Part shown: piece by piece, positions 1-64,000 of the stretch
How the letters are laid out: each line of letters opens with the position of its first letter
Position numbering within the stretch: the first letter of the stretch is position 1
DNA from: Candidatus Methylomirabilis lanthanidiphila
GTDB taxonomy: Bacteria; Methylomirabilota; Methylomirabilia; Methylomirabilales; Methylomirabilaceae
Reading direction: 5' to 3'
Assembly: GCA_902196205.1 (NCBI GenBank)
Contig: CABIKM010000029.1
Location: 1-64,000 of the forward strand
DNA: 64,000 nt
The notes under the pieces: model-generated
What the model was told of the DNA's origin: nothing
What the model saw: only the letters and a program-made list of their open reading frames with translations
Database searches by the model: none
Program-made: the position numbers and the translations under genes

Positions 1-502
1 TGGGTCGCAAGAAGTCCTCAATCGCCGATCCCTCGCGCAGGAATTCCGGGTTGGAGGCGATATCGAATACTCCCTGCGGTCCGGTGCTGTTCTCTTCATG
101 GATAATAGACTGGATTCTCCGCCCGGTCCCTACCGGGACCGTGCTCTTCGTCACGATCACTTTATAGCCGTTCAGGTTCCGCGCGACGGTTCGGGCAACG
201 TCCTCAACGTAATGAAGATCTGCAGACCCGTCCTCCTTGGAGGGGGTTCCCACGGCGATAAAAATGACGAGCGACTCTCTCACTGCGCGCGCCGCGTCGG
301 TTGTGAACTGAATGCGGCCCTGCTGGAGATTCCTGCGCAGCATCTCGCCCAACTGCGGCTCGTAAATCAGGGCCTCCCCTTTCGCCAACCGGGCGATGCG
401 CTCCTCATCCGTATCTACGGCGGTCACATGCAAACCAAATTCCGCGAAGCATACCCCGGTGACGAGACCCACATACCCGGTTCCGATAATGGCGATATTC
501 AT
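1..502 (-). CDS. ugd: UDP-glucose 6-dehydrogenase, N-terminal part (runs off window)
   Basis: This entry covers the first 167 codons of a nucleotide-sugar dehydrogenase; the 3' end lies outside the window. The product would oxidise UDP-glucose to UDP-glucuronate with two NAD+, feeding surface polysaccharide synthesis. The protein opens MNIAIIGTGYVGLVTGVCFA, the NAD-binding Rossmann motif GxGYVG of the UDPGDH/UDP-ManNAcDH family. It continues with FIAVGTPSKEDGSADL and VTKSTVPVGT, both conserved in the family. The start is the ATG at 502. It lies 32 bp downstream of tatA on the same strand and probably shares its transcript. Whether the substrate is UDP-glucose or another UDP-sugar cannot be decided from the N-terminus alone. 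Confidence 0.9.
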   Translation of the reverse strand, partial: MNIAIIGTGYVGLVTGVCFAEFGLHVTAVDTDEERIARLAKGEALIYEPQLGEMLRRNLQQGRIQFTTDAARAVRESLVIFIAVGTPSKEDGSADLHYVEDVARTVARNLNGYKVIVTKSTVPVGTGRRIQSIIHEENSTGPQGVFDIASNPEFLREGSAIEDFLRP

Positions 503-534
503 TCAGATGACTCCTCAGCTCGTCGTGTGGCCCG

Positions 535-741
535 TTACGCCTTGCCGTCGTCGGATCGTTTTTCCTCGCCTTTCTCTTTCTTTGGCGTCACATCGATAGC
601 ATCCTTGCCCGCCAATGAATCCTTGAAGCCTCGAATAGCCTTACCGAGGCCACTGCCGAGCTCAGGCAGTCGGCTGGCGCCAAAAATGAGCATCACGATA
701 ATGAGAATGATCACCAATTCCTGAATCCCCAGCCCGAACAT
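535..741 (-). CDS. tatA: Sec-independent (Tat) translocase subunit TatA/E
   Basis: This 68-residue protein has the TatA/TatE layout: a short N-terminal membrane helix (about residues 6-22, LVIILIIVMLIFGASRLPEL), the hinge, an amphipathic helix (GSGLGKAIRGFKDSL) and a charged tail rich in Lys and Glu. TatA oligomerises to form the pore through which folded, twin-Arg-tagged proteins cross the inner membrane. The F-G-x-x-x-L-P hinge is intact. No tatB or tatC lies next to it, so the rest of the system must be elsewhere. It sits between selB and the ugd gene, all on the minus strand with small gaps. Confidence 0.92.
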   Translation of the reverse strand: MFGLGIQELVIILIIVMLIFGASRLPELGSGLGKAIRGFKDSLAGKDAIDVTPKKEKGEEKRSDDGKA

Positions 742-764
742 ACGCCTTCCTCCCTTGCGGCCTC

Positions 765-2681
765 CTACACGTAGAGGACCCGCTCATCATTCTGCCGACG
801 AGTCAGCTTCGCGCTATCGAAATGCTCCAGAAAGGGAATCGCAAACTTCCGGCTCACCCCCAGCAGCTCCTTGAACTGCTGGACCGTAATGACGGCGTGG
901 AACCTGAAGTGGTTGAGGAGCATCTCTTTCGCACGGCTGTAGTGGTCGCGGTGAAGATAGAGGTTGTCTTTGATTTTGATGACTGTCCCTTCGTCGACAA
1001 GGCAACGAAAGATCGTCATCCCGGTCTTGCGGGCTGATCCGGCTTGGGTCAGCGCCGCCTCCAGATCCGGCGGCTGAAGACCTGCCTGCTGGTAGATCGC
1101 AGCTAATCGATCTTTGACGGCCTGTTCCGGGGCTGAGAGGGTGGGACGATGCAGGAAATGTCGCACCTTCTCCCGGTCGATGACGATTTGCTGCGTCTCC
1201 ACGAGACTCTGTAACAGGTGAGCAAACAGGACCGGCCCAACCTGATGCAGTTTAGATCGCAGCTCTTCCTTCGGCAGCCCGTCCTTGAGGGGTTCTTGTC
1301 TGTGGAAATCCTCCAGACGAGCAACGATCTCCGTCGCCAGACGATCATAGTTCAGCCGATGAACGTATCCGAGCGCACCGTTGGCACCCAACGCCAGAGC
1401 CATCCCGCTCTCGACGAGGCGCCTGAGCTCCCGCTGCAGTGTAGTATCATCCAGGCTGGCTGACACCCTGAGCGCGTCCAGCGCGATCGGCGTCGGTCCG
1501 GCCTGCGCCAGCAGGCGCTCAACCTGCTGACCCGCTGTACCGGTCTGCAAGACCTTGAGGTGTTCGAGCAACGGCCCCTTGGCCCGGCGCCGCATCGGCG
1601 GGTTCGGGTCGAGGATGCTCCCGCCCCCGATCGTCTGGGCAGGCGAGTAGCTTCGGATCACATACCGGTCGCCGGCCAGGGCGGCCGCCGGACCCTCAAG
1701 TCGCACGTGAGCGAACGTCTCGTCGCCGGGGTTCAGATCCTCACCGTCGAGCAGGACGACTCGAGCCAGGATCTCGCTTGTTCCCAAGTGGAACCGGACC
1801 CTCGCCCGGTTCCGCAGGGCGCGCGGAGCATCCTTCAGGAGGGCTAACGATACATCGAAGGTCATGGAAGGTTCCAGAGCGTCCGGAACGCTCAGAAGAT
1901 CGCCTCGATTGAGTTGATCCACCTCAAGACCGGGTAGGTTGACGGCGATCCGCTGCCCGGCCCAGGCCTGTTCTACCGTCCGACCGTGGACCTGAAGCCG
2001 CCGAACCCGTGAACGCAACTCTAGAGGGAGAACGACCACCTCGTCCCCGGCTCGCAACGTCCCGGACCACAGGGTGCCGGTCACTACCGTGCCGAATCCT
2101 TTGATGGTAAAGACCCGATCAATCGGGAGACGAACAATTCCGTCATGACGCTTCGGCCCGATCGTCTCGGCCGCCTCACGGAGGACCGATCTCAACTGCG
2201 GAAGCCCTTGCCCGGTAACAGCAGATACCGGAACGACCGGCGCGCCCTCAAGAAAGGTCCCTGCCAGAAACCCTTTCAGGTCGGCCCGTATCATCTCCAG
2301 CCAGTCGGGCTCGACGAGGTCGACCTTCGTCAGCACCACCACGCCCCGCTTGATCTGCAGCAACTCGCAGATATGGAGGTGCTCCCGCGTCTGCGGCATC
2401 ACCCCCTCGTCCGCGCCGATGACCAGCACAACCAGATCGATCCCACCGACGCCCGCGAGCATGGTCTTCACGAACCGTTCATGCCCCGGAACGTCTATAA
2501 TCCCGAGCTGGAGGTCGTCGGAGAGAGTCAGGTCGGCAAAACCCAGCTCGATGGAGATCCCCCGCTCCTTCTCCTCCTTCAACCGGTCGGTATCGATGCC
2601 GGTCAGGGCTTTGACGAGCGCGGTCTTCCCATGATCGATATGGCCGGCTGTCCCGATGATAATATGCTTTATTGCCGTCAC
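765..2681 (-). CDS. selB: Selenocysteine-specific elongation factor SelB
   Basis: SelB delivers selenocysteyl-tRNA to UGA codons followed by a SECIS hairpin. The roughly 638-residue protein has an EF-Tu-like GTPase domain with P-loop [19 protein letters not shown], switch region [22 protein letters not shown] and the TKVD base-recognition motif. Domains II and III follow, then a long C-terminal part of winged helices that binds the SECIS. The frame is open to 2717, but a GTG at 2681 gives [13 protein letters not shown], the usual SelB N-terminus, so that start is preferred. selA and selC are not adjacent. Its presence means the organism can decode UGA as Sec, which supports the selenoprotein reading at 59652-59876. 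Confidence 0.95.
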
Positions 2682-2744
2682 AGCGCCATGGTAGCACATG
2701 CGTCCAAGCCGCAACAAGGTTGAAGCCCCTACACCGGTTTTCCC

Positions 2745-2783
2745 TTGACATACGCCTGCTTCAGTCCTAACTTACTAAGTAAG
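2745..2783 (+). promoter_or_regulatory. Promoter with overlapping palindromic operator for the RHH/PIN module
   Basis: A perfect -35 box TTGACA (2745-2750) is followed after 17 bp by a weak -10 TAACTT (2768-2773). The 13-bp palindrome CTTACTAAGTAAG (2771-2783, symmetric about its central base) overlaps the -10 end. This fits autorepression by the ribbon-helix-helix protein encoded 30 bp downstream, as is usual for antitoxins of this type. The assignment is by inspection only. Confidence 0.5.
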
Positions 2784-2813
2784 ATTGGCTCGTTAGGATC
2801 AGGAGGTAATGCG

Positions 2814-3050
2814 GTGCGGACAACCAAAACATGGACCATTTCACTACCCCCCAAGCTTGTCAGAGAGGCTGAGCGGGGAGCGAAGGAAGAAAACCGAACC
2901 AAGAGCGAGCTGGTCCGGGAGGCCTTGCGTTTCTACCTTGAAGAACAACGGTGGCGGAAGCTCCAGCGGAAGACTGCCCTGCACGCTCAGGCGCTCGGGA
3001 TTCGGACGGAGGAGGATGTGGATCGACTCGTCCATGCGGTGCGTAAGTAA
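2814..3050 (+). CDS. Ribbon-helix-helix (CopG-like) antitoxin
   Basis: This 78-residue protein begins V/M-R-T-T-K-T-W-T-I-S-L-P-P, a beta-strand typical of ribbon-helix-helix DNA-binding proteins. It is followed by helices ENRTKSELVREALRFYLEEQ. The GTG start at 2814 is chosen because AGGAGG lies 6 nt upstream; the longer frame back to 2745 would run through the promoter. The C-terminal half (residues about 45-78, basic and helical) probably binds and neutralises the PIN-domain toxin whose gene starts 14 bp downstream. The pair forms a type II toxin-antitoxin module, probably autoregulated through the palindrome at 2771-2783. Confidence 0.82.
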   Translation: MRTTKTWTISLPPKLVREAERGAKEENRTKSELVREALRFYLEEQRWRKLQRKTALHAQALGIRTEEDVDRLVHAVRK

Positions 3051-3064
3051 CTCCCCCCATTGTT

Positions 3065-3472
3065 ATGCGCATCGTCCTGGACACCAACGTGTTCATCTCG
3101 GCCCTCGCGTTTCCAGGGAGCAAGCCGGATCAAATCCTGTCCCGCATCCGCCGAGGGGAGTTCGACCTGTTCATCTCTCCGTTTATCCTGTCCGAGCTCG
3201 ACCGTGTTCTGCGGGAGAAGTTCCGCTTCAGTAAAAAGGACACCGACGCGCGGGTCAGGGCCATCCGCACCATTGCCCATCTTGTTCACCCCACAGAGCA
3301 AATCCACGTGATCACCGACAAAGATGATGACAACCGCATCCTCGAATGCGCCCTCGCCGCTCAAGCCGAGTTCCTCATCACTGGAGACCACGCACATCTG
3401 CTTCCTCTGCGATCATACCGTCAGACCAAGATTGTCACCCCGGCTCAATTCCTTGAGCATGAGGTTCCCTAG
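3065..3472 (+). CDS. PIN-domain toxin (VapC-like ribonuclease)
   Basis: The 135-residue protein has the PIN fold acidic residues: MRIVLDTNVFISAL (first Asp), SELDRVL (Glu), and ITDKDDDNRILECAL with its Asp cluster, followed by FLITGDHAHLL. It matches the family annotated as putative toxin component of the PIN type, metal-dependent RNases that cleave tRNA or mRNA. It is paired with the upstream RHH antitoxin. Its TAG stop is formed by the first bases of the repeat element that begins at about 3472 (CTAGTGTAGTGT), so the original C-terminus may have been longer. Confidence 0.85.
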   Translation: MRIVLDTNVFISALAFPGSKPDQILSRIRRGEFDLFISPFILSELDRVLREKFRFSKKDTDARVRAIRTIAHLVHPTEQIHVITDKDDDNRILECALAAQAEFLITGDHAHLLPLRSYRQTKIVTPAQFLEHEVP

Positions 3473-3800
3473 TGTAGTGTCCCCTAAATCCCTTTACAGT
3501 GATTGTCATTCCGGGCTTGACCCCGGATCGGGTCCGGGGCAGTCTCCGGAATCCAGTCGTTCTGCGCTGGATTGCCGCTCCCCGCTTCAAGCCTGCGGGG
3601 ACAAGCTTCGCGGGAATACTGCATGTGCCGGCAGCGCGCTGGTGAGCATGAAAGCCTGCCGCGAGGACTCTCGCGCCGCAAGTCGTCATTGCGAGCGACC
3701 AGAGGGAGCGCGGCAATCTCACTGTAGGTCCACTGAGTTGGGTAGGCACAAGGCCTGCCCCTACACACTCCCCTCGCTGCGCTCGCACTGACACATCCCA
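3472..3800. repeat. Composite dispersed repeat (MITE-like end plus palindromic units)
   Basis: The left edge (TGTAGTGTCCC...CCCTTTACAGTGATTGTCATTCC) matches, in inverse orientation, the right end of the complete element at 14654-14790. The matching right end is not found here, so this copy is one-ended or rearranged. Further in, GTCATTGCGAGCGACC...GCGGCAATCTC (about 3684-3722) is a second palindromic unit of the kind that yields spurious peptides such as CHSGLDPES. No plausible gene was found between 3472 and 4130. Confidence 0.6.
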
Positions 3801-4136
3801 ATCTCGATCCTTGATTCTTGGGCTCCTGTTACGCCCCATTACGCCGAGAGCGTGCAGATTTGTGGTTGGAATCTACACATTTGGCGGTCGAGATAAAGCT
3901 TGACTTTCTAATTGATCAGGTGACATGCTGTGGCCTACGTAGGTAAATACGATGAGTTCGCCGTGATCACCGGATTTTCACTATCTTTTACAGTAGTAGT
4001 CGGCGCAGCATTCAATATCAACGCCGTCTCGGGTGGATTTCGGCCTGAGATGGCGTTGGTATTTTTGGGGCTAATGGAGAGAAGGCAGGAGTATTGAGGG
4101 GGAAGATCAGTTCCAACCGCTGATCATTCAGCGGTG

Positions 4137-4340
4137 CGCGGCGCGGTCGCCGTGCGGTGTGGGGTGGTCGGGTATACGTGCGGACAGCGCTACATGGTGG
4201 CGTTGGCGGCCGGCCGGCATAATCCCGCGATCCGGACCTTTCATACGAGGTTGCGTGCCGGGGGTAAAGCGCCCGCCATGGCTCTGGTCGCCTGCATGCG
4301 TAAGCTCCTGATCATCCTCAACGGCGCTTTGCCCCGTTAA
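4137..4340 (+). pseudogene. IS110-family transposase, C-terminal remnant with frameshift
   Basis: One frame reads RAVWGGRVYVRTAL and the next frame continues RYMVALAAGRHNPAIRTFHT, then LRAGGKAPAMALVACMRKLL and a short tail to a TAA stop at 4338-4340. Joined across a frameshift near 4190 this matches the conserved end of IS110/IS116 transposases (GGRxxVRxALYMAAL...HNPxIRxFYxRLxxxGKxxKVALVAxMRKLLxILN). The N-terminal DEDD catalytic half is missing. It is a dead relic of a mobile element within the accessory block. The call rests on recognition of the family motif, not on an alignment. Confidence 0.7.
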
Positions 4341-4501
4341 ATCATCTAGGATCTCCATCCGGGAGAGCGCTTCCCTACCCGTAATTCCTCTGATTCACAC
4401 ATGGATATCCTAGAAGCTCATGAGAGGGGGAAAGCGTAGCGTCAGGCTAGTCTCTGAGCATCACGCTTGACGTTAATCACGTACGGCGTTACCCTATACA
4501 C

Positions 4502-4780
4502 GTGATCAAGACGTTCAAGTGCCCAGACACGGAAGCGCTTGCGAAGGGCCGGCGGGTCACGCGGTTCGTGAGCATCGAGTCGGTCGCGCGACGCAAGCTT
4601 CGCCAATTGCAGATCGCGGGCCGGCTGGAAGACCTGCGGGTGCCGCCGGGAAATCGGCTTGAAGCGCTCAAGGGGAACCGCGTCGGCCAGTACAGCATCC
4701 GAGTGAACGATCAGTTCCGTGTGTGCTTTCGGTGGACGGCGGCAGGCGCCGAGGACGTCGAAATTGTGGACTATCATTGA
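4502..4780 (+). CDS. higB: HigB-type (RelE superfamily) toxin
   Basis: This 92-residue protein matches the plasmid-maintenance killer family: MIKTFKCPDTEALAKGRRV at the start, ARRKLRQLQIAGRLEDLRVP in the middle, and GQYSIRVNDQFRVCFRW...DVEIVDYH at the end. HigB toxins cleave mRNA at the ribosome. The start is GTG at 4502. The antitoxin gene follows after 12 bp, the toxin-first order typical of higBA. All conserved C-terminal residues are present, so it looks functional. Confidence 0.88.
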   Translation: MIKTFKCPDTEALAKGRRVTRFVSIESVARRKLRQLQIAGRLEDLRVPPGNRLEALKGNRVGQYSIRVNDQFRVCFRWTAAGAEDVEIVDYH

Positions 4781-4792
4781 GGGAGGACAACT

Positions 4793-5113
4793 ATGCGTAA
4801 GCTTAAGCCTGTAACACCCGGCGAGTTACTACGCGAAGAGTTTCTGGTCCCGATGGGTATTACGCAATATCGTCTCGCCAAGGCCATTGGCGTGCCCGCC
4901 CAGCGAATAAGTGAGATCGTAGCAGGTAAGCGCGCCGTTACGGCGGACACCGACCTGCGTCTCTCCCGGTTCTTCGGTCTGTCCAACGGCTATTGGCTGC
5001 GGGCACAAGCAGCCTATGATACGGAGATGGCGGAAGCAGCGTTGGCTAAGTCGCTGGCAAGGATCAAGCCGTGGGCGGAGGCGGGGCATCACGCGAGAAC
5101 CTCGGCCCAATAA
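4793..5113 (+). CDS. higA: HigA-type XRE-family antitoxin
   Basis: The 106-residue protein starts MRKLKPVTPGELLREEFLVP and contains the HTH segment GITQYRLAKAIGVPAQRISE followed by IVAGKRAVTADTDLRLSRFF, characteristic of the HigA/VapI family. It neutralises HigB and represses the operon. A Shine-Dalgarno-like GGGAGGA lies just upstream of the ATG at 4793. The last residues (about 95-106) look unlike the family and may come from a changed 3' end. Confidence 0.88.
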   Translation: MRKLKPVTPGELLREEFLVPMGITQYRLAKAIGVPAQRISEIVAGKRAVTADTDLRLSRFFGLSNGYWLRAQAAYDTEMAEAALAKSLARIKPWAEAGHHARTSAQ

Positions 5114-5327
5114 GCCACTCAAGCTGACCGCACATAAGCCGGTCGTGTTTGTCGACAAGCATTTCGCGGCGGCTTCGCGCTTCACGACAGCTATGACGTG
5201 TTCCGGCTGATCCCAATGTAATGTCGAACCTGCGACAGACCCTGAGGCCTATCACGCCTTCTTCGCGGCGCTGGAAAAGGCGATGTTCTGACGGCCCATC
5301 AGGTGGAATCACGAACGGGAGGGACAG
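5114..5327. other. Intergenic stretch with possible gene debris
   Basis: Short open segments occur here (for example one ending A-Y-H-A-F-F-A-A-L-E-K-A-M-F before a stop near 5291), but no complete gene could be recognised. A GGGAGGG ribosome-binding site immediately precedes the next gene. Confidence 0.3.
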
Positions 5328-6509
5328 ATGGCTACGACTGAGGGGATGACGCGCAGCAGAAAGCTCTGGCGAATGCCATGGCTGGAATTCGCCGTCGCCG
5401 CGACTACGGCCATCGCGCTCACCGTAGGGCTCGCCCAGTCACCTGCTGGGGCCGCCACCATCGCCGAATTTCCCATTCCCACGGTCGAGAGTCACCCGTT
5501 GGGCATCACACTCGGCCCGGACGGTGCCCTTTGGTTCACAGAGGTCGATGGGCCTAAGATCGGGCGGATTACGACGGCCGGGACTATCACCGAATTTCCC
5601 CTCCCGACGGGGAGCTATGAGCCGGGACACATCACGGCTGGACCCGACGGCGCCCTCTGGTTCACCGAAGTGTTCAGCAACAAAATCGGGCGGATTACGA
5701 CGGCCGGGACTATCACCGAATTTCCCGTCCCCACGCCGGGCACCCCGAATGACATCACCCTCGGCCCGGACGGCGCCCTCTGGTTCACTGACGGCCTTGG
5801 CAACCAAATCAGGCGGATCACCGGGAGCGGGACCATCACTGGGTTCCTTCTCCCCATTCCTAACAGTCGCCCGAGCCGCATCACGCTCGGCCCGGACGGC
5901 GCCCTCTGGTTCACTGAGCCAAGTGCTGACAAGATCGGACGGATCACGACCGCCGGAGTCATCACCGAGTTTGCCATCCCTAAATCTGATCCCCGCCTTC
6001 ACATCATCCCGTATGATATCGCTGCGGGCCCGGACGGTGCCCTCTGGTTCACTGAGGCGGGTACTCACAAGATCGGACGGATCACCCCTGACATCGGCCC
6101 CATCCCCATCAACCTCACCGCCCGTCAACTCCTCAACGTGGCCACCTTTGTGGGGCCGACCACGCCGCCGACCCCGCAGCAACAGCAGCAGACCTTCCGC
6201 ACGACCGATCCGATCCTCGCCGGCGCCTCCTACTATGACCCGGCGGAGGCCTGTGTCGGGGTCCCACCCGCGGGAGTCAAGCTCTTCGTCTTCACGCTGG
6301 AGGGCCAACTGGTGTTGGGACGCAACCGGGATACCGGGGGCGTCAGCAGCACGCAGATCGGCACATCGAATTACCAGGCGCTCCTCGCCACGCTGGAGCC
6401 CGGGGCGCTACCCCCCGGCGCGTATAACCTAATCTTCTGGGTCAAGGACTGCACGGACACGTACACCTTGGTGTCGGAGTTCTCCGCGCTTGGGGTGCTC
6501 GGCCCCTAG
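5328..6509 (+). CDS. Secreted Vgb-like (streptogramin lyase family) beta-propeller with private C-terminal domain
   Basis: The 393-residue product has an N-terminal hydrophobic signal (about residues 18-42, ending P-A-G-A-A). Five propeller repeats of about 42 residues follow, each with GPDGALWFTE and KIGRITTAG, the hallmark of virginiamycin B lyase-like proteins. Five obvious blades is fewer than the seven of true Vgb, so lyase activity is doubtful. Residues about 265-393 (from ARQLLNVATFVGP to the end) form a separate domain nearly identical to the C-terminus of the protease at 7232-9448. It contains two Cys (EACVGV, VKDCTDTY) that could form a disulfide. The role is unknown; an extracellular or surface location is inferred. 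Confidence 0.75.
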   Translation: MATTEGMTRSRKLWRMPWLEFAVAATTAIALTVGLAQSPAGAATIAEFPIPTVESHPLGITLGPDGALWFTEVDGPKIGRITTAGTITEFPLPTGSYEPGHITAGPDGALWFTEVFSNKIGRITTAGTITEFPVPTPGTPNDITLGPDGALWFTDGLGNQIRRITGSGTITGFLLPIPNSRPSRITLGPDGALWFTEPSADKIGRITTAGVITEFAIPKSDPRLHIIPYDIAAGPDGALWFTEAGTHKIGRITPDIGPIPINLTARQLLNVATFVGPTTPPTPQQQQQTFRTTDPILAGASYYDPAEACVGVPPAGVKLFVFTLEGQLVLGRNRDTGGVSSTQIGTSNYQALLATLEPGALPPGAYNLIFWVKDCTDTYTLVSEFSALGVLGP

Positions 6510-6678
6510 GTGCCTTCGTTGATCGCAGGCGTGGCACGCGTAATCCGTAGCGGAATGGGTGTGACTTGCGGCGCATCCCGGATGGAGGTCCAGCCGCAGG
6601 CGATCACCGTGCAGATCGGTGATCATGCCAAACACTTTTGCCACTACCGGAACACTACAACATACATTCCTTTTCTTT

Positions 6679-6708
6679 TTGACATAATTTATTTAGCCAA
6701 GTTATGAT
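6679..6708 (+). promoter_or_regulatory. Sigma-70-like promoter for the lipoprotein/protease pair
   Basis: TTGACA (6679-6684) and TATGAT (6703-6708) are separated by 18 bp in an AT-rich stretch that contrasts with its surroundings. The next start codon is at 6756. Confidence 0.55.
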
Positions 6709-6755
6709 GCCGCTACAATCATTGCGGTGAAACTGATTTAGGCAGTCGAGGCGGC

Positions 6756-7220
6756 ATGCTATCCAGGCAATCGTTACCTCGCCCCATGAGGAAACCGGCC
6801 GGCAAGAGGGTCCGCGTAGCGGTTTGTGTGGTTCTCTTGATGGGGCATATCTTCCTGGCAGCCTGCGCGGCGGGAAAAGGTCCCCCGCCCAATGTGTCGT
6901 CGCGATTGCTCTCGCTCATGCGGGTGGTGGAGGGCACTTCCCCCCGGATGAATACGGGACTTCAGGAGATTAGGCCACTTCATGGAGCTCGCCTGGATGA
7001 AGCCGGCCGACTGGAAGTCATGATCGACATGACGGAGGTTACCGGGGACACCTTGAAGGCGCTACAAGCTCGTGGTTGCGCCATTGAGATCTACGATCCG
7101 GCTCAGCACCTTGTGCAGGCTTGGGTCCCTATGGAGAGACTCCGAGAGGTGGCGAGCCTCCCGTTCGTCAAATTCCTCGACTTACCCAATTACGGCATCA
7201 CGAATCGACCGGAACATTGA
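6756..7220 (+). CDS. Lipoprotein with stand-alone protease propeptide-like domain
   Basis: This 154-residue protein has a basic N-terminus, a hydrophobic stretch and a lipobox (F-L-A-A-C) giving Cys at about residue 37, so it should be a membrane-anchored lipoprotein. Its C-terminal 80 residues (GRLEVMIDMTEVTGDTLKAL ... CAIEIYDPAQHLVQAWVPME ... FLDLPNYGITN) are clearly homologous to the N-terminal region of the protease encoded 11 bp downstream (GVEIDIYDPSQRLVQGWIAP ... VDLPNYGMTN). The protein therefore resembles a detached prodomain. By analogy with subtilisin propeptides and I9-type inhibitors it may fold or inhibit the neighbouring protease; this is inference. GAGGCGG precedes the ATG at 6756; an internal ATG at 6786 is an alternative. 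Confidence 0.72.
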   Translation: MLSRQSLPRPMRKPAGKRVRVAVCVVLLMGHIFLAACAAGKGPPPNVSSRLLSLMRVVEGTSPRMNTGLQEIRPLHGARLDEAGRLEVMIDMTEVTGDTLKALQARGCAIEIYDPAQHLVQAWVPMERLREVASLPFVKFLDLPNYGITNRPEH

Positions 7221-7231
7221 GGAGTCTTCAG

Positions 7232-9448
7232 ATGACAAAGCGATGTGCGGTATTCATTGCGGCGGCAGCGTTATTGCTGGCGAGCGGCGAGAGTGCGAGG
7301 AGCCATGCCCAGCCGCCTGACTGGCACTTTTCCAGGGGCGCCAGCCTGTCAACTTCGAACGCTGAGACATGGTCCGAGTCCAAAGGCCACCAGAAAATCG
7401 CCTCAAGGCTGGCACAGGCGTCGGGCGCGGTATTACTGTCGACACAGTCTGGCCTCGCACCTGCTCCCTCGCCTGAAAGCCTGTCGGGCTTCGCTCGATT
7501 CGATCAGCAGGGAAAGATCCAGGTCTACATCACCATGGATCACGTGAATGACAGCGCACTCAACGCCCTTCGGGCTACGGGGGTGGAGATCGACATTTAT
7601 GATCCCTCCCAGCGACTGGTCCAAGGCTGGATTGCGCCGGCTCAAGTACAAGCCGTTGCGGATCTCCCGAGTGTGATCCTTGTTGATCTGCCGAACTACG
7701 GCATGACCAACGCCGGATCCGTGACCACGCAAGGCGATGCGGTCATTCGCGCTAACCAGGCGAGAGCTCTGCCTGGGGTCACAGGGAGCGGAGTGCAAGT
7801 GGGCGTGCTCTCCGATGGGATCAGCAGCCTCACTGCCAGCGTCGCTTCCGGTGATTTACCGGCCTCCGGGGTTACCATGCCGGCTGCACCGCTCACTGGG
7901 GGCGGCATCTCACTCGACAGCCCGCTGCCCGGAGGCGCAACGTTTACGGTGACCCCTGTAGGCCGATCAGATCTTACGTCTGGCACGGAGGGCACGGCGA
8001 TGCTTGAGATCATCCATGACATCGCCCCCGGTGCGCAACTTTTCTTCGCTCCTGGCGGTACAGGCACAACGCTCGCCAACCAGAGGGCAATCCGGTGGCT
8101 AAAGTCTCAGGGTGTCAGAGTGATAGCCGACGACAGTGTGTTCCTCAATGCGGGACCCTACGACGGAACAAGCGCGATCTCCCAAGAGCTATCGAATGCT
8201 GTGGCAAGCGGCGTCTCCTACTTTGTCGCTGTCGGCAATTATGCCCAACAGTACTACCGGGGTCTCTTCACCGATACCGATGGGGACACCTTCCATGAGT
8301 TCGACGTAAGCCTTGGACTTCCCAGAATCGACAACGCAGGGGAGACATTGAACGTGACCGTCCAACCCGGTGCGACGGTGATAATCATTTTGCAGTGGAA
8401 TGATCCCTTCGGCGGCTCCACAAACAACTACGATCTCTGCGTCCACGATCCGGCCGACATCCCTGCTGCGCCACCAGTCCTCTCTTGCTCTGCAACCCCT
8501 CAGACCGGTACTCAAAACCCTACCGAGTTTCTTGCCATCACAAGGGGGGGGCTCACGCCCGGTACTCTTGGGGTGCGCATTCATCGAGTAGGCGGGGCTG
8601 CTCCACGGGTGTTTGATCTGTTCATCATCGGCGGTGTGATGAACGAGTTTGTGGTCCCAGGGGGGAGCGTCCCGAATAAATCGGATGCCAGGGGCGGCGT
8701 CATCTCCGTCGGGGCGGTCGACTGGCAAACACCGAATGCGATTGAATTTTTTAGCTCCCGAGGGCCTACAAGTGACGGCAGAGTAAAACCCGAACTCGTC
8801 GCTCCGGACGGGGTTTCGACGAGCGTTGCCGGATTTACTCCCTTCTTTGGAACCTCTGCCGCCACTCCTCACGCGGCCGGCGCTGCGGCGCTCGTGCTGA
8901 GCGCGAACCCGACATTGACGCCTGCCCAATTGTCAGCCAGACTGACTCAAACGGCTGTGCCCTTGGGTTCCCCCATCCCCAACAATACCTTCGGCTTCGG
9001 ACGTATCGACGCCCTTCAGGCGCTCTCCGTTTCCGACCCCACCGGACCGGCGATTGCCCGCCAGCTTCTCAACCCCGCCACCTTTGTGGGGCCGACGGTA
9101 CCGCCGACCCCGCAGCAACGGCAGACGACCTTCCGCACAATCGACCCTATCCTCGCGGGGGCCACCTATTATGACCCGACGGAGGCCTGCGCCGGCGTCT
9201 CGCCGGCCGCGGTCAAGCTGTTCGTCTTCACCCTGGAGGGGCAACTGGTTCTGGGGCGCAATCGCGATACGACCGGGGGCGTGACCAGCACGCAGATCGG
9301 CACATCGAAGTACCAGGCCCTCCTCGCTACGTTGGAGCCCGGGGCGCTTCCCCCGGGCGCCTACAACGCCGTCTTCTGGGTCAAGGACTGCACGGACACG
9401 TACACCTTGGTGTCGGAGTTCTCCGCGCTTGGGGTGCTTGCCCCCTGA
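7232..9448 (+). CDS. Secreted S8/S53-like serine protease with private C-terminal domain
   Basis: The 738-residue protein starts at the ATG at 7232 (AGGAG 9 nt upstream), with a signal peptide ending near S-H-A-Q. A propeptide-like region (residues about 75-155) is followed by a subtilase fold: the Asp segment GSGVQVGVLSDGI, then TEGTAMLEIIHDIAPGAQ, and the Ser segment FGTSAATPHAAGAAALVLSA. In the second segment the usual catalytic His of H-G-T is Glu, as in sedolisin-like (S53-like) enzymes. An insertion of about 150 residues (around NVTVQPGATVIIILQWNDPF) resembles a beta-rich jelly-roll domain. Residues about 610-738 repeat the C-terminal domain of the propeller protein at 5328-6509. Confidence 0.82.
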   Translation: MTKRCAVFIAAAALLLASGESARSHAQPPDWHFSRGASLSTSNAETWSESKGHQKIASRLAQASGAVLLSTQSGLAPAPSPESLSGFARFDQQGKIQVYITMDHVNDSALNALRATGVEIDIYDPSQRLVQGWIAPAQVQAVADLPSVILVDLPNYGMTNAGSVTTQGDAVIRANQARALPGVTGSGVQVGVLSDGISSLTASVASGDLPASGVTMPAAPLTGGGISLDSPLPGGATFTVTPVGRSDLTSGTEGTAMLEIIHDIAPGAQLFFAPGGTGTTLANQRAIRWLKSQGVRVIADDSVFLNAGPYDGTSAISQELSNAVASGVSYFVAVGNYAQQYYRGLFTDTDGDTFHEFDVSLGLPRIDNAGETLNVTVQPGATVIIILQWNDPFGGSTNNYDLCVHDPADIPAAPPVLSCSATPQTGTQNPTEFLAITRGGLTPGTLGVRIHRVGGAAPRVFDLFIIGGVMNEFVVPGGSVPNKSDARGGVISVGAVDWQTPNAIEFFSSRGPTSDGRVKPELVAPDGVSTSVAGFTPFFGTSAATPHAAGAAALVLSANPTLTPAQLSARLTQTAVPLGSPIPNNTFGFGRIDALQALSVSDPTGPAIARQLLNPATFVGPTVPPTPQQRQTTFRTIDPILAGATYYDPTEACAGVSPAAVKLFVFTLEGQLVLGRNRDTTGGVTSTQIGTSKYQALLATLEPGALPPGAYNAVFWVKDCTDTYTLVSEFSALGVLAP

Positions 9449-9596
9449 GACCGGCGAGGCCGCGAGGCCCGGGATGATCCAGGCGTTCGACATCAGCGAA
9501 CCGATATCAGGGCGACGTGAGTCAGAAGGACAACGATGGGGGAGGACAGCATTACGGCCTAGTCAGAGATTATGCTGACTCGAAGGGGAGTTTAAC

Positions 9597-9702
9597 CCCA
9601 GCCCTCTATCAACGCCCACAGGCGTCCGTAGCGTCGATTGCGTCATCGCATCTATGTTGTTCGGTCCCAGCCCTCTATAAACGCCCGCAGGCGGGTCCGT
9701 GA
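9597..9702. repeat. Two 33-36 bp direct repeats spaced by about 35 bp
   Basis: CCCAGCCCTCTATCAACGCC begins at 9597 and CCCAGCCCTCTATAAACGCC at 9666, each continuing through C(A/G)CAGGCG and TCCGT. The units start 69 bp apart, leaving about 35 bp of unrelated sequence between them. The geometry is that of a two-repeat CRISPR, but there are no cas genes nearby and only two copies. The rest of 9449-9780 shows nothing else recognisable. Confidence 0.4.
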
Positions 9703-9780
9703 CCCAGATGAGGGGTGGCTCAACGTGAGCGCCCTTGGGCGGCCCCGCCCCCTGAACACTAATCGGCAATGGGAAATGCT

Positions 9781-10827
9781 TTACGGGACGCGGACCTCGA
9801 CAGGCTCTGAGGCGACGCTTTCGTTGTGCCTGGAAGAGGCGTCAACAGCCGTCACCGTGTAGAGGTACCGACTGCGTGAACGGACCGATCGGTCGGTGAA
9901 GGTAGGCGATTTGATCGGAGCTTCTGTCAGTCGGTGGGGGGAACGTTCCGCAGCGTCGCTTCGATAGACGAGATAGCCCAGCAGGTCCGATTCGCGGTTC
10001 AGCTCCCAGCTCAGCGAGACAACGAGGCCAGGCCCGACAACCGCCCGCACACGTTGTGGAGGGGCCGGAGGCGTCAGATCGACCGGGGCGACGCTTACCT
10101 CGCTCGACGGCAACCCCTCCTGCCAGGGCGGCTCCTGACTCTCCACCGCCGCCACGCGGTAGTAGTATGTCTGATCGTTGACCAGATCCGTATCGTGGAA
10201 CTGCGTATGCCGGACGGGCTCCCGGTTGATCGAAGACGCGCCGTATTGGCCAGGGCTGGTACCCCGATAGATATTATACCTTGGAACCACTCCCAACGCG
10301 CTTCCATCGGCTCGCCGTACTGGCGCATCCCATGAGAGGCGGACCGTGCGTTCGCCGCCCTCCGCCCGCAGGCCGGAGGGCGCCTCGATCTCGACTGTAA
10401 CCAAGGCGATCGCTTCCGGTGACGACGGCCCGATGATCCCGCGCCGGCTCACAGCCTCGATGGTATAGGTATACCTCGCGCCTACGACCACATCCTTATC
10501 GGTGAAGGCATAACGATTGCCTGACACGATGGCGTTCTCCGGCTTCTCAGCCTTTACGGTGGTAATGACCGAATAGGCGGAGACCTGAGGGGCTGTTTGC
10601 TGTCTGGAGATTTGGAACGTGGCCAGGTATTTCAACGCCGTGCCATCAACATTGGTCGTTGGCCTGGTCCATGCGAGGATCACCGTACGGCTCCGCACAA
10701 GCGCCGTCAGATCGGTCGGTGGCGATGGCTCCGCCAGGATCGGCACCACAGGCGGTCCACTCTTGCCGCAACCGGAGAGGACAAATAAGCCAAGAGACGC
10801 TGCAATGATGATCTGTCGAATCCGCAT
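9781..10827 (-). CDS. Lipoprotein with fibronectin type III domains
   Basis: This 348-residue protein has a lipoprotein signal (SLGLFVLSGCGKSGPPVVP), with the lipidated Cys at about residue 20. The GCGKxGPP motif directly after it is like that of LptM/YifL, a small lipoprotein often encoded beside argH or lysA. Three fibronectin type III-like modules follow, with PSPPTDLTALVRSRTVILAW near residue 35, APSGLRAEGGERTVRLSWDA near 150 and PPAPPQRVRAVVGPGLVVSL near 255. Such modules usually mediate protein or polysaccharide contacts. The ATG lies one base after the argH stop, so it is probably cotranscribed with argH. No function is assigned. Confidence 0.8.
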   Translation of the reverse strand: MRIRQIIIAASLGLFVLSGCGKSGPPVVPILAEPSPPTDLTALVRSRTVILAWTRPTTNVDGTALKYLATFQISRQQTAPQVSAYSVITTVKAEKPENAIVSGNRYAFTDKDVVVGARYTYTIEAVSRRGIIGPSSPEAIALVTVEIEAPSGLRAEGGERTVRLSWDAPVRRADGSALGVVPRYNIYRGTSPGQYGASSINREPVRHTQFHDTDLVNDQTYYYRVAAVESQEPPWQEGLPSSEVSVAPVDLTPPAPPQRVRAVVGPGLVVSLSWELNRESDLLGYLVYRSDAAERSPHRLTEAPIKSPTFTDRSVRSRSRYLYTVTAVDASSRHNESVASEPVEVRVP

Positions 10828-10828
10828 C

Positions 10829-12226
10829 TTATCGACTCCGAAGTCTGGTCTTGGCGGCTTTGATGGCCTTTTTTACCGCGCTCGTTGCGGTCCCGCCGGT
10901 GGCTGTTCGTCGCTCGATACAGGCATCGAGCGCAATATAGTCAAAGACGTCCTTCTCGAACAAAGGGGAAGCGGTCTGCAACTCTTTCAGCGAGAGCTCC
11001 TCGAGCCGACACCGCCTGGCAAGCGCACCTCGGACGAGCAGGCCCACGACCTCATGGGCCTGTCGGAACGGCATCCCCTTACACACCAGATAGTCGGCTA
11101 GATCGGTAGCGTTTAAAAATCCGTCCTCTGTCGCCCGCCGCATCCGATCCGCACAGAATGTGAGACTGCCCACCAGGGACGCCATGACGAGGAGGGTCGC
11201 CTTGACAGACTCTACACTGTCAAAGAGGGGTTCCTTGTCCTCCTGCAGATCGCGGTTGTAGCTGAGCGGCAGCCCCTTGATGATGGTCAACAGCGCCACC
11301 ATGGCGCCGAAGACGCGGCCGGTCTTCCCTCGCGCCAGCTCCGCCACGTCCGGGTTCTTTTTCTGCGGCATCATACTGGAACCGGTCGCAAAGGCATCCG
11401 ACAACTCGATAAACCCGAACTCCGCCGAGGCCCATAGGACAATCTCTTCTGCCATGCGGGATAGGTGCGTCATCAGGAGCGTGCAGGCGAACAGCGGCTC
11501 GACGACAAAGTCGCGGTCCGACACCGCATCCAGCGAGTTGGCCGACAGTTCCGGAAATCCAAGCGCCCTGGCGACGAAGCGGCGATCGATCGGCAGGCCG
11601 ACCCCAGCCAGTGCGCCTGAGCCAAGCGGCAGGACGTCAACCCTGCGAAGCGCATCCAGCAGTCGCTCGCGATCCCGTTCCAGCATCTCGACATAAGCCA
11701 TCAGATGGTGCGCCAGGAGAATCGGCTGAGCCCGTTGCATGTGGGTGTAGCCGGGCATGATCAGATCAAGGTGGGCTTCTGCCTGCGCAATGAGAGCCCG
11801 CTCAAGCCCAGCGATCAGATGGCGAAGCTCTCCGATCTCATCCCGCAGATAGAGGCGCAGATCGAGGGCCACCTGGTCATTCCGGCTCCGACCGGTGTGG
11901 AGCTTTGCACCGGCGTCTCCCACCTTCTCGATCAGTCGGGCCTCGATTGCCATGTGGATGTCTTCTAACGAGGGGTCAAACCGAAACTCGCCTCGCTCGA
12001 TCTCGCCGCCGATCTCCTCAAGCCCTGCCACGATCTTGTCGGCCTCGGCCCTGGTCAACAGGCCGCACTTTGCCAGCATCCGCGCGTGCGCGATACTGCC
12101 GGCGATATCGTGTTTGGAGAGGCGCCGGTCAACGTGGATCGACGCGGTATACGCTTCCACTCGCGGATCGGTCGCCTGCTGAAACCGTCCGCCCCATGGC
12201 TTTCGAGTTCTCGATCCCACTTTCAT
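10829..12226 (-). CDS. argH: Argininosuccinate lyase
   Basis: ArgH splits argininosuccinate into arginine and fumarate, the last step of arginine synthesis. The 465-residue protein carries the fumarase/aspartase superfamily signature [16 protein letters not shown], plus [19 protein letters not shown] and [19 protein letters not shown]. Its length is normal for the family (about 460). The ATG at 12226 overlaps the argG stop (ATGA), so the two genes are translationally coupled. Confidence 0.97.
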
Positions 12227-13554
12227 CGTTCCGACCGCTTCCTTTTCGCACTACGTGCGTCAAATCCCCCCAACCCCCCTTTGGTAAAGGGGGGCGAGAG
12301 GGGATTTTTAGGAGTGGGGGGATTTCGAACTTCGAACTTCGCACCTCGCACCTTGTGTTGTGTCCTCAAGGCGCGAATACGAAGCCGCAACGCGTTCAAT
12401 CGGATGAACCCCTCGGCGTCGGCTTGGCGGTACACCTGGTCCGCCTCAAATGTCGCGAAGGCCGGATCGTACAGCGAGACCGACGACTTGCGGCCCACGA
12501 CCTCGCAGTTGCCTTTGTAGAGTTTCACCCGCGCCGTGCCGGTCACCCCCTCCTGAGACGCCTCGATCGTCCGCATCAGCATCTCCATCTCCGGAGAGAA
12601 CCAGTAGCCGTAGTACACGAGCTCTGAGAAGCGGGGAATGAGGGAGTCGCGCAGGTGCATCACCTCGCGATCCATCGTGAGCGATTCCACAGCGCGGTGG
12701 GCGGCCTGCAGGATGGTTCCGCCCGGTGTCTCATAGACCCCCCGCGACTTCATCCCGACGTAGCGATTTTCGACGATATCGACCCGACCGATCCCGTGTT
12801 CGCCGCCGATCTTATTGACGCGCTGAAGCAGCTTGGCGGGCGAGAGGCGCTTGCCGTCCAACGCCACCGGCCGACCATCCTGGAACTCTACCTCGACATA
12901 GGCCGCGCGGTCCGGCGCCTGCTCCGGCGAGACGCTCAGGACAAACATCTCGTCCGGCGGCTCCTGCCACGGGTCCTCCAGGATGCCGCCCTCAAAGCTG
13001 ATGTGAAACAGGTTCCGATCGGTGCTGTACGGCCGCGCCTTTGTGGTCGGCACCGGGATGTCATGGCGCCTCGCGTAGGCAATCAGATCGGACCGCGAAC
13101 CCAGGTCCCATTCACGCCATGGCGCGATAACCCGGATGCGCGGGTCGATAGCATAATAGGCAAGCTCAAAACGGACCTGATCGTTCCCTTTCCCGGTGGC
13201 GCCATGCGCCACCGCGTCCGCGCCCTCCTTGCGCGCCACCGCCATCTGGTGTTTCGCGATCAGCGGCCTCGCCATCGAGGTGCCCAGCAGGTAGCGCCCC
13301 TCATAGACGGCGTTTGCCTGAAGACACGGAAAGACGAAATCACGGACAAACTCTTCCCTCAGGTCTTTGATGTAGACCTTGCTGGCGCCCGTCTTGAGCG
13401 CTTTCTCCCGGACCGGCTCCAACTCCTCGCCCTGTCCCAGGTCGGCGCAGAATGCGATCACCTCCGCCCGGTAAGTCTCGATAAGCCAACGCAGGATCAC
13501 CGACGTATCCAGTCCGCCCGAATACGCCAGGACGATCTTCTTCACCTTTTGCAT
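12223..13554 (-). CDS. argG: Argininosuccinate synthase (with repeat-derived C-terminal tail)
   Basis: ArgG condenses citrulline and aspartate using ATP. The protein begins [20 protein letters not shown], the N-type ATP pyrophosphatase P-loop (SGGLDTS). [13 protein letters not shown] and later conserved blocks are present. The ATG at 13554 has GAAGGGAG just upstream; the frame extends further 5' but without homology. The family core ends near [13 protein letters not shown], about residue 395. The last 45 or so residues (for example [11 protein letters not shown] and [15 protein letters not shown]) are encoded by a heptamer array and a palindromic repeat at 12262-12354. The enzyme thus appears to carry a tail acquired by repeat insertion while keeping the ATGA overlap with argH. 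Confidence 0.96.
12262..12354. repeat. Palindromic repeat plus heptamer array inside the 3' end of argG
   Basis: AAATCCCCCC (12262) and GGGGGGATTT (to 12325) bound a palindromic unit of the type that encodes [14 protein letters not shown]. It is directly followed by four 7-bp units GAACTTC-GAACTTC-GCACCTC-GCACCTT (12327-12354). The heptamers are the complement of the GTTCAAG/GTGCGAG family at 22443-22582. Confidence 0.75.
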
Positions 13555-13768
13555 GCTCCCTTCCTCAATCCGCTGTTCACACGAGGAGGCATTATACCGC
13601 AGCAGCCTACAGCCCTCACCGATCAGGTCCCGAAAATATTTCCGCCATCCATGACAAAAACAGCATTTTATTATATCATCCCATATATTGCAGCTAAAAA
13701 AGGGCTCTCCCGAATTTCGTGTAGGTAGAAAGATCTGGTCGAGGGAATTGGGAGTGAAGGAGTATCTT

Positions 13769-14221
13769 GTGGAACCCAGGCAGAACATCATCAACTATTT
13801 AGAGGATTTTTTTAGAAACAACGCGGGGCGCTATGGGATCGACATGGCCTTCTTGTACGGCTCGTGGGCCAGAGGATGCCCAAGATGCGATTCTGATATC
13901 GATATTGCCGTAGTTTTTTCACAGCAGCATTCTCGTGCAGAAGAGATGTTCGAGCATATCACCGACATCTCTTTACGACTATCCGGGGAGCTTAGTGTAG
14001 AGGTCAATGCCATCGCCATCGATCCGACATTTGGCAAGCCAATGCTGTGTTATAACGCAATCGTCTCAGGTATACCTGTATTTATGAGGGATTTTAGTCA
14101 ATACGTTGATCTGAAAAACAAAGCCGTTTCTCAGATGGAGGATTTCAGTCTCTTTGGCCGCGATTGGCAGCGTACCATTGCGAAGCGCAATCTGGAGGCG
14201 TTACCAAGAAAGCCTGCCTAA
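13769..14221 (+). CDS. MNT-type nucleotidyltransferase domain protein
   Basis: The roughly 150-residue protein carries a minimal nucleotidyltransferase motif: [13 protein letters not shown] followed by SDIDIAVVF (G-S-x10-D-x-D), and a third acidic position in [14 protein letters not shown] proteins commonly pair with a HEPN protein (HepT) as a toxin-antitoxin system in which MntA AMPylates the toxin. No HEPN gene is adjacent, so it is an orphan or works with a distant partner. The GTG at 13769 is chosen because AAGGAG lies 7 nt upstream; the frame is open to 13688. It diverges from argG and starts the accessory block that splits the arginine cluster. Confidence 0.72.
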
Positions 14222-14285
14222 ACTGGCTAGTGAAGGTAAGCCGAAATACCCGCGGAGTTCCCGCCCTGTAAGATCTACAAAAGCC

Positions 14286-14543
14286 CTACCGTCGCTCACC
14301 GATTAGATCCCAGAGATACTTTCGGTGCTGCTCTCCAAGATCCGGCGGCCCCCCGGCCAGACTGCCGACCAAATCACGGACCCTCTCGTATGGCAGGCTG
14401 TCGACCCGAGCGACCTCACCGCTCAGAAAGGCTTCAAGGGCCTCCCGAACAAGATCCGACCGCCGGATCCGACGTTTGCGGGCCTCTCGGTTCAGTTGCT
14501 TGAGCAACGGCTCCTGCAGCCGAACTGAAATCCGCGCTCCCAT
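14286..14543 (-). CDS. Ribbon-helix-helix antitoxin-like protein (orphan)
   Basis: The 85-residue protein MGARISVRLQEPLLKQLNRE continues with ARKRRIRRSDLVREALEAFL, the strand-helix-helix pattern of CopG/Arc antitoxins. The C-terminus (VRDLVGSLAGGPPDLGEQHR) is like the toxin-binding tail of VapB-type proteins that normally precede a PIN toxin. No toxin gene follows downstream on this strand (14285-14222 is too short), so the module is incomplete. A GGAGAACG site precedes the ATG. Confidence 0.75.
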   Translation of the reverse strand: MGARISVRLQEPLLKQLNREARKRRIRRSDLVREALEAFLSGEVARVDSLPYERVRDLVGSLAGGPPDLGEQHRKYLWDLIGERR

Positions 14544-14636
14544 GGGACGTTCTCCTTATTCAACCACACAGACTGAATGTATCCCAATCATATCCCATCT
14601 GCATCCCATCATCAATAATCCTTGCCATACGAGCCA

Positions 14637-15014
14637 TTAGCCTCGCACTCTAGTGTAGTGTATCTTACGCCTCTTTACATTCATTCTGGAGCCGTCATTC
14701 CCGCGAAAGCGGGAATCCAGTGCAGAAAGACTGGATTCCGGGTCAAGCCCGGAATGACAATCACTGTAAAGGGACTTATGGGACACTACAGCCTTCTCTC
14801 GCTCTCTCTGTTCACGATCCTTGATATAGTCTCGAAGTGGCCTGGAAGGCTTATCCCGCTCCTCCTCAATGACAGGGCGGTCCGAGATATCCTCAAGAAG
14901 TCGCCGAAACTTTCGGTCGCGTGCGATCCGACCGAGGATGACCACTTGCTCCTGCCTGGAGAGCGCGTTGAACGCTGTCAAGAAAACCTCTGCCGTAGCC
15001 TGCTGGACGGTCAT
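14637..15014 (-). CDS. Small antitoxin-like protein with MITE-derived C-terminus
   Basis: Residues 1-73 (for example AEVFLTAFNALSRQEQVVIL and RPVIEEERDKPSRPLRDYI) look like the short acidic/helical proteins that precede RelE/ParE-type toxins; I recognise the type but cannot name a family with certainty. From about residue 75 on, the sequence (HKSLYSDCHSGLDPESSLSA and after) is encoded by the repeat element at 14654-14790. The insertion therefore replaced the native 3' end and probably removed a partner gene. It is likely a relic or an orphan antitoxin. Confidence 0.5.
   Translation of the reverse strand: MTVQQATAEVFLTAFNALSRQEQVVILGRIARDRKFRRLLEDISDRPVIEEERDKPSRPLRDYIKDREQREREKAVVSHKSLYSDCHSGLDPESSLSALDSRFRGNDGSRMNVKRRKIHYTRVRG
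14654..14790. mobile_element. MITE-like element with about 26-bp terminal inverted repeats
   Basis: The left end TGTAGTGTATC...CTCTTTACA (from 14654) is matched in inverse at the right end TGTAAAGGGACTTATGGGACACTACA (to 14790): 8 bp at the tip and 7 bp at the inner edge are identical. Inside, TCATTCCCGCGAAAGCGGGAATCCAGT and its degenerate inverse form further palindromes. The 137-bp element has no gene of its own. A related end lies at about 3474. It supplies the last 50 or so codons of the gene at 14637-15014. Confidence 0.65.
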
Positions 15015-15085
15015 ATGTCAGCTCCTTCCAACGTACATTTAACGCCGATACTGCGTTGGAACCGGGGTTGGTCAGTGAGATCACT

Positions 15086-18000
15086 TTAACGCCTTCTCCG
15101 CTTTCTACGGATCGATTGGGAAGTTGTCTGAATGGGCCTTCGGTCCAGGAGGTCAAGCGCTGCACGGGCCTCTCGAACGTTCATGGCGAGTATCTTTTCA
15201 AACAGCTTTAATCCGGGTTCGCGGTATGCAACTTGACGGTGCAATGTCAAGGCTATATCCGTCAGTGTACTAGCCGAGCAAGTCGTCACTCGAATTGACC
15301 CGCTCGCCCCCTGTTCCTCGGCACTTAATATGGCTTCGCAGACCCTAGCTACTAGGTTCGCTTCGGTACCGGTGAGAGGCGCTATCGTCTCTACCAGGCT
15401 CTCGGCCGCCTTAAGCAAAACCGGCGTACAAGTGGCTACACGTTCGATAAGGCTGCGCATGGCTTGATTCAAACGGAAGCCGTCGCGGTTCACGACAAAG
15501 ACTTGGGCGACGGCACCTTGAACTGAGTCGTCTGTATGAGCAGCAAGAGCGCAGAGAATCTCAGCCGCCATCGTCTGACAGGCGCTCCAGTGCCATAGAT
15601 GACTAGCGGCGTAGGCCAGCCCCCGAAGGATAGTGGGATCGGTCGCGCTGTTCAGCAGGACCCGGACCTTTTCCTGTGACGAGGAATCGTGATGATGACA
15701 ATGATAAAGCATCAGTAGTTCGCCATACGCCTGCAGACAAAACGGAGATCCATCGCGAAGTAACTCGTCTAGCCAACTGTAAACGCGGTCCTTCGGCTGG
15801 AATCGACCCATCACTCGGGCAATTGCGTAAAGGGAGAAGCTGTACCGCAGTACTGTGGGACAGCTCCGGATCACAGCGTCGTAAAGCTCGGTCGCCCGGG
15901 TGACATCCCCGTTGAACAGCATGGGCATGTTGCAAAGGGTGAGAACCCATATCGCAGGGTGGTGCTCTCGATTCAATCGTGACTTGATGACACGAGCCCA
16001 GTTGTCAAGATCAGCAGGTTCCCTCGTCAGATAACCGGCAGCGATCGCGCGTAAGATAGAACCTCTGCCGTGTGGCAGGCTAAAGGTGCCCCCAAGCCCA
16101 AAAAGAATCGGATGCCCGCGATCCGCTTCAGTTCTCATTTCTTCGCTTTCCTCGGAGGGGGCAGCCGGCTCTGGATTTTCGCTAAGCCACACTTCCAGGC
16201 GGTGGAGCATCGCCGTGGGGAGACCCTTGGCCTTCCGAGCCAACTTTTCGAGGGCGGACGCCGCGTCATCTTGGAATCCCAGCGAAACGAAGCCTCGTTG
16301 CTCTAACTCCTCAATCAACTCTATTAACTCGCCGGTCGGAAAGGTGCTTTCGGCTAGACCTTCCAGCGCCGCACCCGCATAGGTTTCATGTCGTCCCAGT
16401 TGCAGCCGCAAGATAAGACTGGCTACTCGTTCCGGTGAGCCTTTAGCCAGCTCTTTAAAAACGCGCGAGAGTTCCACCGCGCCACCAGCGCGCGACATAT
16501 CCCCTGACCAGCGTCGCCTCGGATGCTCCCATTTCGTTGCGTCCGGAAGCTCGTCAAACAGCCGCAAGAGGTCTTCATTTGAGGCCCGATGCATCTCTTC
16601 CACGGTCAAACGGGGACCCACCAAACCCCCGGAAATCCGCCTGCCCCTTTCGTGCGTATTAGGAAGAGCGCGCTCCTCCTCTTCTCTGAAGCGCCGCATT
16701 TTGGGGCTCAGACAGCTCTCAGGAAAGGCGCGCAACAGCCGAAGACGGTGCTGTCTGGTCCACTTTAAACGCTGGAAACGATCTTTGGCGGACCATTGCT
16801 CCGGCACCTGGCTATCCCGATCAAAGCCAAGTACAGTCTCTTCCAATCGCACCCGTTTCTCCGTCGAAAGCACGGGAGCTAACGCAGTGATCAGACGCTT
16901 GCTCTCTCGATGCTCATCCTCGAAATCGCCGATTTCCAATCGTCGGTGGTCATCAAGCAGGTATTCCAGAGCCCGGTCTGGCTCCTGGGTGGCGGTGAGT
17001 TCAAGGCCACGGGCGAGGAGACGATGAACAATCAGCAAATCCGAACTGGCATTCCTTTCAACAAATTGTGGCAATCCTTGGGGACCTGACCTCGCTAAAC
17101 CTGAGATGGCGGACAGCAGTGAGCGTACGATCGTGGGAGGCGCTAGCTCTCCATCGAAGCTCCAGTAAGTGGCCGGGTCACCGCGGTAGCCAAAAACGAA
17201 CGCATGCTCGCTATATGCAATCCTCCCCACGACGTCGACAAACCAGGGCCAGATCGATTCAAGGAAGGCAGCAGGGGCTGCCTCGGCTAAATCTTCCATG
17301 CTGTGCCAGTCATGATCTTCCTCGATCAGCCTCTCAAGCGCCGCGTGTGGGCGATCCGGCAACTCATGCATGACCCTGTCTTGGTCACTTGCTTCTGGGG
17401 GTAGCGACGGGGTGGCTTGCGGAACCTTTTCAAGGGCCTGCTCCAGCCGCCGATTAAGGTCGGCGCGCAATATAGACGGCGCCAGCTCTGGAGACGATGC
17501 CGCGATTTGTTCCGCCAGCATAGATGTGCGCCACCACTCGGATCGGCGCACCAGTCTTACCGCGATAGTCACTGCACTTGAACTCCACTTTTGCAGATCA
17601 AGGAGGACCTCCAAGCTCAGGACGTCATAGGCTGGATCCGCCAGCCAGCGGTCGTCCAGCAAACTGAGGACAGTCTCCTCATCCCATCGACCGGCGGCGT
17701 TGAGGAGCGGCACGCAGTGCGCGGCCTGCTCTGGTGGCCTCCGCATCCACTGCTCCAGTGCGTGATGATGCTGAAGGCGTGTGAACCAGCCTGGACTTCC
17801 AGCCACGGCCGCAAGAACACGCGGACCGTCTCCCTCGGTTTCAAGAAGCGGTAACACCAGTGCCGCCTCCACATCGTCAGGATCTCGCTGGCTTCCGAGG
17901 AATTCGATCAGTAAGGTGTGAATATGGGGCCGGGGTCTGGACATCATCAGCGTTTGCAATTCTCGGTGATATTGGGCGCGAGCCGTACTACGCAAATAGT

Positions 18001-19606
18001 TAAGTCCATTAAGCAGTGCCGGGCGTACAAAAAGACCGTCCTGCCTTTGAAGTACATGTTCCGCAAGGGAAACAGAGCCACGCGCGAATGCTCGGGCCAA
18101 CGTATAATCATAGTAGCTTTGATGCCGGAATCCGATGGTCTGTCCATGGGGCTCTCGCACAAGGATCTCAGCTTGCTCCAACATCCAGCGTGCGTCCGGG
18201 TATTTATCAGCTATCGCTACTGGCAGCCAAAGCGTTTCCTCATCTGCCATGCGGGAAGCAAGTTCCTCAAGCAAGACTAGGCGTTCGGCAGGACCGTGAG
18301 CATCGACGACGTATTTGTCCCACAATGCACCAAGCAAAGCGTGCAGCGACTCAAAGATCCCGCTAGGCGAGGCCAGGTCAAGAAAGATCTTGAGATGCCA
18401 AGGAGTGTGTAGTAGGTCCCGTAACGTTTGGCCCATGCCGGTCGGTGAGTACCCAGCTTGCTCAAGGATCGGCACAATCTGTTCCCAGGTCGGTAACGCC
18501 AGATCAATTCGCTCGGCATCAAGATACGAGAGGCGCACATCATGACGGAATTCGAATTCCCGAGAAGAGGCTACAATATGCAGGTTATGTGTTCCGGAAA
18601 GGGACTGGATCAGGTTCAGCAACACATTGAGGCGTCCAGATCGCCGATCCAACAACTCGGAAACGGCATCGAGCTGATCGACTAGAAGAACGACGCGCTC
18701 CTTCCCTGCGACAACCCTGAGTGCGTCACGTGGTCCCACGGTGAACTGAAGCCATTCACGCAAATCCTCAAGGGCGTTCACCTCGCGACCCACCATATCA
18801 GCTTTGATGGCGAGAACGATGATCCCCTCCGCTACCAGTTTCTGCCCAAGTGTCGCAAGCAAGGCTGATTTACCCGAACCGGGTGCACCCAAGATTAGTG
18901 TGGTGGAGGATTCAGCTTCTTGGAACCGATCCACCAATTGTCGAAGTTCGGGACGTTCGATCTGCTGCCCCTCCCCTAACGTGTTCGGCCAGTTTAGAAG
19001 CCCTTGCGAGGCGTCGAGAAATTCGCGGCGCAAGCGATCAACGCCAGGAGATGTGCCCTCGTGGTCTTGTTGTGAGAGATCTAATAGCCGCTCGATCAAA
19101 TGCGCACTGAACTTCTGTTCAAAGTCAGCGCTTCCACTAAAGTCACATACAAGAGCTTGATGCTCCGCGAAGATCTGATCGCGAAAACGTTTCAACGCCT
19201 CAAACTGTATTTCATCAAGCTCGTACGGCAGAGAAGCATCCTGGTTGAAGTAAACGCTTACCTTTGGACGCCCTCCCCCCCGGCTGTTCATCTGCAGGGC
19301 GAGGTGCCACTCCTCTTGTATCCCTGTCATGCCAAGACCAGCATCACTGCCAAGCCGATGCCAGAAGATGAACATGATCCAGTCGGGATTGAACTTCTCC
19401 ACGGCTGGATTAATCAGGGATTGAGGACGTCCCACGTCGGGCGGAAGGTCCTCCCAACCATAACACTCAATGGATAAGTTCAGTTTCCGACGGAGGGGCG
19501 CGATACTTGCATCCTGGGTAGCAATGCGACGCACTGCCTTACGCTCTGTTTGGCAGTCACTCGGAGATGCGATAAAGATGCGGAGTTGTCTAATGGGTCC
19601 GGTCAT
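15086..19606 (-). CDS. Giant DUF4062/STAND-type NTPase, candidate defence protein
   Basis: This roughly 1506-residue protein has three parts. Residues about 5-150 begin PIRQLRIFIASPSDCQTERK, the TIR-like DUF4062 pattern (FIASPSDxxxER), and include NPDWIMFIFWHRLGSDAG. Residues about 210-420 hold a P-loop NTPase with Walker A LILGAPGSGKSALLATLG, Walker B RVVLLVDQLDAVSEL and sensor-like NLHIVASSREFEF, typical of STAND/NACHT ATPases. The remaining 1000 or so residues are helical and repeat-like without a recognised name. This effector-switch-sensor layout is that of STAND immune proteins such as Avs, which detect phage proteins. An hsdS remnant lies next to it. ATG at 19606 is preferred over TTG at 19612. 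The defence role is inference. Confidence 0.75.
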   Translation of the reverse strand: MTGPIRQLRIFIASPSDCQTERKAVRRIATQDASIAPLRRKLNLSIECYGWEDLPPDVGRPQSLINPAVEKFNPDWIMFIFWHRLGSDAGLGMTGIQEEWHLALQMNSRGGGRPKVSVYFNQDASLPYELDEIQFEALKRFRDQIFAEHQALVCDFSGSADFEQKFSAHLIERLLDLSQQDHEGTSPGVDRLRREFLDASQGLLNWPNTLGEGQQIERPELRQLVDRFQEAESSTTLILGAPGSGKSALLATLGQKLVAEGIIVLAIKADMVGREVNALEDLREWLQFTVGPRDALRVVAGKERVVLLVDQLDAVSELLDRRSGRLNVLLNLIQSLSGTHNLHIVASSREFEFRHDVRLSYLDAERIDLALPTWEQIVPILEQAGYSPTGMGQTLRDLLHTPWHLKIFLDLASPSGIFESLHALLGALWDKYVVDAHGPAERLVLLEELASRMADEETLWLPVAIADKYPDARWMLEQAEILVREPHGQTIGFRHQSYYDYTLARAFARGSVSLAEHVLQRQDGLFVRPALLNGLNYLRSTARAQYHRELQTLMMSRPRPHIHTLLIEFLGSQRDPDDVEAALVLPLLETEGDGPRVLAAVAGSPGWFTRLQHHHALEQWMRRPPEQAAHCVPLLNAAGRWDEETVLSLLDDRWLADPAYDVLSLEVLLDLQKWSSSAVTIAVRLVRRSEWWRTSMLAEQIAASSPELAPSILRADLNRRLEQALEKVPQATPSLPPEASDQDRVMHELPDRPHAALERLIEEDHDWHSMEDLAEAAPAAFLESIWPWFVDVVGRIAYSEHAFVFGYRGDPATYWSFDGELAPPTIVRSLLSAISGLARSGPQGLPQFVERNASSDLLIVHRLLARGLELTATQEPDRALEYLLDDHRRLEIGDFEDEHRESKRLITALAPVLSTEKRVRLEETVLGFDRDSQVPEQWSAKDRFQRLKWTRQHRLRLLRAFPESCLSPKMRRFREEEERALPNTHERGRRISGGLVGPRLTVEEMHRASNEDLLRLFDELPDATKWEHPRRRWSGDMSRAGGAVELSRVFKELAKGSPERVASLILRLQLGRHETYAGAALEGLAESTFPTGELIELIEELEQRGFVSLGFQDDAASALEKLARKAKGLPTAMLHRLEVWLSENPEPAAPSEESEEMRTEADRGHPILFGLGGTFSLPHGRGSILRAIAAGYLTREPADLDNWARVIKSRLNREHHPAIWVLTLCNMPMLFNGDVTRATELYDAVIRSCPTVLRYSFSLYAIARVMGRFQPKDRVYSWLDELLRDGSPFCLQAYGELLMLYHCHHHDSSSQEKVRVLLNSATDPTILRGLAYAASHLWHWSACQTMAAEILCALAAHTDDSVQGAVAQVFVVNRDGFRLNQAMRSLIERVATCTPVLLKAAESLVETIAPLTGTEANLVARVCEAILSAEEQGASGSIRVTTCSASTLTDIALTLHRQVAYREPGLKLFEKILAMNVREARAALDLLDRRPIQTTSQSIRRKRRRR

Positions 19607-19648
19607 GGCCAATAATCCTGCCGCGAGTCATTCCCTTTTTGATGTTTT

Positions 19649-19921
19649 TCACGTTTTCGATAACAAGCCACTGACCTTTTTGCGGCAATATTTCTTACTC
19701 GTTCGCTGCGAATCGAGCCAAGGGGGGACGGCAGATTCCTCGTTGGGGTCATGGGGAATGAGTTCGTCGCGGAAGGCTCGATCTGGAATGGATTGTTCTA
19801 ACTTTTCTGCCCGTTGCCGCCCTGGCTCCACTGCAGCCTCGATGGCATCAGCGCAGTTCAACGGGTCTTCGATCTTTGAGGTGACCTGCCGTACGGGGCA
19901 AGGAAGAATTCTCGCCAGCAC
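19649..19921 (-). pseudogene. Type I restriction specificity subunit (HsdS), C-terminal remnant
   Basis: A stretch reading CADAIEAAVEPGRQRAEKLE, then QSIPDRAFRDELIPHDPNEE, matches the conserved end of HsdS proteins (LEQSILxKAFRGELVPQDPNDEPAS). The rest of the specificity subunit and the hsdR and hsdM genes are absent, and the tail after NEES is unrelated. It is debris from a restriction-modification locus beside the STAND gene. Confidence 0.65.
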
Positions 19922-19972
19922 CGTGCAGGATTCCTACCGCACGAGGATCCAGATTCTCGTTGAGTTTCAGCC

Positions 19973-20233
19973 TCACGAGATCCCCGCGACCTCTACGGGG
20001 ATGACGCGCTCGCGGGTCATCTCAGCGGCGTAGGCGAGCGCGGCCTGAACGTCCTCCCTGGTCAGAGACGGAAAAGCGGCGAGTACCTCCTCGACGGAGT
20101 CTCCATTGGCAAGGTAATCGACGATGATCCACACCATGATCCGGGTCCCCTTGATACACGGCTTCCCATGGCACACGTTGGGATCAATCGAAATGCGTTC
20201 CCGCCAGTCCGTCACCTTCCCCCTCCCCTTCAT
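19973..20233 (-). CDS. DUF433 antitoxin-like protein (orphan)
   Basis: The 86-residue protein shows the DUF433 pattern: RISIDPNVCHGKPCIKGTRI followed by VEEVLAAFPSLTREDVQAAL. DUF433 proteins are winged-helix/HTH-like and often act as antitoxins to an adjacent DUF5615 (PIN-like) toxin. Here the expected downstream gene is missing and hsdS debris follows instead. It sits between argF and the accessory block. Confidence 0.82.
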   Translation of the reverse strand: MKGRGKVTDWRERISIDPNVCHGKPCIKGTRIMVWIIVDYLANGDSVEEVLAAFPSLTREDVQAALAYAAEMTRERVIPVEVAGIS

Positions 20234-20304
20234 CCCCTCCCACCAGGGGAGGGGAGATTAGTCGCTAATCTCTTTGCCGGTCCCCTGGAACTGCACGTGA
20301 TGCC

Positions 20305-21243
20305 TTAGCCCGCAGACGAGCGGCCTAGGAGCGTCACCAGGATGGCCTTCTGGACGTGGAGGCGGTTCTCGGCCTCGTCGTAGACGATGGAACGCGGGCC
20401 GTCGAGGACCTCGTCGGTGATCTCTTCGCCGCGATGGGCCGGCAGGCAGTGCATGACCAGCACGTCGGGTTTGGCCAGTCTGACGAGCGCCGCATTGACC
20501 TGAAATCCCTGGAAGTCCAGCCGTCGCTTCGCCGCCTCTGCCTCCTGGCCCATGCTGGTCCAGACATCGGTGTACAGGACATCGGCTCCCTCCGCCGCAG
20601 CCCTCGCATCGTTCAGCAGCACGATGCGACCACCGGAGGCTTCGGCCTCCCGGCGGGAGGCAGCCACGACGTCGGCATCCGGCTCGTACCCTTTCGGGCA
20701 GGCCACGTAAAGCTCGATTCCGGTCCTCGCCGCGCCGTACAACCATGAATGGCAGACGTTATTGCCGTCGCCGATGTAGGCGACCTTCACGCCGTGCAGC
20801 GTGCCGCACTTTTCCTGAAGGGTGAAGAGATCCGCCAGAATCTGGCACGGGTGGGTCAGGTCGCTCAACCCGTTGATGACCGGGATCGCCGCGTGGCAGG
20901 CCAGTTCCTCTACCGTCCGGTGGGTGAAGGTCCGCGCCACAATCGCATCGACCCATCGCTCGAGATTCTTCGCCACGTCCTTGACAGTTTCTCGTATTCC
21001 AAGCTGGATCTCAGCAGGCGCCAAATAGATGGCTCGGCCGCCCAACTGGGTCATGCCGACATCGAAGGTCACTCGAGTCCTGAGCGACGGCTTCTCGAAG
21101 ATCATCCCCAGTGTCTTGCCCGGCAACAGTAGATGGGCGACCCCTTTGTGCTGCTGCGCCTTCAGGTCAGCAGTCAGGATAAACAGCGCGTCGATCTCTG
21201 GACCGGTCAGATCGCTGATTGACAGGAGGTCCTTTTTCATCAC
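20305..21243 (-). CDS. argF: Ornithine carbamoyltransferase
   Basis: ArgF makes citrulline from ornithine and carbamoyl phosphate. The 312-residue protein has the carbamoyl phosphate motif EKPSLRTRVTFDVGMTQLGG (S-x-R-T-R), NGLSDLTHPCQILADLFT (HPxQ) and the ornithine loop VMHCLPAHRGEEITDEVLDG. Its length is normal. The start overlaps the argD stop by 4 bp (ATGA), showing coupling in an argB-argD-argF operon. Confidence 0.97.
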   Translation of the reverse strand: MMKKDLLSISDLTGPEIDALFILTADLKAQQHKGVAHLLLPGKTLGMIFEKPSLRTRVTFDVGMTQLGGRAIYLAPAEIQLGIRETVKDVAKNLERWVDAIVARTFTHRTVEELACHAAIPVINGLSDLTHPCQILADLFTLQEKCGTLHGVKVAYIGDGNNVCHSWLYGAARTGIELYVACPKGYEPDADVVAASRREAEASGGRIVLLNDARAAAEGADVLYTDVWTSMGQEAEAAKRRLDFQGFQVNAALVRLAKPDVLVMHCLPAHRGEEITDEVLDGPRSIVYDEAENRLHVQKAILVTLLGRSSAG

Positions 21244-22442
21244 GCTTGCTCCGCCAGGACCAGACCGAGAATGCGCATTGCCTCATCCACCTCTGGCTCG
21301 CCGATAATCAGCGGCGGCACGAAACGCAGGACCTGATCGCCCGCAACCAGAATGAGCAGGCCGCGCTCGAGGCAGCGCTCGACGATCGGTCTGGCCGGTA
21401 CCGTCAGTTCCAGTGCGAGCATCAGTCCCTTGCCGCGGGCCTCTTTCACGAAGGGGTATTGCGCGGTCAGTTGCTGCAGGCGTTCGAGGAAGTAGGCGCC
21501 GATCTTTGCCGCGTGCTCCGGCAACCGCGCGTCGAGAATCTCCGTCAGGACCGCCAGGGCCACAGTTGTCACAAACGGGTTGCCGCCGAAGGTCGAGGCG
21601 TGGCTGCCCGGCACGAAGGCGCCGGCAACGGTCTCGTTCGCCAGCATGGCGCCGATCGGCAGGCCTCCGCCCAGACCCTTGGCAAGCGTCACGATGTCGG
21701 GCTGGATGTCCCAGTGCTCATAGGCAAAGAGACGACCGGTCCGCCCCATCCCCGTCTGGACCTCATCCAGCATCAGAAGGACCTCCCGCTCCGAACAGAG
21801 CTGCCGAAGGCCAGGCAGGTAGTCGTCGTCCGGGACCCTTACGCCCCCCTCGCCCTGGATCGGCTCGACCAGCACGGCGCAGGTCCGGGAGTCGATCGCC
21901 CGCTCGGCCGCCGGCAGATCGTTGAACGGGATATGCTTGAAGCCCGGCAAGAGCGGCTCGAACCCTTGGCTGTACTTCGCTTGGCCGGTGGCGGTCATCG
22001 TCGCCATCGTCCGGCCGTGGAACGAGTCCCGCATGCACACGATCTCGTATCGGTCGGAACTCCACCGCGCCTTGGCATAGCGGCGGGCCAGCTTGATGGC
22101 GGCCTCATTCGCCTCCGCCCCGCTGTTACAGAAGAAGACCTTGCCGCCGAATGAATGTTCGCACAGTGCGCGCGCCAACCGAACCTGCGGCTCGATATGG
22201 TAGAGGTTCGAGACGTGCAACAGCGTCTCCGCCTGCGCACGGATGGCCTCTACCACCTTGGGGTGACAGTGGCCCAGAACATCTACGGCGATGCCGGCAG
22301 CAAAGTCGAGGTACGTCTTGCCCTCAGCATCCCAGACCCGCACACCGCTACCCCTCACCAGCGCCACCGGGAAGCGGGCATAGGTGTTGGCCAGATAGCG
22401 AGCCGCCTGCGCCATCAAGTCATGGGTTACAGACATGGGCAC
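21240..22442 (-). CDS. argD: Acetylornithine aminotransferase
   Basis: This class III PLP-dependent aminotransferase of 400 residues converts N-acetylglutamate semialdehyde to N-acetylornithine. Conserved parts include FCNSGAEANEAAIKLARRYA, the PLP-contacting VLLMLDEVQTGMGRTGRLFA, and the Schiff-base lysine in PDIVTLAKGLGGGLPIGAML. It may also serve in lysine synthesis (DapC), as many ArgD enzymes do. Its start borders a 140-bp heptamer array that separates it from argB. Confidence 0.95.
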   Translation of the reverse strand: MPMSVTHDLMAQAARYLANTYARFPVALVRGSGVRVWDAEGKTYLDFAAGIAVDVLGHCHPKVVEAIRAQAETLLHVSNLYHIEPQVRLARALCEHSFGGKVFFCNSGAEANEAAIKLARRYAKARWSSDRYEIVCMRDSFHGRTMATMTATGQAKYSQGFEPLLPGFKHIPFNDLPAAERAIDSRTCAVLVEPIQGEGGVRVPDDDYLPGLRQLCSEREVLLMLDEVQTGMGRTGRLFAYEHWDIQPDIVTLAKGLGGGLPIGAMLANETVAGAFVPGSHASTFGGNPFVTTVALAVLTEILDARLPEHAAKIGAYFLERLQQLTAQYPFVKEARGKGLMLALELTVPARPIVERCLERGLLILVAGDQVLRFVPPLIIGEPEVDEAMRILGLVLAEQA

Positions 22443-22582
22443 GTTTACCGTTCAAGGTTCAAGGTGCGAGGTTCAAAGTTCAAAGTTCAAAGTGCGAGGT
22501 TCAAGGTTCAACGTTCGAAGTTTACCGTTCAACGTTCAACGTTCAACGTGCAACGTTCAACGTGCAACGTGCAAGGTTCAAA
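22443..22582. repeat. Heptamer array A, 20 units, between argB and argD
   Basis: Twenty consecutive 7-bp units run from 22443 to 22582: GTTTACC, GTTCAAG (x2), GTGCGAG, GTTCAAA (x3), GTGCGAG, GTTCAAG, GTTCAAC and further variants of GT(T/G)C(A/G)A(N). The phase is perfect over 140 bp. The array fills nearly all of the argB-argD gap. Confidence 0.95.
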
Positions 22583-22599
22583 GTTGGAACTTGGTGCCG

Positions 22600-23514
22600 T
22601 TAGCCGACGATCTCTGTGCCGACCCCTTCCGACGTGAAAAACTCCAGCAGAAGGGCATGGGGGATGGTGCCATTGACAATGTGCGTCTTTCCAACCCCCT
22701 TGTCTAACGCGGTGAGACAGGCCCGGACCTTGGGCAGCATCCCTCCCGAGATGACGCCATCGGCAACAAGCTGTTCCACCTCTTTTCGGCTCAACGTAGG
22801 AATAAGGGCGCCATCCTGATCCAGAATGCCGTCGGTATCGGTTAGAAAGATAAGCTTTTCCGCCTGCAAGGCCGACGCGATCGCGCCCGCCGCCAGATCC
22901 GCATTGATGTTGTACGTCACCCCGGCCTCATCAACGCCGGTCGGGGCCACCACCGGCGTGAATCCGTCCCGCTCCAGGGCGAGAAGCACCCGTTCATTCA
23001 CGGCGATAATCTCGCCAACATACCCCAGATCAACCTGCGGTTCGACCGCACCTGCTGGAGACTCCGCAGCCGCCGCTGGACCGGCCTTCTTTGCCCGGAT
23101 CAACCCGCCATCCTTGCCTGAGAGGCCGACAGCCGACCCGCCGCTGCTGTTGATAAGCGCCACCAGTTCCTGGTTGATCTGGCCCACCATCACCATCTCA
23201 ACGATCTTCATCGTCTCCCGGTCGGTAACCCGGAATCCGGAGATAAAGGTCGGCTTCAGGCCCGCTCGCTCCATCGCCCGCGTGATCTCCGGGCCGCCGC
23301 CGTGGACGACAACCGGTTGCATCCCGACGCACCGCATGAGAATGACGTCCAGCGCGACCGATCGCTTGAGCGCCTCATCCGTCATAGCCGCGCCGCCGTA
23401 TTTGATGACGACGGTCTTCCCGGCAAACGTCTTAATGTACGGCAGCGCCTCGATCAGGACATTCGCCTTGTCGATCCCGCGCTGGACCTCTAACGTCTTC
23501 CGCTGCCCCGCCAT
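22600..23514 (-). CDS. argB: Acetylglutamate kinase
   Basis: ArgB phosphorylates N-acetylglutamate, normally the feedback-controlled step. The 304-residue protein contains KTVVIKYGGAAM, MQPVVVHGGGPEITRAMERA, NADLAAGAIASALQAEKLIF and DGVISGGMLPKVRACLTALD, all standard. Its N-terminal extension (about 20 residues before the kinase core) is of the kind found in arginine-sensitive hexameric enzymes. GGAG lies 4 nt before the ATG. Confidence 0.96.
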   Translation of the reverse strand: MAGQRKTLEVQRGIDKANVLIEALPYIKTFAGKTVVIKYGGAAMTDEALKRSVALDVILMRCVGMQPVVVHGGGPEITRAMERAGLKPTFISGFRVTDRETMKIVEMVMVGQINQELVALINSSGGSAVGLSGKDGGLIRAKKAGPAAAAESPAGAVEPQVDLGYVGEIIAVNERVLLALERDGFTPVVAPTGVDEAGVTYNINADLAAGAIASALQAEKLIFLTDTDGILDQDGALIPTLSRKEVEQLVADGVISGGMLPKVRACLTALDKGVGKTHIVNGTIPHALLLEFFTSEGVGTEIVG

Positions 23515-23546
23515 CTTCTCCGTTCTTGCAGTTGTTCTTCCTGCTA

Positions 23547-23567
23547 GCTGAACGCTGACCGCTAATC
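23547..23567. repeat. Heptamer array C (3 units) between hslU and argB
   Basis: GCTGAAC-GCTGACC-GCTAATC lies immediately downstream of the hslU stop (on the minus strand) and belongs to the same family as the arrays at 24949-25092, 33911-33969 and 38159-38209. Confidence 0.7.
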
Positions 23568-23573
23568 GCTGCC

Positions 23574-24932
23574 TTACAGGATATAGCGGCTCAGATCCTC
23601 GCTCTTGACGATCTCCTGAAGCCGTTCCCGAACATATGCGGCATTGATCGTCACCTGGGCCCCCTGCATCGCAGGCGCCTCAAATGAGATCTCGTCCAGC
23701 AACCGCTCCAGGATGGTGTACAGGCGGCGGGCGCCGATATTCTCCGTCGCCTGATTGACGGCGCTGGCGGTGGAGGCGAGTTCGCGCACGGCATCTTCCG
23801 TGAAGTCCAGTGTCACCTCCTCCGTCCCCAGAAGGGCGACATACTGCTTGATCAGGGCATTTTGCGGCTCTGTGAGGATCCTGACGAAGTCGTCCTGTGT
23901 CAGACTGGCCAGTTCGACGCGCAGCGGGAAACGCCCTTGCAGCTCCGGAATCAGATCCGACGGTTTGGCAACATGGAACGCCCCGGCTGCAATAAACAGG
24001 ATGTGATCGGTCCGCACCAGACCGTACTTGGTGGTGACCGTACTCCCCTCAACAATCGGCAAGAGGTCCCGTTGTACGCCCTGGCGTGAGACATCCGGCC
24101 CGTGACCCGAATCACGACCGGCGATCTTGTCGATCTCATCCAGGAAGATAATTCCGGAGTCCTCAACGCGGCGGACCGCTTCCGACCTGACATCGTCCAC
24201 ATCGATCAGCTTATCGGCCTCTTCCTGGGCAAGGATCCGATGAGCTTCCCGGATCTTGACCTTGCGTCGCTTGGTCCGCTGGGGTAACAGGTTCCCCAGC
24301 ATCTCCTTCATGTTGATATCCATCCCCTCCATGCCGGAGCCGCTGAATATCTCCACCATCGGCATGGCCCGATCCTTGACTTCCAACTCTACGGTGCGGT
24401 CGTCCAGTTTCCCCTCGTGCAGCCGCTTCCTGAGTTTCTCACGAGTCTCTGCTGCCGAGGTGGCCGCGCTGCTGACGTCCGAGGTCTGCTCAACGCCAGG
24501 GGTCATCGGCGCCCTGCCGACGGGCAACAGCAGATCCAGAAGCCGCTCTTCCGCCAGCTCCCTCGCCCGCTCCTGAACCCCCTTGATTCGTTCCTCCTTC
24601 ACCATGTCGACCGCCAGCTCGGTGAGGTCCCGCACCATCGATTCGACGTCGCGTCCGACGTAGCCCACCTCGGTATACTTGCTGGCCTCCACCTTGATGA
24701 ATGGGGCCTCAACCAGCTTGGCGAGGCGGCGGGCGATTTCGGTCTTCCCCACGCCGGTCGGGCCGATCATGATAATGTTCTTCGGCGCCACCTCATCCCG
24801 CAGATCTGCCGGCAGCTTCTGTCGCCGCCATCGATTACGCAGCGCAATGGCCACGGCCCGCTTGGCTTCCTTTTGCCCAATGATATATTTATCAAGCTCG
24901 GCCACAATCTGTCGCGGTGTCAACTGTTCCAT
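23574..24932 (-). CDS. hslU: ATP-dependent protease ATPase subunit HslU
   Basis: HslU is the AAA+ unfoldase that feeds substrates to HslV. The roughly 452-residue protein begins [20 protein letters not shown] and has Walker [18 protein letters not shown], Walker [13 protein letters not shown], and the C-terminal SRYIL that docks into HslV. ATG at 24932 is preferred over 24944 because GGAG lies 6 nt upstream and the family starts there. The gene order xerC-hslV-hslU is the same as in Firmicutes (codV-clpQ-clpY). Confidence 0.96.
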
Positions 24933-24948
24933 GAGAAGCTCCAAATTC

Positions 24949-25092
24949 AGCTATCAGCCGTCAGCTTTCAGCGATCAGCAGGAAAGAACGACAGGCGTTG
25001 TGCGATACGCCGGATCACGAGGATCGTAGGCTCTGCCCCACAATCGCGTCTATTGGTGCTATGCGCTGACGGCTGAAAGCTGATTGCTGAAC
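24949..25092. repeat. Inverted pair of heptamer arrays (family C) between hslU and hslV
   Basis: AGCTATC-AGCCGTC-AGCTTTC-AGCGATC (24949-24976) is followed about 88 bp later by GCTGACG-GCTGAAA-GCTGATT-GCTGAAC (25065-25092). The second array is the reverse complement type of the first, so the transcript could form a long imperfect hairpin. Confidence 0.85.
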
Positions 25093-25105
25093 GCTGGTGT
25101 TCCAT

Positions 25106-25693
25106 CTACAACTCTTCAATCGTGATCGTGTCGTTCGTATAGACGCAGATTGAGGCGGCGATCTTCATCGCCTCCTCGGCGATCCTTCTCGCGTCAAGCT
25201 CTGAAAAGCCGACGAGGGCTCGAGCCGCAGCGACCGCGTATTGCCCCCCTGAGCCGATGCCGACCACCCCGTCGTCGGGCTCGATCACATCCCCCGTCCC
25301 CGAGATGACCAGCGAATGTTCCTTGTCGACCGCCACCAGCAGCGCCTCCAATCGCCGAAGGGCCCGGTCGGTGCGCCAATCCTTCGCCAACTCAACCGCG
25401 GCGCGCGGCAGGTTGCCGCTGAACGCCTCGAGCTTCGCCTCAAACCTCGATTGAAGGGCGAACGCATCGGCGGCAGCGCCGGCAAAACCGGCGATCACCC
25501 GATCGTTCCACAACCGACGGACCTTGCGGGCGGTCCGCTTCATCACCGTCTCGCCGAAGGAGACCTGCCCGTCCCCGGCTACCACCACTCTGCCTTTGTG
25601 TCGTACGGCAAGGATCGTCGTGCTCCGCACTCTAGGGTATAGAGTAGAGGGTTTAGGGTTTAGGGTGGATACGTCAGAAAGGGGTTTCCTCAT
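25106..25693 (-). CDS. hslV: ATP-dependent protease peptidase subunit HslV (extended N-terminus)
   Basis: HslV is the threonine peptidase of the HslUV complex. The mature enzyme should start at the Thr of [40 protein letters not shown] follows as in the family. The only start with a good ribosome-binding site (AGGAG, 8 nt spacing) is ATG at 25693. This adds a leader of about 24 residues ([17 protein letters not shown]), mostly encoded by a heptamer array. A GTG at 25630 would give M-R-S-T-T-I but has no visible site. Because Thr1 must be N-terminal, either the leader is removed or the GTG is used. Confidence 0.93.
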
Positions 25694-25865
25694 GGCTGGT
25701 GCTCCTGTAATTCCGAATTAAACCTACGAAACATGGAACCAAGCATCTTCTGAACTTCCAGAAGAAGGTCGGACACTCGTTCACACCTCTCGTCACTGAG
25801 AAATCCGAGATCTCCGGCTCGGATCATTTACACCCTATACCCTCTCTGCCCTAAACCCTATACCC
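25633..25865. repeat. Inverted pair of heptamer arrays (family B) between hslV and xerC
   Basis: TAGGGTA-TAGAGTA-GAGGGTT-TAGGGTT-TAGGGTG (25633-25667) lies within the hslV leader. CACCCTA-TACCCTC-TCTGCCC-TAAACCC-TATACCC (25831-25865) is the complementary array just downstream of the xerC stop. About 163 bp separate them. Confidence 0.85.
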
Positions 25866-25871
25866 TGCTTT

Positions 25872-26885
25872 TCAGGCCCGCGGATGCGCTTTATCGTAGA
25901 CCTCCATCAGGTGATCCAGATTCACGTGGGTATACCGCTGGGTGGTCGAGAGTCGTGCATGCCCCAGGAGCTCCTGAATCGAGCGAAGATCAGCTCCGGC
26001 TTGAAGCAGATGCGTGGCATAGCTGTGACGCAGCCCGTGGGGTGTGATCTTCGGCCCCACACCGCTCTGATTCAGGTATTTCAATACGATTCGAGCGGTA
26101 CTCCGCTGGCTTAAGCGGCCGCCCAGACGGTTGAGAAATAACGCTGCGGACTCTGGAGCGCCTCGCTTCGTTCCCTGGACCAGATCGATCCGCTGATCGA
26201 GATAGCGCCTCAGGGCGGCCGTCGCCTTCGACCCTACCGGAACGATCCGTTCCTTGTTGCCTTTACCTGTAACCCGCACAAGCCCCTCCCGCATATCCAC
26301 GTCCCGTACATTCAGTCCCGTCAACTCGCTTAACCTGATGCCCGAGGCATAAAAGAGCTCAAGGATCGCCAGATCGCGGGCGCCGGGAGGATTCTGCTCG
26401 ATGGGCGACGCCAGGAGCCGATCCACCTCGTCAACGGTCAGATGAGCTGGAAGCCGTTTTGGCAGCTTCGGGGTCGGTACGAGCTTCGCCGGATTCGCCC
26501 CAACAATACCCTCACGACACAGGTACCGGAAGAACGATCGTAAGGTCGCCAGCTTCCGCGCGATACTGCTTCTGCCGATGCCTCGTCTATGAAGATCCAC
26601 CACGAAGGCCCTGATCGCCAGAACATCGATCTCAGTCGCGTCGATGGCCCGGCGAAGCGCATCCCGTTGTTCGACCTCGTCCGCGGTGCGCTCAGTCGAA
26701 CCGTTCCCGGCAGGCCGTTCGACCCGGCTCACAACAGGTTCCGACCCGTGAATCCCGCCGGCCCGAAGAAATGCCCGAAACTGCTGCAAGTCGATCGTAT
26801 AGTTCTTGAGCGTATGAGGGGACGCCGCTCGCTCAGCCTGAAGATACAAGAGAAACGCCTCGATCTGCTCCAGCATCGGCTCCAC
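25872..26885 (-). CDS. xerC: Tyrosine recombinase XerC
   Basis: XerC-type recombinases resolve chromosome dimers at dif together with XerD. The 337-residue protein has the catalytic Arg in LFYASGIRLSELTGL, the H-x-x-R box THGLRHSYATHLLQAG, and LGHARLSTTQRYTHVN with the nucleophilic Tyr. It is longer than usual (about 300) because residues about 45-85 (around VVSRVERPAGNGSTERTADE) form an insertion in the N-terminal DNA-binding domain. The start is followed on the minus strand by hslV and hslU; upstream lies the TA-rich block rather than trmFO. Confidence 0.93.
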   Translation of the reverse strand: MEPMLEQIEAFLLYLQAERAASPHTLKNYTIDLQQFRAFLRAGGIHGSEPVVSRVERPAGNGSTERTADEVEQRDALRRAIDATEIDVLAIRAFVVDLHRRGIGRSSIARKLATLRSFFRYLCREGIVGANPAKLVPTPKLPKRLPAHLTVDEVDRLLASPIEQNPPGARDLAILELFYASGIRLSELTGLNVRDVDMREGLVRVTGKGNKERIVPVGSKATAALRRYLDQRIDLVQGTKRGAPESAALFLNRLGGRLSQRSTARIVLKYLNQSGVGPKITPHGLRHSYATHLLQAGADLRSIQELLGHARLSTTQRYTHVNLDHLMEVYDKAHPRA

Positions 26886-26948
26886 CCCCTTTTACTCCTG
26901 CCCGGTACGATACGAGGAATAGGCCGAAAGATCAAGGCAAAATCGGCC

Positions 26949-27239
26949 TCAGCGATAGGTCGCCTCCCTTCTGAGACCGCAGTAGTGCACCACAACCTCG
27001 CGCCCGTAGACATCATAGCGAAACCGAAAGCGGCCAAGGGAGAGCCGCCACTGTCCTTCGCCAATCGACACGTCTGCAAGCTTCTTGATGTGATAGGCTC
27101 GGCTACGGTTGTAAGGATCAGCCTTGAGAATGTCGAAGGCCCGCTCCTGAAGCGCTCGGAACTCCAGGTGGCCTTGGAGGAGACCTCGAGAGAGTCGCTC
27201 AAAACGTGGCGTAGTGCGGACAGAGAAAGGCGACGTCAT
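26949..27239 (-). CDS. RelE/ParE-family toxin
   Basis: This 96-residue protein (MTSPFSVRTTPRFERLSRGL at the start, KKLADVSIGEGQWRLSLGRF and RFRYDVYGREVVVHYCGLRR near the end) fits the RelE/ParE fold, with a basic loop and terminal strands. RelE toxins cleave mRNA on the ribosome; ParE relatives inhibit gyrase, and which applies cannot be told. Its start overlaps the antitoxin stop by 4 bp (ATGA), so the pair is translationally coupled. Confidence 0.82.
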   Translation of the reverse strand: MTSPFSVRTTPRFERLSRGLLQGHLEFRALQERAFDILKADPYNRSRAYHIKKLADVSIGEGQWRLSLGRFRFRYDVYGREVVVHYCGLRREATYR

Positions 27240-27565
27240 GCGGAAAGGCGCCGCTTCCTCTTTTTCCCTGCTGTCCGGCGAAGCTCCTCAAGAAACTCCT
27301 CGGCAGGGCGGCTCTTGCCGGCAAGGTACTCCTCCTTGCTCTTCTGGATATGTTTGCGGACCTTTGGGCCTTGGAGCTCCAGGTAATCCTCGAACTCGTC
27401 GATGTCCATGAGGCCGGCAACCGGGATACCGTCTTTTTCGAGGATAAAGTACTCCTTGTTGAGATGGACTCTTTTCACCAGCGCACCCAGGTTGATCCGG
27501 GCCTGAGTAATGGGGATATGCTGAACCCCTGGTGATGATTGGGTTCGCGCGGCCTTCAGGGCCAT
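27236..27565 (-). CDS. Phd/YefM-family antitoxin
   Basis: The 109-residue protein has the Phd/YefM N-terminal pattern HIPITQARINLGALVKRVHL, then EYFILEKDGIPVAGLMDIDE, in which the fold binds DNA and the C-terminus (SRPAEEFLEELRRTAGKKRK) wraps the toxin. AAAGGAG precedes the ATG. Expression is probably autoregulated through the palindromic region at 27583-27602. Confidence 0.85.
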   Translation of the reverse strand: MALKAARTQSSPGVQHIPITQARINLGALVKRVHLNKEYFILEKDGIPVAGLMDIDEFEDYLELQGPKVRKHIQKSKEEYLAGKSRPAEEFLEELRRTAGKKRKRRLSA

Positions 27566-27582
27566 TGACCTCTCCTTTCACC

Positions 27583-27633
27583 ATTGATCGATATTGATCA
27601 ATGTTAGTATAGCTATTCTCTGTTGGCTGTCAA
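27583..27633 (-). promoter_or_regulatory. Promoter and palindromic operator of the Phd/RelE module
   Basis: Read on the minus strand, TTGACA (27633-27628) and TATACT (27611-27606) are spaced by 16 bp. Just downstream lies ATTGATCAAT (perfect 10-bp palindrome, 27593-27602) next to a second half-site ATTGATCGAT (27583-27592). The position between -10 and start codon suits repression by the Phd-type antitoxin. Confidence 0.6.
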
Positions 27634-27719
27634 ATGCTCGGTCGAGAGGAGTCAGGTCACGGATAGCGCGGGTGGCCAAGGCCCACCGCCCACTGTGTCT
27701 GGGCGCTATTCCGACTTTG

Positions 27720-27748
27720 TTGACACCCTCCTTAGAATCTAATAAATT
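27720..27748 (+). promoter_or_regulatory. Promoter for the AbrB/PIN module
   Basis: TTGACA (27720-27725) and TAAATT (27743-27748) are spaced by 17 bp, 35 bp before the start codon at 27784, in an AT-rich stretch. Confidence 0.5.
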
Positions 27749-27783
27749 TCAGTTATTGTAATTTTATAGAAGGGAGAACATCC

Positions 27784-28059
27784 ATGTCGATGGTCAAGAT
27801 CAAAAACTTCGCCCAGGTCACTATCCCAGCCGCCATACGGCGTAAAGCCCACATTGAAGAAGGGGACTACGTAGATATCCGCTACCAGGACAACGTGATC
27901 GTCATGGTGCCTAAGCGGGTGAGCGACAGAGCGATAGATTGGGATAAAAGGTTCGACGATGCCTTGAGCGCAGTCCGCAACGCGGCAGCACATGCCGGCA
28001 TCACAGAGAAAGATATCAATGAGGCGGTGAAGAAAGTTCGGCAGAGGCCGCGCATGTGA
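27784..28059 (+). CDS. AbrB/MazE-like (SpoVT-AbrB) antitoxin
   Basis: The 91-residue protein contains the swapped-hairpin motif VKIKNFAQVTIPAAIRRKAH followed by IEEGDYVDIRYQDNVIVMVP, the SpoVT/AbrB DNA-binding domain. The helical C-terminus (ITEKDINEAVKKVRQ) probably binds the PIN toxin. GAAGGGAG lies about 6 nt before the ATG. The stop overlaps the toxin start. Confidence 0.85.
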   Translation: MSMVKIKNFAQVTIPAAIRRKAHIEEGDYVDIRYQDNVIVMVPKRVSDRAIDWDKRFDDALSAVRNAAAHAGITEKDINEAVKKVRQRPRM

Positions 28060-28472
28060 GGGCGGTCATCGACACCAATGTCTTGCTTGCGGGTCTCCTC
28101 AACGGTAACGGCGGATCGGCCAGGATAATCGGGCGATTTCGGGATGGCGCGTTCGATCTGGTGATATCTCGCGCTGTATTTCGTGAATATGTGGACGTGA
28201 TCCACGTATTTACTAATGCCATTGCGGCCCACACGAGTGAGGAACTGCTGGAGTTGGTATTCGAGAGGGCGGTGAAAGTGGAATCAGTGGCCACGGGCGG
28301 CCTATGCAAAGACCGGGATGACGAAAAGTTCCTTGAAGCGACGCTCGCCGGGCAGGCCGATTATATCGTGACAAAAAACAGAAAAGACTTCCCCCGCGGC
28401 CTCACGACGCCACAAATAGTCGGCGTGGGCGGATTTCTCAAGGCGCTTAAGCAAGCCGAAGGCATTTCCTGA
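28056..28472 (+). CDS. PIN-domain toxin (VapC-like)
   Basis: This 138-residue protein carries PIN residues in MRAVIDTNVLLAGLLNGNGG, DLVISRAVFREYVDVI and LCKDRDDEKFLEATLAGQAD, then YIVTKNRKDF. It starts at GTG 28056, overlapping the antitoxin stop by 4 bp, and forms a complete type II module with the AbrB-like gene. The product is presumably a metal-dependent RNase. Confidence 0.85.
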   Translation: MRAVIDTNVLLAGLLNGNGGSARIIGRFRDGAFDLVISRAVFREYVDVIHVFTNAIAAHTSEELLELVFERAVKVESVATGGLCKDRDDEKFLEATLAGQADYIVTKNRKDFPRGLTTPQIVGVGGFLKALKQAEGIS

Positions 28473-28576
28473 GGACCGGGACGGTATTCATGGGATCCCC
28501 CTCTGAGGCCAGATCTTGCGGATGCGGGCTCCGGTGGACCACGCAACTGTTCAGGCTGGTGCAGGGAAGTAGATCG

Positions 28577-29560
28577 ATGGAGACTTGCTGTTTTGTCTGT
28601 AAAAAAATACGATCACTAACGGTGGAACATATAATTCCCCAGGCAATCGGCGGCACGTTGAAGGGTAGACTCTACTGCAAAGAGTGCAACGACACCTTTG
28701 GAAATACTCTGGATGACGAAGTCTTGACCCAATTTGGATGGATTGGCACATTGCTGAACATAAAAAGGGAGCGAGGCAAGGCTCAACCCTATGAAGTTAA
28801 AGAGATAAGATCTGGAACCGCACTACTCTTCGATGGGAAGGACCTAAAGCGCAAGAACCCTGTAGTCAAGATAGCGTCCAAAGACGGGAACAAGCTTGAT
28901 TTTGCCGACGTCATCGCTCGCTCCGAACGCGAACTACACGAAATATGTACTTCCATTCGGAAGCGCTATGGCGTGCCAGGTGGTATTCAGACCTCTCAGG
29001 ACGTCCACCCAGGCCCAACCGAGGCCGAGCGTGTAATAACAATTGATAGTGCCGTGCTTCGCGGAGCGGTCTCAAAAATCGCATATGGCTTCGCGTGTAT
29101 CAAACTTCCCCAAAGTATCATCTTCTCACCGGCATTCGAAGCGATCCGGCAGTACATTGGGACTACTGACCAGCCCTCCCTCGCGTCTCCAAACTTCGTT
29201 CACACAGGATTTATGACGGATCATATCCGACCCCTCCACAAGATTCATGTTACGCTAAATAGAGACCAGAGGCTGCTTGTTGGCTTCGTATCACTGTTTG
29301 GGATTTTTCGCTTTACCGTCTTACTCGCCGAGAACTTTGAAAGTGAACTCGAATGGCCTGGACTCGACTACACCTTTGATCCAGTACGTCGCGAGCCAGT
29401 AGTTGGCAATGATATTTTCCGAGCGCCGCACCTTACAAAGGAGGCCATACTTCATCCGAAGCAGTCTGAGAAGTTTGTTCTCGCTGAGTTGCGCAAAGGG
29501 TATGAAGTGATAGACAGTTATGCTGAGAAGGTTAGTTTCTTGGATGGTCAATTCATCTGA
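28577..29560 (+). CDS. HNH-endonuclease domain protein, function unknown
   Basis: The roughly 327-residue protein opens METCCFVCKKIRSLTVEHII, continuing P-Q-A-I-G-G and then YCKECNDTFGNTLDDEV. Two C-x-x-C pairs flank E-H-I-I-P, the zinc-bound HNH_5 arrangement. The remaining 280 residues have no recognised motif. Such proteins cut DNA and many single HNH genes lie in defence or mobile regions; here it is surrounded by toxin-antitoxin modules. AGGGA precedes the ATG at 28577; the frame is open to 28490. AT content is visibly higher than in neighbouring housekeeping genes, which suggests transfer. Confidence 0.72.
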   Translation: METCCFVCKKIRSLTVEHIIPQAIGGTLKGRLYCKECNDTFGNTLDDEVLTQFGWIGTLLNIKRERGKAQPYEVKEIRSGTALLFDGKDLKRKNPVVKIASKDGNKLDFADVIARSERELHEICTSIRKRYGVPGGIQTSQDVHPGPTEAERVITIDSAVLRGAVSKIAYGFACIKLPQSIIFSPAFEAIRQYIGTTDQPSLASPNFVHTGFMTDHIRPLHKIHVTLNRDQRLLVGFVSLFGIFRFTVLLAENFESELEWPGLDYTFDPVRREPVVGNDIFRAPHLTKEAILHPKQSEKFVLAELRKGYEVIDSYAEKVSFLDGQFI

Positions 29561-29716
29561 CAGAGTTCGGCCCGGAGACCTCACAACCATCGGCTGTACC
29601 CACTCAAAGGCGACCTCAAGGGCTTTCATACCGTAACCGTTCACGCGAACTGGCGTGTGATCTTTCGCTTCGCCGAGGGCGAGGCGCGGGACGTGGATTA
29701 TCTGGATTACCACTAA
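29561..29716 (+). pseudogene. HigB toxin, 3' fragment
   Basis: Starting at about 29576 one frame reads RPHNHRLYPLKGDLKGFHTV, then NWRVIFRFAEGEARDVDYLD and Y-H-stop, the conserved C-terminal half of HigB toxins. The N-terminal half is missing because the HNH gene ends immediately upstream. It lies 12 bp before the higA-like frame. Confidence 0.75.
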
Positions 29717-29728
29717 GGAGGCTTGACC

Positions 29729-30015
29729 ATGCGCATGAAGAACCCCCCTCCATCCCGGCCGGTACTGTGCTGCATGACTGCATCGAGCCGCTCGGCCTAA
29801 CCATAACCGGGGCCGCCGCGGCGCTCGGCGTTACGCGCACTACCCTGTCCGAACTGGTGAACGAGAGGCGTGGCATCTCCCCGGAGATGGCCGTGCGACT
29901 GTCGAAGGTCTTCGGAGGAACCGCCGAAAGCTGGCTGATCCAGCAGGCGCAATACGACCTTACCCGCGTCTCCACCGACCGGTTCAAGCAACTGAGGCGG
30001 ATTGAGGCAGCGTAA
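29729..30015 (+). pseudogene. HigA antitoxin with N-terminal frameshift
   Basis: AAGGAGG stands 7 nt before ATG 29729, which starts M-R-M-K-N-P-P but then leaves the HigA frame. The proper continuation VLHDCIEPLGLTITGAAAAL and LSELVNERRGISPEMAVRLS is 2 nt out of phase, with a GTG at 29767. A small indel around 29745-29765 thus broke the gene; an 82-residue protein could still be made from the GTG. With the truncated higB it forms a decaying module. Confidence 0.7.
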
Positions 30016-30055
30016 GAGGGCTGTCCGGTCCTACTGCGGGGCAATACATCTAATG

Positions 30056-31414
30056 TCAGTAGAGATCAGGCAAGCCACAGAGGGCGCGGGTGGCGAGGGC
30101 CTGGCGCCGTTCGCGCTTGGCCCGGATCGGCTCGTCCAGCGGCGGCAGCAGGCCGAAGTTGACATTCATTGGCTGGAAGGTGCGAGCATCCGCGTGGCAG
30201 ATGTGACGGATGAGGGATCCGAGAGCGGTGGTCGGCGGAAGCACGACCGGATCCTCGCCGTGCAGGAGCTTGACCGCGTTGACCCCGGCCAACAGGCCGG
30301 TCCCGGCCGATTCCAGATACCCCTCCACGCCGGTGAGTTGTCCGGCCAGCAAAATCCCCGGATCCCCCTTGAGCTGCATCGTCTCCTGGAGCAGCGCGGG
30401 CGCGGCGATGAAGGTGTTGCGGTGGATCGACCCGTATCGGAGGAAGTCGGCGTTGCTGAGGCCGGGAATCATCCCGAGAATACGGCGCTGCTCGCCCCAC
30501 GTGAGGCGTGTCTGAAACCCCACCATGTTGTACATGGTGCCTTCCCGGTTTTCCAGCCGAAGCTGCACGACGGCGTAGGGTTGGCGTCCGGTCCTGGGAT
30601 CGACCAGGCCCACCGGTTTCATCGGTCCGAACCGTAAGGCGTCCTCGCCGCGAGCCGCCAATACCTCAATCGGGAGACACCGTTCGAAGTATCGCGCCTC
30701 TTCGAACGGCCGGACCGGTGCCAGCTCCGCGGACCGGATCGCTTCCCAAAAACGCTGATACGTCTCTCGCGTGAGAGGGCAGTTCAGATAATCGTCCCCG
30801 CCCTTGCCGTAGCGAGAGGCGGCAAACACTATAGTACGATCGATAGAATCGGCGGCAATGATCGGCGAGATGGCGTCATAGAAGTAGAGCAGATCTTGCG
30901 TATCGGCGGACGGGTCTGCTGATGCCAAGTAGTCTACGAATCGATCACACAGTGCGCCTGCCAGCCGGTCGGAGGTCAACGGACCGGTGGCGATGATCAC
31001 CGGCCTCTCTTCCGGAATCGCCTTGACCTCGTCTCGAACGATGGTGATGCGCGGGTGGCGCGTCAGCCTGGCCGTCACCTCGGCCGCGAAGGCGCCACGA
31101 TCAACGGCCAGCGCCGATCCGGCAGGGACGGCGTGTGCCCGAGCGGCCGCCATGATCACCGACCCATACGCGGTCAGCTCCCGCTTCAACAGACCGTGAC
31201 AATCGTCCGGCGAATCCGACTTCAGGGAGTTACTGCAGACCAGCTCGGCCAACTGATCGGTCTTATGGGCGGGCGTGAAGACGGCCGGCCGCATCTCGTA
31301 GAGCCACACATGGGCGCCCCGCTCAGCCGCCTGCCAGGCCGCTTCGCTTCCGGCCAGACCTCCCCCAATGACGATAATCCCCGTCTGCGTGCCACGCACA
31401 AGCAGATCGGTCAC
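30056..31414 (-). CDS. trmFO: tRNA (uracil-5-)-methyltransferase TrmFO
   Basis: TrmFO is the folate- and FAD-dependent enzyme that makes m5U54 in tRNA. The roughly 452-residue protein starts at the GTG at 31414 ([20 protein letters not shown]) with the FAD-binding [18 protein letters not shown]. It has [18 protein letters not shown] and the C-terminal [20 protein letters not shown] typical of the family. The frame is open far upstream but that part is antisense-like shadow of topA. The start overlaps the topA stop by 4 bp. topA-trmFO-xerC-hslVU is a conserved order, here interrupted at 26.9-30.0 kb. Confidence 0.95.
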
Positions 31415-33888
31415 GCCTTCGCCTTTACAGCCGCATCTGTCTCCCGCGCATAGGCGCAGCCCTCGGTCGCGCAACGAATCGAGGTTCCGCCGCCCTTCAG
31501 CCGCTTCTCCACCAGGAAGGCCGCCCCGCATTGCGGGCAGGGTTCCTGGATCGGCCGATCCCAGATAGCGAAGGCGCACTTGGGATAGGCCGTACAGCCA
31601 TAAAAGACCCGGCCCCGTTTGGTGCGTCGCTCCGAGAGGGGGCTGCCGCACTGGGGGCACTTCACCCCGATCGGGATGGGCTTCAGGTGCTTGCAGGCGG
31701 GATAGGTGGAACATGACAGGAAGCGGCCGTATCGTCCCTCCCGCAATACCATCGGGCTACCGCACTTTTCACAGACCTCGTTGGTCGGCTGCGGAGCGGG
31801 CCGCGCGCTTACGGCCTCCGTCGGCGACAGCTTCCGGATCGTCTTACACTCGGGGTATCCGGAGCAACCCAGGAACGGCCCGAATCGGCCGCGCTTCATC
31901 ACCATAGGCCGTCCACAGTTCTCACAGGGTGTCGGCTCAGTCTCGGCGGAGGCGCTCACATCCTCATCCGTCGCGTGCTCTCCTTTAAGTTCGGCCGTCA
32001 ACTCTCGCGTGCCCTTACACTCCGGATAATTACTGCAGGCTAAGAAGCGGCCGAATCGGCCCCAGCGGATCACCATCCGACTGCCGCACCGCTCGCACGT
32101 CTCCTCGGTCTTTTCCTCCATCGCCTTGATATTCCGCATGCCGACTGCGGCCTCTTTCACCCATTGAGAGAATGGCTCATAGAAGCGGCGCATCTCCTCA
32201 AGCCAATTCTTCTGCCCCTCTTCGATCTCGTCGAGCGTTGTCTCCATCCTGGCCGTAAACTCGTAATCCATCACGCGAGGGAAACTTTCTACCAACAGGT
32301 CGACGACGATCCCGCCCAGCTCGGTGGGTCGGAATTTCCCCTGCGTCTTCACCACATAGTCGCGGTTCTGGATGACGCTCAGGATGGCCGCGTAGGTGCT
32401 GGGGCGCCCGATCCCACACTCCTCTAACTCCTTGACCAGGGTCGCCTCGGTGTAGCGGGGCGGCGGCTGCGTAAAGTGCTGGGCCGAGGCCACATCGAGC
32501 AACCGCAACGGCTCTCCGACCTCGAGAGAGGGGAGCGCCAGTTCAGCCTCTTCCTCAACGGCCGTCTCCTCGGCCGTTTCATCCTTGGCCTCCGCCGGCT
32601 TCGTCTCGGACACCTCATCCCTTCCTTCGATATAGACCTGCATAAAGCCGGCGAACCGCTGATGCCGGCCGCTCGCCCGGAGGGTGAACCGCCCGCCCTG
32701 GATCGTCACCGTGGTGACATCATAGAGGGCCGGGAGCATCTGAGACGCCACGAACCGGCTCCAGATCAGGATGTAGAGGGCCAACTGATCCTTCGTCAGA
32801 AACTGCCGAAGCGATGCCGGATCCCGATAGACTGAGGTGGGGCGGATCGCCTCGTGGGCCTCCTGGGCGCCGCGGCCGCTGCGGTAGGCAGGCGGTCGAT
32901 CCGGCACAAATGTCTGTCCGAACCGATCGGCGATATAGCGAGCCGCTTCCGCCTGCGCGTCCTGAGAGACACGGACCGAGTCGGTCCGCATGTAGGTGAT
33001 CAGTCCGACGGCGCCCTCCTCGCCGATCTCGATCCCTTCATAGAGTTGCTGGGCGATCTGCATCGCCCGCCTGGCCGTAAAGCGTAGCTTTCGAACGGCT
33101 TCCTGTTGCAGCTTACTGGTCGTAAACGGCGGCACCGGATTACGGCGCTTTTCCTTTTTGGTCACGTCGGTGATCCGGAACTCTTGTCGGCGGAGATCCT
33201 CGACAACCTGGTGAGTCTGCTCCTGGTCGGGCAAGTTCACCCGTGCGCCGTCAATCCTGTACAAACCCGCCGTAAATGACGGGGGCGTTCGGCCTTCCAA
33301 GGCCACATCGACCGACCAGTACTCGGTTTTGATAAACGCCTTGATCTCCCGTTCCCGATCCACGATAAGGCGCAGCGCGACCGACTGGACCCGTCCGGCG
33401 GACAACCCGCGCTTGACCTTGTCCCAGAGGATCGGACTGATCTGATAGCCGACCAGACGATCCAGAATCCGTCTGGCCTGCTGGGCATCGACGAGCCGCT
33501 GGTCTATGGTGGACGGATGGTTGAACGCCTCCCGTACCGCGCGCTTCGTGATTTCGTTGAAGGTCACGCGATGGACCGGTTTCTTAGCGGCGCCGAGTTC
33601 CTGCAAGAGGTGCCAGCAGATGGCCTCTCCCTCTCGATCCGGATCGGCCGCCAGATAAATCGCGTCGGCACTCTTGGCCGCCTTCTTCAAGGCTGATACC
33701 ACCTTCTCTCGTCCCGCGATAATCTCGTACTCCGGGGCGAAATCGTGCGCGACGTCAATGCTCAGCGACTTCGCAGGCAGATCGCGAACATGGCCCATCG
33801 AGGCCGCCACCACGAACTCCTTCCCAAGATATTTCTCGATCGTCTTGGCCTTCGCAGGCGACTCGACAACTACCAATGACTTTGGCAC
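31411..33888 (-). CDS. topA: DNA topoisomerase I
   Basis: This 825-residue type IA topoisomerase relaxes negative supercoils. The Toprim domain starts [20 protein letters not shown] and contains [14 protein letters not shown]; the catalytic Tyr is in [20 protein letters not shown]. The C-terminus holds four or more zinc-ribbon units ([80 protein letters not shown] and [13 protein letters not shown]). It is followed by trmFO with a 4-bp overlap. Confidence 0.97.
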
Positions 33889-33910
33889 GCTCTCTGTATC
33901 CTCCTGTACC

Positions 33911-33994
33911 AGCTATCAGCTTTCAGCCCTCAGCCTTCAGCTCTTCTTGCTGACCGCTGATTGCTGATCTTTCTCTACCCTCTACCCTATACCC
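33911..33994. repeat. Heptamer arrays (families C and B) between topA and dprA
   Basis: AGCTATC-AGCTTTC-AGCCCTC-AGCCTTC-AGCTCTT (33911-33945) is followed by the inverted array GCTGACC-GCTGATT-GCTGATC (33949-33969), then by TCTACCC-TCTACCC-TATACCC (33974-33994). The last array runs into dprA and its complement GGGTATAGGG supplies the dprA TAG stop codon. Confidence 0.85.
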
Positions 33995-35126
33995 TGTTCC
34001 TTGGCGGCCGGAGCCGCTTCGCAAAACTTTTGCCGGGCAACTCTTCAATCATACCCTTGAGCATCAACGATAACAACAGGGAGGCGATCTGTCCGGCCGG
34101 AAGCTGCATCCGCTCGATCAGATCGTCAATCTGCATCGGTCCGGCCTCCAGGGTGTCAACAATCAGCGTCTCTTCCGGCTCAAGAGGACTCCTCACAAGG
34201 GTCAGATCCAGCCCGATCTGTGCCGAGGTCGCCACCTGCGGTTCAATATCCTCCCAGATGTCCTCCCACCCTTCAGTCAGCTTCGCGCCCGCCTTGATAA
34301 GCTGGTGGCACCCCCGGCTGAGGCGGGATGTCACCTGCCCGGGAACAGCAAAGACGTCGCGTCCCTGCTCAAGCGCGTCATTCGCCGTAATCAGCGCCCC
34401 GCTCTCAAGCCCGGCTTCAACTACGACCACACCGCGAGCCAGGCCGCTGATGATCCGGTTACGCCGCGGGAAGTGGCTCGGCTTTGGCGGCGTAAAAATA
34501 GGGAACTCGCTGATCAGCGCGCCCTGTGAGGCAATCTGATCGGCCAGCTCCGCATGCTCAGGAGGATAGGTTACCCCTAATCCGCATCCCAGTACGGCGA
34601 TGGTTCGGCCGCCCGCGCGCAGGGCCCCTCGATGCGCCGACGCATCGATTCCGCGCGCTAAGCCGCTCACGATCGTCACCCCGCGCTGTGCGAGCTCTGC
34701 GCTGATCTGCTCAGCCACCGCGCTGCCGTACGGGCTGGCCGTTCGAGAGCCGACAATCGCGACCGCCATCCGATCTTCCGGTCTCATCGTCCCCCGCAGA
34801 TAGAGGATCGGCGGGGGGGAATGAATAACCGCCAACAGCTCGGGATATCCCTCGTCGCCGAACCGCATCAGACCGAGCCCCCTTGTCTCGATCACTCGCA
34901 GCTCCCGATGAAGGGTATCCCGCCAGGGAAAGGAAGCGATGGCTTGCGCGATCTGCAGGCTGATACCCGGAACCTGCGTCAGCGTTTCTGTACTCGCCTC
35001 GAGTACGGCCTCGGCTGACCCGAGTCCCTGCACCAAGCGGTAAAAGGTCGACGGGCCGACCTCAGGGATCAGGCTCAGTGCCAACCAGGTCGCCCGTTCT
35101 CTCACTCGCTGCTCAGTGTCGGCCAT
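33987..35126 (-). CDS. dprA: DNA-processing protein DprA
   Basis: DprA loads RecA on incoming single-stranded DNA in natural transformation. The 379-residue protein has an N-terminal HhH/SAM-like region (LALSLIPEVGPSTFYRLVQG), the Rossmann-like core with AVAIVGSRTASPYGSAVAEQ and GLARGIDASAHRGALRAGGR, FPRRNRIISGLARGVVVVEA, and a C-terminal winged helix. It ends R-P-P-R-N-R-V with the stop codon lying in a heptamer array. It is the first gene of the dprA-topA-trmFO order. Confidence 0.95.
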   Translation of the reverse strand: MADTEQRVRERATWLALSLIPEVGPSTFYRLVQGLGSAEAVLEASTETLTQVPGISLQIAQAIASFPWRDTLHRELRVIETRGLGLMRFGDEGYPELLAVIHSPPPILYLRGTMRPEDRMAVAIVGSRTASPYGSAVAEQISAELAQRGVTIVSGLARGIDASAHRGALRAGGRTIAVLGCGLGVTYPPEHAELADQIASQGALISEFPIFTPPKPSHFPRRNRIISGLARGVVVVEAGLESGALITANDALEQGRDVFAVPGQVTSRLSRGCHQLIKAGAKLTEGWEDIWEDIEPQVATSAQIGLDLTLVRSPLEPEETLIVDTLEAGPMQIDDLIERMQLPAGQIASLLLSLMLKGMIEELPGKSFAKRLRPPRNRV

Positions 35127-35316
35127 GACCGGTACCGCCTCTCTATTGCATTCAGAGCTGTAATCCGTCGGCTATCAGCTCGACGAGGTGGCGTCGGCGT
35201 TTATCCGGGCACCAGGTAAACGGACTGTGACCCGAGCCTGGAACCGGATGCGGCAGGTCTCCCACAGGAAAGGCGGAGAAAAGCGGGGTGCAGAATCGCT
35301 GCAACAGGGACCGGCC

Positions 35317-36384
35317 TCAGCCCCCTTCGCCTTTTGGCATATCAGCGGAGCTTCCATCCGGAGCCCCGAGGCCAAACGTCCCGCCGCCGAGGGCGGCAAA
35401 ACCGTACTCCAGCAGCGCTGCGGCCTCGACCCACCGACGGGTGTCGTTGAGGAGAACAGCGATCAGTTGACGGTCGCCTCGCGTGGCTGAGGCCACAAGG
35501 CAGCGACCGGCCAGCGCGGTGTAGCCGGTCTTGACACCGTCCGCGCCGAAGAACTGCCCGAGCAGTTGATTGTGAGTTCGAATAGCCATCCGTTTCACGA
35601 CACGGCCGTTTCGCCCCGTCAGGATGGTCAGCGAAGCCTCTCGGGTCTGCACCATGTGGGCGAATGTCGGGTTGCGCAAGGCGTGGCGGGCGAGGGTCGC
35701 CAAATCATACGCCGTCGAGTGGTGGTCCGGATCGTCAAGTCCATGGGGATTCGCAAAATGTGTCCCCTGCATCCCGAGAGCAGCCGCCTTCGCATTCATC
35801 CTATCGACGAACCGCTCTTCGCTTCCGCCCACATGCTCAGCAGCCGCCAACGCGGCGTCATTCGCGGATTTGAGCAGAATCGCCCATAATAGATCCCTGA
35901 GCATGACCCGCTGGCCGCGTCGCAACCCCAGTCCGGTCCCGCCGACAGCGGCCGCCCGCTCACTGATCACCACCTTGTCGTCCAGTCGCCCCTCCTCCAG
36001 GATGAGGAGCGCCGTCATGATCTTGGTTGTGCTGGCCGGGGAGCGTTGCTCCATGGGATGTCTGGCGAACAGGATCGCGCCCGTATCGGCGTCCATCAAC
36101 ACCGCCGACGCGGCGCTCAGCGCCTCAGGATCTGCCAGGAACCAGCCAAGGTCAGCGGCTGTGCCCCCGCGACCGGTCTGCCGTATCGGCGCGGGCGCGT
36201 CCGGTGGGCGATCCGTCTGCGCTCGACCTGGCTGTATGCGCCTGACGGAAGAGCCGGTTGCTGATGGGAGGGTAAGATCCTCTCGAATCCTCGCCGGACG
36301 CGGAGATTTCGCCCACGCCGACATCACGGGAGCAAGAAGGATACCCAGCGCGACGAGAACGATCCACCTCTTGCCTCTTCTCAC
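35317..36384 (-). CDS. D-alanyl-D-alanine carboxypeptidase (S11 family)
   Basis: This 355-residue penicillin-binding protein has a signal peptide (VLVALGILLAPVMSAWA). The active-site triad motifs are S-T-T-K in RSPASTTKIMTALLILEEG, S-A-N in LLKSANDAALAAAEHVGG, and K-T-G in GADGVKTGYTALAGRCLVAS. It trims the terminal D-Ala of peptidoglycan pentapeptides in the periplasm. A proline-rich linker (residues about 45-75) precedes the enzyme domain. The usual C-terminal beta domain of DacA is missing, as in the shorter DacB/DacF-like forms. It overlaps gmhA by 4 bp. Confidence 0.92.
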   Translation of the reverse strand: MRRGKRWIVLVALGILLAPVMSAWAKSPRPARIREDLTLPSATGSSVRRIQPGRAQTDRPPDAPAPIRQTGRGGTAADLGWFLADPEALSAASAVLMDADTGAILFARHPMEQRSPASTTKIMTALLILEEGRLDDKVVISERAAAVGGTGLGLRRGQRVMLRDLLWAILLKSANDAALAAAEHVGGSEERFVDRMNAKAAALGMQGTHFANPHGLDDPDHHSTAYDLATLARHALRNPTFAHMVQTREASLTILTGRNGRVVKRMAIRTHNQLLGQFFGADGVKTGYTALAGRCLVASATRGDRQLIAVLLNDTRRWVEAAALLEYGFAALGGGTFGLGAPDGSSADMPKGEGG

Positions 36385-36998
36385 GAGTTCCCCCTTACCT
36401 GTGGTACGCCGAACAGCTCCGCCTCAACCAGTTGACAGAGGGCGTGACCGAGCGTCGCGTGGACCTCCTGGATCCTGGGTGTTGATTGAGAGGGGACCAC
36501 AAATGCATAATCCACCAGCCCGGCAAGCTTGCCCCCGTCTCCGCCGGTGAATGCAACCGTATAGAGCTGCAACTTGCCCGCCGTCTCGATTCCACATATG
36601 ACGCTGGAAGATCGACCGCTCGTACTGATTCCGATGGCTACGTCGCCGGCGGCCCCTAAGGCTTCAACCTGGCGCGCAAAGATCTGAGCATAGCCCCGAT
36701 CATTACTGATACTCGTCAGAATCGATCCGTCGGTGGTCAGCGCGATAGCGGGCAGCGCCGGTCGGTCGAGCAGGAAACAATTCACCAGCTCACCCGCAAG
36801 ATGCTGGGCGTCAGCCGCGCTCCCGCCGTTGCCGAATACCAACACCTTTCGTCCAGTCCGCAGGGCGCCCGCGATCGCTGCAGCAACCTGAACCACTAAG
36901 TCCAGGTGGCCTTCCAGAAAGGCGAGCGTCAGCCCGGCACTCTCACGGAATATTGCCTCGGCAATCTCCCGATGCGAATGAGCGATGTCGGATTTCAT
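36381..36998 (-). CDS. gmhA: Phosphoheptose isomerase
   Basis: GmhA converts sedoheptulose 7-phosphate to D-glycero-D-manno-heptose 7-phosphate for LPS core or S-layer glycans. The 205-residue SIS-domain protein contains KVLVFGNGGSAADAQHLAGE, ALTTDGSILTSISNDRGYAQ, GISTSGRSSSVICGIETA and a C-terminal RIQEVHATLGHALCQLVE. These are all family hallmarks. It supports an outer membrane in this organism. Its stop overlaps the start of the carboxypeptidase gene. Confidence 0.93.
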   Translation of the reverse strand: MKSDIAHSHREIAEAIFRESAGLTLAFLEGHLDLVVQVAAAIAGALRTGRKVLVFGNGGSAADAQHLAGELVNCFLLDRPALPAIALTTDGSILTSISNDRGYAQIFARQVEALGAAGDVAIGISTSGRSSSVICGIETAGKLQLYTVAFTGGDGGKLAGLVDYAFVVPSQSTPRIQEVHATLGHALCQLVEAELFGVPQVRGNS

Positions 36999-37211
36999 GT
37001 TCTCGGCTCCAGGCCCCAGGCTAAATAACCGTTCCAGCTCCCACCTACTACTATAATTATGTAACAGTCTATGGCTTGGAACACAGAACCCGGCGCTTAG
37101 AACTGACAGCGGACTCGCATCAATCGCGACCTTACTGGAGCTATTACCTTATGGCAAGCGAGATTGTCAAGGAGAAAAGAGGAGATGGTGCTTCAGCGGA
37201 GCGACTGCCGT

Positions 37212-38150
37212 TTAGCCCTTGGCTTTCGCCTTGGCGGACGCTTGCACTTTGGCACGCTCCCACGTACGCCACTCGTAGACAATGGGAGACGCCACAAACC
37301 AGGAAGAGTAGGTGCCGATACACACACCCGCGATCAGCGCAAGGGAGAAATCGTGCAGCACCTCCCCGCCCAGCAGAAAGAGCGCGAGCAAAACCAGGAG
37401 GACCGTCAGCGATGTCACAATCGTTCGACTGAGGACCTCGTTGATACTTATATTAATGACCTCGCCCAGCGATTCTTTCCGCCGACCCTGCAGATTCTCT
37501 CGGATGCGGTCAAACACGACCACGGTATCGGTTAGAGAATAACCGGCGAGCGTGAGCAGCGCGGTGACGATCAGGAGGGTGATCTCTCTATTCAATATCA
37601 TGAACAATCCCAGAACCGCCAATACATCATGGAGAGTAGCGATGGCCGCGGCCACCCCAAACTTGAATTCGAAGCGCCAGGCGATGTAGGCGATAATGCC
37701 GAGCAGGGAAATGCCGATAGCCCACAAGGCGGCTCTCTGAAGATCCTTCCCGATGGCCGGCCCGACCTCATTTGTTCCCTCAACAACGAAGGGATTATCA
37801 GGCAACCCCTTGGAGAAAATATCCTGCACGCGCTGGGCCATTCCGACCTGACCACTCTCTGCCCGCTTCGAGCGAACCATGATGCGGTCCCCGCCGGCGA
37901 ACTGCTGCGGCTCACTGTCCTTCAGGCCGTTCTCCGCCAGTAACGTCCTGACCTGACCAAGATCCACCGGCCTGCTGAACTTGAGCTGCACAGAGGTGCC
38001 GCCGGCAAAGTCAATCCCGAGATTCGCCGCGCCGCGCCCGATTTGGATAATCGAAACAACTCCGAGGAGGCAGAGGATTGATGAGACTATGAACGCAATC
38101 CTCCGCCAGGCAACGAAATCGACCTGTGTCTTGCCGAGTATTTCAATCAT
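37212..38150 (-). CDS. secF: Protein translocase subunit SecF
   Basis: SecF works with SecD to pull exported proteins through SecYEG using the proton gradient. The 312-residue protein has the first membrane segment (AFIVSSILCLLGVVSIIQIG), the periplasmic GIDFAGGTSVQLKFSRPVDL motif, and five further helices with SLTDTVVVFDRIRENLQGRR. Length and motifs are typical. secD lies upstream, separated by an inverted heptamer pair. Confidence 0.95.
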   Translation of the reverse strand: MIEILGKTQVDFVAWRRIAFIVSSILCLLGVVSIIQIGRGAANLGIDFAGGTSVQLKFSRPVDLGQVRTLLAENGLKDSEPQQFAGGDRIMVRSKRAESGQVGMAQRVQDIFSKGLPDNPFVVEGTNEVGPAIGKDLQRAALWAIGISLLGIIAYIAWRFEFKFGVAAAIATLHDVLAVLGLFMILNREITLLIVTALLTLAGYSLTDTVVVFDRIRENLQGRRKESLGEVINISINEVLSRTIVTSLTVLLVLLALFLLGGEVLHDFSLALIAGVCIGTYSSWFVASPIVYEWRTWERAKVQASAKAKAKG

Positions 38151-38158
38151 AGAACAAC

Positions 38159-38209
38159 AGCTTTCAGCGATCAGCCTTCAGCCTGAGTGCTGATAGCTAA
38201 TTCCTGAAC
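38159..38209. repeat. Inverted heptamer pair (family C) between secF and secD
   Basis: AGCTTTC-AGCGATC-AGCCTTC (38159-38179) faces GCTGATA-GCTAATT-CCTGAAC (38189-38209) with a 9-bp spacer, so a hairpin of about 20 imperfect pairs can form in the mRNA. Confidence 0.8.
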
Positions 38210-38219
38210 GCTCCCTTTC

Positions 38220-39815
38220 CTAGATACTCAGTGTTTTCAAATTCAACCGCTGGGTCATCCAATCATAGACCACCCGGGTCCCCGTCAGGGCCGTCACCAG
38301 ATTGAAGATCACCCCGAGGCTCAGCGTGACCGCGAACCCTTTCACCGGTCCCGTCCCGAACAGGAACAACGCAAACGCGGTGATCAGCGTCGTGACGTGG
38401 GAGTCGATGATGGTAAGAAACGCTTTATCGTAACCTCCGTCAATGGCCGACCGGACGGTCTTTCCCAATCGGAGCTCTTCACGAATCCGCTCTAAAATCA
38501 GGACGTTCGAATCCACTGCCATGCCGATTCCCAGGATGATGCCGGCAATGCCCGGCAACGTCAGTGTAGCCCTGAGACTGGCCAACGCCCCCAACAGCCA
38601 GATGAGGTTCAACAGCAACGCAAAGTTGGCAATCACACCGGACAATTTATAGTAAATCGCCATGAACGCGATAACAAGGACACCGCCCAGAATCGCAGCC
38701 CGTACACCTTTTTCGATAGAGTCCAGACCCAGCGACGGGCCAACCGTCAAATTCGAAATGATATTGACGGGGGCGGGTAGCGCGCCGGCCCGTAGTATGA
38801 TCGCCAGGTCCCTCGCCTCCTCCATGTTAAAACTCCCGGAGATCTGGGCTTTGCCGCCTGGAATCTTCTCTCTGATAACCGGGGCCGAATAGACGGTGTC
38901 GTCCAAAACGATGGCCAGACGTCGGCCCACATTGGCCGCCGTCGCCTCGCCAAAGAGTCTGGTGCCCTCCCGATCAAACTCAATAGAGACCACCGGCTGG
39001 TTCGTTTGGCTGTCGATCTGTACCTGGGCCGAGGTAAGCAGATCACCGGTCAAGACGGCCAGCTTCTGCACAACAAGGGGAACCTTATTCATTTTTTGCT
39101 GTTCGTCCGTACCGCGCAGATAGAGAAGCTGATCGCTCTCCCGGATCTTCCCTGCCATTGCCTCATCAAGATTGGCGTCCTCCGCCACCAGTTTAAACTC
39201 CAGCAGGGCGGTCTTGCCGATCAGATTGATAGCCCGCTGCGGCTCCTTGATGCCGGGAAGCTGAACGACGATCCGCCGCTCTCCTTCCTGGACGATATGC
39301 GGCTCGGCAACACCGAACTGGTCGATGCGATTCCGGATGGTTTCCAGGCTTTGTTGGACAGCGGACTCCTGTATCCGCTTGCCTTCACCAGAGGCAAGGC
39401 TCAAGACCAGTTCGGTCGGATCGGTACCGCCGGACTGTTGCAGGTTACTGTAGTTTTTCAGGATGCGGCGCACACCGTCCAGGCCTTCCTGTGCCTGAAG
39501 CTTGATCCTGATCCGGTCGATCCCCTCGCGAGTCATCTGCTCAATGGGGATATTGTCCTTTTCAGTTTCGCGGCGTAATTCGGCGATCAGCCGATCAACC
39601 GTATTTTCTATCGCTTTCTCGGTCGCGACCTCCAGAACCAGGTGCATCCCCCCTTGGAGGTCAAGCCCAAGGTTGAGCCGCTCGGCCCGCGGAAGCAACG
39701 GCGGCAACAACGACGGGAGTGACGACCGTCCGGTTAGCGTGGGAAACAGATAGTAGCCGGCGATCACCGTCACCAGCAAAAGGGAAAGGATCTTCCATAG
39801 TACGGTTTTTTTCAT
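38220..39815 (-). CDS. secD: Protein translocase subunit SecD
   Basis: The 531-residue protein has the SecD layout: an N-terminal helix, the conserved NLGLDLQGGMHLVLEVATEK, a large periplasmic domain, and a six-helix C-terminal region with GIAGIILGIGMAVDSNVLIL and ERIREELRLGKTVRSAIDGG. It forms the SecDF motor with the downstream gene. yajC, which often precedes secD, is not here; speA lies upstream after 110 bp. Confidence 0.95.
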   Translation of the reverse strand: MKKTVLWKILSLLLVTVIAGYYLFPTLTGRSSLPSLLPPLLPRAERLNLGLDLQGGMHLVLEVATEKAIENTVDRLIAELRRETEKDNIPIEQMTREGIDRIRIKLQAQEGLDGVRRILKNYSNLQQSGGTDPTELVLSLASGEGKRIQESAVQQSLETIRNRIDQFGVAEPHIVQEGERRIVVQLPGIKEPQRAINLIGKTALLEFKLVAEDANLDEAMAGKIRESDQLLYLRGTDEQQKMNKVPLVVQKLAVLTGDLLTSAQVQIDSQTNQPVVSIEFDREGTRLFGEATAANVGRRLAIVLDDTVYSAPVIREKIPGGKAQISGSFNMEEARDLAIILRAGALPAPVNIISNLTVGPSLGLDSIEKGVRAAILGGVLVIAFMAIYYKLSGVIANFALLLNLIWLLGALASLRATLTLPGIAGIILGIGMAVDSNVLILERIREELRLGKTVRSAIDGGYDKAFLTIIDSHVTTLITAFALFLFGTGPVKGFAVTLSLGVIFNLVTALTGTRVVYDWMTQRLNLKTLSI

Positions 39816-39925
39816 GATGCCTTATTCGTCTCTTCTATATCAAGATGATGTCTTGGGAACAATCGGACGGCAAAATATACGGAAAAGGATGTAAAAAAGC
39901 AATGGAAAAGTTCAAGAGGGTAGGC

Positions 39926-41389
39926 TCAATCGCGCACGACGCGAATCTGAGGTTCATCCAACTCCAGGACGCCGTCAATCCGTGCGCCATAGGACGCGAG
40001 CGAGCGGAGGTAGTCGATAGCCGACGATCCCACCTCTTCGCCGGGCACAAGAACGGGCACCCCAGGGGGGTAGATGGTGATGATGTCGGCGCTGATGCGC
40101 CCCTCTGCCTTCGCAAGCGGCAGGTGCTCCGAGGGGGCAAAGAAGGCATCCCGCGGCGGCAGATGGAACTGCTGACCCAGAGGCGGAAGCAGGAACGGGA
40201 TGGCTTGCCGGCTTTGAGGACGGGCGCCGCGGCCGGCTACACTGTCGAGCGCCGCCACCAGCCGATCCAGGTCGTCCCGTCGGTCGCCGATGCTGACGAT
40301 CACCAGTATATTGAACAGGTCGGCCATCTCCACCTGTATGCCGAACTCGGCGTTCAGGATGGCAGAGACCTCGAAGCCGCTGAGACCAAGTTCCTTGACG
40401 CAGACAGTGAGTTTCGTCACATCCAGGAAGAAATCGCGGCCGCGCAGATCGGCCTCACCAAAGCAGGATAGGCCTGGAATCCTATTGATCCGGTCCCTCG
40501 CGTCGTTCGCCAGATCGATGGCTTTGCTCAAGAGCTTCTCCCCTTCGGTCGCCATCTGCATTCTGGCCAGATCTAACGAGGCCATCAGAATATAGGACGG
40601 GCTGGTACTCTGCAGGAGCAGGAGCTGTTTCACCACCCTGGGGTGATCGATATCTGAACCCTTCAGATGCAGCATGGAGGATTGAGTCATCCCCCCCAGA
40701 ATCTTATGAGTGGACTGCACGCACAGATCGACTCCGGCATCGAGCGCCGACACGGGTAACCTTGGGTGAAAATGGAGGTGAGGGCCGTGGGCCTCATCCA
40801 TCAGCACCAGGATCCCTCGGCGCTTGGCCATGGAGACGATCGCGCGCAGGTCGGCCGTCACGCCGTAGTAATTAGGGCTGGTCAGCGAGAGGGCCTTGGC
40901 CTTCGTATGCTGCGCGATGGTGCGTCCGACCTCTTCGACCGTCACGTTTAACAGCATGCCCAGTTCGTGGTCGAAGGTCGGCAGGAAGAAGCGTGGTATC
41001 GCGCCGCTCAAGATGATCCCGGTCAGAATCGATTTGTGCGCATTCCTCGCAATCAGGATCTCGTCTCCGGGGCTGGCGGTAGACAGGATCATCGCATGAT
41101 TGCCGCCGGTGGTGCCGTTGATCAAAAAGAAGGAATGATCGGCCCCATACGCCTCGGCCGCCAGCTCCTGGGCCTCCTTGATGACGCCCACCGGCCGCTG
41201 CAGGCAATCGACCTCGTCAAGTGTGGTCAGATCGATGGTAAAGATTTTGGGACCGACGAACTTTCGGAAGCGGGTCGAGATACCCTTGCCGCTCTTGTGC
41301 CCCGGGGTGTGGAAAGAGACCTTGCGACTTTCCGCAAGGTTGACCATCGCATCAAAGAGAGGCGTTCTGTATTGTCGTTCTGGAACCAT
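39926..41389 (-). CDS. speA: Arginine (Orn/Lys/Arg family) decarboxylase
   Basis: This 487-residue PLP enzyme belongs to the aminotransferase-fold Orn/Lys/Arg decarboxylases. It shows FFLINGTTGGNHAMILSTAS, the Asp in GILVLMDEAHGPHLHFHPRL and the Schiff-base lysine in SVQSTHKILGG-type context (CVQSTHKILGGMTQSSMLHL). Its length matches the Bacillus-type SpeA (about 480) rather than the 600-700-residue forms. Because it is followed by speE and speD on the same strand, it probably starts polyamine synthesis from arginine (agmatine route). Lysine or ornithine as substrate cannot be excluded. The PLP lysine and Asp are both present. Confidence 0.87.
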   Translation of the reverse strand: MVPERQYRTPLFDAMVNLAESRKVSFHTPGHKSGKGISTRFRKFVGPKIFTIDLTTLDEVDCLQRPVGVIKEAQELAAEAYGADHSFFLINGTTGGNHAMILSTASPGDEILIARNAHKSILTGIILSGAIPRFFLPTFDHELGMLLNVTVEEVGRTIAQHTKAKALSLTSPNYYGVTADLRAIVSMAKRRGILVLMDEAHGPHLHFHPRLPVSALDAGVDLCVQSTHKILGGMTQSSMLHLKGSDIDHPRVVKQLLLLQSTSPSYILMASLDLARMQMATEGEKLLSKAIDLANDARDRINRIPGLSCFGEADLRGRDFFLDVTKLTVCVKELGLSGFEVSAILNAEFGIQVEMADLFNILVIVSIGDRRDDLDRLVAALDSVAGRGARPQSRQAIPFLLPPLGQQFHLPPRDAFFAPSEHLPLAKAEGRISADIITIYPPGVPVLVPGEEVGSSAIDYLRSLASYGARIDGVLELDEPQIRVVRD

Positions 41390-41399
41390 CAGAAAGACA

Positions 41400-41549
41400 G
41401 GGTATAGGGGTTAGGGGTTAGGGTGTAGGGTGTAGGGTGTAGAAAAGAAAAACGGGGAGAACGAACAAACTGAGCCCTAGTGGGATAACTTCGATTCGGA
41501 CCGATCTTGAATACTGAACCCTTCACCCTATACCCTACACCCTAAACCG
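41400..41549. repeat. Inverted heptamer pair (family B) between speA and speE
   Basis: GGGTATA-GGGGTTA-GGGGTTA-GGGTGTA-GGGTGTA-GGGTGTA (41400-41441) faces TTCACCC-TATACCC-TACACCC-TAAACCG (41522-41549), with an 80-bp spacer. The units resemble telomere-like repeats and the pair fills most of the gap. Confidence 0.9.
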
Positions 41550-41558
41550 TGTATTTCA

Positions 41559-42476
41559 TCAGTGGAAGGTAAAGAGGGGGGCGTTGTCTTCAATGATCCG
41601 CTTCTCCTCCTCAAGGTGCCGCCGTACGTACTTTGGGAGGAGAAAAGACATCTGATGCGTCTGCCCATCGTAATACCGCAGGTCGGGGCCTATCCGTTCG
41701 GCGATGAGGCGATCGACGGCACCCGGTCCAAACGTTCGCGGGTCAGACCCTTTAGAGGCGATGGAGAATCCCCAGGGCAGGGCAAAGCTAGGGATTGTCG
41801 CCCAATACGGAGCCACCACAGGGAACGCGGTCCGCAAGGTCTGGTGTATGGCAGTAAAGCAGGACAGATTAGAAAGACTGACGGTTCCCGCCTGCAACGC
41901 GATGACCCCATGATCCGTCAGGCGTCGGTGCACAATACGATAAAACTCCCGCGTGAAGAGGAGATAGGCCGGACCCTCCTCCACCGGCTCAGAGATGTCG
42001 ATGATGATGACGTCAAACCGCTCGTCTGTCTCCTCCAGGTACCGCCTGGCATCCAGAAAGCGAACCTCGGCGCGCGGATCGTCGAACGCGCCCCTATGCC
42101 ACTCGGGCAGCAACTCCCTGCATCGGTTGACAACCTCCTCATCGATATCCACCATCAGGGCGCGTTCGACAGAAGGATGTCGAAGCACCTCCCGCAACGT
42201 CGCCCCTTCCCCACCACCCACGATGAATACATTCTTGGGCGCGGGATGACTGAGCATCGCCGGGTGTACGAGAGTTTCGTGGTAGATGAACTCATCGAGG
42301 AGGCTGGACTGAATCTTGCCGTCGAGGATGAGCGCCTTGCCATAGCTGCCCAGCTCCATGATGTCAAGGGACTGAAAGGGAGTCTGAGCCGAAAACAGGG
42401 CTCGTTGAATCCCGTGCAGATGCCCTTCTTCCGGGCTCAGCGCTTCAATGAACCAGCGAAAGTTCTTGATCGGCAT
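41559..42476 (-). CDS. speE: Polyamine aminopropyltransferase (spermidine synthase)
   Basis: SpeE transfers the aminopropyl group of decarboxylated S-adenosylmethionine to putrescine or agmatine. The 305-residue protein contains YHETLVHPAMLSHPAPKNVF, the SAM-binding VGGGEGATLREVLRHPSVER, and DVIIIDISEPVEEGPAYLLF. These are the family core. It overlaps the upstream speD by 32 bp, which suggests coupling, although a later start is possible. Confidence 0.94.
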   Translation of the reverse strand: MPIKNFRWFIEALSPEEGHLHGIQRALFSAQTPFQSLDIMELGSYGKALILDGKIQSSLLDEFIYHETLVHPAMLSHPAPKNVFIVGGGEGATLREVLRHPSVERALMVDIDEEVVNRCRELLPEWHRGAFDDPRAEVRFLDARRYLEETDERFDVIIIDISEPVEEGPAYLLFTREFYRIVHRRLTDHGVIALQAGTVSLSNLSCFTAIHQTLRTAFPVVAPYWATIPSFALPWGFSIASKGSDPRTFGPGAVDRLIAERIGPDLRYYDGQTHQMSFLLPKYVRRHLEEEKRIIEDNAPLFTFH

Positions 42477-42879
42477 CGACGGCCTTCTCCATGGACGGGC
42501 TGAGCTTGTGCATGAGTTTCCCCACGTGTCCGGGGATGATTCCCCGCCGCATCTCCACTACCGACGGCTTTTTACACCGAAAGCGGGCGGCGATGTAGTC
42601 TACCGCCACCTCGGGCTTAAGAACATCCCCACAGGTAAAGATATCAACCGCCGCATACCGATATTCCGGCCAGGTGTGAATCGAGATGTGAGATTCGGCG
42701 ATCACAACCACGCCGCTCACACCGAAGGGGTTGAACTCGTGGAAGGAAGTGTCAACGATGGTAGCCTTACAGGCATTCGCCGCGGAAACCAGGATGTCTT
42801 TGACAACTTCAGCTTTTTTCAGCGACTCTGGGTTACAACCGTGTAGTTCCACCAACAGGTGTTTCCCGAGTGCTTGCAA
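42445..42879 (-). CDS. speD: S-adenosylmethionine decarboxylase proenzyme
   Basis: SpeD self-cleaves to create a pyruvoyl group and makes decarboxylated AdoMet for SpeE. The roughly 144-residue prokaryotic-type protein has LGKHLLVELHGCNPESLKKA and the cleavage region AESHISIHTWPEYRYAAVDI (cleavage at E-S within E-S-H-I-S), followed by FTCGD. The start is TTG at 42879 because GAGGGGGG lies 7 nt upstream and the family begins here; the frame is open to 43254 but the extra part is not homologous. speD-speE-speA form one polyamine operon. Confidence 0.93.
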   Translation of the reverse strand: MQALGKHLLVELHGCNPESLKKAEVVKDILVSAANACKATIVDTSFHEFNPFGVSGVVVIAESHISIHTWPEYRYAAVDIFTCGDVLKPEVAVDYIAARFRCKKPSVVEMRRGIIPGHVGKLMHKLSPSMEKAVDADQELSLVH

Positions 42880-42946
42880 CGATCTACCCCCCTCATAGAG
42901 AATTGTTGTTCGATACCCACCTCCCCATGCATCTTTGTTCAAATGC

Positions 42947-42974
42947 CTTATATCGCGTTTTGAGAGAAATGCAA
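42947..42974 (-). promoter_or_regulatory. Putative promoter of the speD-speE-speA operon
   Basis: On the minus strand TTGCAT (42974-42969) and TATAAG (42952-42947) are spaced by 16 bp, about 70 bp before the speD start, in an AT-rich segment. The rest of 42880-43168 carries no gene. Confidence 0.4.
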
Positions 42975-43168
42975 GCAAAAAATTACGGCGAGCTTTAAAA
43001 TTTTCACACCTTACCCCGCTGATCTCTAAGCTGCAGATTGGCCCGACTGAGCGGCAACATGAAAAAGCTGTAGACTTCACCCCCGGACGTGCGTAGAATT
43101 TCGAGAAGATCGGACAATCGGCAAGCCGCACGAGCGGCCTTTGATTTATTTCATATGGATGTGACCAG

Positions 43169-44287
43169 ATGCGGGTCCCCTTCTTGGATCTCAAAGCGCA
43201 GTACGCTGTCGTCAAAGACGCAATCAGACGCGCGATAGACGAGGTATGCGACAATCAGCAGTTTATTCTTGGCCCCCAGGTTCGCCGACTTGAGCATGAG
43301 ATTGCGCGCTATTGCGGCGCCCCCCATGCAGTAGGCGTTTCTTCAGGCACCGACGCTCTGCTGCTGGCTCTCATGGCCTTGGGCATCGGCGCGGGAGATG
43401 AGGTCATCACGACCCCGTATACCTTCATCGCCACGGCGGGATCGATCGCCAGATCCGGGGCCAGACCGGTGTTTGTCGATATCGATCCGGCCCGCTTCAC
43501 GATCGATTCGGGGCTGATCGCTGACCGAATCACGGAGCGTACCCGCGCGATTCTTCCGGTTCATCTGTTCGGTCGCTGTGCCGAGATGGAGCCCATCCGC
43601 ACGTTAGCGGCCCAGCACCAACTCGCTGTGATAGAAGACGCCGCCCAGGCTATTGGAGCAGAGGACGAATACGGCAGACGGGCCGGCAGTATTGGGCTCA
43701 TGGGTTGCTTTTCGTTTTATCCCACAAAAAACCTGGGAGGTTTCGGTGATGGTGGAATGGTCGTCACCAACGACCCCGCACTGGCCTCAACGCTTTTCGC
43801 GCTGCGAAACCACGGATCGTCAACCAAATATCTCCACACGCTTCTCGGCGGTAACTTCCGCCTTGACGAGCTACAGGCGGCCCTTCTGGCCGTCAAGCTT
43901 CAATACCTCGATCGGTGGACGGAACAACGGATCGCAAATGCCGAGCAGTACGATGCGCTCTTCCGCAAAAGAGGCTTGGAGCATCGGCTCCAGCTTCCGG
44001 AAATTCCCAAGAAGGAACGACACGTCTTCAACCAGTATGTCATCAGAACCCCGGAGAGAGATGCGCTGAGCCATTTCCTTGAGTCTCGGGAAATCGGCCA
44101 CGACATCTACTACCCTGTGCCGCTCCACCTTCAGGCATGCTTCGAGTACCTGGGGTACAAGAAGGGCGATATGCCGATATCCGAACAGGCCGCGAAAGAC
44201 GCATTAGCTTTACCGATCTATCCGGAGCTGACCTCGCCGATGCTGGAATATGTGGTGGATGCCGTCCAAGCCTTCTACGACACATGA
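43169..44287 (+). CDS. DegT/DnrJ/EryC1/StrS-family sugar aminotransferase
   Basis: This 372-residue PLP enzyme aminates a nucleotide-linked keto-sugar. It starts MRVPFLDLKAQYAVVKDAIR, typical of the family, and has GVSSGTDALLLALMALGIGA, IEDAAQAIGAEDEYGRRAGS and the PLP lysine in GCFSFYPTKNLGGFGDGGMV. The product could serve LPS, capsule or glycan synthesis. It is not in an obvious sugar cluster, so its exact substrate is unknown. It diverges from speD. Confidence 0.92.
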   Translation: MRVPFLDLKAQYAVVKDAIRRAIDEVCDNQQFILGPQVRRLEHEIARYCGAPHAVGVSSGTDALLLALMALGIGAGDEVITTPYTFIATAGSIARSGARPVFVDIDPARFTIDSGLIADRITERTRAILPVHLFGRCAEMEPIRTLAAQHQLAVIEDAAQAIGAEDEYGRRAGSIGLMGCFSFYPTKNLGGFGDGGMVVTNDPALASTLFALRNHGSSTKYLHTLLGGNFRLDELQAALLAVKLQYLDRWTEQRIANAEQYDALFRKRGLEHRLQLPEIPKKERHVFNQYVIRTPERDALSHFLESREIGHDIYYPVPLHLQACFEYLGYKKGDMPISEQAAKDALALPIYPELTSPMLEYVVDAVQAFYDT

Positions 44288-44728
44288 TCTTCAAGACTAC
44301 TCCTCCCCGCCTTCCTACCTGTAGCATCGTCGGCTTTGGCAGATAGAGGATAAGCTGATCGCTGCCTCTCGCCATGGGTCGGCCATCACGTGTTGAGCGC
44401 AGGGAAGATGAGAAAGGTCCTGTATTTGTCGTATCCTGCAATCACGGTGTTCTTTTGGAATTGCCAGCGCCAGGATGGATGTGATATATATAAAAATCCC
44501 GCGTGAACGGCCAACGGCCGATCAGTCTGAGTGGCCCATATTGCCACAAAACGGTAGGTCTGTGGCTTGGAATGCACCCTACCCTTGGGGTAGTATACAT
44601 TCCAATGGCCGGAAAATCCCGAAGGCTGGGTTTCGACTTCGTCTCTAACCCGCTGACCTACCGCTGACACTATAACTGTTCACGCAGGATTCAGGAGAAG
44701 ATTCGGTCGGTCACTGCGAGGGAGCTGA
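44288..44728. other. Intergenic region, possible small minus-strand frame
   Basis: No convincing gene was found. A minus-strand frame of 94 codons (44386-44670) has no family I recognise. CTACCC-TTG-GGGTAG (44579-44593) is a perfect 6-bp hairpin within it. The promoter for the hopanoid genes probably lies at the right end. Confidence 0.3.
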
Positions 44729-44935
44729 ATGGCGGAAGCGATCCAACTCCTTGTTGCGACGGTTTTCCTAAGACCCTACGTATTTGTATTCCTGGCGTTC
44801 TACCTGACGGCGGCGACGGTCGCCATCGGGTGGCGGCGGACTGCTTTGTTCACAGGGATCGCCTGGATAACCTTCACACGCTACTGGCGGTGGGGAGCGG
44901 CGCACGGTTTTGTCGGTCGTAGAGTGATGTTATGA
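44729..44935 (+). CDS. Small membrane protein coupled to hpnH
   Basis: The 68-residue protein has one or two membrane segments (FLRPYVFVFLAFYLTAATVA, then WRRTALFTGIAWITF). The segment LRPYVFVFLAFYL...GWRRTALF resembles the N-terminus of carotenoid biosynthesis proteins of the CruF type (DUF422), but the remaining 150-200 residues of that family are missing. Its TGA overlaps the ATG of hpnH (ATGA), so translation is coupled. It is either a truncated relic or a small accessory protein. Confidence 0.55.
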   Translation: MAEAIQLLVATVFLRPYVFVFLAFYLTAATVAIGWRRTALFTGIAWITFTRYWRWGAAHGFVGRRVML

Positions 44936-45933
44936 GATTTCCGCTGCATATTACGACCGATATGATTAAGCACCAGATCCGCCATGGGCTCAAAGGCAAC
45001 ACACGGTATCCGTTCGTCCTCATGCTCGAACCATTGTATACATGCAACCTGGCCTGTCTGGGGTGTTCTGTTGAGCGGCATACCGGGCGAATCGAGGACC
45101 GGTTGACACTGGACGAGTGTCTGCAGGCAGCGGATGACTCCGGCGCTCCGGTCGTCTCGCTCTGCGGCGGAGAGCCTACGATCTACCCTGAGCTAAAGGG
45201 GCTGGTAGAGGGCATTATTGCCCGTAAGCGACACATCTACCTGTGCACGAACGGGTTGCTGCTCGATCGAACCGTGTACGGCGTAGTCGCGCCGCACAAC
45301 CGGATGACAATCAACATCCACCTGGACGGGCTGAAGCAAACCCACGATCAGGTCTGCGACAGAGAGGGAGTCTTCGAAAAAGCGATCGAGATGATCAGGG
45401 AGGGTAAGCGGCTCGGTTATCGTATCACGACCAATACCACCATCTTCAAAGAGACCGATCTGGACGAGGTCGAGGTGCTGTGTCGCCTGCTGCGAGAGCA
45501 TCGGGTGGACGGAATGCTCCTCTCGCCCGGGTACCAGTATGCCTCGGTCGAGTCCGATTTCTTCCTGGCTCGAGAGGAGATTCATCAGAAGTTCCAAAGG
45601 GTACTCGATCTGTCGAAACAGTATCGACTGACCTCCACCCCGATGTTCCTCGAGTTTGCGGCCGGCATGCGCGAGTATCCCTGCTCCCCGTGGAGCACCG
45701 TCACCTATACCCCTCAAGGCTGGAGGGGGCCCTGTTACCTCATCGGGGAGAAGTATTATCGGACGTTTGAGGAGTTCTGGCAAAGTGTGGATTGGGACTA
45801 CTGGGAGTCCCGGCAGGATCCGCGCTGTTACAATTGCAAGATGCACTCCGGCTTCGAGGCCTCCGTCGTCCGCGGACTCCGAAACAGCCCGAAGGATATG
45901 CTCAGGATGGCCATCTGGAACTTTTTGGAGTAG
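44932..45933 (+). CDS. hpnH: Adenosyl-hopene transferase HpnH (radical SAM)
   Basis: HpnH adds the 5'-deoxyadenosyl group of SAM to diploptene to give adenosylhopane, the first step to C35 hopanoids. The 333-residue protein carries the radical SAM cluster motif in LEPLYTCNLACLGCSVERHT (C-x3-C-x2-C), and VVSLCGGEPTIYPELKGLVE. The C-terminal Cys in RCYNCKMHSGFEA is also typical. shc follows 5 bp later, so the genes form one operon. Confidence 0.95.
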   Translation: MRFPLHITTDMIKHQIRHGLKGNTRYPFVLMLEPLYTCNLACLGCSVERHTGRIEDRLTLDECLQAADDSGAPVVSLCGGEPTIYPELKGLVEGIIARKRHIYLCTNGLLLDRTVYGVVAPHNRMTINIHLDGLKQTHDQVCDREGVFEKAIEMIREGKRLGYRITTNTTIFKETDLDEVEVLCRLLREHRVDGMLLSPGYQYASVESDFFLAREEIHQKFQRVLDLSKQYRLTSTPMFLEFAAGMREYPCSPWSTVTYTPQGWRGPCYLIGEKYYRTFEEFWQSVDWDYWESRQDPRCYNCKMHSGFEASVVRGLRNSPKDMLRMAIWNFLE

Positions 45934-45938
45934 GGGAT

Positions 45939-47939
45939 ATGTTGGTGCCATCTGAAAGACATCCGCAGCTTGAGGTGAGAAGCGCTACGCTGTCGGCTGA
46001 CCGCAGCCCGCTTGGCGAGGCGATCGAACAGGCTCGGGCTCGACTCCTGGCGATGCAAGACCCTGCAGGTTTCTGGGTAGCGGAGTTGGAGGCCGACTCC
46101 ACACTCACCTCCGAATACATCATGCTCCGTTACCTGCTCGGCAAGGTAGACGAGACCAAGCTGCGCAAGGCCGCAGCCTACCTGCGCGACACGCAACTGC
46201 CCGATGGCGGTTGGAACATCTACTATGGCGGGCCAAGCCACCTGAGCACGACGGTCAAGGCCTATTTCGCGCTCAAGCTCATCGGTCACTCCAAGGAGGA
46301 GCCGTTCATGCGGCGGGCCCGAGAGGTGATCCTTGATCAGGGCGGCCTCCTGCGGGCCAACGTCTTCACCAAGTTTACCCTCGCCATCTTCGGCCAGCTT
46401 GATTGGCGCGGCGTCCCGGCCATGCCCGCCGAGCCATTCCTCCTCCCCGAACGGTCGTTTTTTAACATGCATGAGATCTCCTACTGGTCCAGGACCGTGC
46501 TCACCCCCTTGATGATCATCTTCGCCCATAAGCCGGTCATACCCATCCCAGCCGGAGCCGATCTCATGGAGCTTCGTGGGGAGTTCACGCCGAAGCATGA
46601 CTACTGGTTTCCTCGAGATCCCCGGCGGCTGTCATGGCAAAACCTTTTCCTGGCTGCTGACCGGCTGCTCCACTGGTATGAGCGGCATCCGATTCCGCGC
46701 ATCCGCCAATTAGCGATAGAGCGGGCTACAACTTGGATGCTTCACCGAATGGGGGAAGGCGGCCTCGGCGGGATCTATCCGGCAATGGCAAACTCGGTCA
46801 TCGCGCTGCGCTGTCTGGGCTATGAGGTCGAGCACTCTTTGGTGGCCAGGGCGTTCAAACAGATCGAGGCCCTCGAGGTGGAAGACGAACGGACCCTTCA
46901 TCTGCAGCCTTGTCTCTCTCCCGTCTGGGATACCTGTCTGGCGGTCAATGCGCTGGCCGCATCCGGGCTCCCCGCCGACCATCCTGCCCTGATCAGCGCG
47001 TGCGAATGGCTCCTCTCGAAGCAGACCAGGACCGTGGGGGACTGGAAGGTGAAGGCTCCGGCCGCCGAACCGGGCGGCTGGTACTTTCAGTTCGAGAATG
47101 AGTTCTACCCCGATATTGACGACAGCGCGGTAGTGATGACTGCCCTGATCAAGACCGACCTCCCCGACCGAGCCACAAAAGATGCGGCGCTCAGACAGGC
47201 GCTCAGATGGGTCCTCCCGCTGCAGTCAAGTGATGGCGGCTGGGCGGCGTACGACAAGGATAACAACAAGCGGTTCCTGAACGAGCACCCATTCGCCGAC
47301 CACAAGGCGCTGCTCGATCCACCCACCGCGGATCTGACCGGGCGGATGCTCGAGATGCTCGGCTATCTCGGTTGGAACAACACGGCTCCGGCAGTTCAGC
47401 GCGCACTGGCATTCCTCAAGCGGGAGCAGGAGCCGGCAGGGTGCTGGTACGGCCGATGGGGAGTCAATTACATCTACGGGACCTGGGCGGTACTCGCGGG
47501 CCTCCACGCCATCGGAGAGCCGATGGACCAGCCGTACATCCGGCGAGCCGTTGACTGGCTCATCAGCCACCAGAACCCGGACGGCGGCTGGGGCGAATCG
47601 TGCTATTCCTACGAGGACCCGCGGACAGCCGGCCAGGGCCCGAGCACCGCCTCCCAGACCGCCTGGGCGCTCTTGGGCCTGCTGCACGCCGGTGTCGTGC
47701 AGCATCCGGCAGTAACAAGGGGCATCGACTACCTCCTCCGGACCCAGAGAGCGGATGGCGAGTGGGAGGAACGAGAATTCACGGGGACAGGATTCCCCCG
47801 CGTCTTTTATCTCCGGTACCATCTCTACCGGCTCTACTTTCCGCTCTGGGCCTTGTCTCTGTATCGCACCCTAGTCCAGAAGGCCGCTTCTGGCCACGAT
47901 GACAACGGCGCGCCCTACTCGGCCCAGCAAGATCAGTAG
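45939..47939 (+). CDS. shc: Squalene-hopene cyclase
   Basis: Shc cyclises squalene to hopene/hopanol. The roughly 666-residue protein has the catalytic D-x-D-D in NEFYPDIDDSAVVMTALIKT and many QW repeats (for example LRDTQLPDGGWNIYYGGPSH, QSSDGGWAAYDKDNNKRFLN, HQNPDGGWGESCYSYEDPRT). The start is ATG at 45939 with GGAGTAGGGG upstream; the frame is open back into hpnH but without homology. It overlaps hpnG by 41 bp. Confidence 0.96.
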   Translation: MLVPSERHPQLEVRSATLSADRSPLGEAIEQARARLLAMQDPAGFWVAELEADSTLTSEYIMLRYLLGKVDETKLRKAAAYLRDTQLPDGGWNIYYGGPSHLSTTVKAYFALKLIGHSKEEPFMRRAREVILDQGGLLRANVFTKFTLAIFGQLDWRGVPAMPAEPFLLPERSFFNMHEISYWSRTVLTPLMIIFAHKPVIPIPAGADLMELRGEFTPKHDYWFPRDPRRLSWQNLFLAADRLLHWYERHPIPRIRQLAIERATTWMLHRMGEGGLGGIYPAMANSVIALRCLGYEVEHSLVARAFKQIEALEVEDERTLHLQPCLSPVWDTCLAVNALAASGLPADHPALISACEWLLSKQTRTVGDWKVKAPAAEPGGWYFQFENEFYPDIDDSAVVMTALIKTDLPDRATKDAALRQALRWVLPLQSSDGGWAAYDKDNNKRFLNEHPFADHKALLDPPTADLTGRMLEMLGYLGWNNTAPAVQRALAFLKREQEPAGCWYGRWGVNYIYGTWAVLAGLHAIGEPMDQPYIRRAVDWLISHQNPDGGWGESCYSYEDPRTAGQGPSTASQTAWALLGLLHAGVVQHPAVTRGIDYLLRTQRADGEWEEREFTGTGFPRVFYLRYHLYRLYFPLWALSLYRTLVQKAASGHDDNGAPYSAQQDQ

Positions 47940-48714
47940 CGCGCCGTTCGCCGTCTTTGTACCGACGCGGGCAGAGATGAAGCCGATTACCACCGCCTTA
48001 CAGTCGACCCGCCAATCGGCATCTCGATCGGACTCAATGATCCGAATTGCGGTCGGGGATCGCGTTCTCCTGCTTGCCAGAACCGGGGTGGGGCCGGACC
48101 ATGCCGAAGCTGCTGCCCGCCGCCTTTTTGAAGAGACGCCCATTGCCGCGGCCGTGTCGCTCGGTGTCGCAGGCGGGCTGAGCCCTCAGGCACAGACAGG
48201 GGATCTGATTGTGGGAGACCGGGTGATCCTTCGACGGAGCTCAGGACAGGTCCTGGACAGAGAAAAGGGTGTGAGGCTGGAAAGCTTCCCATGCGATTCG
48301 CGCCTGCAGGACACGGCTACGACCGTTCTCCGACGATGGGGTAGTCGGCACCACCTCGGTCCGATCCTCACCGTCGACCGCATCGTGCTGACGGAGGAAA
48401 AACACCGACTGGCGGTGGAATCCGGCGCCATAGCCTTGGATATGGAGAGCGCGGCCATCGCGTCCGCGGCCTCGGCCCGTTCGATCCCATTCCTGGCCGT
48501 CCGTGGCGTCCTCGACACCGTCGATGAAGATCTCGCAATGGGCTTCGATCAGTTTCTGGACGGGCGCGGGGAGCCGCAGCCCCTCCTGCTGATCCGATAC
48601 CTGATCGGGCATCCGTTCACCGTTCCGCACATGGTCGGACTGGGCCTTCGGACGAAGGCGGTCTGCGCTCGCCTCGGTCGGCTGCTCCAGGAACTCTCGA
48701 CCAGCCTGAGCTGA
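47899..48714 (+). CDS. hpnG: Hopanoid-associated phosphorylase HpnG
   Basis: HpnG is a nucleoside-phosphorylase-like enzyme that removes adenine from adenosylhopane to give phosphoribohopane. The 271-residue protein fits the PNP/UDP family: LLLARTGVGPDHAEAAARRL, AAAVSLGVAGGLSPQAQTGD and ALDMESAAIASAASARSIPF. A position directly after hpnH and shc supports the name. The start at 47899 overlaps shc; the later ATG at 47977 (M-K-P-I-T-T) is an alternative. Confidence 0.85.
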   Translation: MTTARPTRPSKISSAPFAVFVPTRAEMKPITTALQSTRQSASRSDSMIRIAVGDRVLLLARTGVGPDHAEAAARRLFEETPIAAAVSLGVAGGLSPQAQTGDLIVGDRVILRRSSGQVLDREKGVRLESFPCDSRLQDTATTVLRRWGSRHHLGPILTVDRIVLTEEKHRLAVESGAIALDMESAAIASAASARSIPFLAVRGVLDTVDEDLAMGFDQFLDGRGEPQPLLLIRYLIGHPFTVPHMVGLGLRTKAVCARLGRLLQELSTSLS

Positions 48715-48743
48715 GCGGTGGCGCACCCCTACAGAGGTTTGTC

Positions 48744-49955
48744 ATGGCAAGTCCTGATCTCTCGAAGCTGAGCATCGACCGGACTGCGGCCGGCGCGCCG
48801 CGCGTACGGCGACGGCTGTGGCCGTGGGCGGTGGGTCTCGCCCTGCTGGCCGCCGCCGCAATACTCGGAGTCTCCGGCGGGCTCGGCGGTCCCGTAACGG
48901 TAGAAACTGCCTCGGTCACGACCGCCTATCCGTCGCAGGCGGTGACCGCGCTGAACGCTACCGGGTACGTCGTCGCGCAGCGGAAGGCTGCGGTGGCGTC
49001 GAAGGCGACGGGACGCCTCGAATGGCTCGGCGTCATGGAAGGCAGCCGCGTCAGGAAGGACGAGGTCATCGCGCGGCTCGAGAGCCGCGACGTCGCGGCG
49101 GCCCGCGAGCAGGCGGCGGCGAACGTCCAGGTCGCCACGGCGAACCTCGAGCAGGCGCAGGCCGAGCTGCGCGACGCCGACCGCAACTTGGCGCGCTGGC
49201 GCGAGCTGTCGCGGGACAAGCTTATCAGCGAATTGGAGCTCGACACCGCGGTGGCGCGGGCCGACAAGGCGCGCGCCGCAATGCGGTCAAGCGAGGCCGC
49301 CGTCGCGGTGGCGCGGGCCAATCTGAGGGCAGCGGACGTCTCGTTTGATCAGACATTGATCCGCGCGCCGTTCGACGGGGTGGTGCTTACCAAGAACGCA
49401 AACGTCGGCGACAACATCACCCCGTTCTCGAGCGCCGTCGACACCAGGGGCGCGGTCGTGACCATCGCCGACATGTCGACACTCGAGGTGGAGGCCGATG
49501 TGGCAGAGTCATCGTTGGGTCGGATCAAGGTCGGCCAGCCGTGTGAGATCCAGCTCGATGCCGTACCAGACACACGGTTTGCCGGCGTCGTGAACCGGAT
49601 CGTGCCGACCGTCGACCGCGCGAAGGCGACCGTGATGGTCAAGATCGGGTTTATAGACCGCGATCAGCGCGTGCTGCCGGACATGAGCGCCAAGGTCGCG
49701 TTCCTTGAACGCGAGGTTGCGGAGACCGATCGAAAGCCGGTCACCGCCGTCCCGAGGCAGGCGGTCGTCGAACGTGACGGCGCGAAGGTCGTCTTCGTCG
49801 TGAAAGAGGGCAGGGCCGTCCGCACCAGGATCGAGACCGGCCGCGCACTCGGCGACCTCATAGAGGTCAGAGGCATCCAGACAGGGGAGAAGATCGTCCT
49901 CACGCCCCTCGACAGGGTCGCAGACGGGACGCGCGTCAAGACGGACCGAAAGTGA
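48744..49955 (+). CDS. Periplasmic adaptor protein of an ABC exporter (MacA/HlyD type)
   Basis: The 403-residue membrane-fusion protein has one N-terminal membrane helix (LWPWAVGLALLAAAAILGVS). A lipoyl/barrel-sandwich domain (KAAVASKATGRLEWLGVMEG), a coiled-coil hairpin (about residues 110-195 with LEQAQAELRDADRNLARWRE), the second lipoyl half (DQTLIRAPFDGVVLTKNANV) and a beta-barrel follow. It bridges inner-membrane permeases to an outer-membrane channel. It forms an operon with the next three genes and follows the hopanoid genes after 29 bp. Base composition is more GC-rich than the hopanoid genes. Confidence 0.9.
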   Translation: MASPDLSKLSIDRTAAGAPRVRRRLWPWAVGLALLAAAAILGVSGGLGGPVTVETASVTTAYPSQAVTALNATGYVVAQRKAAVASKATGRLEWLGVMEGSRVRKDEVIARLESRDVAAAREQAAANVQVATANLEQAQAELRDADRNLARWRELSRDKLISELELDTAVARADKARAAMRSSEAAVAVARANLRAADVSFDQTLIRAPFDGVVLTKNANVGDNITPFSSAVDTRGAVVTIADMSTLEVEADVAESSLGRIKVGQPCEIQLDAVPDTRFAGVVNRIVPTVDRAKATVMVKIGFIDRDQRVLPDMSAKVAFLEREVAETDRKPVTAVPRQAVVERDGAKVVFVVKEGRAVRTRIETGRALGDLIEVRGIQTGEKIVLTPLDRVADGTRVKTDRK

Positions 49956-49974
49956 CGCCAAGAGGCAACCGCTC

Positions 49975-50697
49975 GTGGATGAAACCCCTGCTCCGCCACC
50001 GCTGATCAGTATCCGCAACCTCGTAAAGTCCTACCGGCGAGGCGGGCAGATTGTGCCGGTACTGGCCGATATTACCCTCGACGTGCGTAAGGGTGACTTC
50101 CTCGGCCTGATGGGCCCGTCGGGATCGGGCAAGTCGACGCTCCTGAACCTGATCGCCGGTATCGATAAGCCGGACGCCGGAGAGATCCTCTTCGACGGCG
50201 TCGATATCACCCGGCTGTCGGAGACCGAGCTTGCCGACTGGCGCGCGGGGACGGTCGGTTTTATCTTCCAGTTCTACAACCTGATTCCGGTCCTGACGGC
50301 CTTCGAGAATGTCGAGCTGCCGCTCACACTGACGCGCCTGACCCGCCGCGAGCGGCGCGAGCATGTAGAGGCGGCGATCGAGCTCGTCGGTCTATCCGAT
50401 CGTATGACGCACTACCCGTCTGAACTCTCCGGCGGGCAGCAACAGCGTGTCGCCATCGCGCGCGCGATCATCGCCGACCCGCGGCTGATCGTGGCCGACG
50501 AGCCGACCGGCGATCTCGATCGCCACTCGGCCGAGGAGGTGCTGACGCTTATGGATCGCCTGAACACCGATCTCGGCAAGACGATTGTGATGGTCACGCA
50601 CGATCGACGCGCTGCCGACCAGGCCCATGCGATCATGTACCTCGACAAGGGCGAGCTGTCGACGGCGGCCGATGTGCACGAGCGGTCGCTGAGGTAA
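49975..50697 (+). CDS. ABC transporter ATP-binding protein (MacB/LolD type)
   Basis: The 240-residue ATPase contains Walker A LMGPSGSGKSTLLNLIAG, the signature YPSELSGGQQQRVAIARAII and Walker B LIVADEPTGDLDRHSAEEVL. The FQFYNLIPVLTAFENVELPL segment is typical of LolD/MacB-like subfamily members. It starts at GTG 49975. It powers the exporter formed with the adaptor and the two FtsX-type permeases. Confidence 0.92.
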   Translation: MDETPAPPPLISIRNLVKSYRRGGQIVPVLADITLDVRKGDFLGLMGPSGSGKSTLLNLIAGIDKPDAGEILFDGVDITRLSETELADWRAGTVGFIFQFYNLIPVLTAFENVELPLTLTRLTRRERREHVEAAIELVGLSDRMTHYPSELSGGQQQRVAIARAIIADPRLIVADEPTGDLDRHSAEEVLTLMDRLNTDLGKTIVMVTHDRRAADQAHAIMYLDKGELSTAADVHERSLR

Positions 50698-50704
50698 ACG
50701 TCCG

Positions 50705-51862
50705 GTGCAGTTCCTCAAGCTTGTCCTCCGCAACGCGCTGCGCCACAGGCTGCGTACCGCGCTCACGCTGCTCGGACTGGTGGTGGCGATCCTGTCGTTC
50801 GGGCTGTTGCAGACGGTCGTGGACGCCTGGTACGCCGGCGCGGCGGGCGCGGCCCCGACGCGGCTTGTGACGCGCAACGCGGTCTCGCTGATCTTTCACC
50901 TGCCGCTCAGCTATCGCGACCAGATCCGAGCCGTCGACGGCGTACGCGCCGTATCGTACGCGACGTGGTTCGCCGGCATCTACCAGGATCCCAAAAACTT
51001 CTTCCCGCAGTTCGCCATCGAGCCGCGCACCTATTTCGCCATGTACCCCGAATACCTCGTCACGCCGCAAGAGTTTACGGCCTTGCTGCGCGACCGCAAG
51101 GGCGCCGTCATCGGCCGCAAGATCGCCGACACCTATCATCTCAAGATCGGGGACGCACTGCCGCTGCGCGGGACGATCTATCCGGGCACCTGGGAGTTTA
51201 CGGTACGCGCCATCTATGACGGCATCGACACAAAGACCGATACCTCGCAGATGTTCTTTCACTGGGAGTACCTCAACGAGACCATGAAAAAGCGCCCCGG
51301 CCGCCAGACCGACCAGGTCGGCGTCTATCTGGTCGACGTCACCGACATCGACCGTGTGGCCGAGGTAAGCCGCGCGATCGATGCCGTGTTTAAAAACTCG
51401 CTTGCCGAGACGCTGACCGAAACCGAGCGCGCGTTCCAGATCGGCTTCGTCAAGCAAACGGAGGCGCTGGTCATCGCGATCAGGATCGTCTCCTACGTGG
51501 TGATCGTGATCATCCTCGCGGTCATGGCGAACACGATGGCGATGACCGCCCGCGAGCGGCTCTCCGAGTATGCGACGCTCAAGGTCCTCGGCTTCTCGCC
51601 CCTCTACGTCGCGGCGCTCATCGTCGGCGAGTCGGTCGCGATCGCCGCGATCGGCGCGGCGATCGGTATCGCGCTGACGTTCCCGGTCAGCGACTGGTTC
51701 GCCGCGACGGTGGGGACGCTCTTTCCGGTCTTTGAGGTGAGCGGCGAGACCGTCGCGCTGCAGATCGTGTGCGCGCTCGGCGTCGGGATGATTGCGGCGG
51801 CCGTACCAGGGCGGCGGGTAGCCACAATGAAGATCGTGGAAGGGCTACGCGCGATCGGGTGA
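50705..51862 (+). CDS. FtsX-like ABC permease, first copy
   Basis: This 385-residue permease has an N-terminal helix (LTLLGLVVAILSFGLLQTVV), a large periplasmic domain (MacB_PCD-like), and three C-terminal helices (SYVVIVIILAVMANTMAMTA and others) with the FtsX core. It starts at GTG 50705, eight bp after the ATPase stop. It probably dimerises with the second permease. Substrate unknown; hopanoids, lipids or a lipoprotein are guesses suggested only by position. Confidence 0.88.
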   Translation: MQFLKLVLRNALRHRLRTALTLLGLVVAILSFGLLQTVVDAWYAGAAGAAPTRLVTRNAVSLIFHLPLSYRDQIRAVDGVRAVSYATWFAGIYQDPKNFFPQFAIEPRTYFAMYPEYLVTPQEFTALLRDRKGAVIGRKIADTYHLKIGDALPLRGTIYPGTWEFTVRAIYDGIDTKTDTSQMFFHWEYLNETMKKRPGRQTDQVGVYLVDVTDIDRVAEVSRAIDAVFKNSLAETLTETERAFQIGFVKQTEALVIAIRIVSYVVIVIILAVMANTMAMTARERLSEYATLKVLGFSPLYVAALIVGESVAIAAIGAAIGIALTFPVSDWFAATVGTLFPVFEVSGETVALQIVCALGVGMIAAAVPGRRVATMKIVEGLRAIG

Positions 51863-51878
51863 TTGCGGAGGGAGGACT

Positions 51879-53045
51879 ATGCCGATTCCCGTCTCGTACA
51901 GTGTGCGCAACCTGTGGGCTCGAAAGTATACCACCGCGCTGACCGCGGGCGGGATGGCGCTTGTCGTCTTTGTCTTCGCCGCCGTGATGATGCTCGACGC
52001 CGGACTCAAGCAGACGCTCATCGCAACCGGACAGCCGAACAACATTCTCGTGACGCGTCGCTCCTCCGGCACCGAGATCCAGAGCATGGTCGCCCGCGCG
52101 CAGGCGGCGATCATAGAGAGCCAGCCCGAGATTGCCGTCGGCCCGGACGGGGCGCGGATGGCGTCGAAAGAGGTAGTCGTGCTCATCACGCAGCCGAAGC
52201 GCGGAACCGGCGTCCCGACCAATGTCACCGTACGCGGCGTGGGGGCGCAGGGTCTCGCCCTGCGCCCCCAGGTTCAGGTCACCTCCGGACGGATGTTTCG
52301 ACTCGGCAGCACCGAGATTACGGTAGGTGGGAGTATTGCCGAGCGCTTCGACGGCACAGGCATCGGCGAACGGCTTCGCTTCGGCGGCCGCGACTGGACG
52401 GTGGTCGGCGTATTCGACGCCGGCGGATCGGCGTTCGACTCCGAGGTATGGGGCGACGGAGAGCAGATGATTCAGGCGTTCCGACGGACGGCGTTCTCGT
52501 CGGTCGCCGCGCGCCTCACCGACCCGTCGCAGTTCGACGCGCTGAAGCAGCGCCTCGAGTCCGACCCGCGGCTCACGCTCGACGTCAAGCGCGAGCGCAC
52601 CTTCTATGAGGAGCAGTCGCAGGTCATGTCGAACTTCATCAGCTACCTCGGGATGACCCTTTCAGTCATCTTCTCGATCGGTGCCATGATCGGCGCGATG
52701 ATTACCATGTACGCCGCGGTGGCGACCCGCACGTCTGAGATCGGCGCGTTGCGCGCGCTTGGGTTTCGGCGCGGCTCAGTCCTGGTGGCATTCCTCGCCG
52801 AGGCGCTCTTTCTCGGACTCGTCGGCTGGGTGGTAGGGCTGGCATGCGCGTCAGCAATGCAACTCGTCCAGATCTCGACAATGAACTGGCAGTCGTTCTC
52901 GGAGCTGGCCTTCCGGTTTACGCTCACATCGGAGATCGTTGGAAAGTCGCTGGTGTTCGCGCTCGCGATGGGGCTGGCCGGCGGGTTTCTACCTGCGGTG
53001 CGCGCCGCGCGTCTGAAGATCGTCGACGCGCTACGGGCGGTGTAG
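51879..53045 (+). CDS. FtsX-like ABC permease, second copy
   Basis: The 388-residue protein has the same layout: N-terminal helix (LTAGGMALVVFVFAAVMMLD), a periplasmic domain, and a C-terminal FtsX region with GMTLSVIFSIGAMIGAMITM and SEIGALRALGFRRGSVLVAF. It starts 16 bp after the first permease and ends the operon. Together with the adaptor and ATPase it gives a complete MacAB-like exporter; the outer-membrane factor is elsewhere. Confidence 0.88.
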   Translation: MPIPVSYSVRNLWARKYTTALTAGGMALVVFVFAAVMMLDAGLKQTLIATGQPNNILVTRRSSGTEIQSMVARAQAAIIESQPEIAVGPDGARMASKEVVVLITQPKRGTGVPTNVTVRGVGAQGLALRPQVQVTSGRMFRLGSTEITVGGSIAERFDGTGIGERLRFGGRDWTVVGVFDAGGSAFDSEVWGDGEQMIQAFRRTAFSSVAARLTDPSQFDALKQRLESDPRLTLDVKRERTFYEEQSQVMSNFISYLGMTLSVIFSIGAMIGAMITMYAAVATRTSEIGALRALGFRRGSVLVAFLAEALFLGLVGWVVGLACASAMQLVQISTMNWQSFSELAFRFTLTSEIVGKSLVFALAMGLAGGFLPAVRAARLKIVDALRAV

Positions 53046-53197
53046 CACACAGGCCCTTCTGATCGTGCCGCCATTATCGACATCGTTGAGTATTTCATCG
53101 TAAACTGCGCTATATTATTCGGCGTAGCAGTACGGATTATTACGTTGCGGGCACCCTGTAGCCGAATCGAATCGACCAATACTGCGAAATTAGGAAA

Positions 53198-56100
53198 ATG
53201 GAACAGTCGTCCCCTTCACCTGCACCCGCCACCCCTTTGCGCCTTCTGCTGGTTGAAGATAGCGCAGTCGACGCCGAGCTGGTATTGCGCGCACTTGCGC
53301 GCGGCGGCTATGACGTCACGTCCGTGCGCGTTGAAACCGAAGAGCAGATGCGCGCAGAGCTGGCGCGTGTCGAGTGGGATGTCATCATCGCCGACTACCA
53401 CCTGCCGACCTTTGACGGCATGGCGGCGCTGAAACTCCTGCAATCCAGCGGCAAAGCGATTCCGTTTATTCTCATTTCCGGCACCGGTTCCGAGGAGACG
53501 ACAATTGAGGTCGTCAGGGCAGGGGCGCGCGATTATGTCCGCAAAGACCGGCCTGACCGCCTGGTGGCCGCGGTGCGGCGCGAACTGGATGCTGTCCGCG
53601 TTCAGCGTATTCAACCGGTATCGGGCGTGCCTGCCGCGCCGCGTCTGTGGCGCCGCATCGGGATTGCGTCCCGCCTGCTCGTCGGTTTTATCGTGGCCAC
53701 GTTCTTGTTGACGGCGTTGGGCCTCTGGCACGCCGTCGTGTACAGGCGAGTGACCGAGCGCGCCGTGACGGCTGAAGCGGAGCAGATCGCGCGCTACTTG
53801 AGCATAAGCATCGCCCAACTGGATGAAAAGAGCGGGACGCCTGACGTGGCCTTCGACCGGCCCACCGTACTGCAGGAGTTGGTGGAAGATTGGACGCGAT
53901 TGCACAAGCGGGACATCGAGATCGTTGACGCGCAGAAGCGCATTGTCGCAGGAGTGATTACAAAAGACATCGGGACGATGTTTACGCACGACACGAGCAA
54001 TGAGGTGGCGCTGACCATCCGGGATGGCCGGGCGCGCGCGTTCATTGAAAAGAGCGCGGACTATCCTGCCGGCATCCGCCAGATGGTCGTGTCGATCAGG
54101 GCCGGCAATGGGAAGATCGTGGGCGCGCTGCTGTTCGATTACACCACGCTGTACCAAAGCGAAATGCGGGAGTCTGCCGCCCACGCGCGCTGGTTCATGA
54201 GCGCCGGTCTATTGATGTTGGCTGCCATTGCAGGTATCGGCTGGGTGACGGCGCGGTCGGTTACGAAGCCGCTCCATCACCTGCGCGCCGCCGCCAACCG
54301 ATTGGGACGACAGGAACTGGATGCGCCGATCTCGATAGACCGCGCCGATGAAGTCGGCGAACTCGCCGCCGCATTCGAAGGGATGCGCGTCAATCTGGTC
54401 GCCGCACTGCACGCGCGGGCTAATCTGGAACGGACACTCGCCGGCAGCAATCGGGCCCTGCGCAGGCTGGTCAATACCGCGCCCATCGCGGGTATGGTGT
54501 TCAATTTCGACGGCGTCGTGCGGATGTGGAGTCGCGACGCCGAACGGTTGTACGGCTGGGGTGAAGAGGAGGTCCTGAACCGGCCCGTGCCGGGGATTCC
54601 ACCCGATAAGCGCGATGAATTCGAGGCGTTGTGCAAGCGGGTTACAGGCGGCGAGGTCATTACCGGGTATGACACGACGCGACTGAAAAAAGACGGCACA
54701 CTGATGGACGTGGCGCTGTCGTGTGCACCGTGGGTCGATTCGCGCGGCGATATGACGGGCGTCCTTTCAATTGCCATCGATAACACCGACCGCAAACGAG
54801 CGGCCGCCGACCTGGCCGCCGCCCATACCGAACTGGCTCACGTGTATGAGACGACGAAGGATCTCGCCTCGCGGTGGGAGGCGCTCTTTACGCTGAGCCG
54901 GCTGTTGAACCGATCGCTCAAGCTCGATGAGGTCTTCGAGACGTTCGCCCGGGCGGTGGAGTCGTACGTCCCGTATGATCGCCTGGGGGTGATTCTCTTG
55001 GAGGGTGACCAACTCACCGTCGCCTACAGCGTCGCTCACCCGCCACTTGTCTCCCACCAGGGACAGAGCTGGCTAAGAGCGAGCGATACAGCGGTCGAGT
55101 GGATGCTCACCCACGGGGAGCCCCGGATTGTGCGCGATCTGGGCATAGAGATCGGGTTTCGCGATGAGATCTTTCTGGCGCAGGAAGGGGTCCGGTCCGC
55201 CCTTGGATTGCCCCTCATCGTCGGAGGCGAGGTACTGGGGGTCTTCTTCCTCGACAGCCTGACAACCGGGACCTACGCCTCACGAGATATGGAGCGTCTG
55301 CTCCCCCTGGCTGATCAGGTGGCCATTGTCATCGAACACAGTCGGCTCTGGAGTTCGGTGCACCATCAGGCCGAAGAGCTGGCACGGGAGGTCGAAGAGC
55401 GCACGCGGGCAGAGACGGCGCTCCGCGCGGCGAACGCGGAAATCACCGCGTCGATGCGCGCGCTGGAACATCGGGCGACGGAACTGTACCTGCTGCGCGA
55501 AATGACCGATCTGGTGCAAAGCAGCATCGACGCCGATGAGGCGTACGATGTTGTGCAGCGCTATCTGGCGCGGCTGTTTCCTCGGAAGACCGGCGCGCTC
55601 TATCTGGCCTTGCCCTCGCTGAACATGCTGGAAAAAAGGTCGACATGGGGCGAGCGCGCGGCTCACCTGACGCCGGTCTTTGCGCCGGAAGACTGTTGGG
55701 CGCTGCGGCGCGGGAGTGTCCATCAGGTGCGCGCCGACCGAGGAGATGCGTTGTGTCGTCATACGCCCGCCGCCGAGGGGGCTGAGCGCCTGTGCATCCC
55801 GTTGCTGGCGCACGGGGAGGCGCTGGGCATCCTGCATTTCTGCCGCTGCGGGGGCGACGACACAAGCGTGGCGGAGCAGGCCTTCGTCACCATGGCGGAG
55901 ACCGTTGCCAGCAGTCTCAGCCTCTCCATCGGCAACCTGCGGCTACGCGAAGCCCTGCGCGAGCAATCGATCCGCGACGCCTTGACGGGCCTGTTCAATC
56001 GCCGCTATCTGGACGAGACGTTGCCGCGCGAAATTCTGCGCGCCAGACGCGCGGGATCGACGCTGGGCGTGATCATGTTGGACATCGACCATTTCAAGCA

Positions 56101-56461
56101 GCTCAATGACACGCGCGGGCACGATGCGGGCGACGCGGTCCTGTCGGCGCTCGGCAGATTCTTGCAGAACCACGTCCGCGGCGACGATATCGCCTGTCGC
56201 TACGGCGGCGAAGAGTTTACGCTTATTCTCCCCGGCGCGTCGCCCGACATGGTGCGCGAGCGCGCGGAGCAGTTGCGTGTCGGCGCGCAATCGCTGACGG
56301 CGCCTGTTGGCGATGCACAATTGAACACGATGACGATCTCGTTGGGCGTCGCCGGTATGCCGCAGCATGGCGAGACGGCGGCGGCAGTGCTGCAGGCGGC
56401 GGATGCGGCCCTCTATCGCGCCAAGCAGGGCGGCAGAAACCGCGTCGAGATCGCCGCGTAA
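53198..56461 (+). CDS. Membrane-bound REC-HAMP-PAS-GAF-GAF diguanylate cyclase
   Basis: The 1087-residue protein combines many signalling parts. Residues about 14-125 form a receiver domain (LRLLLVEDSAVDAELVLRAL; phospho-acceptor Asp66 in DVIIADYHLP; Lys in YVRKDRPD). A membrane helix (about 158-180), a periplasmic sensor loop of about 150 residues and a second helix (about 335-355) come next. HAMP, PAS (VNTAPIAGMVFNFDGVVRMW), a GAF domain (about 575-730), a coiled coil and a second GAF-like domain follow. It ends in a GGDEF domain with YGGEEF and the inhibitory R-G-D-D site five residues before it. It should make cyclic di-GMP under phosphorylation and ligand control. Confidence 0.9.
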   Translation: MEQSSPSPAPATPLRLLLVEDSAVDAELVLRALARGGYDVTSVRVETEEQMRAELARVEWDVIIADYHLPTFDGMAALKLLQSSGKAIPFILISGTGSEETTIEVVRAGARDYVRKDRPDRLVAAVRRELDAVRVQRIQPVSGVPAAPRLWRRIGIASRLLVGFIVATFLLTALGLWHAVVYRRVTERAVTAEAEQIARYLSISIAQLDEKSGTPDVAFDRPTVLQELVEDWTRLHKRDIEIVDAQKRIVAGVITKDIGTMFTHDTSNEVALTIRDGRARAFIEKSADYPAGIRQMVVSIRAGNGKIVGALLFDYTTLYQSEMRESAAHARWFMSAGLLMLAAIAGIGWVTARSVTKPLHHLRAAANRLGRQELDAPISIDRADEVGELAAAFEGMRVNLVAALHARANLERTLAGSNRALRRLVNTAPIAGMVFNFDGVVRMWSRDAERLYGWGEEEVLNRPVPGIPPDKRDEFEALCKRVTGGEVITGYDTTRLKKDGTLMDVALSCAPWVDSRGDMTGVLSIAIDNTDRKRAAADLAAAHTELAHVYETTKDLASRWEALFTLSRLLNRSLKLDEVFETFARAVESYVPYDRLGVILLEGDQLTVAYSVAHPPLVSHQGQSWLRASDTAVEWMLTHGEPRIVRDLGIEIGFRDEIFLAQEGVRSALGLPLIVGGEVLGVFFLDSLTTGTYASRDMERLLPLADQVAIVIEHSRLWSSVHHQAEELAREVEERTRAETALRAANAEITASMRALEHRATELYLLREMTDLVQSSIDADEAYDVVQRYLARLFPRKTGALYLALPSLNMLEKRSTWGERAAHLTPVFAPEDCWALRRGSVHQVRADRGDALCRHTPAAEGAERLCIPLLAHGEALGILHFCRCGGDDTSVAEQAFVTMAETVASSLSLSIGNLRLREALREQSIRDALTGLFNRRYLDETLPREILRARRAGSTLGVIMLDIDHFKQLNDTRGHDAGDAVLSALGRFLQNHVRGDDIACRYGGEEFTLILPGASPDMVRERAEQLRVGAQSLTAPVGDAQLNTMTISLGVAGMPQHGETAAAVLQAADAALYRAKQGGRNRVEIAA

Positions 56462-56504
56462 CGGCGGACAATCATCCCACCCGTACTTGGGCGCCCCGCA
56501 CGGT

Positions 56505-57311
56505 TCACGGTTTCTGCACCGTCACGATTCGGGTGGAGCCGCACCGCAGGACCTTCCCCAGCGCCAGATCGAGGGCCATTACGGGACGGAAGAGGGCATC
56601 AAAACGGGGGGCCTCCTGCCTCGAGCGAAAAAGCAGCGATGGGGGGAACAGCATGGTCAGGATGTTCATGCTCCGGACCTCAACCAGCCTTAGATTGTGC
56701 GTCTGCAACAGGCGCGTCAGCTCAGGCCATGTGAAGGTCTTAAACTGCATCTCTTTCCACTCCCGCAGGTGCCCGCCCCGAGTCGTCATGGCCTGCCACA
56801 GCTCTTTCGGAAGATAGAGCAGGTCAGGACACCACTTCGAATCGACCTCGAACGAAATGAGACCGCGCGGAGCGCAGACCCGGACCATCTCTCGCAGCAC
56901 CACATCGACGGCGGTGAAGTTGTGGCCGATGACATCGCCATAGGCGACCATGGCGTGGGCGCACCCGTCCTCGAACGGCAGTCTCGTGATGTCGCCGGTC
57001 ACAAGGTCAACGTTGGGTCGGCCGTCGCATCGCCTGCGCGCCGCCTCGATCATCTGATCCGAGATATCGATCCCGACCACCCGCCCGGCTCGCCGTGCCA
57101 GCAGGACCGTCTGTTTCCCCGTTCCGCACCCGAGGTCAATGGCCAAGCCGTCCGGCCGCTCGTGAACAATCCATTCGACCGTGTCTCTGTAGACCTGATA
57201 GCATTCGGCGAAATAAAACTGGTGCTCAATCTGGTCGTACTCCGCCAGCATGGCGTTATAAACAGCCGCCACATGAGAGCCGACATCGGACCGGTTCGTC
57301 TGAGCAGTCAT
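56505..57311 (-). CDS. SAM-dependent methyltransferase (class I)
   Basis: The 268-residue protein has the SAM motif GLAIDLGCGTGKQTVLLARR, GRVVGIDISDQMIEAARRRC and NVDLVTGDITRLPFEDGCAH of class I methyltransferases. The start is ATG at 57311 (MTAQTNRSDVGSHVAAVYNA); the frame is open to 57773 but upstream is shadow of the alanine dehydrogenase gene. The substrate is unknown; ubiquinone/menaquinone or sterol-like methylation are possible from the fold only. It lies 23 bp downstream of ald on the same strand. Confidence 0.85.
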   Translation of the reverse strand: MTAQTNRSDVGSHVAAVYNAMLAEYDQIEHQFYFAECYQVYRDTVEWIVHERPDGLAIDLGCGTGKQTVLLARRAGRVVGIDISDQMIEAARRRCDGRPNVDLVTGDITRLPFEDGCAHAMVAYGDVIGHNFTAVDVVLREMVRVCAPRGLISFEVDSKWCPDLLYLPKELWQAMTTRGGHLREWKEMQFKTFTWPELTRLLQTHNLRLVEVRSMNILTMLFPPSLLFRSRQEAPRFDALFRPVMALDLALGKVLRCGSTRIVTVQKP

Positions 57312-57334
57312 AGATGGGGGACGAGTGCCTCGCG

Positions 57335-58453
57335 CTAACCCTTTGCCGCTTCCAGGGGCGGCAGGTAGGCCAGGCCATGCGCGTCGGCTACGGCGGGATG
57401 GGTGACGTGGCCGAGGGCCACATTCAGTCCGAGCGACAGCTCCGGGTATTCCAGGATAGCCCGGCGCCACCCGCTGTCGGCAAGCCGAAGGACGTAGGGA
57501 AGGGTGACATTGGTGAGGGCAAAGGTCGAGGTTCTGGCGAAGGCGCCGGGCATGTTGGCGACACAGTAGTGCAGGATGCCGTCCACGACATAGACGGGAT
57601 CGCTGTGGGAGGTGGAATGGCTGGTCTCGATGCAGCCGCCCTGGTCGATGGCCACATCGACGATGACCGATCCCGGCTTCATGAGCGTGACCATCTCGCG
57701 GGTCACCAGCTTGGGGGTTCTCGCCCCGGAGATGTAGACGGCCCCGATCAGAATGTCGGCTCGCCTCGCGCACTCTTCGACGCTCATCTGATTGGAAATG
57801 AGGGTCGTGACATTTTCGGGAAGGATCTCGTCAAGGTGGCGCATGCGAGCCTGGTCCACGTCCAACAGATAGACCCAGGCGCCCATACCCGCCGCCACCT
57901 TCGCGGCGTTGGCCCCGACAGTTCCACCGCCGAGAATCACCACGGTGGCAGGGGGCACCCCTGGCACTCCCCCGATCAACACACCCCGGCCGCCATACGG
58001 AGTGGCCAGATAGTACGCCCCGATATGAATCGCCATCCGCCCGGCGATCTCGCTCATCGGCTCCAGCAGCGGTTTTCGACCGTCCGGCGTTTCTACGGTC
58101 TCATACGCCATCGCCACCACCCGCCGCGCCAGGAGTCGTTTGGTCAGTTCAGACATGGGGGCCAGATGCAGGAAGGTGAACAGTATCTGTCCTTCCCGAA
58201 GCATCTCGCACTCGGGATAGATAGGTTCCTTGACCTTATAGATGAGATCGGCTTCGCCATAGATGGCGCTTGGATCGCCCACCAGCTCCGCCCCTGCCTT
58301 GACATAGGCCTCGTCCGGCAAACCGGAGCCGTCCCCGGCCCCACGCTGGACCAGCACCCGATGTCCATGCGCCCGCATGGCCTTCACGCCGGCCGGTATG
58401 ATCGCCACCCGGTTCTCAGCCTCTTTAATCTCTTTTGGGACCCCGATAACCAT
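57335..58453 (-). CDS. ald: Alanine dehydrogenase
   Basis: Ald interconverts L-alanine and pyruvate plus ammonia with NAD. The 372-residue protein begins MVIGVPKEIKEAENRVAIIP and has VLVQRGAGDGSGLPDEAYVK and the NAD-binding VVILGGGTVGANAAKVAAGM. VDVAIDQGGCIETSHSTSHS near the C-terminus is also characteristic. Length is that of the family (about 370). Confidence 0.95.
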   Translation of the reverse strand: MVIGVPKEIKEAENRVAIIPAGVKAMRAHGHRVLVQRGAGDGSGLPDEAYVKAGAELVGDPSAIYGEADLIYKVKEPIYPECEMLREGQILFTFLHLAPMSELTKRLLARRVVAMAYETVETPDGRKPLLEPMSEIAGRMAIHIGAYYLATPYGGRGVLIGGVPGVPPATVVILGGGTVGANAAKVAAGMGAWVYLLDVDQARMRHLDEILPENVTTLISNQMSVEECARRADILIGAVYISGARTPKLVTREMVTLMKPGSVIVDVAIDQGGCIETSHSTSHSDPVYVVDGILHYCVANMPGAFARTSTFALTNVTLPYVLRLADSGWRRAILEYPELSLGLNVALGHVTHPAVADAHGLAYLPPLEAAKG

Positions 58454-58557
58454 GACGACTCACCGGTAAAGGATGATGTGCTGCTGTGCGGACAGTGACA
58501 TATTGCGCTTGGCGATGTCAAGAATCGATCGCACGCATGCAATGACGCGCTTCCTGA

Positions 58558-59244
58558 TCAGCCCAGACACAGCCTTTCCAGAAGATCGAGGTCCAGACAC
58601 TCCAGGCTCCGGACCACAAGCTCGGCGCCGGTGAAGTCCTGGCCGCGCGTGTACTCATTATAGACGACGGCGCACGCCAAGCCGGCTTCATGAGCCGCCT
58701 TGAACCCCTTTTCGGAATCCTCGATAACCAGGATCTCCGATGTATCGCATCCGAGCATTGCCGCACACCGAGCATAGAGGGCCGCGTTCTTTGTGCCGGA
58801 TTGCCGGCCGAAAATCGGGTTAAAGGCGTCGAGCGCCTCGGGGATCTGCGCCTTGAGGAGCGCGAGGATCTGATCGTCATGGGTGACCGATACGATTGCC
58901 AGTCGTATCCCGCGATCGATCGCTTCGCGGATGATCCGGGCCACGCCAGGGTACAGCGGCAGCTCGCCCACCCGTTTCAGATACAACTCCTTCTTCAGTT
59001 CGAACAGTTCCGGCACGATCCGGTCGATCTCAGACTCGGAAAGCGAGGTGTGGGCCGAGAGCGCCAACCGCATCCGCCGGGCGTTGCCGGGGATCTTCAG
59101 CAGATCCTTGAACTCCTCCCAGCTCCAATGGATGTCGAACCCCATCTGCGCGAACGCCTCGTTACAGGCCACCAGATGCCCATTCTTCTCTGTATCGGCC
59201 AGCGTCCCATCCACATCAAAGATGATTGCCTTCAGTCTACCCAT
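58558..59244 (-). CDS. HAD-family phosphatase, CbbY-like
   Basis: The 228-residue protein starts MGRLKAIIFDVDGTLADTEK with the HAD nucleophile motif D-x-D-G-T, followed by NEAFAQMGFDIHWSWEEFKD. Motif II is in RLAIVSVTHDDQILALLKAQ and motif III in EILVIEDSEKGFKAAHEAGL. The HxxxxNEAFxxxGxxxxW pattern is close to CbbY, a xylulose-1,5-bisphosphatase of the Calvin cycle. A phosphoglycolate phosphatase or phosphoglucomutase relative is the alternative. It could be the last gene of the transcript that begins with 60282. Confidence 0.82.
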   Translation of the reverse strand: MGRLKAIIFDVDGTLADTEKNGHLVACNEAFAQMGFDIHWSWEEFKDLLKIPGNARRMRLALSAHTSLSESEIDRIVPELFELKKELYLKRVGELPLYPGVARIIREAIDRGIRLAIVSVTHDDQILALLKAQIPEALDAFNPIFGRQSGTKNAALYARCAAMLGCDTSEILVIEDSEKGFKAAHEAGLACAVVYNEYTRGQDFTGAELVVRSLECLDLDLLERLCLG

Positions 59245-59498
59245 TACGATTCTGACGACTCCGTCACGTTAACGTCGTGTGCACACTGCGTAAATTGGTC
59301 GCAGCGGCGCTTCAACTGTGCAGTATTCATGGATGCACAGGATACGCCCATGGGTCATCCGCGTCAACTCTATTGAAGTCGTATGGGTGCGTGCTTCGGC
59401 AGGGACGCTCGGCGGGCTTGTAGTGCGTAAGCGCCACATCAGGACGGAGAGGGTTCAGATCGATCTACCGGGGGGGTAGCGGAACCTGGAGTGCCGGT

Positions 59499-59612
59499 TT
59501 ATCCCAACCAGATCAAAAACTTTGTGACATATTTCATTGCGAACATGGAGGCCAACAGCATCGCTAACCCTATAATCGTATTGATATGACGCCACTTATT
59601 ATTGGGTTGCAT
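59499..59612 (-). CDS. Small single-helix membrane protein
   Basis: A 37-codon frame reads MQPNNKWRHINTIIGLAMLL, then ASMFAMKYVTKFLIWLG. It has a basic start, a hydrophobic helix and a hydrophobic C-terminal end. It lies 40 bp downstream of the selenoprotein stop, with the SECIS hairpin in between. The ribosome-binding site is weak (AGAAAG). The amino acid composition looks like a real membrane peptide; no family recognised. Confidence 0.5.
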   Translation of the reverse strand: MQPNNKWRHINTIIGLAMLLASMFAMKYVTKFLIWLG

Positions 59613-59631
59613 ATTTCTTTCTCACTTATAC

Positions 59632-59649
59632 GGCCGACGACCGTCGGCC
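59632..59649 (-). promoter_or_regulatory. SECIS-like hairpin for the C-terminal UGA
   Basis: On the minus strand GGCCGAC-GGTC-GTCGGCC forms a perfect 7-bp stem with a GGUC loop. The loop starts exactly 18 nt after the UGA at 59663-59661. The E. coli fdhF SECIS has its GGUCU loop at the same 18-nt distance. There is no run of T after the stem, so it does not look like a terminator. Confidence 0.75.
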
Positions 59650-59651
59650 TC

Positions 59652-59876
59652 TTAGACTGCTCAGGTTCCGCCAAACCCAGTGGTTACCTTACCGTTCTCG
59701 ACAATGACGGGGACATCGCGCGAGCCTTTCGAGAGTTCCAGCATCTGCGCCAAGGCCTCAGGATCTTGCTTGACATTATGGTACGTGAATGGGACGTTTC
59801 GCCTGGCGTAGTCCTCACGGGCCGCCGAGGTATAGGGTCAGGTATCTTTCCCGTAGATGACGACTGGTGTCTCCAT
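59652..59876 (-). CDS. Glutaredoxin-like selenoprotein with two in-frame UGA codons
   Basis: Translation from ATG 59876 (GGAGG 6 nt upstream) gives METPVVIYGKDT, UGA, P-Y-T-S-A-A-R-E-D-Y-A-R-R, then VPFTYHNVKQDPEALAQMLE, LSKGSRDVPVIVENGKVTTG, F-G-G-T, UGA, A-V, TAA. The first UGA (59840-59838, residue 13) falls where glutaredoxins have the active-site Cys of C-P-Y-T/C; the cis-Pro segment DVPVIV is intact. The second UGA (59663-59661, residue 72) would give Sec-Ala-Val at the C-terminus, followed by a SECIS-like hairpin at the right distance. Predicted length is 74 residues. It lies 40 bp behind a hypothetical gene and ahead of a small membrane protein, so an operon is likely. SelB is encoded in this window. 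A thiol/selenol redox role is inferred. Confidence 0.85.
59802..59830 (-). promoter_or_regulatory. Possible SECIS for the active-site UGA
   Basis: Seven nt after the UGA at 59840-59838, CCT-c-GGCG can pair with CGCC-AGG around a 14-nt loop containing GU (GCCCGTGAGGACTA). An alternative is CCTC/GAGG. The stem is weaker than that of the second UGA. Confidence 0.35.
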
Positions 59877-59916
59877 GATTTCCTCCACGCTCTTCACTCC
59901 GTCTGATGCAGGCGCG

Positions 59917-60282
59917 TCAGACCCTGGTCATCACTCGCTCGCCCTCTGTGATTGACCGCTCGTAAGCAACCTTGATCTCGCGAATCTGCGGGTAGAGCTC
60001 CTGGATCCGCTCGTGGGGGAGCGGGATGACCCGGCTCAACTGGGTCAGCCGCTCTCCAAGGAGCTTGGCCTGTCTGAGGATGTCAAGCTTCTTGTGTGCC
60101 GGCGGGGACAACGTCGCCCCTTCCAGGAGGGCGAGCATCCCGTCCTCATCGCGCGCCTGGTGCAGTTCATCCAGTCGCTGCGCCTGGGTCTCGGTAAGAC
60201 CGCTTTCCGCCAGGGCATGCAGGGCCTTCATCCGGTCGATTCGATAGCGAATATCGAGCATCATCCCTCCTTGGTGCGCCAT
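59917..60282 (-). CDS. Hypothetical protein upstream of the selenoprotein
   Basis: The 121-residue protein is helical and charged (MLDIRYRIDRMKALHALAES, LTETQAQRLDELHQARDEDG, IPLPHERIQELYPQIREIKV). It has no recognised motif, signal peptide or membrane segment. AAGGAGG lies only 4 nt before an internal ATG at 60258, which may be the true start rather than 60282. Its stop is 40 bp before the selenoprotein start, so a shared transcript is likely. Confidence 0.65.
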   Translation of the reverse strand: MAHQGGMMLDIRYRIDRMKALHALAESGLTETQAQRLDELHQARDEDGMLALLEGATLSPPAHKKLDILRQAKLLGERLTQLSRVIPLPHERIQELYPQIREIKVAYERSITEGERVMTRV

Positions 60283-60502
60283 CCGGTCATCGATCAGCCG
60301 TTATCTTACCATAGCTTGCGTCTTGGCGCCAAGGCTTGAACGCAAGGCGGTATATGACGGCCATATCTCACCAAAATTACGGCCGGTTGTCAACGATCCT
60401 GTTGTGACTTCACACCGCCACCGCCGCCATCCAACCGTCATGTGATATATTATATTCGGTAGCTAGTGTTAAGTGGTTAGTGAAGGAGGAATCGGACCCG
60501 GC

Positions 60503-61168
60503 ATGAAATTTCCATTTGTCCTTGACCGTCTGGCCGCGCAAGACATTCGAATGATTTTCCGTGTCGTGGCAGAGTTCGTCGACGGGATGGAGGCGCTTAC
60601 GGCAATTCCACCGGCAGTCTCGGTCTTCGGATCGACGCATATCGGACGAGACGACCCTGCCTACACCATGGCCGAGCAGATCGGTCGCCTGTTGGCGCAG
60701 CACGGGTATGCCGTCATTACCGGCGGGGGCCCCGGCGCCATGGAGGCGGCGAATAAGGGCGCCTACGAGGCGGGTGGCGTGTCGATCGGCCTCAACATCG
60801 AGCTCCCTCAGCAGCAGGAACCCAACCGATACCTGACCAGGCTCGTGAACTTCCAGCACTTCTTCGTCCGGAAGGTCATGTTCGTCAAACACTCTATTGC
60901 GTTCGTTATCCTTCCTGGCGGTTTTGGCACCCTGGATGAGCTGTTTGAGTCGATTACGCTGATCCAGACCAAAAAGATCAAGCCGTTCCCGGTCATCCTA
61001 ACAGACGATGACTACTGGCTCGGCTTACAGGAGTGGCTCCGCGATCCCGTGATGGGCGAGGGGAAGATCACGCCGGACGACTTCGCACTACTCAAGACGG
61101 CCCATAATCCTGAAGAGGTCATCCAGATCATCAAGAACTCCTCAACCTCCAACTCGCTGACCCCATAA
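60503..61168 (+). CDS. LOG-family nucleotide 5'-monophosphate phosphoribohydrolase
   Basis: The roughly 221-residue protein has the LOG (Rossman-fold nucleotide-binding, TIGR00730-like) motifs VITGGGPGAMEAANKGAYEA and FVILPGGFGTLDELFESITL (P-G-G-x-G-T-x-x-E). The family includes cytokinin-activating enzymes and nucleotide monophosphate nucleosidases such as PpnN-like proteins. GAAGGAGG stands about 13 nt upstream of the ATG at 60503; an upstream GTG at 60473 is possible. It diverges from the hypothetical gene at 60282. Confidence 0.88.
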   Translation: MKFPFVLDRLAAQDIRMIFRVVAEFVDGMEALTAIPPAVSVFGSTHIGRDDPAYTMAEQIGRLLAQHGYAVITGGGPGAMEAANKGAYEAGGVSIGLNIELPQQQEPNRYLTRLVNFQHFFVRKVMFVKHSIAFVILPGGFGTLDELFESITLIQTKKIKPFPVILTDDDYWLGLQEWLRDPVMGEGKITPDDFALLKTAHNPEEVIQIIKNSSTSNSLTP

Positions 61169-61195
61169 CATTTCTTTTCCAGTACGATCCGCCCA

Positions 61196-61855
61196 TTGCT
61201 CACTAACCGCCAGATAACCAAAGTCTTGCAGCAGGTTCGGAACGCGATCAGCGCATGGGAGCCCGCCGTTGTCGGCAAGATCGCCGAGGAGTCGCGCGAT
61301 CCGTTTCGAGTCCTGATCTCTTGTATCTTGAGCCAGCAAACTAAGGATCACGTGACGGGGGAGGCCTCTGAGCGGCTGTATCGGCTTGCCGACCGGCCCG
61401 ATGCGATACTCGCGCTCAGTGAGCGACAGATCGCCCAAGCCATCTACCCGGTCAGTTTCTATAAAACGAAGGCCAGAACTCTACGCACGGTCTGCCACGA
61501 CCTGCTCACTCGATTCGGCGGGCGTGCCCCCGATACGATCGAGACGCTCCTCACTCTCCCCGGCGTCGGACGGAAGACCGCCAATCTTGTCGTCACGGTC
61601 GGCTACGGAAAGTTCGGTATCTGCGTCGACACGCATGTCCATCGGATCTCGAACCGCTGGGGTTACGTCGACACCAAGACCCCCGAACAGACCGAGATGG
61701 CGCTCCGGCTGAAGCTGCCGAGGCGACACTGGATCTATTACAACGACCTACTGGTCCCGTTCGGTCAGCATCTCTGTCGACCGATCTCTCCCTTTTGCAG
61801 TCGCTGTCCGGTCGAACGCTGGTGCGCCAAGGTCGGCGTGACAGCGCATCGCTAA
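61196..61855 (+). CDS. nth: Endonuclease III
   Basis: Nth removes oxidised pyrimidines in base-excision repair. The 219-residue protein carries the helix-hairpin-helix LLTLPGVGRKTANLVVTVGY with the catalytic Lys, the catalytic Asp in ICVDTHVHRISNRWGYVDTK, and the FeS cluster motif CRPISPFCSRCPVERWC (C-x6-C-x2-C-x5-C). The start is TTG at 61196. It converges with the adhesin-like gene at 61917. Confidence 0.95.
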   Translation: MLTNRQITKVLQQVRNAISAWEPAVVGKIAEESRDPFRVLISCILSQQTKDHVTGEASERLYRLADRPDAILALSERQIAQAIYPVSFYKTKARTLRTVCHDLLTRFGGRAPDTIETLLTLPGVGRKTANLVVTVGYGKFGICVDTHVHRISNRWGYVDTKTPEQTEMALRLKLPRRHWIYYNDLLVPFGQHLCRPISPFCSRCPVERWCAKVGVTAHR

Positions 61856-61916
61856 GACCTCGCGGTTTGTATGGGCCGACGCGACCCCTACCTATCGGTG
61901 TAGGATTACCTCGCCC

Positions 61917-63332
61917 TCAGCGCTCGGCCAGGGCCGCCGTCTGGGGCGCCATGGCCGCCCGCATCTGCGCCAGGGCCGCTTCCAGGCGATCCTGCTGGGC
62001 CTTGAGCGCCGCCAGCGCATGCTGGTGTTCGGTCTTGAGTGTTTGCAGCTCATTGAGCAACAGCGGGATCACCTGCTGATAGTCCACCCCCAGCACCTCT
62101 CCCGTCGCGGTGCGGGTCACCAGTTCCGGATAGAGGGTCGCGACCTCCTCGGCGATCAGGCCGTACTGCAGCCGTCCCGCCGGATCGGCCGTGTAGCGGA
62201 AACTGACCGGCCGAAGCTGGAACAGCTCATGACTCCGGATCCCCAAGGCTGCGATGTCGCGCTTATAGCGGGCGGACGACGGGGCGGTGCCCAGCCGACC
62301 GCTGCTGTCGATAATCACGGTCTGTCCGCCCGGAACGACGGCGCCAGAGACCCCGGCCATGAAGGCGCTGGTCTGGACCGCAGGGGTGCCCAGACGCAGG
62401 GTATTCGATTCGGCGCCCTCGCTGTCGGGGCCGGGCGAGCCCAGGTAGATGTTGTTGTCGCCGCTGGTCAGGTTCAGACCCGCCTGAGAACCGATGCCGA
62501 TATTGACTGAGCCGGTGCCGGCCCGCAGGGCGCCGCGGCCCAGGGCGACGTTGCCGCTGCCGGCCGTGTTGGTGTACAAGGCGTTGGAGCCGAGGGCGAT
62601 GTTGCCGTTGCCGACGGTGTTGGAGAGCAGCGCGTTTTGGCCCAGCGCGGTGTTGTTGGCGCCGATGGTGTTGGTGTTGAGCGTGCTCCAGCCGAGGGCG
62701 GTATTGTTGTAGCCGGTAGTGTTGGCGAAAAGCGCCTCTGTGCCGACAGCGAGGTTGCCGTCGCCGATAGTATTGGAGAGGAGTGCAGAGTCGCCGACAG
62801 CGATGTTGCCGTTGCCGGTGGTGTTGGAAAAGAGTACGTCTTTGCCAACCGCGGTGTTGCCGTTGCCGGTGGTGTTGGAAAAGAGTACGTCTTTGCCAAC
62901 CGCGGTGTTGCCGGAGCCGATGGTGTTGTGCGTGAGTGCGAGGTCGCCAAGGGCCGTGTTGCCTTCGCCAACGGTGTTGTCGAAAAGCGCCGAGTCGCCG
63001 ACAGCGATGTTGTAGTGGCCGCTCGTATTAGAGTAGAGCGCTCTATTGCCGGCAGCAACGCTGTAAGAACCGGTGGTGTTGTAGGTGAGCGCGAACTCGC
63101 CAACAGCGGTGTTGTGTTCGCCGGTGGTATTGTCGTAGAGCGCGTCGTGGCCATAGGCGGTGTTGCCGGAGCCGCTTGTCACGCTTATCAACGCGCCCGC
63201 GCCCCCGCCGGTGTTGCCGCCATCGCCGGTGTCGTCGTTGGTCGCCGGGTACCCGCCGCCCCAGCTTGGTGCCGCCGTCAACAGAAGGATCAGACCAAGT
63301 ACCACTCCCGCATGTCCCACCACTCGCTTCAT
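61917..63332 (-). CDS. Exported YadA-head-like repeat protein with S74 chaperone domain
   Basis: The 471-residue protein has a signal peptide (GVVLGLILLLTAAPSWGGG). About 13 repeats of 17 residues follow, with consensus NTAVGxxALxxNTTGxG, the left-handed beta-roll motif of YadA/Hia heads. Near residue 325 comes a Peptidase_S74 domain (SSARYKRDIAALGIRSHELF, LQYGLIAEEVATLYPELVTR), an intramolecular chaperone that trimerises and cleaves itself at the Ser of S-x-x-x-x-K. The C-terminal 40 residues are a coiled coil (HALAALKAQQDRLEAALAQM). It should form a trimeric surface fibre. A paralogue lies directly upstream. Confidence 0.85.
   Translation of the reverse strand: MKRVVGHAGVVLGLILLLTAAPSWGGGYPATNDDTGDGGNTGGGAGALISVTSGSGNTAYGHDALYDNTTGEHNTAVGEFALTYNTTGSYSVAAGNRALYSNTSGHYNIAVGDSALFDNTVGEGNTALGDLALTHNTIGSGNTAVGKDVLFSNTTGNGNTAVGKDVLFSNTTGNGNIAVGDSALLSNTIGDGNLAVGTEALFANTTGYNNTALGWSTLNTNTIGANNTALGQNALLSNTVGNGNIALGSNALYTNTAGSGNVALGRGALRAGTGSVNIGIGSQAGLNLTSGDNNIYLGSPGPDSEGAESNTLRLGTPAVQTSAFMAGVSGAVVPGGQTVIIDSSGRLGTAPSSARYKRDIAALGIRSHELFQLRPVSFRYTADPAGRLQYGLIAEEVATLYPELVTRTATGEVLGVDYQQVIPLLLNELQTLKTEHQHALAALKAQQDRLEAALAQMRAAMAPQTAALAER
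62530..63180. repeat. 51-bp coding repeats of the fibre protein
   Basis: The 17-residue head repeats are encoded by 51-bp units. Units at 62821 and 62872 are identical over more than 40 bp (GTGTTGGAAAAGAGTACGTC...), showing a recent duplication. Confidence 0.85.
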
Positions 63333-63491
63333 GGCACCCTCCTCTCGTTGTGAAGTGATTCTACCCAGCCTGTTGCCGACTTTGAATGTACGGCACAGGG
63401 TCGTTAACCACTTGTGGTCAAGCCTAAAAAGCCACCCCCACCCGGACTCGCCGGCTCTCTTGACCGGCGTCGCGTCGGCTACCGTACGCCC

Positions 63492-64000
63492 CTACCTCAG
63501 CGCCGCCGTCTGGGGCGCCAGGGCCGCCCGTATCTGCAGCAGTTCCGCCCGGAGGCTGTCCTGCTGAGCCTTCAGCAGCGCGAGTTCCTGCTCATGGTCC
63601 GCCTTCAACGCCACCACATCCTGCCGGTGTCGATCCTGCGCCTGCTGGTGCTCCGCCTTCAGCACTTGCAGTTCATTCAGCAACAGCGGGATCAGTTGCG
63701 GGTAGTCCACCCCCAGCACCTCTCCCGTCGCGGTGCGGGTCACCAGTTCCGGATAGAGGGTCGCGACCTCCTCGGCGATCAGGCCGTACTGCGCCCGTCC
63801 GGCTGGGTCGTCCTTATAGCGGAAGCTGACCGGCCGAAGCTGGAACAGCTCATGACTCCGGATCCCCAAGGCTGCGATGTCGCGCTTGTAACGGGCCGAG
63901 GAGGGGAGCACGCCCAACCGGCCACTGGCATCGATGACCACGGTCTGTCCGCCAGGAACGACGGCGCCAGAGACCCCGGCCATGAAGGCGCTGGTCTGGA
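63492..64000 (-). CDS. Second S74-domain fibre protein, C-terminal part (runs off window)
   Basis: This frame is open to the window end and encodes the last 169 residues of a paralogue of the 61917 gene. Its S74 domain (SSARYKRDIAALGIRSHELF, AQYGLIAEEVATLYPELVTR) is nearly the same as that of the neighbour. The C-terminal coiled coil is longer (HQQAQDRHRQDVVALKADHE and on). The head region lies beyond the window. The two genes are tandem copies, 160 bp apart. Confidence 0.85.
   Translation of the reverse strand, partial: QTSAFMAGVSGAVVPGGQTVVIDASGRLGVLPSSARYKRDIAALGIRSHELFQLRPVSFRYKDDPAGRAQYGLIAEEVATLYPELVTRTATGEVLGVDYPQLIPLLLNELQVLKAEHQQAQDRHRQDVVALKADHEQELALLKAQQDSLRAELLQIRAALAPQTAALR

Follow-up and report, generated by a model that had tools for sequence, protein, structure and literature searches.

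Sequence evidence for a two-selenocysteine, glutaredoxin-like member of UXX-star family 1 in Candidatus Methylomirabilis lanthanidiphila

The window analyzed here, a stretch of 64,000 nucleotides in its full length, comes from the genome of Candidatus Methylomirabilis lanthanidiphila (3.05 Mb, 99.98% complete) and contains on its minus strand a short reading frame that opens behind a ribosome-binding site and continues through two in-frame UGA codons to a TAA stop. A preliminary description made from the DNA letters had reported this frame together with its GGAGG start, its glutaredoxin motif and its TAA end, and re-reading of the window bears out all of these coordinates. When TGA is read as selenocysteine (Sec, U), the translation is METPVVIYGKDTUPYTSAAREDYARRNVPFTYHNVKQDPEALAQMLELSKGSRDVPVIVENGKVTTGFGGTUAV, and it ends in the codons UGA-GCA-GTC-TAA, meaning that Sec is the third-last residue before the stop. 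The features of the locus, and the selB gene of the same window, are as follows.

765..2717 (-), selB, the Sec-specific elongation factor (377 bits, cut-off 242; start codon uncertain)
59499..59612 (-), 37-aa one-helix membrane-like ORF directly downstream of the SECIS, no Pfam match
59632..59649 (-), SECIS for the second UGA, past the stop codon; stem of 7 bp and a GGUC loop beginning 18 nt behind UGA2, -12.9 kcal/mol
59652..59876 (-), probable coding sequence of the glutaredoxin-like protein with two Sec (UXX-star family 1), 74 aa and TAA stop
59661..59663 (-), UGA2, predicted Sec72 (Sec-Ala-Val-stop)
59805..59826 (-), putative SECIS of UGA1, GGCG-GC-CC-[GUGA]-GG-ACUA-CGCC, loop beginning 19 nt after UGA1
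59838..59840 (-), UGA1, predicted Sec13, at the position of the first Cys in the CPYx motif of glutaredoxins
59882..59886 (-), ribosome-binding site (GGAGG) that precedes the ATG by 5 nt, read from the sequence
59917..60261 (-), 114-aa protein directly upstream, no Pfam match, conserved in the genus, ending at an ordinary UGA

The frame matches the NCBIfam model NF041114, “UXX-star selenoprotein family 1”, with 122.9 bits against a cut-off of 72 (E=4e-36) over the whole profile (1-70 of 70), and the model for Uxx-star glutaredoxin-like (seleno)proteins in general, NF041212, with 105.7 bits against 66, both matches spanning residues 5-74. The preliminary description had pointed to a glutaredoxin-like family with a C-terminal Sec-x-x-stop and had suggested a search with profile models; the family exists under these two accessions, and the search places the frame above both cut-offs. 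The Uxx-star proteins in general and families 2 and 3 share the fold and the C-terminal motif with the present protein, but the frame stays below the thresholds of families 2 and 3 (NF041211, 63.7 of 100; NF047338, 54.9 of 97). The UxxT site near the N terminus is U13-P-Y-T16, which with the C-terminal residue gives two Sec in total, and NF041114 is given as having two Sec and UxxT in a 2026 review, under the name “Distant Grx-like protein 1” (PMC13188914). In its full-length match, UxxT site, C-terminal Sec-x-x-stop and two Sec residues, the present protein shows no essential difference from family 1. The kind is thus already known, the two-Sec family being listed both in NCBIfam and in the review, and the present gene is one more member of it; because NCBI has models for the NF041114 family, the label “unannotated” that the gene had been given may be wrong.

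The conservation of both UGA codons speaks for their translation. We compared 60 non-identical relatives whose frames end in [U/C]-x-x-stop; the search pattern demanded this ending and thereby accounts in part for its recurrence, but it did not force the second site to be TGA, which it is in 60/60 relatives and never a Cys codon. Both sites are TGA in 52/60, relatives that come from several phyla, and the remaining eight (8/60) carry a Cys codon instead of the first UGA, which provides the comparison with Cys forms that had been suggested for this gene. Frames broken elsewhere, or relatives that end at the first UGA, had been named in the preliminary description as observations that would speak against it; neither was seen, the frame being unbroken in all 60 relatives with TAA or TAG inside it in none (0/60). 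Within the genus, 14 of the 14 other genomes searched have the frame with both UGAs at the same positions, and the same two-UGA frame recurs in further genomes of the order. The viral collection that was searched contained no relative, and the plasmid search returned only two, both distant. Comparison with 13 congeners gave 108, 58 and 311 differences at codon positions 1, 2 and 3, a strong third-position excess. A glutaredoxin pseudogene that had decayed through two nonsense mutations would also display two in-frame stops under the standard code; against such decay stand this excess and the 52 non-identical relatives that have the same two UGAs and no other stops, and we reject it as having next to no probability, since both UGAs are conserved. 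Just as improbable is the overlapping plus-strand ORF (59586-59906, 106 aa) as the true gene: it is open in the window, but most congeners (L003-L007, L029, L032, L034, L036, and L037) have stops in its register, and it is the minus-strand frame that matches a curated family; the broken copies refute it. Judged by its looks, 59652-59876 is a real, working gene.

The genome has the means to insert Sec. The preliminary description had placed selB in the window, where it indeed lies, and had held that the gene would be in doubt if selA, selC or selD were absent; all three were found (selA, 604 bits; selD, 406 bits; tRNA-Sec, selC, 65.9 bits with a gathering score of 47), so that the full set of selA, selB, selC and selD is present in one genome. 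The selD gene (G000:C30:70642-71568, L060) is itself a selenoprotein gene, with a UGA in the motif HGAGUACK. Reading UGA as a sense codon such as Trp or Gly throughout the genome, with no Sec involved, would open the frame as well, but ordinary UGA stops are in use, one of them ending the upstream gene on the same strand (59917-60261), Cys occupies the first site in some relatives, the Sec machinery is complete, and each UGA has a downstream element of its own, as set out below. We consider such a reassignment to be refuted by the UGA stops and the Cys replacements, and it retains a negligible probability. A further observation concerns the end of the frame: UGA is also the gene's own stop, two codons behind the Sec UGA, in 27/60 relatives (among them L009, L010, L011, L014, L017, L018, L020, L022, L023, L027, L041, L045, L047, L052, L053, and L057). 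The two UGAs of such a pair are 9 nt apart from start to start and are read differently, and the sequence behind them is apparently not conserved.

Behind UGA2, a 7-bp stem with a GGUC loop starting 18 nt downstream had been described, and the hairpin is there at 59649-59632 with the sequence GGCCGAC-GGUC-GUCGGCC. The fdhF SECIS of Escherichia coli, a hairpin inside the gene, has a GGUC loop 18 nt after its UGA; loop and spacing are the same in the UGA2 hairpin, which differs in lying past the stop codon and in having a plain 7-bp stem. It satisfies all of the published rules for bacterial SECIS elements, namely 4-16 bp, a loop of 3-9 with G in the first two positions, a spacing of 16-37 nt and ≤ -7.5 kcal/mol (PMC13188914). 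An Rfam search at the locus found no family. By one procedure applied to all TGAs, which asked for a stability of ≤ -7.5 kcal/mol and a G at loop position 1 or 2, a hairpin of this kind follows UGA2 in 53/60 relatives, versus 235/3793 (6.2%) control TGAs of the same loci. The loop is GGUC in 29/60 relatives, and nearly all have a G[G/U] loop at 15-22 nt; each of the stem positions 1-7 shows five or six pair types with both sides changed, which is compensatory change. Because the hairpin starts just after the stop codon, its conservation is not explicable by the protein. A GC-rich hairpin immediately past a stop codon might instead be an intrinsic transcription terminator, but no T run lies behind 59632-59649, a terminator scan finds none here, and a terminator has no need of the spacing that the loop keeps among relatives. 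On these grounds, the lacking T run and the conserved loop spacing, we reject a terminator as quite improbable.

A separate putative element, absent from the preliminary description, lies behind UGA1. Its inner CC/GG pairs and a GUGA or GGGA loop at 19 nt are conserved, and its lower stem is partly paired across relatives. The loop position fits the bacterial SECIS rules, but the strictly conserved upper stem has 2 bp, which is below the published 4-bp rule. Since RNAalifold gave no consensus fold for the UGA1 region of the relatives, the case for this element rests on codon choice. The second loop letter is the third base of the Arg20 codon, and among the 52 Sec forms 30 have T at this base, 22 have G (including one AGG) and none has C, so the codon is CGT, CGG or AGG. 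Elsewhere in these genes CGC is used for Arg more often than any other codon (74/184), and at Arg20 it occurs in 5/8 Cys forms versus 0/52 Sec forms (Fisher p=1e-5, an optimistic value as the relatives are not independent). The bias agrees with the G[G/U] loop rule. This codon evidence supports selection on the UGA1 element, for which it makes a weaker case than that for the UGA2 element. Taking the profile matches, the conservation of both UGAs and the downstream elements together, we conclude that the locus encodes a two-Sec member (Sec13, Sec72) of UXX-star family 1, with a probability of roughly 0.95.

The neighborhood of the gene was also inspected. The upstream 114-aa gene is present at the congeneric loci and has only weak matches outside the genus (~31% identity, loci L009 and L040), and the downstream 37-aa ORF is found at most congeneric loci and not outside the genus. 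Among the nearest ORFs of ten distant relatives, compared by eye, no neighbor recurs across phyla, and therefore no function can be taken from gene context. Elsewhere in the window, 61920-63332 (-) is a long ORF of repetitive sequence that carries a Peptidase_S74 domain (endosialidase chaperone), and the C-terminal part of the ORF just upstream of it (63492-63983, (-)) is very similar. Elsewhere in the genome, at about 19400 of contig C22 of G000 (L110, 1381-1900), there is another glutaredoxin-like frame that contains a UGA (SQPGUGACHQ). It adjoins frames resembling a MerB-like lyase with a UGA, a CPNUAG protein and an ArsR-like regulator, names that were assigned by eye; on these names the L110 region is apparently a selenoprotein-rich mercury or arsenic cluster.

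In the confident AlphaFold2 prediction (pLDDT 91) the protein has a glutaredoxin fold, which stops just past the GG motif. The frame matches the Pfam family Glutaredoxin (PF00462) with 49.1 bits against a cut-off of 22.9, and the VP motif with the cis-Pro of this thioredoxin-like fold is invariant among the relatives. Sec13 occupies the position of the glutaredoxin nucleophile, Thr16 replaces the second Cys of CPYC, as in monothiol-type sites, and Sec72 lies two residues past the GG motif. The best PDB matches of the predicted fold are glutaredoxins, including cGrx1 (7c10, 7c12), which we take to be the selenoprotein glutaredoxin of Clostridium oremlandii. The two have the glutaredoxin fold in common and are 34% identical over the match, but the site of cGrx1 is presumably UxxC rather than the UxxT of the present protein, and cGrx1 is without the C-terminal Sec-x-x-stop, its 84-residue chain running on past the GG motif. 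The GG motif of glutaredoxins lines the glutathione site, and since Sec72 adjoins this motif it is probably close to Sec13 and could act as its resolving residue or its partner. The natural form of cGrx1 has an active-site Sec, according to the passage of the review that refers to it (Kim 2011, as cited in PMC13188914).

We propose the following mechanism. SelB and tRNA-Sec would recode each UGA by way of its own downstream element, as the comparison among relatives supports: UGA1 through a short element within the coding sequence, UGA2 through a strong hairpin just past the stop codon. In the folded protein, Sec13, which lies in the monothiol-type UPYT site where helix 1 begins, would attack a disulfide, selenylsulfide or peroxide, and Sec72 nearby would either resolve the intermediate or pair with Sec13, in a diselenide or in a site for a metal or metalloid. 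From the fold and the positions of these residues, the protein is most likely a selenol-based glutaredoxin-like oxidoreductase with Sec13 as the nucleophile and Sec72 as its partner; for the redox mechanism taken by itself, we would put the chances slightly above even. The main rival is a protein that serves as a selenol ligand or chaperone for a metal or metalloid such as mercury or arsenic and not as an oxidoreductase. The Sec residues of UXX-star proteins have been suggested as possible metal ligands or binders of unknown substrates (PMC13188914), the active site, unlike that of dithiol glutaredoxins, has no second Cys, a further selenol close to the GG motif would give a soft-ligand pair, and the other selenoprotein glutaredoxin of the genome adjoins the MerB-like frame with its in-frame UGA. 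No metal-resistance gene was recognized beside the locus, however, either in the window or in the genus, and the cis-Pro and the fold are those of redox-active glutaredoxins, so that we regard the metal-binding role as rather unlikely next to the oxidoreductase.

The gene is confirmed from sequence alone, and it is of a sort that standard gene prediction would break up or overlook. A further reading, which we consider less likely than not, is that UGA1 and UGA2 are recoded by unlike elements, a minimal loop in the coding region and a strong post-stop hairpin, while a third UGA, two codons past the second, still acts as a stop in almost half of the relatives, and that Sec13 and Sec72 join in an intramolecular diselenide or make up a metal site within a glutaredoxin fold that is truncated behind GG. 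Two questions are raised here that are not new in kind and for which the family is natural material: how the ribosome separates a Sec-UGA from a stop-UGA a few codons apart, and what role a second selenol plays beside a glutaredoxin active site.
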